Below, in pieces: positions 1-33,997 of a stretch of 33,997 bases of DNA (positions are counted from its first letter, which is position 1; every line of letters begins with the position of its first letter). Source of the stretch: an uncultured Coriobacteriaceae bacterium (GTDB taxonomy: Bacteria; Actinomycetota; Coriobacteriia; Coriobacteriales; Atopobiaceae). The position numbers and the translations under genes are program-made. Under the pieces are notes generated by a model. The model made no database searches and was not told the origin of the DNA. It saw only the letters and a program-made list of their open reading frames with translations. The DNA lies in contig CADBJR010000029.1 in the NCBI GenBank assembly GCA_902795065.1, positions 1-33,997 of the forward strand, written 5' to 3'.

Positions 1-148
1 CTTGGGGCTCGTTTCGTCTGCGATCTGCGGAGCGTTTCTCTTCGCGGCGTTCCGACGCGTTCGCGAGCAGGGCAGCGCCTTCGATGCGCCGGCTTTCTCG
101 GCCGAGCTCATGCGTTTGGTGACACAGGGGCTTGCAAGCGCAGGGTAG
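1..148 (+). CDS. C-terminal end of an unidentified protein, possibly a TetR-type regulator (partial)
   Basis: An open frame enters from the left edge and stops at TAG 146-148, giving about 48 residues. The visible part begins with a hydrophobic, helix-like stretch (GLVSSAICGAFLFAAFRRV) and ends in an amphipathic helix (FSAELMRLVTQGLASAG). This resembles the last two ligand-domain helices of TetR/AcrR regulators, but the DNA-binding half lies outside the window, so the assignment is only a guess. GC content and codon use match the neighbours. It converges on the nhaC-like gene. Confidence 0.4.
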   Translation, partial: LGLVSSAICGAFLFAAFRRVREQGSAFDAPAFSAELMRLVTQGLASAG

Positions 149-159
149 GATCGCAACAA

Positions 160-173
160 AACACCCGGGTGTT
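160..173. terminator. Palindrome between convergent genes, possible terminator
   Basis: AACACCCGGGTGTT is a perfect 14-base palindrome in the gap between the partial gene and the convergent antiporter gene. Read on the minus strand it is followed by TTTGTTG, so it could end the antiporter transcript. The stem is short (5 bp with a CCGG loop) and it could equally be an operator. Confidence 0.35.
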
Positions 174-203
174 CCGTTCAAACTTGCAACTGTTATATCG
201 CGT

Positions 204-225
204 GGGACAGCGAGTTACCTGTCCC
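204..225 (-). repeat. GGGACAG/CTGTCCC hairpin overlapping the nhaC-like stop codon
   Basis: GGGACAG at 204-210 and CTGTCCC at 219-225 are inverted repeats with an 8-base loop that contains the TAA stop of the antiporter gene (215-217, minus strand). The core words are shared with the GACAGG repeat units at 5158-5246 and 13547-13575, so it may be a degenerate member of that family. It could also help end the transcript. Confidence 0.45.
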
Positions 226-1879
226 CATCGTCCCGCGGAGTGTGGCGGGAGGAGGCCAGCTCCTCGGCGGTGGGCTCCTCCGGTACGATCTTCCTGCTGT
301 AGGCGCGCATGCCGAGAGCCACGACCGTGGTGAGCGCGAACGCGAAGACCACCGAGAGGAGTGCGTTCTTGGACCAGCCGGCGAAGAGGCAGCTGAAGAT
401 GGAGCAGATGCCCACCGTGATGGCGTAGGGCAGCTGCGAGTTGACGTGCGCCATGTGGTTGCAGCCTGCGCCAGTGGACGAGAGGATCGTGGTATCGGAG
501 ATGGGCGAGCAGTGGTCCACCACCGAGATCTCCTCGGGGGCGACCGCGGCGCAGATGGTGATGGACATGGGCGTCATGATGGCCATGGCGCCCCAGGAGA
601 CGCCGGAGGTGAAGGAGATGGCTGCCGTCACCACGAAGAGCAGGGCGGGCAGGAGCATGCCGGGGGTCTCGACGGGCACCAGGCTGGCCACATAGCTGCC
701 CGTGCCGAGCACGGCGTCGTCCATGACGCCGGCAAGCGTCCAGGCGAGCACCAGCAGGAGCATGGTGTCGATCATCGACTTGAAGCCCTGGCTGAAGGCA
801 TCCACGAAACTCTTGGACGTGTGGAGCTTGCGCGGGACGTAGAGCACGAAGGTGAAGACGAGCGAGATGACCGTGGCGTGCGTGAGCACCAGCGACGTGT
901 CGACGTTGCCGAAGGCATCGAGCATGCTCTCGCCGGCGAAGAAGCCGCCCTCGGCGAGCATGAGCAGGATGGTCGAGGCGATGAGCACGAGCATGGGCAC
1001 GATGAGGTCGCTCGCGCGGGCCTTGCCCTTGTCGCCCCACTCGGGAATCTCGCCGAAACGCAGCTCGTCGGTGATGTCGTTGCCAGACTTTGCGGCCGCC
1101 TCGTATTTGGCCATGGGGCCGATGTTGATGTCCCAGATGGCCGAGAACAGCACCATGAGCAGGGTGAGCCACGCGTAGTAGTTATAGGGCAAGGTCGACA
1201 GGAAAGCATTGATGCCCGAGATGGAGAACCCGTACTTGGCGAGGTTGGGGTTCATGAGCGCGATGACCGTGGCGACCCAGCTCGAGATGGGGAACAGGAT
1301 GGTGACGGGCGCTGCCGTGGAGTCGTCGTTGTAGGCCAGGCGGGCCTTGGAGATGCGGAACCGCTCGTAGATGGGCTGCATGACGTTACCCACGGTAAGG
1401 GCGTTGAAGTAATCGTCGATGAAGATGAAGATGCCCAGGAAGAAGGCGAGGAGCTGCGCACCCAGACGGCTCTTCACGTGCTTGGCCGCCCATGAGGCGA
1501 AGGCCATCGAGCCGCCCGCGTTGGAGACCACCTCCACGAAGCCGCCCAGCAATCCGATGAAGATCATGAGCTCCATGTTGTCGATGTCGGTGAGCACGCC
1601 GAAGATGGCGTTGATGCCCTCATATGCGGGGCCGAGCACGGGGTTCGACACCTCGAAGGCAGCCCCGGCAGGCGCGAAGTTGACGTAGATGATGTAACCA
1701 ACGATCACACCGATGGACAGGGAGAAGATCGCCCGCTTGGTCTTGATTGCAAGCGAGATGGCGACGAGGGGAGGGATGAGGGAGAGAATTCCGTAGGCCG
1801 AGCCTTCCAAAGGGACCACTTCCTGCCATAGGTATGTGCCGACCGCGTTGTTATAAAGGTACGCAATTTCTCTAGGCAT
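215..1879 (-). CDS. nhaC: NhaC-family Na+/H+ antiporter-like membrane protein
   Basis: The 554-residue product is a polytopic membrane protein with about a dozen hydrophobic segments. It has NhaC/ion-transporter features: an N-terminal YGILSLIPPLVAISLAIKTK segment, a central IFIDDYFNALTVGNVM segment with paired aspartates, and a second-half SGVSWGAMAIM plus DHCSPISDTTILSSTGAGC motif. Such proteins exchange Na+ for H+, though some relatives carry organic substrates. The first ATG (1879) has no clear ribosome-binding site. A TTG at 1810, preceded by AGGAAG about 7 bases away, would give a 531-residue protein starting MEGSAYGILSLIPP, closer to the usual family N-terminus, and may be the true start. 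It diverges from the APC permease and agmatine deiminase genes, which fits a pH or cation role. The family call is firm, the substrate is not. Confidence 0.85.
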   Translation of the reverse strand: MPREIAYLYNNAVGTYLWQEVVPLEGSAYGILSLIPPLVAISLAIKTKRAIFSLSIGVIVGYIIYVNFAPAGAAFEVSNPVLGPAYEGINAIFGVLTDIDNMELMIFIGLLGGFVEVVSNAGGSMAFASWAAKHVKSRLGAQLLAFFLGIFIFIDDYFNALTVGNVMQPIYERFRISKARLAYNDDSTAAPVTILFPISSWVATVIALMNPNLAKYGFSISGINAFLSTLPYNYYAWLTLLMVLFSAIWDINIGPMAKYEAAAKSGNDITDELRFGEIPEWGDKGKARASDLIVPMLVLIASTILLMLAEGGFFAGESMLDAFGNVDTSLVLTHATVISLVFTFVLYVPRKLHTSKSFVDAFSQGFKSMIDTMLLLVLAWTLAGVMDDAVLGTGSYVASLVPVETPGMLLPALLFVVTAAISFTSGVSWGAMAIMTPMSITICAAVAPEEISVVDHCSPISDTTILSSTGAGCNHMAHVNSQLPYAITVGICSIFSCLFAGWSKNALLSVVFAFALTTVVALGMRAYSRKIVPEEPTAEELASSRHTPRDDGDR

Positions 1880-2000
1880 GCTCGTGCCGATGGCGTTTAA
1901 ATCGGTTGAATATGGCTGAGGAGGCCAAAAACATCATCGGAGCGTCCCTCGTCGAGTACGACACGGCTCGGGAACATGTTTGATTCGCTGCCGATTGCCC

Positions 2001-2028
2001 TTCACAACTCCTTCACAATCGATATAAA
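2001..2028 (+). promoter_or_regulatory. Candidate promoter for the first APC permease
   Basis: TTCACA (2001-2006) and TATAAA (2023-2028) are separated by 16 bases. They lie in an AT-richer stretch of the 263-base gap between the divergent antiporter and permease genes and would leave a leader of about 105 bases. TTCACAA also occurs twice in tandem here (2001 and 2012), which could be a binding site. This is a pattern match only. Confidence 0.4.
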
Positions 2029-2142
2029 CTCGAATGAACTCATGGGGTTACAGAGGTTGTGCCATACTACCCTGCGAATACATCCGCCTGCGTTGACGGG
2101 CAAGGGCGGGAAGAACGTGTTCGATCGAGAAAGGAAAGAAAA

Positions 2143-3579
2143 GTGGAAAAGAAGGGCCTTTCGTTCTTCACGATCATCTCCACGGTGATCTGCGTCGTCT
2201 TCGTGTGCGAAGCCGCCGCGCCTGCTGCTGCCATCGGCAACCAGCAGTTCTTCTGGTGGATCTTCCTGATCATCACCTTCCTGATCCCCTACGGCCTGGC
2301 AGTCGCAGAGCTCGGCACCGCCTATGAGTCCGACGGAGGCATCATCGACTGGATCCGCGACGGCCTCGGCGACAAGTGGGCCGCACGCGCCGCGTACTAC
2401 TACTGGGTCAACTACCCGTTCTGGATCGCCTCGCTGGCCACGCTGTTCCCCTACATCATGACGATGATCTCGGGCTACACGATCGACTTCGAGGCCAACA
2501 TCTGGGTCACCCTCGCCATCGAGCTGGCCTTCACCTGGATCGTCACCTTCATGGCCTTCTCGCCCGTCTCCGACTCCGAGTGGGTCCTCAACGGCGGCGC
2601 CATCATCAAGGTTGCCGTGGCCGTCATCGTCGGCTGCGTCGGCATCTGGTTCGCCGCTACCAACGGCTTCGCCTCCGACATGAGCCCCGCCACCTTCCTG
2701 CCCGACCTCTCCGGCGGCAACGCTCTCGGCTACCTCTCGATCATCATCTTCAACTTTATGGGCTTCGAGGTCATCTGCACCATGACCGGCGACATGAAGG
2801 ACCCCAAGCATGAGATCCCGCGCGCCGTCATCCTCGGCGGTATCGCCATTGCCGTGATCTACCTGTTCGCCTCCTTCGGCATCGGCGCCGCCATCCCCGC
2901 CGACCAGATCGACCCCGACTTCGGCATGGTCGTCGCCCTCGAGACCATGGTCGGCAACGGCTTCCTCTTCAAGCTCGTCGCCGTCCTGTTCCTCATCACC
3001 ATGTTCGCCAACATGGCCTCTTGGTCCTTCGGCGTCAACTCCGTCGCCGCCTACGCCGCCCAGACCGGCAACATGCCCAAGGTCTTCGGCAAGATGAACC
3101 CCAAGACCGGCATGCCCGATGGCGCCGCCATCACCAACGGCGTGGTGACCTCGCTCATCCTCTGCATCCAGCTCATCCCCAACGAGTTCATCTCCAACAA
3201 CATCTTCTGGATGCTCTTCGGCCTGTCCGTCGTCTTCCTGCTGCTCACCTTCCCTGCGTTCATGAAGCTCCGCAAGGTCGACCCCGATCGTCCGCGCATC
3301 TACGAGTTCCCCTTCAAGGGCGCCATGTTCAAGATCGCCCTCATCGTTCCGATGATCGAGCTCGTCGCGGCCGTCATCGCCACCGTCATCCCGCTGTCCG
3401 CCGAGGAGGTCGGCGACAAGGTCCCGATGATCATCGGCCTCATCGTCTTCCTCGTCATCGGCGAGATCTTCCGCATCGTCTCCGCCAAGGGCCGCACCGA
3501 GGAGTACAAGGGCCTCACGCCCGAGCTCGCCGCCCAGCGCAACGCCGAGGAGGCTGCAGCCGCTGCCGCCGAGGAGTAA
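2143..3579 (+). CDS. APC-family amino acid/polyamine permease, copy 1
   Basis: The 478-residue polytopic protein has about 12 membrane helices and belongs to the amino acid-polyamine-organocation superfamily (e.g. FFWWIFLIITFLIPYGLAVA, then IIFNFMGFEVICTMTGDM). The reading frame is open upstream to 2059, but GTG at 2143 is preferred. It follows AGGAAAG at 2132-2138, its product starts MEKKGLSFFTIISTVICVVF, and this gives exactly the same length and alignment as the next gene. The tandem paralogue and the following agmatine deiminase suggest an agmatine, putrescine or arginine exchanger, but substrate is inferred from context. The C-terminus is alanine/glutamate-rich. A strong hairpin follows the stop. 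Confidence 0.88.
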   Translation: MEKKGLSFFTIISTVICVVFVCEAAAPAAAIGNQQFFWWIFLIITFLIPYGLAVAELGTAYESDGGIIDWIRDGLGDKWAARAAYYYWVNYPFWIASLATLFPYIMTMISGYTIDFEANIWVTLAIELAFTWIVTFMAFSPVSDSEWVLNGGAIIKVAVAVIVGCVGIWFAATNGFASDMSPATFLPDLSGGNALGYLSIIIFNFMGFEVICTMTGDMKDPKHEIPRAVILGGIAIAVIYLFASFGIGAAIPADQIDPDFGMVVALETMVGNGFLFKLVAVLFLITMFANMASWSFGVNSVAAYAAQTGNMPKVFGKMNPKTGMPDGAAITNGVVTSLILCIQLIPNEFISNNIFWMLFGLSVVFLLLTFPAFMKLRKVDPDRPRIYEFPFKGAMFKIALIVPMIELVAAVIATVIPLSAEEVGDKVPMIIGLIVFLVIGEIFRIVSAKGRTEEYKGLTPELAAQRNAEEAAAAAAEE

Positions 3580-3601
3580 ACCCGGTTTCAACTGATTTAC
3601 A

Positions 3602-3631
3602 GACGCCCCCAACCGCTCGGTTGGGGGCGTC
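3602..3631 (+). terminator. Strong hairpin terminator after APC permease 1
   Basis: A perfect 13-bp stem (3602-3614 with 3619-3631) has a GCTC loop and is followed by CTGCTTTA, a weak T-tract. It probably separates the two permease genes into different transcripts or lowers read-through. Confidence 0.75.
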
Positions 3632-3705
3632 CTGCTTTACTATGGACACGGTAGAACGATGCCCCAGCATCCTGTCCGCCCCAGGACCGGTGAGAGGAGT
3701 CCGCG

Positions 3706-5142
3706 ATGTCCGAGAAGAAGTTCTCCTTGAAGGACGTCGTCCTGTCCGTCATCTGCGTCACGTTCACCATCGAGGCCGTGGCCCCCGCGGCAGCTATGGG
3801 CAACGTGCAGTTCTTCTGGTGGATCTTCCTCATCATCACGTTCCTGCTTCCCTACGGCCTCGTCGTCGCCGAGCTCGGCACTACCTACGATTCCGACGGC
3901 GGCCTCTACGACTGGGTCCGCGAGGGCTTGGGCGACGCGTGGGCGGCGCGCATCTCGTGGTACTACTGGGTGAACTTCCCGCTGTGGATGGCGAGCCTCG
4001 CCTGCATGTTCCCGTCCATCATCAACGCGCTCTGGGGTGTCGAGTTCTCGCTGCCCGTCGCCATCATCATCGAGCTCGCCTTCGTGTGGGGCGTCACGAT
4101 CCTGGCCTTCTCGCCCATCTCCGAGGCCGAGTGGATCATGAACGGCGGCGCCGCCATCAAGATGTTCATCACGGCCGTCGTCGCCATCGCGGGCATCTGG
4201 TTCGCCGCCACGCACGGGTTCGCCAACGACATGAGCATCTCGACGTTTTTGCCCAACCTCTCGAGCCTCGACTCGCTCACGTACCTCTCGATCATCCTGT
4301 TCAACTTCATGGGCTTCGAGGTCATCGCGACCTTCACGAGCTCCATGGACAACCCCGCGCGCGACATCCCCAAGGCCCTCGTGGTCGGCGGCATCACCAT
4401 CGTCGCAATCTACCTGCTCTGCGGCATCGGCCTCGGCGCCGCGGTCCCCGTCGAGGAGCTCTCGCTCGACTCCGGCATGGTCGACGCCGTCGCCGCCATG
4501 CTCGGCGGCACGCACCCGCTCACGATGATCGTGGGCGTGGTCTTCCTGATCACGCTGTTCGCGAACATGACCAGCTGGTCGTTCGGCATCAACGTGGTCG
4601 CGAGCTATGCGGCCAAGCAGAAGAACATGCCGCGGCCCTTCGCCTACACCAACGAGAAGACCGAGATGCCCAACGGATCGGCCATCATGACCGGCGTCGT
4701 CGCATCGCTCGTCCTGCTGCTCCAGATCCCGCTCGGCGAGGACTCGCCGGTGTTCTGGATCTTCTTCTCGATGAACGTCGTGTTCCTGCTCATGAGCTAC
4801 ACCCCGATGTTCCCGGCCATGCTGCAGCTGCGCAAGCACGATGCGGACCGCCCGCGCGTGTTCCGCGCGCCGTTCGAGGGCAAGCTCCTCACGGTCATGC
4901 TCGCCATCCCCGCCATCGAGCTCGTGCTCTCCATCATCGCGACCATCGTCCCGCTCAACGGCAGCGAGGCCGAGATGGAGAAGCTGCCCATGCTCATCGG
5001 CGTGGTCGCGCTCACCGCCGTGGGCGAGGTCATGCGCATCATCTCGAAGCGCGGCCGTGAGCAGGATTATCCCGGCATCGGCCGCGGCGTGCCCAGCATG
5101 TTCGACGCACCTGCCGAGGATGTCGCCGAACTCGAGGAGTAG
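3706..5142 (+). CDS. APC-family amino acid/polyamine permease, copy 2
   Basis: The 478-residue membrane protein aligns without obvious large gaps to the preceding permease. Shared blocks include QFFWWIFLIITFL, YGL.VAELGT.Y.SDGG, WYYWVN.P.W.ASLA.MFP, FNFMGFEV and a DADRPRVF/DPDRPRIY block before the last helices. The start ATG is preceded by AGAGGAG. Lying 117 bases upstream of agmatine deiminase, it is the better candidate for the agmatine (or agmatine/putrescine) carrier of that pathway. The two copies have clearly diverged, so they may have different substrates. The C-terminal tail is acidic. Family assignment is confident and substrate is inferred. Confidence 0.88.
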   Translation: MSEKKFSLKDVVLSVICVTFTIEAVAPAAAMGNVQFFWWIFLIITFLLPYGLVVAELGTTYDSDGGLYDWVREGLGDAWAARISWYYWVNFPLWMASLACMFPSIINALWGVEFSLPVAIIIELAFVWGVTILAFSPISEAEWIMNGGAAIKMFITAVVAIAGIWFAATHGFANDMSISTFLPNLSSLDSLTYLSIILFNFMGFEVIATFTSSMDNPARDIPKALVVGGITIVAIYLLCGIGLGAAVPVEELSLDSGMVDAVAAMLGGTHPLTMIVGVVFLITLFANMTSWSFGINVVASYAAKQKNMPRPFAYTNEKTEMPNGSAIMTGVVASLVLLLQIPLGEDSPVFWIFFSMNVVFLLMSYTPMFPAMLQLRKHDADRPRVFRAPFEGKLLTVMLAIPAIELVLSIIATIVPLNGSEAEMEKLPMLIGVVALTAVGEVMRIISKRGREQDYPGIGRGVPSMFDAPAEDVAELEE

Positions 5143-5157
5143 CTGTATTTAGCGGAT

Positions 5158-5246
5158 CCTGTCAAAGGGACAGGTTATTTGACAGGTTCCGTTTTTCTAT
5201 TCCTATCGGCAGAGCAACCTGTCAAATAACCTGTCCCTTTGACAGG
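5158..5246. repeat. Paired inverted REP-like units: perfect 31-bp inverted repeat
   Basis: Bases 5158-5188 and 5216-5246 are perfect reverse complements (31 bp) around a 27-base AT-richer spacer. Each arm is itself a hairpin unit, CCTGTCAAA followed by 11 bases and TTTGACAGG. The right arm ends immediately before the AGGAAAGGAG ribosome-binding site of aguA. Another unit with one base change lies at 13547-13575. As RNA it would be a very stable stem between the permease and aguA, acting as terminator, attenuator or RNA stabiliser. As DNA it resembles an inverted REP doublet. Confidence 0.85.
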
Positions 5247-5259
5247 AAAGGAGAGAACT

Positions 5260-6375
5260 ATGCGCACTATCTACCAGGACGAGTCTACGCCCAAGGCCGA
5301 CGGCTTCTGGATGCCCGGCGAGTACGAGGAGCAGGAGCGCACCTGGATCCTCTGGCCGCATCGTGCTGACGTCTGGCGCAACGGCGCCAAGCCCGCACAG
5401 AAGGTCTTCACCGAGGTCATCCGCACCATCGCGCGCTTCCAGCCCGTCACCGTGGGCGTGAACGCAGAGGACTGGCCCGCGGTGTGCGAGCTCTTCGATA
5501 AGGATGAGAATGTGCGCGTGCTGCTCATGCAGTACAACGACTCCTGGCTGCGCGATCCGGGCCCGGCGTTCCTCGTGAACGGCAAGGGCGAGCTCGCGCT
5601 CAGCCACTTCCACTTCAACGCCTACGGCGGCTTCGTCGACGGTCTGTACTTCCCGTGGGACAAGGACGCCTCTCTGGGCCTTCAGATCGCCCAGATCGAG
5701 CAGGTGAACCGCTATCGTCCCGACGACTACATCCTCGAGGGCGGCTCGTTCAACTGCGACGGCCAGGGCACCGTCGTCGTGACCGAGATGTGCCTTCTGA
5801 ACGAGGACCGCAACCCGCAGTACACCAAGGAGCAGATCGAGGGTCTTCTCGGCGAGTACCTCGGCATCGAGAAGGTCATCTGGATCAAGGACGGCATCGA
5901 TCCCTACGAGACCAACGGCCACGTTGACGACGTCGCGTGCTTCTCCGCGCCGGGCGAGGTCTGCTGCATGTGGACCGACGATCCCGAGCACAAGTTCTAC
6001 CGCGAGTGCCAGGAGGCCTACAAGACCCTCTCTGAGGCCACGGACGCCAAGGGCCGCAAGCTCAAGATCCACAAGGTGATCATGCCGTCCAAGTCCGTGT
6101 ACATGACCGAGGAAGAGGCCTCCACGATCGATCTGGTCGAGGGCAGCCTGCCCCGCACGCCCGAGGACGCCTTCGAGCCCAGCTACCTCAACTTCCTGCC
6201 CATCAACGGCGCCGTGCTGGTGCCGCAGTTCGGCGATCCCAACGACGCGCAGGCGCTCAAGGACATCCAGGCCGCATACCCCGACCGCGAGGTCATCGGC
6301 ATCTACACCAAGGAGGTCATCTTCGGCGGAGGCAACATCCACTGCATCACGCAGCAGCAGCCCAAGGTGAAGTGA
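5260..6375 (+). CDS. aguA: Agmatine deiminase
   Basis: The 371-residue cytosolic enzyme hydrolyses agmatine to N-carbamoylputrescine and ammonia. It shows the guanidine-modifying family signature throughout: N-terminal DGFWMPGEYEEQERTWILWP, SWLRDPGPAF (most relatives have RDTGP), LEGGSFNCDGQGTVVVTE, TNGHVDDVACF with the catalytic His, and the C-terminal GGGNIHCITQQQP with the nucleophilic Cys. Length is normal. ATG 5260 is chosen because it follows AGGAAAGGAG; an upstream in-frame TTG lies within the inverted repeat. No putrescine carbamoyltransferase or carbamate kinase gene is present in the window, so the rest of the pathway is elsewhere or absent. The stop codon is the first three bases of a repeat element. 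Confidence 0.96.
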   Translation: MRTIYQDESTPKADGFWMPGEYEEQERTWILWPHRADVWRNGAKPAQKVFTEVIRTIARFQPVTVGVNAEDWPAVCELFDKDENVRVLLMQYNDSWLRDPGPAFLVNGKGELALSHFHFNAYGGFVDGLYFPWDKDASLGLQIAQIEQVNRYRPDDYILEGGSFNCDGQGTVVVTEMCLLNEDRNPQYTKEQIEGLLGEYLGIEKVIWIKDGIDPYETNGHVDDVACFSAPGEVCCMWTDDPEHKFYRECQEAYKTLSEATDAKGRKLKIHKVIMPSKSVYMTEEEASTIDLVEGSLPRTPEDAFEPSYLNFLPINGAVLVPQFGDPNDAQALKDIQAAYPDREVIGIYTKEVIFGGGNIHCITQQQPKVK

Positions 6376-6403
6376 CGATTCTCCTCGTAGGACTTTTGTC
6401 AAC
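6373..6403 (+). repeat. Half copy of the TGACGATTCTCCTCG repeat, supplying the aguA stop
   Basis: These 31 bases recur at 11967-11997 and, inverted, in the right arm at 12051-12087. The initial TGA is the stop codon of aguA, exactly as for the amidohydrolase gene at 11952. No inverted right arm follows here; a GC-rich hairpin (6406-6434) follows instead. Confidence 0.85.
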
Positions 6404-6405
6404 CC

Positions 6406-6434
6406 GCGCCCCGTCGGCAGGTTCGGCGGGGCGC
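6406..6434 (+). terminator. Terminator-like hairpin after aguA
   Basis: GCGCCCCG (6406-6413) pairs with CGGGGCGC (6427-6434) across a 13-base loop and is followed by TTCTCAT. It likely ends the permease-aguA transcript. Confidence 0.65.
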
Positions 6435-6542
6435 TTCTCATCCGCTGAAAAACAACCCGAATAAACCAGCTGGCATGCCTGCACATGGGCATGATAGAAG
6501 CGGAAAGATAAAAGCCATAGCATCCGATCGAGGTGATACCAC

Positions 6543-7421
6543 ATGCCTATCCATATCCTGCGCCGCGGTCTCGCCCACGACCTCATCTTCATCCTCGTGG
6601 GCTCTACGATCTTCGCGATCGGCCTCAACTGCTTCGAGATTCCCAACGGCATCGCCGCAGGAGGTGCAGCGGGTCTCGCAACGGTCATCTCGGCGCTTGT
6701 CACGCGGTATCTCGGCATCCGCATCGGCGTCGGATCGTTGGTCCTGGCGATGAACGCACTCATCCTCATCCCGGTCTACCGCTCCGGCGGTCTGCGCTAC
6801 GCCGTGCGCACCATCTCCGGTGCCGTGGCGTCCGCGCTCCTCACCGACCTGCTCGCACCTTTCGTTCCCGTTCTCGGTGACGGGGACCTTCTGCTCTGCG
6901 CCATCTGGGGCGGCGTGGTGTGCGGCTTCGGAGTAGGCCTCATCTTCCGCGCGGGCGGCAGCACCGGCGGCACCGACGTGCTTGCCCAGTTCATCGCGAA
7001 GCGCAGCACGCTTTCCGTCGGAACTGCGAGCATGGTGACCGATATGGCGGTCGTCCTCTCATCCGTGCTCGCATTCGGCGTGGAGCATGCCCTCTATGCG
7101 GCGGTCTGCCTCTACGTGGGGAGCCGTCTCGTCGACATGGTGGTGGACGGCGGAAACACCCGTCGCGCCGTCTACGTCATCTCGCATCAGCCCGACATGC
7201 TCGAAGAACTTATCAACACCGAGCTCGGCCTCTCCTGCACGCGCCTCATGGCAGAGCAGGGCCGCCGTCGCAACATGAGCCCCGTGTTGCTCGTGGTGGT
7301 GGGAAAGGGCGAGCTCGCGATGCTGCGCAATCTGGTGCTCGAGGCGGATCACCATGCCAACCTCATCGTCTCGTCGGTAAGCGAGACGTTCGGGGAGGCG
7401 TTCGGTACCGCGGAGTCCTGA
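6543..7421 (+). CDS. YitT family membrane protein (DUF161 plus DUF2179)
   Basis: The 292-residue protein has five or six N-terminal membrane helices with the family pattern (LIFILVGSTIFAIGLNCFEIPNGIAAGGAAG; FRAGGSTGGTDVLAQFI). A soluble C-terminal domain from about residue 205 (VYVISHQPDMLEELINTE ... VLLVVVGKGELAMLRNLV ... SVSETFGEAF) matches DUF2179. Length is typical. The start ATG follows GAGGTGA. The biochemical role of the family is not established. It stands alone between the aguA terminator and a hairpin before the LuxR gene. Confidence 0.92.
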   Translation: MPIHILRRGLAHDLIFILVGSTIFAIGLNCFEIPNGIAAGGAAGLATVISALVTRYLGIRIGVGSLVLAMNALILIPVYRSGGLRYAVRTISGAVASALLTDLLAPFVPVLGDGDLLLCAIWGGVVCGFGVGLIFRAGGSTGGTDVLAQFIAKRSTLSVGTASMVTDMAVVLSSVLAFGVEHALYAAVCLYVGSRLVDMVVDGGNTRRAVYVISHQPDMLEELINTELGLSCTRLMAEQGRRRNMSPVLLVVVGKGELAMLRNLVLEADHHANLIVSSVSETFGEAFGTAES

Positions 7422-7449
7422 CGCGCCGCTGCCCGAAGTTGCAATTCTG

Positions 7450-7469
7450 ATAGCGTCCGCGCACGCTAT
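7450..7469 (+). terminator. Small hairpin after the yitT-like gene
   Basis: ATAGCGT (7450-7456) and ACGCTAT (7463-7469) form a perfect 7-bp stem with a 6-base loop, followed by TATTAA. It is 32 bases before the LuxR start, so it may be a weak terminator or an operator. Confidence 0.45.
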
Positions 7470-7501
7470 TATTAACCTGTTGCGGCGAATGGGAGGCGGC
7501 T

Positions 7502-8491
7502 TTGGATTACGCGTGGTTCATCTATACGGTCGCGCTCATGGCGGTCGCCCTTGCCGCAAGCTCCACCAGCGTGACCGTCTGGGTGCTCACCAACCGCAAG
7601 GACTGCCTGGCCGCCGCTGCCGGCTTCTTCGCGTACTCGCTCGATGTGGCGACGATCCTCTTCGACGAATACCAGGGCACGAAGCCCCTGATGGAAGAGT
7701 ATTTCAACACGGGCCTCACGCACCCCGTCGCCAACATCATCCTCAGGGTCTGCGTCATCACCTGCGTCTGGCTCTGGGTCGCCATGCGCGTGCATGCGCC
7801 CGTGCGGAAGCGCCACCTGGCCATCTTCGCAGGCGTCTACGCTGTCGTTGCCGTGCTCACCGCTCCCATCGGCGCGCATTCGGACGCCCTCCACACCATG
7901 GTGTTCTGGGGCATCTCCGACATCCTCATCCTCGGCTCCCTCGTCTTCGCGTGGTGGTGGCGCAACAACCGCGCGAGCGAGACGGACCGCATCAGCATCG
8001 ACCGCTCGGCGACCCTTTGGCGCATCGCGCTGGTGCTCGTCGTGCTCATCCTTGCCGAGGACATCTTCTTCATCCTCATCCTGCGCCTCGATGCGATGGA
8101 CGGCTGGGTGCGCGACTTCTTCTGGCACCTCACCGAGCGCAACATGAGCGAGAACATCCTCATGGTCATCTGCGCCGTGCGCATGATGCTCTACAACCGC
8201 GATGTGATGCAGATCTTCTCCAAGCATCCCATGGAGGAGGGGTCGAAAGCGGAGAAGGTTTCGCAGCATCGCGATTTCGAGAGCCGGCTTCTGCGATTCG
8301 CCGACGATCACGGCATGAGCAAGCGCGAGCGCGAGGTGCTGGGGCTCGCGATCGAGGGCAAGGATACGCAGGGCATCGCCACCCAGCTCTACATCTCCAC
8401 GGGAACGGTGAAGGCGCACATGCACCGCATCTACACCAAGGCGGGCGTGGAGCATCGTCAGGACCTCATCAACGCCTTCTGGAAGTACTAG
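7502..8491 (+). CDS. Membrane-anchored LuxR-type transcriptional regulator
   Basis: The 329-residue protein has about seven predicted membrane segments (roughly residues 5-29, 36-55, 77-96, 105-123, 133-153, 173-195 and 215-230). They are followed by a cytoplasmic linker and a LuxR/GerE helix-turn-helix at residues 270-329, with SKREREVLGLAIEGKDTQGI and STGTVKAHMHRIYTKAGV. This resembles the integral-membrane LuxR regulators common in Coriobacteriia, where a membrane sensor is fused directly to the DNA-binding domain. The TTG start is supported by GGGAGG five bases upstream. Its position before the MATE/amidohydrolase cluster suggests it controls those genes, which is inference. Confidence 0.88.
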   Translation: MDYAWFIYTVALMAVALAASSTSVTVWVLTNRKDCLAAAAGFFAYSLDVATILFDEYQGTKPLMEEYFNTGLTHPVANIILRVCVITCVWLWVAMRVHAPVRKRHLAIFAGVYAVVAVLTAPIGAHSDALHTMVFWGISDILILGSLVFAWWWRNNRASETDRISIDRSATLWRIALVLVVLILAEDIFFILILRLDAMDGWVRDFFWHLTERNMSENILMVICAVRMMLYNRDVMQIFSKHPMEEGSKAEKVSQHRDFESRLLRFADDHGMSKREREVLGLAIEGKDTQGIATQLYISTGTVKAHMHRIYTKAGVEHRQDLINAFWKY

Positions 8492-8509
8492 GCACTGGCC
8501 ACGCAAGCA

Positions 8510-8659
8510 CGAAATGTCTGTGGTGATGCAGCTTTCATGCGAGAGCTGCGTTCTGGTGAATCAAAGCATCTTGATTATTGGAAATACGGGTCCGTATATG
8601 CATTCCACGAGCTCGAATGTGTCGCCTTGCGGATTCCCTGCATCATCACAGACATTTCG
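8510..8659. repeat. 150-bp element with 22-bp terminal inverted repeats (copy A)
   Basis: Arms 8510-8531 and 8638-8659 pair over 22 bp with one G-T wobble; the end sequence is CGAAATGTCTGTGGTGATGC. The interior holds further short hairpins (GCAGCT/AGCTGC at 8528-8549, ATACGG/CCGTAT near 8585-8598) and no coding frame of note. The same ends bound an element of nearly equal size at 23033-23178 with a different interior. It may be a miniature mobile element or a structured RNA. Confidence 0.75.
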
Positions 8660-8882
8660 AGAAACCTGTCGGGTGGGAATGCGAGTTGCGCAGGGGAGAT
8701 TGGGTGGGGAGTGAACCATATGGCAAATTCCCAGCTCAGAGCCGTGTAACCGCGATTAATCCCGTATAAGCCGGGGGTTAACCCTCTTGTAGTCTCGTCA
8801 ACTTGAACCCCTTCCCGCAACGTGTAAGGCAGCAAAAAGGGCATCCCGCCCAATCCGCCATTCATTCTTTAGGAGGGGAATC
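8660..8882. other. Non-coding stretch upstream of the MATE gene
   Basis: Together with copy A of the repeat this forms a 391-base gap without a gene. It holds a perfect GGGTTAACCC palindrome at 8775-8784, a possible operator. I see no convincing -35/-10 pair. The ribosome-binding site AGGAGGGG lies just before the MATE start. Confidence 0.4.
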
Positions 8883-10262
8883 ATGGCAGAAGAAGTCGCG
8901 GCCCAGTCCGCAGAGGATCTCGAGCTCCTCACCCAGCCCGTCAAACCCACGTACAACAAGTACTCCCTCATCACGTTCCAGGGCATGCTCGCCCAGATCA
9001 TCATGGTCGTGCTCGAGGGCGTCATCATGGGCATCGGCCTCGGCGCGCACGGCCTCGCGTGCGTCTCGATCATCATGTCCACCGAGTACGTCAACCTGTC
9101 GTTCGGCAACCTCTTCGGCACCGGCGTGCCCACCGTCATCGGCAACCGCCTGGGCGCGGGCGACGTCAAGGGCGCCAAGCATGCCTTCGGCCAGGGCTTC
9201 TGGATGACCGTCTACTTCGCCGTTATCGTTGGCATCATCTTCCTGCTCTTCCCCGAGCCGCTCTGCACCTTCTTCGGTGCCACCGAGGACATCCTCGCCG
9301 ACTCCGTGGCAGGCACCCGCGTCTTCGGCCTCTTCCTTCCCTTCACCATCATCGGCCAGATGCTCGCCGCGACCCTGCGCGTCGACGAGCGTCCTCAGCA
9401 GTCCGCCAACCTCATGACCGTCTCCGCCGTCATCGCCATCGGGTGGCTCGCCCTCTCCGTGCTCGTGCTCAACATGGGCACCGTGGGCGCCGGCATCTAC
9501 TACGGCCTCTCCATCGGCATCTGGGCCGTCGGCATCTTCTACTTCATCGGCGGCAAGTCCAAACTCGAGATCACCGCTGCCGAGATGAAGCCCGACTTCG
9601 CCGTGTGGGGCGAGATCTTCAAGATCGGCTTCCCGTTCTTCGTGACCCAGATCGGCACCTTCATCTACAACGTCGTCGCCGCCAACGCCATCGGCGCCGT
9701 CTCCGGCGAGAACGCGTCCCTCTACATCGGTGCCTTCGGCGTCATCTCCGGCTACATCGTCTACATCCTCATGATGTTCTCGAACGTCCTCACCTACGGC
9801 ATGCAGCCCATCGCCTCCGTCAACAACGGCGCCAAGAAGTACGACCGCATGAAGGAGGTCCTCAACTACTCCACCATCGCCCAGATCATCGTCATCACCG
9901 TGCTCTCCGCGCTCGTCTGGGTCTTCGCGACTCCCATCGCGAACTTCTTCGACGGTGGCGACGCCGTCCTCACCGAGGCCGTCGTCGAGGCCGTGCACAT
10001 CTTCATCCTGGTCGCCGCCCTCGGCTTCCTGGGCACGCACGTGAGCTCCTACCTGCAGTGCATCGAGAAGATCGTGCCCGCCACCATCGTCTCCCTGCTC
10101 CGCTACGTCATCCTGGCCAGCCCGCTCATGGTGCTCGTCGGCAACATGTTCGGCAACATCACCGGTGTCTGGTATGGCCTGCTCGCAGCCGACATCCTCA
10201 CGGGCGTCATCTGCATCCTCATCGTCATCCGCGAGAACAAGCGCCTTGCGACCGCTGCCTAG
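8883..10262 (+). CDS. MATE family efflux transporter, copy 1
   Basis: The 459-residue polytopic protein has about 12 helices after a 25-residue acidic N-terminal tail. Family marks include FGNLFGTGVPTVIGNRLGAGDVKGAKHAFGQG in the first half and the pseudo-repeat YGMQPIASVNNGAKKYDRMK in the second. MATE carriers export cationic drugs or metabolites using Na+ or H+ gradients. The start follows AGGAGGGG. The downstream amidohydrolase is 66 bases away across a hairpin, suggesting co-expression. Substrate unknown. Confidence 0.93.
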   Translation: MAEEVAAQSAEDLELLTQPVKPTYNKYSLITFQGMLAQIIMVVLEGVIMGIGLGAHGLACVSIIMSTEYVNLSFGNLFGTGVPTVIGNRLGAGDVKGAKHAFGQGFWMTVYFAVIVGIIFLLFPEPLCTFFGATEDILADSVAGTRVFGLFLPFTIIGQMLAATLRVDERPQQSANLMTVSAVIAIGWLALSVLVLNMGTVGAGIYYGLSIGIWAVGIFYFIGGKSKLEITAAEMKPDFAVWGEIFKIGFPFFVTQIGTFIYNVVAANAIGAVSGENASLYIGAFGVISGYIVYILMMFSNVLTYGMQPIASVNNGAKKYDRMKEVLNYSTIAQIIVITVLSALVWVFATPIANFFDGGDAVLTEAVVEAVHIFILVAALGFLGTHVSSYLQCIEKIVPATIVSLLRYVILASPLMVLVGNMFGNITGVWYGLLAADILTGVICILIVIRENKRLATAA

Positions 10263-10274
10263 CACGTCCCCTCT

Positions 10275-10305
10275 GGAGCCCGCGGCATCCTCTGCCGCAG
10301 GCTCC
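10275..10305 (+). terminator. Hairpin between MATE 1 and the amidohydrolase
   Basis: GGAGCC-c-GCGGCA (10275-10287) pairs with TGCCGC-a-GGCTCC (10293-10305) around a TCCTC loop: 12 bp with one mismatch, followed by TCCTT. It is probably a terminator or an intra-operon attenuator, since the next ribosome-binding site is only about 10 bases on. Confidence 0.6.
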
Positions 10306-10328
10306 TCCTTCACTGAAAGGAGCACCAA

Positions 10329-11954
10329 ATGCTTGCAGATCTCGTCATCAAGTCGAACGCCGTCTTCACCGGCGACGGCAGCCTGCCCTTCGCAGGCGGC
10401 GTGGCCATCAAGGGCGACACGATCCTCACCTGCGGCAACGACCTCCATCTCGCGCCGTTCATCGGCCCCGATACCGAGGTCCGCGACTACGGCGACAAGC
10501 TCGTCATGCCCGGCATCATCGACTCCCACACCCACTTCGCGCAGGGCTCGATGACCACCGACCCCAACTTCTGCGTGAACCTCATCGACTGCACGAGCTT
10601 CGAGCAGGCCATCGAGCGCGTGTGCGCCTTCGCCGACGCGCATCCCGACAACGAGTGGATCCTCGGCGTGCAGATCATCCAGTTCCAGTGGGAGGTCCCC
10701 GAGATGCCCACGGCGGCCATGATCGACGCCTACATCTCCGACCGTCCGGTGTTCCTCCAGCAGGTCGACCTGCACACCTTCTCGGCCAACACCTGCGCCA
10801 TGCAGAAGATGGGCGTCACCCGCGACACCCCCGACCCCTCGGGCGGCAAGATCCTGAAGGACGAGAACGGCGAGCCCACGGGCGTCTTCTCCAACAACGC
10901 CGCGTCCATCTTCATGGACTCCGTCTACAACCCGCCCATCGAACGTGCGATGGAGTCCTTCGAGAAGACCGTCCACTATGCCAACAGCCTGGGTATCACC
11001 TCGGTCGGCGCCGTGAACCCCACGTTCGTCTCCCTTGAGAACCCCTACAAGGTGTTCGCCGACATGAACCGCGCCGGCCGCTTCCCGCTGCGCGTGTTCA
11101 TGTACACCGACCTCTTCGAGGTCGAGACCATGACGCCCGACGAGATCTTTGCCAAGTACGACTTCCCCGGCACCACCATCGAGTGGAACGGCCTCAAGCA
11201 GTTCATCGACGGCGTGTGCTCCGACCACACCGCCTGGATGCTCGAGCCCTACTCCAACAAGCCCGAGACCTGCGGCGAGGCTGCCGAGGAGCCCGAGCGC
11301 GTGCGCGCCGCCATCCTCAAGGCGTGCGAGAACGGCATGGCCGTGCGCATCCACGCCATCGGCGACCGCGCCATCCGCACCATCCTCGACGACTTCGAGG
11401 AGGCCGAGAAGCTCTACGGCAAGCAGGGCCTGCGCCACTCCATCGAGCACAACGAGACCGTCCAGCCCGAGGACCTGCCGCGCTACGCCCGCATGGGCAT
11501 CGCGCCCGCGTTCCAGCCCTGGCACATGCTGCTCGACATGGCCGACCTGGCGAAGGATGACGCCGTCGGTCCCGAGCGCGCCGCCCTCTCCTGGCCGCTG
11601 CGCTCGATGATCGAGAGCGGCGCCAACATCCACCTGGGCTCCGACTTCCCCGTGGTGGGCATCGAGCCCTGCGAGGAGATCTACGGCGCCGTGTACCGCA
11701 TGCTCGAGGACGGTTCGAACCCCGAGGGCTGGTTCCCCGAGGAGCGCATCACCATGGCCGAGGCCCTCAAGGCCTACACCTACGGCTCCGCCTACGCCAT
11801 GGGCATCGAGGATCGCTTCGGAACGCTGGCAGCCGGCAAGAAGGCAGACATCTGCGTGCTCGACCGCAACCTCTTCACCTGCGCACCCGCCGAGGTGCTC
11901 GAGATGAAGTCCGTCCTCACCCTCATCGGCGGCGAGGTCGTCTTCGAGGCCTGA
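10329..11954 (+). CDS. YtcJ-like metal-dependent amidohydrolase
   Basis: The 541-residue protein is a cyclic amidohydrolase of the Amidohydro_3 (YtcJ-like) type. It has an N-terminal beta domain, then GIIDSHTHF with metal ligands His67 and His69, VRIHAIGDRA, LRHSIEHNE, LGSDFPV with the catalytic Asp, and a C-terminal FGTLAAGKKADICVLDRNLF strand returning to the beta domain. Such enzymes cleave amide or related bonds of small molecules, and the substrate cannot be read from sequence. The start follows AAAGGAG. The gene lies between two MATE transporters, suggesting import, export or detoxification of one compound class (inference). Its TGA stop is the first triplet of a repeat element. Confidence 0.9.
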   Translation: MLADLVIKSNAVFTGDGSLPFAGGVAIKGDTILTCGNDLHLAPFIGPDTEVRDYGDKLVMPGIIDSHTHFAQGSMTTDPNFCVNLIDCTSFEQAIERVCAFADAHPDNEWILGVQIIQFQWEVPEMPTAAMIDAYISDRPVFLQQVDLHTFSANTCAMQKMGVTRDTPDPSGGKILKDENGEPTGVFSNNAASIFMDSVYNPPIERAMESFEKTVHYANSLGITSVGAVNPTFVSLENPYKVFADMNRAGRFPLRVFMYTDLFEVETMTPDEIFAKYDFPGTTIEWNGLKQFIDGVCSDHTAWMLEPYSNKPETCGEAAEEPERVRAAILKACENGMAVRIHAIGDRAIRTILDDFEEAEKLYGKQGLRHSIEHNETVQPEDLPRYARMGIAPAFQPWHMLLDMADLAKDDAVGPERAALSWPLRSMIESGANIHLGSDFPVVGIEPCEEIYGAVYRMLEDGSNPEGWFPEERITMAEALKAYTYGSAYAMGIEDRFGTLAAGKKADICVLDRNLFTCAPAEVLEMKSVLTLIGGEVVFEA

Positions 11955-12087
11955 CGATTCTCCTCGTGACGATTCTCCTCGTAGGACTTTTGTCAACTTT
12001 TTGTTTCGGCCGCGCGCCCCTCCCGATTCGGGAGGAGCGCCCTCCTCTGGAAAAGTTGACAAAAGTCCTACGAGGAGAATCGTCACG
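11952..12087. repeat. Long palindromic element: perfect 37-bp inverted repeat around a GC-rich hairpin
   Basis: Arms 11965-12001 and 12051-12087 are perfect reverse complements (37 bp). The 15 bases TGACGATTCTCCTCG occur twice in tandem at 11952-11981, and the first TGA ends the amidohydrolase gene. The 49-base centre contains another hairpin (12014-12040). The left arm matches 6373-6403 after aguA. An RNA copy would be a very stable long stem, and the DNA could extrude as a cruciform. Confidence 0.88.
12014..12040 (+). terminator. Terminator-like hairpin at the centre of the palindromic element
   Basis: GCGC-c-CCTCCCG (12014-12025) pairs with CGGGAGG-a-GCGC (12029-12040) with an ATT loop. 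It is nested within the 37-bp inverted repeat and likely stops transcription from the amidohydrolase gene. Confidence 0.6.
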
Positions 12088-12090
12088 TCC

Positions 12091-12119
12091 TTGCGGTGAA
12101 TGGGCAGCTCAAGTAGCAT
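12091..12119 (+). promoter_or_regulatory. Candidate promoter giving a near-leaderless MATE 2 transcript
   Basis: TTGCGG (12091-12096) and TAGCAT (12114-12119) are 17 bases apart, and the gene's ATG is at 12128. Transcription would begin at or within two or three bases of the start codon, and no ribosome-binding site is seen, so a leaderless mRNA is plausible. Confidence 0.5.
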
Positions 12120-12127
12120 ATCTTCCT

Positions 12128-13504
12128 ATGGAAACGACAACCACCGACAATCCCATCCGCGAGAGCGAGAAGCTCTTCGCCGAGACGCCCCCGGGGCGCC
12201 TCTTCATGCGTGCGGCGCTTCCCGGCGCGCTGGGCATGCTCGTCTCGTCGTCGTACGAGATCGTCGACGCCATCTTCATCGGCACCTTCCTCGGCGAGAC
12301 GGCCTTCGCGGCCCTGCACCTCGCCATCCCCATCATCATCATCGGCTTCGCGCTGGGAGACCTCATCGGCTCCGGCTCTGCCGTGCCCATCTCCATCAGC
12401 CTGGGCAAGGGCGACTACGAGCACGCCAACGAGGTGTTCTCGTTCGCGTGCGTGCTCAACGTGGTGACGGGTGCCATCATGGGGCTGCTGCTGTTCCTCG
12501 GCGCGGATGCCATGATGGCGCTCATGGGCGCGGAGGGCGAGTTCGCCGAGCTCGCGGCCACCTACCTGCGCGTGTTCTCCATCTTCCTGCCCATCACCAC
12601 CATCACGTACTCGGTCGATAACTTCCTGCGCATCTGCGGGCACATCCGCCGCAGTTTCTTCGTGAACGTGGCCATGGCGGTCACGGGCGCAGCCATCGAG
12701 CTGCTCTTCCTCGGCGTGTTCCGGTGGGGCATGTGGTCGGCTGCGCTCGGCTACTCGATCGCCATGATCATCGCGGTCGTCGTGGCGTTCTGGCCGTTCT
12801 TCCAGGGCCGCATGCTCCTCAAGTTCACGATGCCCAAGCCCTCGCTCGACATGTTCGCCGAGATCGTGAAGTACGGCATGCCCGTCTTCCTCGAGACCAC
12901 CTCGGGCAGGGTCTTCTCGGTCCTCATGAACATCGCGCTCGTGCGTCTGGGCGGCGAGGTGGCCGTGTCGGTGTACGGCATCATCATGACGGTGCAGTCG
13001 GTCTTCATCATGCTCATCTACGGCATGATCGACGCGATGCAGCCCTCGGTGGGATACAACTGGGGCGCGCGCAGCCTCGGCCGCGTGAAGGCGCTCGAGA
13101 AGTACTGCTTCGCCGCGTCCGCGGTCTTTGGCATCGCGGGCTTCGCGGTGATCCGTCTGTTCCCCAAGCTTATGGTCGTGCTCTTCCTGCCCGGTGCCGA
13201 CGCCGAGTTCACAGCCCTGGCCGTGCACGCCCTCGGGCTGTTCTCGTTCTCGATGCTGCTCAAGTGGTTCACGTTCGCGACGCAGTCGTTCATGATCTCG
13301 GTGGGCCAGGTGAGGCTCGCCTCGTTCGTCTCGGTGGCTATGGAGTGCATCTTCCCGCTGGCGGTGCTCTTCGCCCTCTGGCCGCTCGGCCTGGACGGCC
13401 TCTGGCTCAACAGCACGGTGACGTTCGTGCTCTGCGCCATCATGAGCGCCTTCGTGCTGCTGCGCTTCCGCCGCACCGTGCACGAGCGTCTCGAACGCGC
13501 CTGA
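12128..13504 (+). CDS. MATE family efflux transporter, copy 2
   Basis: The 458-residue, roughly 12-helix membrane protein has MATE hallmarks: an N-terminal PGALGMLVSSSYEIVDAIFIG segment, GSGSAVPISISLGKGDYEHA, and the second-half [23 protein letters not shown]. It is only distantly similar to MATE 1, so it is not a recent duplicate. The frame is open upstream through the palindromic element, but ATG 12128 gives the family-typical N-terminus. No ribosome-binding site precedes it, and a promoter-like pair ends 8 bases upstream. Substrate unknown. Confidence 0.9.
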   Translation: METTTTDNPIRESEKLFAETPPGRLFMRAALPGALGMLVSSSYEIVDAIFIGTFLGETAFAALHLAIPIIIIGFALGDLIGSGSAVPISISLGKGDYEHANEVFSFACVLNVVTGAIMGLLLFLGADAMMALMGAEGEFAELAATYLRVFSIFLPITTITYSVDNFLRICGHIRRSFFVNVAMAVTGAAIELLFLGVFRWGMWSAALGYSIAMIIAVVVAFWPFFQGRMLLKFTMPKPSLDMFAEIVKYGMPVFLETTSGRVFSVLMNIALVRLGGEVAVSVYGIIMTVQSVFIMLIYGMIDAMQPSVGYNWGARSLGRVKALEKYCFAASAVFGIAGFAVIRLFPKLMVVLFLPGADAEFTALAVHALGLFSFSMLLKWFTFATQSFMISVGQVRLASFVSVAMECIFPLAVLFALWPLGLDGLWLNSTVTFVLCAIMSAFVLLRFRRTVHERLERA

Positions 13505-13546
13505 TTGTTGGCAAATAGACTGGCCATTTGTCACGTAAGCGGCTTA

Positions 13547-13575
13547 CCTGTCAAATACCCTGTCCCTTTGACAGG
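13547..13575. repeat. Single REP-like unit CCTGTCAAA...TTTGACAGG
   Basis: The outer 9 bases on each side pair perfectly around an 11-base loop. The unit differs by one base from the right arm at 5216-5246. It lies between MATE 2 and the histidine operon and could act as a terminator for MATE 2. Confidence 0.75.
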
Positions 13576-13656
13576 ATTCACGAGCGGATCGGATGGGCCT
13601 AATCGGCACATCCTTGTTACGTCTCGGCTCGTCCCCCCTCCCTCCCCGTTGCCATC

Positions 13657-13665
13657 TGCTACAGT
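13657..13665 (+). promoter_or_regulatory. Candidate extended -10 promoter of the his operon
   Basis: TGCTACAGT matches an extended -10 element (TGnTAnnnT). No good -35 is seen. Transcription would start near 13672, leaving a leader of about 25 bases, too short for a his leader peptide or T-box. Confidence 0.4.
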
Positions 13666-13695
13666 GTGCGCATCTATCGCGAAGGGAGGCATGCT

Positions 13696-15318
13696 GTGGC
13701 GCTATCGACCCCATCGGGCTTCAGGGACATCCTGCCGCACGAAGCGCTCGTCCGCGAGCGCATCTCAACCACCATCCGGGAGTGCTTCGCGCATCATGGC
13801 TACCTCCCGGTCGAAACCCCGCTCCTCGAGGTCCGCGAGACGCTCGAGCAGGGCAGCTCCATCGACGACTACCCCTTCCAGCTCTTCGACTCCGACGGCG
13901 GCCTGCTGATGCTGCGTCCCGATAACACGCTGCCCATCGCGCGCATGATCGCCGGGCGCGTGAGCAGGGAGGACCTGCCCGTCCGTCTGCGCTATCAGGC
14001 TCCGGTCGTGCGCGAGGAATCGGCCCTTGGCGGCCAGCCCCGCCAGTTCACCCAGGCGGGTATCGAGCTTGTGGGCGAGAAGGGCGCCGCAGCCGAGCGT
14101 GAGGCCGTGCTCCTTCTCGCCGAGGTGCTCGAGGCGCTCGCCGTTCCCAGCTGGAAAATCGTCCTGGGCTCGGTTGCCCCGCTCGAAGCGCTGCTCTCCG
14201 CCTGCGCGCCCACCGACGCGTTCCGTGCCGAGGCCAAACGCCTCGTGCATTGCTCCGACTTCGTCGGCATCGACGAGCTCGTCGAGTCATCCTCCGCGCT
14301 CGCTCCCGCTGCATCGACAGCCCTCAAGCGGCTCGTCCGCCTCTCCGGCGGCGAGGAGTGCATCGCCGTCCTCGACGAGCTGCTCTCCTCCGTGGGCATC
14401 GAGAAGTCCCTGCGCGAGCTTGTGGACGGATGCCGAGACCTGTTCGAGAGCGGGCGTGCCACCTTCGATTTCTCGGTCATGAACTCGTTCGACTACTATA
14501 CGGGCCTCATCTTCAAGGGTTATTCCGACGGCATCCCCGCAGCGCTCGCAACCGGAGGCCGCTACGATTCCGTGCTGCGCAACTTCGGCCGTGACGACGT
14601 CTCGGCCTGCGGTTTCGCGCTGTCGATCGAGCGCCTCCAGGAGGTGCTCGGCGAGCAGGGCGAGTCGGGCCTGGTGACCTCGCGTCCCGCAGGCCGCCCC
14701 CTGCGCATCGCGGTTCCCAAGGGCTCGCTCATGAGGGACTCCATCGCCGCGCTCGCCGATGCCGGCCTGCCCGTCGACGAGCTTGCCGACCCCGGCCGCA
14801 AGCTGGTCATCCCCGCGGGCGATGTGGAGTACGTCATCGTGCGCGCCACCGACGCCCCCGCGTTCGTGGCCCATGGCGGCGCTGACTGCGGCATCTGCGG
14901 CAGCGACTCCTTGCTCGAGGCCGATCTCGACCTCGTCCAGCTCGTCGACCTCGGCTTCGGCGGCTGCAGCCTGTGCGTGGCCGAGCCCGTCGGCGCCCAC
15001 GACGCCATCGAGGGCGCGGTTGCCTGGCGCGGCACCGTGCGCGTCACCACCAAGTACCCCAACCTCACCCGCGCGTACTACGACAGCGTCGGCCAGCAGG
15101 TCGACATCGTGACCCTGCACGGCAACATCGAGCTGGGGCCGCTGCTCGGCATGGCCGACCGCATCGTCGACATCACCGCGACCGGCACCACGCTCGCCGA
15201 GAACAACCTCGTGGCGGTCGATGAGATCATGTCGTTCTCCGCACGCTTCTTCGCAAGCCCCGCCGCATACCGCTGCGACGGCCGCATCCGCGCGCTTGCG
15301 GAACGCCTCGCCCGCTAG
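13696..15318 (+). CDS. hisZG: HisZ-HisG fusion: regulatory and catalytic subunits of ATP phosphoribosyltransferase
   Basis: The 540-residue protein joins two subunits that are normally separate. Residues 1 to about 322 are HisZ, a HisRS-like regulatory subunit: PSGFRDILPHEALVRERI, LRPDNTLPIAR (73-82), FDYYTGLIFKGY (265-276), TGGRYD. Residues from about 335 are short-form HisG: LRIAVPKGSLM (336-), VEYVIVRATDAPAFV, a GADCGICGSDSLLE segment, and the PRPP-binding ATGTTLAENNL (495-505). The enzyme condenses ATP and PRPP in the first step of histidine synthesis. GTG 13696 is chosen because it follows GGGAGG and starts the conserved HisZ N-terminus; the frame is open back to 13666. One frame crosses the junction with no stop. 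First gene of the operon, 14 bases before hisD. Confidence 0.93.
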   Translation: MALSTPSGFRDILPHEALVRERISTTIRECFAHHGYLPVETPLLEVRETLEQGSSIDDYPFQLFDSDGGLLMLRPDNTLPIARMIAGRVSREDLPVRLRYQAPVVREESALGGQPRQFTQAGIELVGEKGAAAEREAVLLLAEVLEALAVPSWKIVLGSVAPLEALLSACAPTDAFRAEAKRLVHCSDFVGIDELVESSSALAPAASTALKRLVRLSGGEECIAVLDELLSSVGIEKSLRELVDGCRDLFESGRATFDFSVMNSFDYYTGLIFKGYSDGIPAALATGGRYDSVLRNFGRDDVSACGFALSIERLQEVLGEQGESGLVTSRPAGRPLRIAVPKGSLMRDSIAALADAGLPVDELADPGRKLVIPAGDVEYVIVRATDAPAFVAHGGADCGICGSDSLLEADLDLVQLVDLGFGGCSLCVAEPVGAHDAIEGAVAWRGTVRVTTKYPNLTRAYYDSVGQQVDIVTLHGNIELGPLLGMADRIVDITATGTTLAENNLVAVDEIMSFSARFFASPAAYRCDGRIRALAERLAR

Positions 15319-15332
15319 AAAGGGGAGAGAAC

Positions 15333-16646
15333 ATGAAAACCATGGTCCTCGCCGGTTCGGATCGTCTGACCCGCGCCGACCTGCGCGCCGCCGGCACGCT
15401 GCCCGCATCCGTCATCTCCGCCGCCCAGGCCATCGTCGACGATGTGCGCGAGCGCGGAGACGAGGCCGTGCGCGCCTACACCCTGAAGTTCGACGGCTCC
15501 TGCCCCGACAGCTTCCGCGTCTCCGACGATGCCGTCGCTTCGGCCCGCGCCGCCGTCTCATCCGAGTTCCTCGCGGCGCTCGAGCATGCAGCCGCGCAGA
15601 TCCGCGAGTTCCACGAGCACGAGCTCGAGCGCGAGCGGTCGTGGACCTACGAGCGTGCGAACGGCGTGCGCCTCGGCGTGCGCGTGCTGCCCGTCTCGTC
15701 CGCGGCTATCTACGTGCCCGGCGGGCGCGCCCAGTACCCGTCCACGGTGCTCATGGACTGCATCCCCGCCAAGGTCGCGGGCGTGGAGCGCGTCATCATG
15801 CTCACCCCGCCGCAGGCAGGCGGCTCGATCTCGCCCTTCACGCTTGCCGCCGCATCGGTGGCGGGCGTGGACGAGGTCTACGCCGTCGGCGGCGCGCAGG
15901 CCATCGCCGCCGCAGCCTACGGCACCGCCTCCATCCCCGCGGTCGACGTGATCGTCGGTCCCGGCAACGCCTACGTGGCCGCAGCCAAGCGCGCCGTGTC
16001 GGGCGATGTGGGCATCGATATGATCGCCGGTCCCTCCGAGGTCTGCGTCGTGGCCGATGCCGCGGCCGATCCGCGCATCGTCGCGGCCGACCTCATGGCC
16101 CAGGCCGAGCACGACCCCATGGCCGCCTGCTACCTCGTCACGCGCGACGCCGGGCTGGTCCCGCAGGTGCTCGCCGCGATCGACGCCTTCCTCGAGCAGA
16201 GCCCGCGCGCCGAGATCACCCGCGCCTCGCTCGACGACAACGGCATCTGCGTGGTCTGCGACAGCACCGAGGCCGTGCTCGATACCGTGAACCTCATCGC
16301 CCCGGAGCACCTGGAGCTCCACTGCGAAGACGCCGAGGAGCTGCTCGACGGCGTGCGCGCCGCGGGTGCCATCTTCGTGGGTCCGTGGAGCTCCGAGCCG
16401 CTGGGCGACTACGTGGCCGGCCCCAACCACACCCTGCCCACGGGCGGCACCGCGCGCTTCTCCAACCCGCTCGGCGTGTGGGACTTCGTGACCCGCTCCA
16501 CCGTGAGCACGTACACGCCTGCCGGCGTGCTCGCCGACGCCCGCGCCACCGAGACGCTGGCTGCCGCCGAGGGCCTCTGGGCCCACGCGCTCTCGGTGCG
16601 CCTGCGCCGCGAGGCGCTCGTGGCGGGAGGTGCCCCCGATGCGTGA
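15333..16646 (+). CDS. hisD: Histidinol dehydrogenase
   Basis: The 437-residue enzyme oxidises L-histidinol to histidine in two NAD+-dependent steps. Conserved blocks include IYVPGGRAQYPSTVLM, VGPGNAYVAAAKRAV, DMIAGPSEVCVVAD, AQAEHDPMAACYLVT and IAPEHLELHCEDA, covering the zinc and active-site residues. Full length. The start follows AAAGGGGAGAG. The stop overlaps the start of hisC by 8 bases, indicating translational coupling. Confidence 0.97.
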   Translation: MKTMVLAGSDRLTRADLRAAGTLPASVISAAQAIVDDVRERGDEAVRAYTLKFDGSCPDSFRVSDDAVASARAAVSSEFLAALEHAAAQIREFHEHELERERSWTYERANGVRLGVRVLPVSSAAIYVPGGRAQYPSTVLMDCIPAKVAGVERVIMLTPPQAGGSISPFTLAAASVAGVDEVYAVGGAQAIAAAAYGTASIPAVDVIVGPGNAYVAAAKRAVSGDVGIDMIAGPSEVCVVADAAADPRIVAADLMAQAEHDPMAACYLVTRDAGLVPQVLAAIDAFLEQSPRAEITRASLDDNGICVVCDSTEAVLDTVNLIAPEHLELHCEDAEELLDGVRAAGAIFVGPWSSEPLGDYVAGPNHTLPTGGTARFSNPLGVWDFVTRSTVSTYTPAGVLADARATETLAAAEGLWAHALSVRLRREALVAGGAPDA

Positions 16647-17733
16647 CGTCCGCGAGCTCATGCGTCCGAGCGCTGCCGCGCTCGAGCCCTACGACCCCAA
16701 GTTCACGCCCGTCTCGATCAACCTCTCGGCCAACGAGAACAGCTACGGCATGCCGGTCTACGTCTACGACAAGGTCATGCGCGCGCTCGGGGACGTGAAG
16801 GCCAACCGCTATCCCGACCCGCTCGCCACCAGGCTCCGCGGCAGGCTCGCCTCCCTGTACGGCCTGGAATCAGGCCAGGTCATCGTGGGCAACGGCGGCG
16901 ACGAGCTCATCTTCAACCTGTTCCTCGCGTTCGGCGGGGGAGGGGCGAAGGTGGTCGACTGCCCGCCCACCTTCTCGATCTACCGCCTCTACGCCGAGCT
17001 CTGCGAGTGCACGGTGGCGGACGTCCCGCGCGATCCCGAGACCTTCGCGGTCGACGAGGACGCGCTGCTCGCCGAGGCTGCCGACGCGCGCATCACCATC
17101 GTCACCTCGCCCAACAACCCCACGGGCACCCTCACGCCCCTCGCGTTCATCGAGGAGCTCTGCGCCGCGACCGACGGGCTCGTGCTCGCCGACGAGGCCT
17201 ACATGGAGTTCGCGGGCGCCCCGAGCGCCCCGAGCGCCGCGACGCTGCTCGACCGCTGCCCCAACCTCGTGGTGCTCCGCACGCTCTCGAAGGCGTTCGC
17301 GCTGGCGGGAGGCCGCATCGGCTACGTGCTCGCAGCGCCGGCGATCGTCTCCGCGCTCGCCGCCGTACGTCAGCCCTACTCGGTCAACTCCTTCTCGCAG
17401 GCCGTCGCCGAGACGGTCGTGCGCGAGGGCGCGCGGTTCGCGCCCACCATCGCGGAGCTCTGCGAGAACCGCGGCATCCTGGCCTCCGAGCTCGCCAAGC
17501 TCGACGGTCTCACCGTGTGGCCGAGCTCTGCGAACTTCCTGCTCGTGCGCGTGCCGCATGCCCATCGCGTGTGGGAGCTGCTGCGCGACGAGCATTCCAT
17601 CCTCGTGCGCGACTTCTCCGCCACGCCCGGCCTCGCGGATTGCCTGCGCATCACCGTGGGCAGGCCCGAGGAGTGCGCCGCCGTGGTGGAGGCGTTCATC
17701 GATATCCTTTCCCTGAAGGAGGACGAGCTATGA
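16639..17733 (+). CDS. hisC: Histidinol-phosphate aminotransferase
   Basis: The 364-residue class I/II PLP-dependent aminotransferase converts imidazole acetol phosphate to histidinol phosphate. Visible are LSANENSYG (29-37), NGGDELI, SPNNPTG (157-163), LADEAY with Asp185, and RTLSKAFALAGGRIGY with the PLP lysine Lys218. ATG 16639 follows GGGAGGTG; a GTG three codons earlier is possible but overlaps that site. It overlaps hisD by 8 bases and hisB by an ATGA. Confidence 0.95.
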   Translation: MRDVRELMRPSAAALEPYDPKFTPVSINLSANENSYGMPVYVYDKVMRALGDVKANRYPDPLATRLRGRLASLYGLESGQVIVGNGGDELIFNLFLAFGGGGAKVVDCPPTFSIYRLYAELCECTVADVPRDPETFAVDEDALLAEAADARITIVTSPNNPTGTLTPLAFIEELCAATDGLVLADEAYMEFAGAPSAPSAATLLDRCPNLVVLRTLSKAFALAGGRIGYVLAAPAIVSALAAVRQPYSVNSFSQAVAETVVREGARFAPTIAELCENRGILASELAKLDGLTVWPSSANFLLVRVPHAHRVWELLRDEHSILVRDFSATPGLADCLRITVGRPEECAAVVEAFIDILSLKEDEL

Positions 17734-18317
17734 CACGTACCGCGTCCGTGACCCGCACGACCGGCGAGACCGCTATCGAGCTCTCGGTCGACCTCGACGG
17801 CACCGGCGTCTACGCCATCTCGACCGGCTCGGGCTTCTTCGACCACATGCTCACCGCGCTCTCGCGCCATTCCCTCATCGACATGGACGTGCACGTCGAG
17901 GGCGACACCTGGGTCGACGACCACCACACCGTGGAGGACACGGGCATCGCGCTCGGCAAGGCCCTGCGCCAGGCGCTCGGCGACTGCGCGGGCATCCGCC
18001 GCTTCGGCAGCCAGATCGTGCCGCTCGACGAGGCCCTCATCCTCGCGTCCGTGGACATCTCCGGGCGCGGCGGCCTCTACTGGGACGTGCCGATCGAGCC
18101 GACCAAGGTGGGCACGTTCGACACCGAGCTCGCGCAGGAGTTCTTCATCGGGTTCGCGCGCGAGGCGGGCATTACCCTGCACCTGCGCAAACTCGCCGGA
18201 ACGAACGCCCACCACATCATCGAGGCGTGCTTCAAGTCCTGCGCCCGCGCCCTGCGCATCGCCTGCGAGAAGGACCCGCGCGTCACGGGCATCCCCTCGA
18301 CGAAGGGCGTGCTCTAG
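17730..18317 (+). CDS. hisB: Imidazoleglycerol-phosphate dehydratase
   Basis: The 195-residue monofunctional HisB dehydrates IGP to imidazole acetol phosphate. Metal-binding repeats are seen as GFFDHMLTALSRH, DDHHTVEDTGIALG, and ISGRGGLYWDV with HHIIEACFKS. There is no N-terminal histidinol-phosphatase domain like that of enteric HisB. The ATG overlaps the hisC stop (ATGA) and is preceded by GAAGGAGG. The next gene starts directly after its stop. Confidence 0.97.
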   Translation: MTRTASVTRTTGETAIELSVDLDGTGVYAISTGSGFFDHMLTALSRHSLIDMDVHVEGDTWVDDHHTVEDTGIALGKALRQALGDCAGIRRFGSQIVPLDEALILASVDISGRGGLYWDVPIEPTKVGTFDTELAQEFFIGFAREAGITLHLRKLAGTNAHHIIEACFKSCARALRIACEKDPRVTGIPSTKGVL

Positions 18318-18968
18318 ATGGCGCCGCGCATCGTCATCATCGACTACCACAAGGGCAACCTCCTCTCGGTCGCCCGCAGCCTCTCCGACGTCGGCGCCGA
18401 GGTCGAGATCACCGACGACCCGGGCAAGATCGCCGCTGCGGAGGCGCTCGTGCTGCCCGGCGTGGGCAGCTTCGAGGACGCCATGGGCTTTCTGGGCGAG
18501 TCCGGCGAGGGCGCCGCGCTCGTCGACGCGCTCACGCGCAAGGTGCCGTTTCTGGGCATCTGCCTGGGCGAGCATCTCATCATGGAGGGCGGCGACGAGG
18601 CCGGGAGCGGTTGGTGCGAAGGCCTCGGCGTGGTCGAGGGCACCGTGCGCAGGCTCGACGACAGCACGCTCAAGGTGCCGCATGTGGGCTGGGACCAGCT
18701 CGAGCTCACGGATGTCGGCCGCAGCTGTCCGCTCTTCGCGGGCGTAGCGGACGGCGCGCACGTCTACTTCACGCACAGCTACGCGCTCTCCGACGACGTC
18801 GATCCCGGCGTCGTGGCGGCGCGCACCGACTACACCCGCGCCTTCCCAAGCGCGATCTGGGATGGCGGCACCCTGTTCGCCGTGCAGTTCCATCCCGAGA
18901 AGTCCTCGACCGTGGGGCTGCGCATCCTGGAAAACTTCGTGCGCCTCGTCCAAGGGGGTGGCGCATGA
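18318..18968 (+). CDS. hisH: Imidazole glycerol phosphate synthase, glutaminase subunit
   Basis: The 216-residue class I glutamine amidotransferase supplies ammonia to HisF. It shows VIIDYHKGNLLSVARSL, LPGVGSFEDAM, the nucleophile segment GICLGEHLIMEGGDE, VPHVGWDQLEL, FTHSYAL, and FHPEKSS with the His/Glu of the triad. The residues after the nucleophile (GEH) replace the usual GMQ, an uncommon variant of the elbow. It starts immediately after the hisB stop and overlaps hisA by ATGA. Confidence 0.95.
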   Translation: MAPRIVIIDYHKGNLLSVARSLSDVGAEVEITDDPGKIAAAEALVLPGVGSFEDAMGFLGESGEGAALVDALTRKVPFLGICLGEHLIMEGGDEAGSGWCEGLGVVEGTVRRLDDSTLKVPHVGWDQLELTDVGRSCPLFAGVADGAHVYFTHSYALSDDVDPGVVAARTDYTRAFPSAIWDGGTLFAVQFHPEKSSTVGLRILENFVRLVQGGGA

Positions 18969-19714
18969 TCGTCTTCCCCGCCATCGACCTGATCGCCGGC
19001 AAGGTCGTGCGCCTCGAGCGCGGCGACCGTGCGCGGATGAAGGTCTATTCCGACGATCCCGTGGCCGTCGCCGAGGAGTTCCGCTCCCGCGGTGCAGCCT
19101 GGATCCACGTCGTCGACCTCTCGGCGACGCTCGAGGAGGATGCTGCCGCGCAGGCGGCCAACGCCTCCGCCATCGCCGCCATCTGCGGTGTCGAGGGCAT
19201 CCGGGTTGATGCGGGCGGCGGCGTGCGCTCGCTGGCAGCGTTCGAGCGGCTGCTCTCGCTCGGCGTCGAGCGCGTCGCCGTGGGAACCGCCCTCGTGCGC
19301 GATCCCGCCTTCGCCGAGCAGGTCGCCCGCACGTTCGGCGCCCACGCCGTTGCCGATATCGCCGCACGAGACGGCAGGGTGAAGGTGAACGGCTGGCGCG
19401 ACGATGCGGCCCTCTCCGCCGACGAGCTCATCGCGCGTCTCGCGGACCTGGGCTTCGAGCATCTGGTCTTCACCGATGTGGCGCGCGACGGCATGCAGAC
19501 CGGCATCGACACGGCAGCCTATGCGCACATCGCCGCCGTCGCGGGATTCCCCGTGGTCGCGTCGGGCGGCGTGGCGTCGGTCGCGGACATCGCGGCCCTC
19601 GCGGCGCTCGGACCCGACGTCATCGAGGGCGCCATCTGCGGCCGCGCGATCTTCGAGGGGAGCCTCAAGCTGGAGGACGCCCTCGCCGCGGCAGGAGGGG
19701 AGGGGGCATGCTGA
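18965..19714 (+). CDS. hisA: ProFAR isomerase
   Basis: The 249-residue TIM-barrel isomerase converts ProFAR to PRFAR. Catalytic Asp8 lies in [14 protein letters not shown], and the second catalytic Asp is in [23 protein letters not shown] and [11 protein letters not shown] carry the two phosphate sites. The sequence fits HisA rather than the bifunctional PriA only tentatively; trpF is not in the window, so PriA-like dual activity cannot be excluded. It is joined to hisH by ATGA and overlaps hisF by 7 bases. Confidence 0.93.
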
Positions 19715-20475
19715 CCAAGCGCGTGATTCCCTGCATGGACGTGACGAACGGCCGTGTGGTGAAGGGCATCAACTTCGTCGACCTGCGCGATGCGGGCGAC
19801 CCCGTGGAGCTCGCGAAGGTCTACGACCGCGAGGGTGCCGACGAGGTGATCTTCCTCGACATCACCGCGACCTCAGACGACCGCGCCACCACCATCGACC
19901 TCGCCTCGCGCGCTGCCGCCGAGCTGCGCATCCCCTACACCGTCGGCGGCGGGTTCCGCGACATCGCCGGCGCGCGCACCATGATCGCCTCAGGCGCCGA
20001 CAAGATCTCGATGTGCTCCGCGGCGCTGCGCGATCCCGAGCTCATCACGCTCGCGAGCAGGGCGTTCGGCAGCCAGGCGGTCATCGTCGCCATCGACGCG
20101 AAGCGCGTGGGCGACGGCGACAAGTGGGAGGCCTACGTTGCCGGCGGGCGCATCCCCACCGGCGTCGATGCGATCGCATGGGCCGAGGAGGCCGCGCGGC
20201 GCGGCGCCGGCGAGATCCTGCTCACGAGCATGGACCGCGACGGCACCCAGGACGGCTTCGACATCCCGCTCACGCGCACCGTCGCGCGCGCGGTGCCCAT
20301 CCCGGTCATCGCCTCGGGCGGCGTGGGCAAGCTCGAGCACTTCGCGGAGGGCATCATCGACGGCGAGGCCGACGCGGTGCTCGCGGCGAGCGTGTTCCAT
20401 TTCGGCACCTTCAGCATCCGCCAGGTCAAGGAGTACATGGCCCGCGAGGGCATCCCCGTGCGTCTCGATTTCTAG
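19708..20475 (+). CDS. hisF: Imidazole glycerol phosphate synthase, cyclase subunit
   Basis: The 255-residue TIM-barrel cyclase uses HisH ammonia to make IGP and AICAR from PRFAR. It shows [19 protein letters not shown] with Asp11, [37 protein letters not shown] with the second catalytic Asp, and [11 protein letters not shown]. The ATG overlaps the end of hisA, with GGAGGGG upstream. Confidence 0.97.
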
Positions 20476-20483
20476 GAGGAGCG

Positions 20484-20816
20484 ATGGAGCGTATCTCGGT
20501 GGCGGAGGGGCTCCGCTTCAACGACCAGGGCCTCATCCCCGCGATCGTCCAGCAGGAGGGCACCGGCGAGGTGCTCATGATGGCGTGGATGAACGCGGAG
20601 TCGCTCGCGCTCACCTTCGAGACGGGCACCACGTGGTTCTGGTCGCGTTCGCGCGGCGAGCTCTGGAACAAGGGCGCCACCAGCGGGAACATGCAGCAGG
20701 TCAAGCAGGTGCTCGTCGACTGCGACAAGGACTGCCTGCTCGTGGTCGTCGATTCGCCCGGTCCTGCCTGCCACACGGGCAACCGCAGCTGCTTCTACCG
20801 GGAGCTCGAAGCCTAG
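20484..20816 (+). CDS. hisI: Phosphoribosyl-AMP cyclohydrolase
   Basis: The 110-residue zinc enzyme opens the adenine ring of PR-AMP. Diagnostic blocks are [37 protein letters not shown] (metal Asp/Cys) and [10 protein letters not shown] (zinc). It ends after the cyclohydrolase domain, so the HisE pyrophosphohydrolase domain often fused to it is absent, and no hisE follows. The start follows AGGAGG. Last gene of the operon. Confidence 0.96.
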
Positions 20817-20868
20817 GGCGAGTCCATTTGATGGATTCATGATTCTTTCAATTTCCCGAACTCGATGC

Positions 20869-20899
20869 TTGACGCGGAGTGGTTCTCGTAGCATGATAT
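20869..20899 (+). promoter_or_regulatory. Candidate promoter of the tRNA-Arg gene
   Basis: TTGACG (20869-20874) is followed after 17 bases by CATGAT (20892-20897), overlapping TGATAT (20894-20899). The tRNA begins 12 to 14 bases further on. Confidence 0.5.
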
Positions 20900-20910
20900 T
20901 TACTTGCCCT

Positions 20911-20987
20911 GCGGTGTTAGCTCAGCTGGATAGAGCGTTTGACTACGAATCAAAAGGTCGGGGGTTCGAATCCCTCACGCCGCACCA
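20911..20987 (+). tRNA. tRNA-Arg (anticodon ACG)
   Basis: A 77-base cloverleaf has the GCGGTGT/ACGCCGC acceptor stem (one G-T pair), a GCTC...GAGC D arm, the TTTGA/TCAAA anticodon stem with loop CTACGAA (anticodon ACG at 20945-20947), a T arm with TTCGAAT, and an encoded CCA. A34 is normally changed to inosine to read CGN codons. A terminator follows. Confidence 0.96.
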
Positions 20988-20998
20988 CGAATTCTTCG

Positions 20999-21021
20999 GA
21001 GCCCCTCTTCAGGGGCTCTTT
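20999..21021 (+). terminator. Terminator after tRNA-Arg
   Basis: GAGCCCC (20999-21005) pairs with GGGGCTC (21012-21018) across a 6-base loop and is followed by TTT. It lies just before the HAD gene's ribosome-binding site. Confidence 0.75.
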
Positions 21022-21036
21022 CCATAAGGAGTCACC

Positions 21037-21711
21037 ATGCAGCGCGGCGCCATCTTCGATTTCAACGGCACCATGATCCTGGACGGTCCGTTCCAGGAGC
21101 TGGCATGGCGCACCTGGGCGCGCGACAACCTCGGCCTCGAGCTCACGGACGAGGATTTCGCCTACCATCTGCACGGCGTGAGCATCGGGGAGTGCCTCGA
21201 GTTCATGCTCGGGCGATGGCCGACGCAGGCGGAGACCGATGCTGCGGAGCTGGAGCGCGAGCATCTCTACCGCGAGATCTGCCGCATGCATTCCGGCGAG
21301 TGCCAGCTTGCGCAGGGGCTGCCCGAGTTTCTCGACGCGCTGGTCGAGCGGGGTGTGCGCATCAACATGGCGACTGCCTCGCCGCTCTCCAACATGGAGT
21401 TCCATTTCGAGCGCCTCGACCTCGATCGCTGGTTCTCGCTCGATACGATCGTCTACAACGACCGCACCTTCCCGAGCAAACCCGAGCCCGACATCTTCCT
21501 GCGCGCCATGAACAGGATCGGCCTTCCCGCGGAGCGTTGCACCGTGTTCGAGGATGCCCCCTCCGGCATCGAGGCGGCGCGTCGTTCCGGCGCGGGCCTC
21601 GTCGTGGCGGTGACCGCCGAGTACGATGCGGATTTCCTCGCCTCGCTGCCGGGCGTCGGCATGGTCATCCCCGACTATCGCGATCTTGCAGCGCTGCTCG
21701 GCAGGTTTTGA
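21037..21711 (+). CDS. HAD-superfamily hydrolase (beta-phosphoglucomutase-like)
   Basis: The 224-residue protein is a subfamily IA haloacid dehalogenase-like hydrolase. Motif I is IFDFNGTM (Asp8 nucleophile, Asn10), followed by a helical cap. Motif II is in INMATASPLSN, the motif III lysine in FPSKPEPDIFLRAM, and motif IV in TVFEDAPSGIEAARRSG. The usual second motif I aspartate (DxD), the general acid/base, is Asn here, as in some HAD subgroups, so phosphomutase or phosphatase activity is uncertain. The start follows AAGGAG. It probably needs its own transcript or read-through past the tRNA terminator. Confidence 0.88.
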   Translation: MQRGAIFDFNGTMILDGPFQELAWRTWARDNLGLELTDEDFAYHLHGVSIGECLEFMLGRWPTQAETDAAELEREHLYREICRMHSGECQLAQGLPEFLDALVERGVRINMATASPLSNMEFHFERLDLDRWFSLDTIVYNDRTFPSKPEPDIFLRAMNRIGLPAERCTVFEDAPSGIEAARRSGAGLVVAVTAEYDADFLASLPGVGMVIPDYRDLAALLGRF

Positions 21712-21949
21712 ACAACGCTCGGGACGCTGGTCGCCGTTCGTCTCCGCGAATCCTGCTCAAATCCCTGGAATCGGGGGTCATTGCGCGGCTTCTGCACCAT
21801 CCGATCATCGTGAGCTGAAAACCATATCCCCAGCGTCAACGCGTTTTTGAATCTCTTTTGCAAGGTATCTGCACGCTTGCCGCATATCAGCCGCCCGCAT
21901 TGGGCAGGTTCCCGCGCTTTTCAACATCCCTGGCAGCTACGCTCGTTCC

Positions 21950-23020
21950 ATGGATTACGTGGTCACCGGCATATATGCCCGTCGGATGCTCCGCTCGCTC
22001 AGATGCGACAGGGGCGCATCCATCATCCCCCTCTCGTGGAACGATTCCGTCGGGGCGATCGCCTCGGGGTCGTATGTTCCGATCTCCGAAGAGGACTGCA
22101 CGCGTCTGGGGATGCTCTCCGCACCAACCAAACACCATCCCCTCTCCATCATCGTGCCGCGCGATACCGCGAGGATTTCGAGGCATGGTGAAATCGCATG
22201 CCAGGTCGTATCCCATCTCCCCGGAAAACCATTCATCAAGATCGGGTCAGGATTCTGCATCGCAGGACCCGAGCTTCTGTTCATCGATGCAGCGGCGACC
22301 ATGTCCTTTCCACAGCTGCTTCTTTTCGGAATGGAGCTCTGCGGGACATACTCCTTCAGGCAGGGCTATCCCGTGACTACCCGACCCGTCTACCAGGTCG
22401 AACCGGTCACATCCGCACAGAAGATCAAGGACTCCATCGAGCGCTTCAAGGGCAATCGAATCCGGGGTATGGGAGAGGCGAGGCGTGCGGCTGCATTCCT
22501 CATGGGCGGATCCGCATCTCCGATGGAAAGCGTGCTTGCGCTCATGTTGAGGCTGCCCATCTCCCGCGGAGGAGCTGGTCTCGGGGTACCTAAGATCAAC
22601 GCGGCAGTCCCCGTAGGGGAGAGATATCGAAGGTTTACCAGCGTGCGGCAATTCCATCCCGACATCTTCTTCGAGAATCTACCGCTCGATATCGAGTACG
22701 AGAGCGAGGAGTTCCACCCTGAATACGGTGATTGGGATGCTTTGGATGCCGGCTCACGCGACGCCCTCTTCGAGAAGTCGAAGCGGGACAAACAGCGTAT
22801 GCGCCTTATCCAGACCATGGGCATCCGTGTGTTTCAGGCAACGTACGACGATTTCAAAACAGATGCCGCGTTCGACTTGTTCCTCGAACAGCTGCTCATG
22901 CAGATGGAAAGCCTTTCGGGCAGGAGCATGGCAAGAAAACGTGCATTACTGGGTGGCACAACCGCTGTTTTGCGGAGGTCGGGCATGCTCAAATCCCTCT
23001 TAGGGAGCAGGGACGCATAA
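21950..23020 (+). CDS. Accessory protein with a predicted PD-(D/E)XK (DUF559/Vsr-like) nuclease C-terminus
   Basis: I do not recognise a named family for this 356-residue protein. The middle (SPELLF-like AGPELLFIDAAATMS, then LLLFGMELCGTYSF, then SPMESVLALMLRLP) resembles actinobacterial proteins with an AbiEi-like N-terminal region and a DUF559-type nuclease domain. The C-terminus has the order expected of that fold: FHPDIFF (Asp238), DIEYESEEFH (Glu249, Glu251, His256), SKRDKQRMRLIQTMGIRVFQ (Arg279, Asp280) and TYDDF. A role in DNA cleavage or repair, or as a toxin or defence component, is inference. Its base composition is visibly less GC-rich than its neighbours, suggesting transfer. No ribosome-binding site precedes the ATG; a TACGCT box ends 6 bases before it, so a leaderless transcript is possible. 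A repeat element follows directly. Confidence 0.65.
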   Translation: MDYVVTGIYARRMLRSLRCDRGASIIPLSWNDSVGAIASGSYVPISEEDCTRLGMLSAPTKHHPLSIIVPRDTARISRHGEIACQVVSHLPGKPFIKIGSGFCIAGPELLFIDAAATMSFPQLLLFGMELCGTYSFRQGYPVTTRPVYQVEPVTSAQKIKDSIERFKGNRIRGMGEARRAAAFLMGGSASPMESVLALMLRLPISRGGAGLGVPKINAAVPVGERYRRFTSVRQFHPDIFFENLPLDIEYESEEFHPEYGDWDALDAGSRDALFEKSKRDKQRMRLIQTMGIRVFQATYDDFKTDAAFDLFLEQLLMQMESLSGRSMARKRALLGGTTAVLRRSGMLKSLLGSRDA

Positions 23021-23032
23021 GAAGAGGCATCA

Positions 23033-23178
23033 AAATGTCTGTGGTGATGCAGAATCTTGTGACACAAGAAAGACATGCAGGATTCTATGCATGAAATGAT
23101 TGGTTATAGCCATTAATATGCATTGCAAATAGCCGATACCATCTCGCATGCCTGAAATCTGCATCATCACAGACATTT
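23033..23178. repeat. 146-bp element with 21-bp terminal inverted repeats (copy B)
   Basis: Arms 23033-23053 and 23158-23178 pair over 21 bp with one G-T wobble, and the stem extends outward through GCATCA (23027-23032) with TGATGC (23181-23186) past a two-base bulge. Ends match copy A at 8510-8659, but the AT-rich interior differs. It contains a CTTGT/ACAAG hairpin and no credible coding frame. Confidence 0.75.
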
Positions 23179-23221
23179 CGTGATGCGAAAAGCTCGGTCT
23201 AGGGTTACGGAGAGCTCCAGA

Positions 23222-23902
23222 TCACCGTTTCTTCTTCTCCGGGTTGCCCTCGGTCTTGCCGCAGCTCGGGCAGAGGTCCATGAGCGGGCATCCGTCGCAG
23301 GCGGGCGCGTGCGCCGTGCAGGTGTCGCGTCCGAAATGGATCCACTGCTCGTTCACCGGTCCCCAGAGTTCGCGGGGCAGCAGCGCGAGCAGGTCCTGCT
23401 CGCACGCGAGCGGCGTCGGGGCATCCGAGAAGCGCAGGCGCCGAGAGATGCGGAACACATGCGTGTCGACCGCGATGCCGTCGACCACGCCGTATGCCTT
23501 GTTGAGCACGATGTTCGCGGTCTTGCGGCCGACCCCGGGCAGCTTGATGAGCTCCTCCATGGTGCCCGGCACCTCGCCGCCGAAATCCGCGACGATCATC
23601 TGCGCAGCGCCGACGGCATGCTCGGCCTTTGCGCGCCAGAACCCGATGGTGCGGATGACCTCGCCCACCTCGGCGACATCGGCTGCGGCCAGCGATTCGG
23701 GGTCCGGCCAGCGCCTGAAGAGCTCGGGCGTCACCTTGTTCACGGCAGCATCGGTGGTCTGCGCCGAGAGGAGCACCGAGATCACGAGCTCATAGGGATT
23801 GCGGAACCAGAGAGCGCTCTCTACCTGCGGATACAGCTCGCCCATACGCCGGCACACCTCGACTGCCCGCTCCCTCTTGGCGCGTTTCGACTCCCTCGGC
23901 AT
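23222..23902 (-). CDS. nth: Endonuclease III (DNA glycosylase/AP lyase)
   Basis: The 226-residue base-excision repair enzyme removes oxidised pyrimidines and cleaves the abasic site. It has the helix-hairpin-helix LPGVGRKTANIVL with catalytic Lys127, Asp146 in GIAVDTHVFRISRRL, and a C-terminal [4Fe-4S] cluster with Cys195-X6-Cys202-X2-Cys205-X5-Cys211. ATG 23902 is chosen because GGGAGG lies 6 bases upstream; the frame is open further upstream but reads through the promoter region. A short Lys-rich end follows the cluster. Divergent from glgB. Confidence 0.96.
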   Translation of the reverse strand: MPRESKRAKRERAVEVCRRMGELYPQVESALWFRNPYELVISVLLSAQTTDAAVNKVTPELFRRWPDPESLAAADVAEVGEVIRTIGFWRAKAEHAVGAAQMIVADFGGEVPGTMEELIKLPGVGRKTANIVLNKAYGVVDGIAVDTHVFRISRRLRFSDAPTPLACEQDLLALLPRELWGPVNEQWIHFGRDTCTAHAPACDGCPLMDLCPSCGKTEGNPEKKKR

Positions 23903-23954
23903 TGCATCCTCCCTTCGAGTTGTGTCAAGGATACAACCGATGGGCATATCGCCA

Positions 23955-23983
23955 TGGGTGTAGGCACCCACATTAGTTAAAAT
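23955..23983 (+). promoter_or_regulatory. Candidate promoter and operator of the glycogen operon
   Basis: TAAAAT (23978-23983) is a good -10 box. At the -35 position lies a 16-base palindrome, TGGGTG-TAGG-CACCCA (23955-23970), instead of a consensus -35, which may be an operator. A GTTGT/ACAAC inverted repeat lies further upstream (near 23920-23938), between the glgB and nth starts. Confidence 0.4.
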
Positions 23984-24021
23984 AGACGTGCACGAACAGG
24001 ACCCGTACCGAAGGAGAAGCC

Positions 24022-26028
24022 ATGGTTTCAAACGATGCATCCCTACAGCTTTCGCCGGACGATTTGTTCCTGTTCGCAAAAGGCGACTGGTTCAGGAGCT
24101 ACGAGAAGCTCGGCGCCCACCCCGCGGAGAAGGACGGCGTCGCCGGCTACCATTTCGCCGTATGGGCACCCGACGTGCGCAGCGTCCATGTCATCGGCGT
24201 CTTCAACGGCTGGGACGAGCAGGCCAACCCGCTCACCTGCAGCGCGACCGGCGGCGTGTGGGAGGGCTTCATCCCGAACGTCTCGGAGGGCGACCGCTAC
24301 AAGCTCCTCATCGAGACCGCGCAGGGCGAGAAGCTCTACAAGGCCGATCCCTACGGCTACTGGGCGGAGATGGTGCCCGGCAACGCCTCCCGCATCTTCG
24401 ACATCTCGGGCTACGAGTGGGGCGACGGCGAGTGGATGGCCGCACGCAAGCGCACGAACCACCGCGAGCGCCCGCTCAACATCTTCGAGGTGCATCTGGG
24501 CAGCTGGAAGCGCCATGACGACGGCCTCGTGGGCAACGGCTCCTGGCCCGAGAGGCCCGAGGACGGCACCGGCTCCTACCTCACCTACGACGAGCTCTCC
24601 CACGAGCTCGTGGCCTACGTCAAGCGCATGGGCTACTCTCATATCGAGCTCATGCCCGTGATGGAGCATCCGTTCGACGGCTCCTGGGGCTATCAGATCG
24701 TCGGCTACTTCGCGCCCACCGCGCGCTTCGGCGACCCCAAGCAGTTCAAGCATTTCGTCGACGCGTGCCACCAGTCCGGCATCGGCGTCATCCTCGACTG
24801 GGTTCCCGGCGGGTTCTGCCCCGACGCGCACGGCCTCGCGCGCTTCAACGGCAACAAGCTCTACGAGAACTTCGTCCACCCCACGTGGGGCACGCTCAAG
24901 TTCGACATGGGCCGCGGCGAGGTCCGCAGCTTCCTCATCTCGAACCTGCTCTACTGGGTCGAGGAGTACCACGCCGACGGCGTCCGCATGGACGGCGTGA
25001 CCTCCATGCTCTACCTCAACTTCGGCATCGACGAGCCCAGCCAGAAGCGCTTCAACAGCCGCGGGACCGAGGAGGACGACGAGTCCGTGGCGTTCGTCCG
25101 CAAGTGCAACGCCACCATCGGCACCTACCACCCCGACGTCATGATGATCGCGGAGGAGTCCACCGCCTGGCCGCTCGTCACCTATCCGCCCGAGGTCGGC
25201 GGCCTGGGCTTCAACTACAAGTGGGACATGGGCTGGATGAACGACACCCTGCACTACATGCAGGCCGACTTCCCGTTCCGTCCCGGCGCCCACGGCCTGC
25301 TCACGTTCTCGATCATGTACGCGTTCAACGAGAACTTCGTGCTGCCGCTCTCCCATGATGAGGTCGTGCACGGCAAGTGCTCGCTCATCACCCGCCAGCC
25401 GGGCGACAACTGGCGCCAGTTCGCGGGCCTGCGCGCGCTCGCGTTCTACCAGATGACGCACCCCGGCGGCAAGCTCAACTTCATGGGCAACGAGATCGGC
25501 CAGTTCATCGAGTGGCGCTACTACGAGGGCATCGAGTACTTCCTCGCCGACCGCTTCGAGACGCACGGCAAGCATCGCCGCTACATCGCCGCGCTCAACC
25601 GCTTCTACAACGAGAACCCCGCGTTCTGGGAGCTGGCCTACAGCACCGAGGGCTACGAGTGGATCGACGCCGACAACAACACGCAGTCCGTCCTCACCTA
25701 CATCCGCCATGGCAAGCACAAGAAGGATGACCTGGTGATCCTGCTCAACATGGACATCAACGCCCACGAGAACTTCCGCATGGGCGTGCCCAAGAGCGGC
25801 ATCTACGAGGAGATCTTCAATTCCGACGACCCGGCCTTCGGCGGCTCGGGCGTGGCAAACGTGGGACGCATCGAGAGCGAGGACGTTCCGTGGAACGGGC
25901 GCGAGGATTCCATCGTCGTGCGCGTCCCGCCGCTCGCCGGCCTCGTCTTCAAGCGCACGGCCGCGCTCCCCAAGAAACCCGCCGCCAAGAAGAGCACCGC
26001 CAAGGCCACGGCAAAGACCAAGAAGTAA
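24022..26028 (+). CDS. glgB: 1,4-alpha-glucan branching enzyme
   Basis: The 668-residue GH13/CBM48 enzyme introduces alpha-1,6 branches in glycogen. An N-terminal CBM48 domain (FAVWAPDVRSVHVIGVFNGW, 45-64) precedes the barrel, with HPFDGSWGYQIVGYFAPTARFG. Catalytic Asp324 is in GVRMDGVTSMLY, the acid/base Glu in IAEEST (378-379), and His445-Asp446 in LSHDEVVHGK. Region I reads DWVPGGFCPD (259-268) where the family has a histidine (DWVPxHF), so that conserved residue is Gly264. The last 18 residues form a Lys/Ala tail (KKPAAKKSTAKATAKTKK), unusual for GlgB. The start follows AAGGAG. First gene of the glycogen operon. Confidence 0.95.
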   Translation: MVSNDASLQLSPDDLFLFAKGDWFRSYEKLGAHPAEKDGVAGYHFAVWAPDVRSVHVIGVFNGWDEQANPLTCSATGGVWEGFIPNVSEGDRYKLLIETAQGEKLYKADPYGYWAEMVPGNASRIFDISGYEWGDGEWMAARKRTNHRERPLNIFEVHLGSWKRHDDGLVGNGSWPERPEDGTGSYLTYDELSHELVAYVKRMGYSHIELMPVMEHPFDGSWGYQIVGYFAPTARFGDPKQFKHFVDACHQSGIGVILDWVPGGFCPDAHGLARFNGNKLYENFVHPTWGTLKFDMGRGEVRSFLISNLLYWVEEYHADGVRMDGVTSMLYLNFGIDEPSQKRFNSRGTEEDDESVAFVRKCNATIGTYHPDVMMIAEESTAWPLVTYPPEVGGLGFNYKWDMGWMNDTLHYMQADFPFRPGAHGLLTFSIMYAFNENFVLPLSHDEVVHGKCSLITRQPGDNWRQFAGLRALAFYQMTHPGGKLNFMGNEIGQFIEWRYYEGIEYFLADRFETHGKHRRYIAALNRFYNENPAFWELAYSTEGYEWIDADNNTQSVLTYIRHGKHKKDDLVILLNMDINAHENFRMGVPKSGIYEEIFNSDDPAFGGSGVANVGRIESEDVPWNGREDSIVVRVPPLAGLVFKRTAALPKKPAAKKSTAKATAKTKK

Positions 26029-26085
26029 ACCAAGCACGCACAACGACGTACGGTCGGGCGCATGCCCGAACCGGAGAGGAGTTAC

Positions 26086-28575
26086 ATGGCAACGACCGAT
26101 TCTTTCCAGGGCTATATGTTCCAGGGCTTCAGCGGCCTGATGCGCAAGCTCAAGGGCGAGAAGTCCTTCGAGTCCGACAAGGACTTCATCCACACCTACC
26201 GCGCCGTCTGCGAGGCAACGCTCGGCAAGTCCTTCGATGAGGCCACGCCGCAGGAGCGTTACACCGCCCTCGCCCGCATGGTCGCCTTCAAGGCACGCGA
26301 CCTGCAGGTCGAGTCCAACACCCCCAAGGAGAAGCGCGTCTACTACTTCTCGCTCGAGTTCCTGCTCGGGCCCCTGCTCGACAACTACCTGATCAACCTG
26401 GGCGTCCGCGACGTGGTCGCAGACGGCCTCAAGCAGATGGGCACCACGCTCGAGGACCTGTGCGCCCAGGAGGCCGACCCCGGCCTCGGCAACGGCGGCC
26501 TCGGCCGTCTCGCCGCATGCTTCCTCGATTCCATGGCCACCGAGGGCTTCTCGGGCAACGGCAACGGCATGCGCTACCGCTACGGCCTCTTCCGCCAGGA
26601 GATCGAGGGCGGCCGCCAGGTCGAGAAGACCGACAACTGGCTCGCCCACGGCTTCCCGTGGGAGCGCCGCGCCATCGAGAGCTCGGTCGTCGTGCAGTTC
26701 GGCGGCAACGTCGTGCGCCACGAGGACGCCAACGGCAAGTACTGGTTCACCCAGGAGGGCGGCAGCAAGGTCCTCGCCGTGCCCTACGACGTCCCCATCG
26801 TCGGCTACGGCGGCAAGAGGGTCAACAAGCTGCGCCTCTGGAGTGCCGAGCCCTACTCCGTCGACTTCGACCTCGACGCCTTCAACGCGGGCGACTACGC
26901 CAAGGCCAACAAGTTCTGCACCGATGTCGAGGCCATCGCCACGATCCTCTATCCCAACGACTCGGGCGACCACGGCAAGATCCTGCGCCTCAAGCAGGAG
27001 TACCTGTTCGTCTCCGCGGGCCTGCAGACCATCCTGCGCACCTACGAGAAGGAGTTCGGCGAGAACCAGTGGGAGCACCTCGGCGAGCGCGTCTGCATCC
27101 ACACCAACGACACGCACCCCGCCATGTGCGGCCCCGAGCTCATGCGCCTGCTCGTCGATGAGAAGGGCGTCGATTTCGACCTCGCCTTCAAGATCGCCTG
27201 CGCGACCATCTCCTACACCAACCACACGGTCATGCCCGAGGCGCTCGAGAAGTGGCCCATCAACACCTTCCGCGAGCTCTTCCCGCGCACCTACATGTTC
27301 ATCGACGAGATCGACCGCCGCTTCCGCGACTCCTTCCCGCATGACCGCGACGATTGGTACGACCACCTCAAGCACACCGCCATCCTCTGGGACGGCCAGG
27401 TGCGCATGGCCAACCTCTCGGTCATCTTCTCGCACTCCGTGAACGGCGTGTCCGCCCTCCACACGGGCATCCTCGAGTCGTCGACCCTCAAGTCGTTCTA
27501 CGAGCTCACGCCCGAGAAGTTCAACAACAAGACCAACGGCGTGACGCACCGCCGCTTCCTCGCCGAGGCCAACCCCTCCTACGCCAAGCTCATCACCAAC
27601 GCCATCGGCGACAGGTGGATGGTCGACGCCATGGAGCTCGAGAAGCTCGTCCGCTTCGAGGACGACCCGAGCTTCCAGCGCGGCTTCGCCATGTCCAAGC
27701 AGACCGACAAGGAGCGCCTCGCGGCCTACATCAAGAAGGCCACCGGCGTGTCGCTCGACACCTCGACCATCTTCGACGTGCAGGTCAAGCGCTTCCACGC
27801 CTACAAGCGCCAGCTGCTGAACGTCTTCAAGATCCTCGACATCTACAACCGCATGCTGGCAGATCCCACCTTCTGCCCGCATCCCACCTCCTTCATCTTC
27901 GCGGGCAAGGCGGCGCAGAGCTACACCTTCGCCAAGGAGGTCATCCGCCTCATCAACTCGGTGGCCGACGTCATCAACAACGACACGCGCGTGAACAACC
28001 ACATCAAGGTGGCCTTCGTGCCCAACTTCGCGGTCTCCAACGCGGAGCTCATCTATCCGGCCACCGACATCTCCGAGCAGATCTCGTGGGCGGGCTCCGA
28101 GGCGTCCGGCACCTCCAACATGAAGCTCATGCTCAACGGCGCCATCACGCTCGGCACCTACGACGGCGCAAACGTCGAGATCTGCGGTCTCGTGGGCGAG
28201 GACAACATCAAGATCTTCGGCATGCGCACGCCCGAGGTCGATGAGCTGCGCCGCAACCACAGCTACTGGGCATGGGACGCCTACAACGCAGACCGCGCCC
28301 GCCTGGGCCGCATCGTCGACATGCTGACCGACGGCACTCTCGGCCGCCTCTCGGGCAACTTCGACAGCATCCGCGACGAGCTCATGGTCAACAACGACCA
28401 CGACCTCGTGCTCAAGGACTTCTACTCCTACGTGACGGCGTGGGAGGAGCTCACCGCCAGCTACAGCGACAAGGCGGCATGGCGCAAGATGGCCATCCAC
28501 AATACCGCCAAGGCTGGATACTTCTCATCTGACCGAACCATTCGCGAGTATGCGGATGATATTTGGCATATTTAG
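26086..28575 (+). CDS. glgP: Glycogen/starch phosphorylase
   Basis: The 829-residue GT35 enzyme releases glucose-1-phosphate from glycogen ends. It has the N-terminal VYYFSLEFLLGPLL, GLGNGGLGRLAACFLDS, DTHPAMCGPELMRLL and the PLP site EASGTSNMKLMLNG with Lys680, then GTYDGANVEI. Length is normal. ATG 26086 follows AGAGGAG; the frame is open eight codons earlier. It is in the synthesis operon, so synthesis and breakdown are expressed together. Confidence 0.96.
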   Translation: MATTDSFQGYMFQGFSGLMRKLKGEKSFESDKDFIHTYRAVCEATLGKSFDEATPQERYTALARMVAFKARDLQVESNTPKEKRVYYFSLEFLLGPLLDNYLINLGVRDVVADGLKQMGTTLEDLCAQEADPGLGNGGLGRLAACFLDSMATEGFSGNGNGMRYRYGLFRQEIEGGRQVEKTDNWLAHGFPWERRAIESSVVVQFGGNVVRHEDANGKYWFTQEGGSKVLAVPYDVPIVGYGGKRVNKLRLWSAEPYSVDFDLDAFNAGDYAKANKFCTDVEAIATILYPNDSGDHGKILRLKQEYLFVSAGLQTILRTYEKEFGENQWEHLGERVCIHTNDTHPAMCGPELMRLLVDEKGVDFDLAFKIACATISYTNHTVMPEALEKWPINTFRELFPRTYMFIDEIDRRFRDSFPHDRDDWYDHLKHTAILWDGQVRMANLSVIFSHSVNGVSALHTGILESSTLKSFYELTPEKFNNKTNGVTHRRFLAEANPSYAKLITNAIGDRWMVDAMELEKLVRFEDDPSFQRGFAMSKQTDKERLAAYIKKATGVSLDTSTIFDVQVKRFHAYKRQLLNVFKILDIYNRMLADPTFCPHPTSFIFAGKAAQSYTFAKEVIRLINSVADVINNDTRVNNHIKVAFVPNFAVSNAELIYPATDISEQISWAGSEASGTSNMKLMLNGAITLGTYDGANVEICGLVGEDNIKIFGMRTPEVDELRRNHSYWAWDAYNADRARLGRIVDMLTDGTLGRLSGNFDSIRDELMVNNDHDLVLKDFYSYVTAWEELTASYSDKAAWRKMAIHNTAKAGYFSSDRTIREYADDIWHI

Positions 28576-28614
28576 AGTGGGGTAAGGAATACAGGTTCAT
28601 CGAAAGGAGTCCGT

Positions 28615-29754
28615 ATGAGCAAGAAGGAGTGCGTCGCAATGCTCCTTGCCGGTGGGCAGGGCAGCAGGTTGGGCGTTCTCACCAGTGATGTCGCGAAACC
28701 GGCGGTTTCGTTCGGCGGAAAGTTCCGCATCATCGACTTCCCGCTGTCCAACTGCGCGAATTCCGGCATCGATACGGTGGGTGTTCTGACGCAGTACCGC
28801 CCCTACCTGCTGCATTCCTATATCGGGACCGGCGAGGCGTGGAACCTCGACGAGCGCGGCGGCGGTGTTTCCATCCTGCCTCCGTTCGCGACCCAGACGG
28901 GCGGCTCCTGGTATGCCGGCACGGCGGACGCCGTCACCCAGAACCTGGGTTACCTCAAGCAGAACGATCCCGAGTACGTGCTCATCCTCTCGGGCGACCA
29001 GCTCTACCGCATGGACTACCATGACATGCTCCAGTGCCATAAGGACAACAACGCCGACCTCACCGTCGCCGTCATGCCCGTGCCCTGGGAGGAGGCCTCC
29101 CGCTTCGGCATCATGAACTGCGACGACGAGGGCCGCATCCTCGAGTTCGTCGAGAAGCCCAAGGAGCCCAAGAGCAACCTCGCCTCGATGGGCATCTACA
29201 TCTTCACCGCCGATCTCCTCATCAAGACGCTCGAGGAGGACGCGGTCGATCCCAACTCCAGCCACGACTTCGGCGGCGACATCATCCCGAAGCTCCTCGC
29301 CGATGGCAAGCGCCTCTTCACTTACAAGTTCGAAGGCTTCTGGCGCGACGTCGGCACCATCTCGAGCTACCTCGAGACGAGCATGGACCTGCTGGGGTCC
29401 GAGCCCGCGTTCGACATCTTCACCAACGAGTTCCCGATCATGAGCAACTCGTCCACGCGCCCGCCCGCATTCTACGGCCCGAACGCCGAGGTCGAGGACT
29501 GTCTCGTCGACAACGGCGCCCAGATCTTCGGCAAGGTCACCCGCTCGATCCTCGCGCATGACGTCTTCGTCGGCGAGGGCGCTGTGGTCGAGCAGGCCGT
29601 CCTGCTCCCCGGCGCGCGCATCGAGGCCGGCGCCAAGGTCGTGAACGCGATCCTCGGCGACAAGGTCGTGGTCGAAGCCGGTGCCACCCTCGGCTCACTT
29701 GACGCAGATACCGCCACCGTCGGAAACGGCGATGTGGTCAGGAAGGGGGAGTAG
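28615..29754 (+). CDS. glgC: Glucose-1-phosphate adenylyltransferase, catalytic subunit
   Basis: The 379-residue enzyme makes ADP-glucose from ATP and glucose-1-phosphate. It has [64 protein letters not shown] (metal Asp; the more usual GDH is GDQ), [19 protein letters not shown], and a C-terminal left-handed beta-helix of hexapeptide-like repeats. The start follows AAAGGAG. It pairs with glgD three bases downstream, as in Gram-positive GlgCD enzymes. Confidence 0.96.
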
Positions 29755-29757
29755 ACG

Positions 29758-30852
29758 ATGGCTAAGGTTATCGGCATCATCACCTGCAACTACACGTCCA
29801 AGGAGAAGGACTTCACCTCAGCCGATCGTCCCATCGCCGCAGTGCCCTATGTCGGCCGCTACCGCGTGATCGACTTCCCGATGTCCAACATGGTCAACGC
29901 CGGCATCCGCACCATCGGCGTGATCATGCCCAAGAACTTCCGCTCCCTCACCGACCATCTCGGCGCCGGCAAGGAGTGGAGCCTCGCCCGCAAGAACGGC
30001 GGCCTGTTCATCCTGCCCGGCACCGCCTTCGGCACCGCCCGCGTGGGTTCCCGCTTCCTGATCCGCGACCTCATCCAGAACCGCGCCATGCTCGAGCGCA
30101 GCTCTGACGGCTACGTGGTGTTCTCCTCGGCCAACATCGTCTTCAACGCCGATCTCAACGAGCTCGTCGACGCCCATATCGCGAGCGGCGCGGACATCAC
30201 CGCGTACACGAAGATCGCCAACGAGGACGACGCCGACGTCGTGGCGTTCGACGCCGAGGACGGCGTGGTCAAGGGCATGAAGTACGGCGTCAAGGAGGGC
30301 GAGCTCGCGTTCCTCGACACCTTCGTGGTCAAGCGCTCGCTGCTGCTCGACATGCTCGACTGGTACGCCGCGAACGACCATCTGGACCTCATCGAGGCGG
30401 CCCTCACGCACGGCGCCCCGCTGACCATCAACACCTTCATGTACGACGGCTACTGTGCCGCCATCTTCAACAAGATGAGCTATTTCCGCGCCAACATGGA
30501 CATGCTCGACCCCGAGCTCTACGCCGCGCTGTTCCCGAGTGGACGCCATGTCAAGACCAAGACGCATGACACCCCGCCCGCCAAGAACGAGACCGGCTCG
30601 AAGGTCACCAAGTCGCTCGTCTCCGCCGGCTGCCGCATCTACGGCATTGTCGACGGCAGCGTGCTCTCCCGCAACGTCATCGTCGAGCCCGGCGCGGTCG
30701 TGACCGACTCCATCCTCATGCAGGGCACCGTCATCAAGAGCGGCGCGGTGGTCGACCATGCGATCATCGACCGCAACAACGTCATCCCCGCGGGTACCGT
30801 GCTCAAGGGTACCGCCGAGGATGTCCTGGCCAAGGGCAAGGCACGCGACTAA
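29758..30852 (+). CDS. glgD: Glucose-1-phosphate adenylyltransferase, GlgD subunit
   Basis: The 364-residue GlgC paralogue has the GlgD N-terminus (MAKVIGIITCNYTSKEKDFTSADRP replaces the AGGxGxRL nucleotide loop) and YRVIDFPMSNMVNAGI. VFSSANIVFNADL stands where the catalytic GDxxYxMD would be, so it is probably non-catalytic and stimulates GlgC. A C-terminal beta-helix is present. The spacing to glgC is three bases, with an AGGGGGAG ribosome-binding site. Confidence 0.95.
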   Translation: MAKVIGIITCNYTSKEKDFTSADRPIAAVPYVGRYRVIDFPMSNMVNAGIRTIGVIMPKNFRSLTDHLGAGKEWSLARKNGGLFILPGTAFGTARVGSRFLIRDLIQNRAMLERSSDGYVVFSSANIVFNADLNELVDAHIASGADITAYTKIANEDDADVVAFDAEDGVVKGMKYGVKEGELAFLDTFVVKRSLLLDMLDWYAANDHLDLIEAALTHGAPLTINTFMYDGYCAAIFNKMSYFRANMDMLDPELYAALFPSGRHVKTKTHDTPPAKNETGSKVTKSLVSAGCRIYGIVDGSVLSRNVIVEPGAVVTDSILMQGTVIKSGAVVDHAIIDRNNVIPAGTVLKGTAEDVLAKGKARD

Positions 30853-30865
30853 CAGAGGGGACACC

Positions 30866-32347
30866 ATGGCAACGAGAAGAAAGCTCAAGATCCTGCTCGC
30901 GACCTCCGAGGCCGTGCCCTTCGCCAAGACCGGCGGCCTGGGCGACGTCGCGGGCTCGCTGCCCCAGGCGCTCAACGCCGAGGGCGCCAAGTGCGCGGTC
31001 ATCATGCCCAAGTACAGCACCATCCCCTGGGAGTACCAGGAGAAGATGGAGCATCTGGGCGAGATGTACGTGCCCCTGGCATGGCGCAGCGTGTACTGCG
31101 GCGTCGAGCATCTCGAGTACGACGGCGTCGACTTCTACTTCCTCGACAACGAGGCCTACTTCAAGCGCGATACCATCTACGGCCACTTCGACGATGGCGA
31201 GCGCTTCGCGTTCTTCTCCAAGGCCATCTGCGAGGCCATCGAGTTCTTCCCGGAGCTTCAATGCGACGTCTGCATGTGCAACGACTGGCAGACCGCCCTC
31301 GTGCCCGTGTTCCTGCGCGAGTTCTACCGCGAGAGCGATGCCTGCAACAACGTGAAGTGCGTGTTCACGGTGCATAACGTCAAGTTCCAGGGCCAGTTCG
31401 GCGACCAGCTGCTCGACGACATCCTCGGCGTGGGCCACATCCCCGCCGCCGCCGACCAGCTGCGCTGCGACGAGCGCTCGATCAACTTCATGAAGGGCGC
31501 GCTCTGCTACTCCGACCTGCTCACCACCGTGAGCCCGACCTACGCGGTCGAGCTGCAGATGCCGTTCTTCGGCGAGGGCCTCGACTACATGTTCCGCCGT
31601 CGCTCGTCCATCCTGTCGGGCATCCTCAACGGCATCGACCAGAACATCTGGAACCCCGAGACCGACAAGTTCATCGAGCATCACTTCAGCGTCGAGGACA
31701 TGTCGGGCAAGAAGGAGGCCAAGCGCGCCCTCCAGGAGGAGTGCGGGCTCTGGCAGGATGAGAACGCGCCGCTCGTGGTCATGATCGGCCGCCTCACCAA
31801 CCAGAAGGGCCTCGGCCTCGTGCGCTACGCCATGGACCGCATCATGTCCGACGGCGTGCAGATGATCGTGCTCGGCACCGGCGATGCCGACCAGGAGGAG
31901 GCGTTCCGCTACTTCCAGGATCGCTATCCCGGCCAGATGTGCGCGCGCATCACGTTCGACAACGCGCTCAGCCACCGCATGTACGCGGGCGGCGACATCC
32001 TGCTCATGCCGTCCGAGTTCGAGCCGTGCGGCCTGTCGCAGATGATCGCCATGCGCTACGGCACCCTGCCCGTGGTGCGCGAGACGGGCGGCCTCAAGGA
32101 CTCCGTCGAGCCGTACAACCAGTTCACCGGCGAGGGCACGGGCTTCTCGTTCGCCAACATGAACGCCGACGAGATGGCCGACTGCCTGCTCACCGCCTGC
32201 TGGATCTACCGCGACAACAAGGATGCATGGCGTGAGCTGCAGAAGCACGGCATGACCACGGACTTCTCGTGGGACCGCGCCGCGGTGGACTATCTCAACC
32301 TGTTCCATTCGCTCCATCCCGAGGTCATCCCCTGGAATAAGAGGTAA
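30866..32347 (+). CDS. glgA: Glycogen synthase (ADP-glucose type)
   Basis: The 493-residue GT5 enzyme extends alpha-1,4 glucan from ADP-glucose. It has the N-terminal SEAVPFAKTGGLGDVAGSLP with Lys21, FTVHNVKFQG, SPTYAVELQ, IGRLTNQKGLGLVRYAMD, and the C-terminal FEPCGLSQMIAMRYGTLPVV segment with the catalytic Glu. ATG 30866 follows AGAGGGG; the frame is open back into glgD. It is 13 bases after glgD and 4 bases before the GH13 gene. Confidence 0.96.
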   Translation: MATRRKLKILLATSEAVPFAKTGGLGDVAGSLPQALNAEGAKCAVIMPKYSTIPWEYQEKMEHLGEMYVPLAWRSVYCGVEHLEYDGVDFYFLDNEAYFKRDTIYGHFDDGERFAFFSKAICEAIEFFPELQCDVCMCNDWQTALVPVFLREFYRESDACNNVKCVFTVHNVKFQGQFGDQLLDDILGVGHIPAAADQLRCDERSINFMKGALCYSDLLTTVSPTYAVELQMPFFGEGLDYMFRRRSSILSGILNGIDQNIWNPETDKFIEHHFSVEDMSGKKEAKRALQEECGLWQDENAPLVVMIGRLTNQKGLGLVRYAMDRIMSDGVQMIVLGTGDADQEEAFRYFQDRYPGQMCARITFDNALSHRMYAGGDILLMPSEFEPCGLSQMIAMRYGTLPVVRETGGLKDSVEPYNQFTGEGTGFSFANMNADEMADCLLTACWIYRDNKDAWRELQKHGMTTDFSWDRAAVDYLNLFHSLHPEVIPWNKR

Positions 32348-32351
32348 TTCT

Positions 32352-33997
32352 TTGCTCGCACGTCATATAACGTCGCTCAGCGACTACAGAATACCCTTCG
32401 GTGCCGCCCAATTGGGCGGCACCGTCAAGCTGTCCATCGATGTGTGGGAGGACGAGCCCCAGGCTGTCGATCTGCGTCTGTGGATCGACGGCGAGGGCGA
32501 GCGTCTCATCCCGATGCAGCCCGGCAGCGGGAACGGCTCCGCCGTCAGGTACGCCGCGGAGTTCGCGCCCGAGAAGACCGGCGTCATCTGGTACAGCTTC
32601 AACATCACCTCGTCCGACGGCAGCGTGTGGCGCTACGGTGCCCGCGAGGAGCACGCGGTGGGGGAGGGCGCGTTCCACTACGGCGATCCGCCCTCGTTCC
32701 AGATCACGGTGTACGAGCCGCGCGCGGTGCAGCCCGACTGGTACCGCAACGGCATCGTCTACCAGATCTTCCCCGACCGCTTCGCCCGCGGCGACGATTG
32801 GCGCGAGCGTGCCAAGACGCTCGACGCCCCGCGCAAGGGACCCAAGCGCCGCCTCGTCGAGGACTGGGACAAGCCCGTCTCCTACGAGTTCGACGAGAAG
32901 GCCGGCGAGATGCTCGCCTGGGACTTCTACGGCGGCACGCTCGAGGGCATCCGCGAGAAGCTCGGCTACCTCGAGGCGCTCGGCATCACCGCGCTCTACC
33001 TCAACCCGATCTTCGAGGCGGCGAGCAACCACCGCTACGACACGGCCGACTACGAGCGCATCGATCCGCTGCTCGGCGACGAGGAGTCGTTCCGCGCGCT
33101 CTGCGCCGATGCGGAGGCGCACGGCATCTCCGTCATCCTCGACGGCGTCTTCAACCACACCGGCCGCGACTCGCGCTACTTCAACGCGCTCGGGAACTAC
33201 CCCGACGTGGGCGCGGCGCAGGATCCGTCCTCCCCGTACCACACGTGGTACAAGATGGAGGAGGACGGCAGCTACAGCTGCTGGTGGGGCGTCAAGGACC
33301 TGCCCGACATCGAGGAGACCGACCCCGGATACCGGGACTACATCAACGGCGAGGACGGCATCGTCCGCAGGTGGCTGCGCGCCGGCGCGCGCGGTTGGCG
33401 CCTCGACGTGGCCGATGAGCTGCCCGATTCCTTCATCCGCGAGCTCAAGGCAGCTGCGACCGCCGAGAAGGACGATGCCCTCGTCATCGGCGAGGTGTGG
33501 GAGGATGCGACCCACAAGTGGGCGTACGGCGAGCTCCGCCAGTACTTCCAGGGCGAGGAGCTCGACGGCGTGATGAACTAATCCTGCGCTACCTCACCGG
33601 CAAGGCGACCGCCTCCGAGCTGTTCGACGTGCTCGAGCAGCTCATCGAGAACTACCCGCCCGACGCGCTCGCGAACTGCCTGAACGTGCTCGGCACGCAC
33701 GACCGCATGCGCCTCTTCACCGTCTTGGGCGGCGCACCCGAGCAGGACGAGCTGAGCGACGAGAAGCGCCGCGCCTACAAGCTCGACGACGGCCAGAAGG
33801 CCCTCGCGCGCTCGCGTCTCTGGCTCGCCGCTCTGCTGCAGATGACGCTGCCCGGCGTGCCCTGCGTCTACTACGGCGATGAGGCGGGTCTCGAGGGCTT
33901 CCGCGACCCCTACAACCGCGGCACCTTCCCCTGGGAGGGCGGCGATCCCTACTGCCCCACGATCTACCGCAACGCCATCGGGGTGCGCAAGGTGCTT
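32352..33997 (+). pseudogene. Interrupted GH13 alpha-glucosidase/neopullulanase-like gene (runs off the window)
   Basis: Frame one (32352-33581) encodes 409 residues: an N-terminal beta domain, then a GH13 barrel with NGIVYQIFPDRFARGD, LGITALYLNPIFEAASNHRYD, DGVFNHTGRDSRYF (region I, 264-), GWRLDVADELP (Asp352 nucleophile) and VIGEVWED (Glu381). It stops at TAA 33579-33581 after ELDGVMN. The next base frame from 33581 resumes the same protein (ILRYLTGKATASELF ... NVLGTHDRMRLFT with region IV His-Asp, then PGVPCVYYGDEAGLEG). Family members have about five more residues between MNY and ILRY, so a deletion of about 16 bases is likely (inference). A sequencing error cannot be excluded. TTG start with AGAGGT upstream. 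Without region IV the first piece should be inactive. Last visible gene of the glycogen operon. Confidence 0.85.
33581..33997 (+). pseudogene. Downstream out-of-frame piece of the GH13 gene
   Basis: About 139 residues are open to the right edge and carry region IV (LGTHDR, His at 33698-33700 and Asp at 33701-33703), plus VYYGDEAGL and NRGTFPWEGGD, typical of the end of a GH13 barrel. No ribosome-binding site or good start codon is seen; the first in-frame GTG is at 33629. It belongs with the 32352 frame. Confidence 0.8.

Follow-up and report, generated by a model that had tools for sequence, protein, structure and literature searches.

Sixteen missing bases interrupt a GH13-GH77 fusion gene in a draft Coriobacteriales genome: recent gene breakage or assembly error

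The glycogen operon and its interrupted last gene

The window analysed here, 33997 bp long, is not a slice of a larger sequence and represents the entire contig C29 of a draft Coriobacteriales genome (G000; 2.24 Mb in 53 contigs). In the list of open reading frames (ORFs), the last 10 kb of the window hold a glycogen operon and then a GH13 gene, which is single-copy and sits at the 3′ end of the operon. The five ORFs upstream of it, which from their sequences and family knowledge we take to be glgB, glgP, glgC, glgD and glgA, contained no frame break when compared with relatives (Table 1).

The GH13 gene itself is interrupted. Its first frame closes with ...ELDGVMN at TAA 33579-33581, and ILRYLTGKATASELF... 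resumes at 33581 in the -1 frame, which remains open up to the end of the window; ORFs and translation thus bear out the positions at which a first-pass annotation had placed the end of one frame and the restart in another. The beginning of the 5′ fragment near 32352 is a predicted start, a TTG chosen by the ORF caller. Pfam describes one alpha-amylase domain spread over both fragments, with PF00128 above its cut-off of 22 in each (136.7 bits in the 5′ fragment and 27.2 bits in the 3′ fragment), and the four conserved regions of GH13 are all found, split over the two frames. The earlier statement that the other catalytic motifs are intact is therefore correct for regions I, II, III and IV; as in GH13 enzymes generally, region II presumably carries the nucleophile Asp and region III the acid/base Glu.

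Table 1. Features of the window discussed in the text
Feature	Position	Strand	Evidence
Conserved amino-acid permease gene with 12-base deletion	~2059-3579		
Upstream glycogen-operon ORFs, intact (span 24022..32347)	24022-26028, 26062-28575, 28615-29754, 29758-30852, ~30860-32347	+	ORF list
GH13-GH77 fusion gene, 5′ fragment, with the N-terminal region and the GH13 barrel as far as region III	32352..33581	+	PF00128, 137 bits
GH13 region I, DGVFNH	33141..33158	+	motif found
GH13 region II, GWRLDVADE	33393..33419	+	motif found
GH13 region III, VIGEVW	33483..33500	+	motif found
Premature in-frame TAA made by the junction; 16 bases of relatives missing here	33579..33581	+	alignment
3′ fragment, -1 frame: remaining GH13 barrel with region IV; contig end cuts before GH77	33581..33997	+	PF00128, 27 bits
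GH13 region IV, NVLGTHD, past the break	33683..33703	+	motif found

The size of the defect can be stated precisely. Where a loss of roughly 16 bases had been proposed, blastn against three genus relatives (G001, G002 and G003) gives exactly 16 consecutive absent bases in an otherwise colinear and gap-free alignment, and the gap falls at the predicted point. These alignments extend over 405-432 bases with 80-82% DNA identity on either side of the junction and 16 gapped positions only, and the motif MNYPLR(A/S)GIL runs unbroken through the break point in the genus relatives. Related loci were also compared from other species, 80 in all. The site is covered in 78 (the contigs of the other two stop at it or short of it), and 78/78 are uninterrupted, with no stop or frame change; none has the two-gene arrangement that had been raised as an alternative to breakage. 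Since the relatives are all uninterrupted, this is a deletion in the window sequence rather than an insertion elsewhere, and the open frame is disrupted relative to its intact orthologues, as in a pseudogene. Inspection of the junction revealed neither direct nor inverted repeats on its flanks, and it is free of microhomology and homopolymers.

The intact fusion protein and the genes that remain

In relatives, the intact orthologue is one protein of 1075 residues that joins a GH13 hydrolase of maltodextrin/neopullulanase type (PF00128) to a GH77 4-alpha-glucanotransferase (PF02446), with both domains within one alignment in 72 of the 80 related loci and with GH77 scores of 321-391 bits in the genus orthologues. 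The first-pass assignment was thus right about GH13, but the gene is not GH13 alone. It shares with the GH13-GH77 fusion of Coriobacteriia the position after glgA in genus relatives and the domain order, at 75-78% protein identity to the genus orthologues; unlike that fusion, it lacks the 16 bases, and its contig stops before GH77. Indeed, the contig end lies only 416 bases past the break, such that the gene also runs off C29 before its GH77 part is reached, which makes that part invisible in the window. When the whole genome was searched with the full protein, nothing matched the missing C-terminal half; this search returned the two window fragments and paralogues only, and the idea that the rest of the gene lies on another contig was rejected. 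The sequence at the contig end has no second copy in the genome, so the contig does not end in a repeat. What lies directly downstream of this gene in G001 and G002 is found on contig C28 in G000. Downstream gene order differs: the surface-polymer cluster that follows the fusion gene in these two relatives lies inside C28 (G000:C28:20001-30166), with other genes in front of it.

The nearest NCBIfam model is NF011083 (PRK14510.1-2), bifunctional glycogen debranching protein GlgX/4-alpha-glucanotransferase, whose cut-off of 1322 bits is above the scores of the genus orthologues (871-928, with intact ones reaching 924-928) and of the window fragments (410 and 125), and we therefore do not file the gene as an NF011083 equivalog. 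For the GH13 half, the nearest solved structures are those of MalZ maltodextrin glucosidase, maltogenic amylase and neopullulanase (PDB 5bn7, 1sma and 1j0h), which differ in having no GH77 domain, whereas the window gene is a broken one. For the C-terminal half of the orthologues they are those of MalQ amylomaltase/4-alpha-glucanotransferase (GH77; PDB 1cwy and 2x1i), and it is this MalQ-like half that is absent from the G000 assembly at the glycogen-operon locus.

Because it stops between GH13 regions III and IV and is without GH77, the truncated product should be inactive. A separate GH77 gene, malQ, is present at G000:C13:37500-38972 (642 bits to a 4-alpha-glucanotransferase model), and the genome search located several further GH13 genes, so the functions of the fusion protein may be partly covered. 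A loss of glycogen or maltodextrin hydrolysis, as originally suggested, is thus possible as a real loss but is an incomplete description, given that the orthologues add GH77 and that GH77 and GH13 paralogues remain.

Selection on the fragments and frame breaks elsewhere

Compared with the genus relatives, the 5′ fragment has dN of 0.15-0.17 and dS of 0.35-0.50, and the 3′ fragment has dN of 0.15-0.16 and dS of 0.44-0.69; dN/dS in the 3′ fragment is not above that in the 5′ fragment, so the relaxed selection looked for in a pseudogene is not seen. Purifying selection on both fragments indicates that the break is either very recent or artefactual. The 3′ fragment being conserved like the 5′ fragment, the earlier view that the break is recent stands, and unrelaxed selection is compatible with a very recent event.

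Assembly quality was assessed on sampled stretches, 384 kb of G000 against 1.5 Mb of the isolate genome G001 as control, and candidate frame breaks were kept only if dN was below dS on both pieces. Most candidates were dropped as frames running on into neighbouring genes or into a tRNA gene. In the G000 sample, 2 of 217 conserved ORFs then remained frame-broken with selection on both pieces, as against 0 of 220 in the reverse comparison. With 2 cases against 0 after filtering, a genome-wide excess of frameshifts was rejected. TGA-rich homologues of an ORF downstream in G002 were likewise discarded as an artefact of ORF choice, because Pfam finds nothing in that frame and C28 has its long coding ORFs there in a different one. 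A search of a plasmid collection returned nothing useful.

In the second break, at G000:C28:27178, a nucleotidyltransferase-aminotransferase fusion gene has lost 14 bases close to its start; the gene keeps these bases and is intact in 4/4 genus relatives. A third small deletion, of 12 bases and in frame, affects the permease gene at window position 3249/3250 and corresponds to residues YIPM, kept in G001 and G002. (This permease is one of two tandem related genes at 2059-5142, with about 69% DNA identity between 1951-3700 and 3748-5045.) Both frame breaks and the 12-base deletion are confined to the small contigs C28 and C29, which contribute 26 conserved ORFs, and the largest contig, C1, has no frame break among the 176 conserved ORFs checked. 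Such clustering, spotted after the fact and in three events, suggests local assembly trouble.

Real loss or assembly error

The observation is accurate and its explanation is ordinary: either the gene broke recently or the assembly is in error. Like the ordinary frameshift pseudogenes of draft assemblies, the locus combines a conserved gene, one small frame-breaking deletion and homology on both sides. We give about an even chance to a real and recent loss in the sequenced population. One simple 16-base deletion would have hit the glycogen-operon GH13-GH77 gene and removed five codons plus one base, shifting the frame into an immediate stop at the TAA; the product, lacking the whole of GH77 and a portion of the GH13 barrel that includes region IV, should be inactive, and the effect of the loss would be cushioned by the GH77 gene and the other GH13 genes that remain. 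The clean gap, the high flanking identity to three genus relatives, the 78 intact loci, a dN/dS in the 3′ fragment no higher than in the 5′ fragment and the GH77 and GH13 paralogues argue for such a loss, and the rate of frame breaks in the sample, which is low and unremarkable for pseudogenes, favours a real event. Alternatively, and with a probability somewhat short of even, the organism carries the intact 1075-residue fusion and the contig here follows an incorrect path, of low coverage or from a minor strain. That the contig stops 416 bases on, and that the assembly lacks the rest of the gene, is a sign of weak assembly at this place. The one further small deletion seen to break a frame is on C28, which holds the region that lies downstream in relatives, the permease of the window has lost 12 bases in addition, none of the 176 conserved ORFs checked on C1 is broken, and purifying selection is intact in both fragments. 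Assembly error is also a documented cause: according to Cooley and Wright, many of the frameshift pseudogenes in public genomes are errors of assembly linked to low coverage (PMC11017572). The clustering on C28 and C29, together with the nearby contig end, makes an error nearly as likely as a real loss. Against an error stand the low frame-break rate across the sample and the nature of the break, which is neither in a homopolymer nor of one base. In de Bruijn assembly, a mis-join without overlap needs reads that carry the junction, and since this junction has no microhomology, the assembler would have needed such reads. The initial choice between real loss and assembly error thus holds up, and sequence alone cannot decide it; we lean slightly toward a real, recent loss.

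Other readings have little probability. It is improbable that the break is a standing strain polymorphism, with natural lineages that lack the fused enzyme and depend on MalQ, encoded separately, and on other GH13 enzymes. Still less probable is a pair of functional proteins, or a joining of the fragments by recoding (a -1 frameshift or a restart): the required shift would be -1, and in-frame GTG codons lie upstream (33497 and 33518) and downstream (33629 and 33686) of the junction, but GTG ATG AAC TAA before and at the stop contains no slippery heptamer, five conserved residues are gone too, the division cuts through the catalytic barrel between regions III and IV, and no relative has two genes divided at this point. 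A strain-variable or phase-variable on/off switch of the enzyme, entertained in the first-pass annotation, we consider very improbable. Nothing but the break itself speaks for it, even if a mixed population would give the same consensus; the variable site has no repeat tract, short tandem repeat, flanking direct repeats or invertible arms, the lack of repeats, microhomology and homopolymer leaves a switch unsupported, and the broken form occurs in none of the 78 relatives. Skipping of a hairpin was also considered, as the 16-base segment in relatives forms a small GC hairpin (-2.5 to -4.1 kcal/mol), and it was set aside because 3-12% of 16-mers from the same gene fold as well or better and because the 14-base deletion elsewhere has almost no hairpin.

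If the real, recent loss is true, this would be one further case of a Coriobacteriales lineage recently losing a redundant glycogen enzyme. The locus stands mainly as a caution against equating a single frameshift close to a contig end, in a metagenome or draft assembly, with loss of a pathway.

Elsewhere in G000, an island of low G+C (0.45-0.55 against ~0.65 in its surroundings) at G000:C1:75700-79500 contains a gene for a second glycogen phosphorylase and one for a 4-alpha-glucanotransferase, broken by frame changes and stops. This second GH77 gene has no counterpart in the genus relatives searched, and the island looks like an acquired, decaying gene pair.
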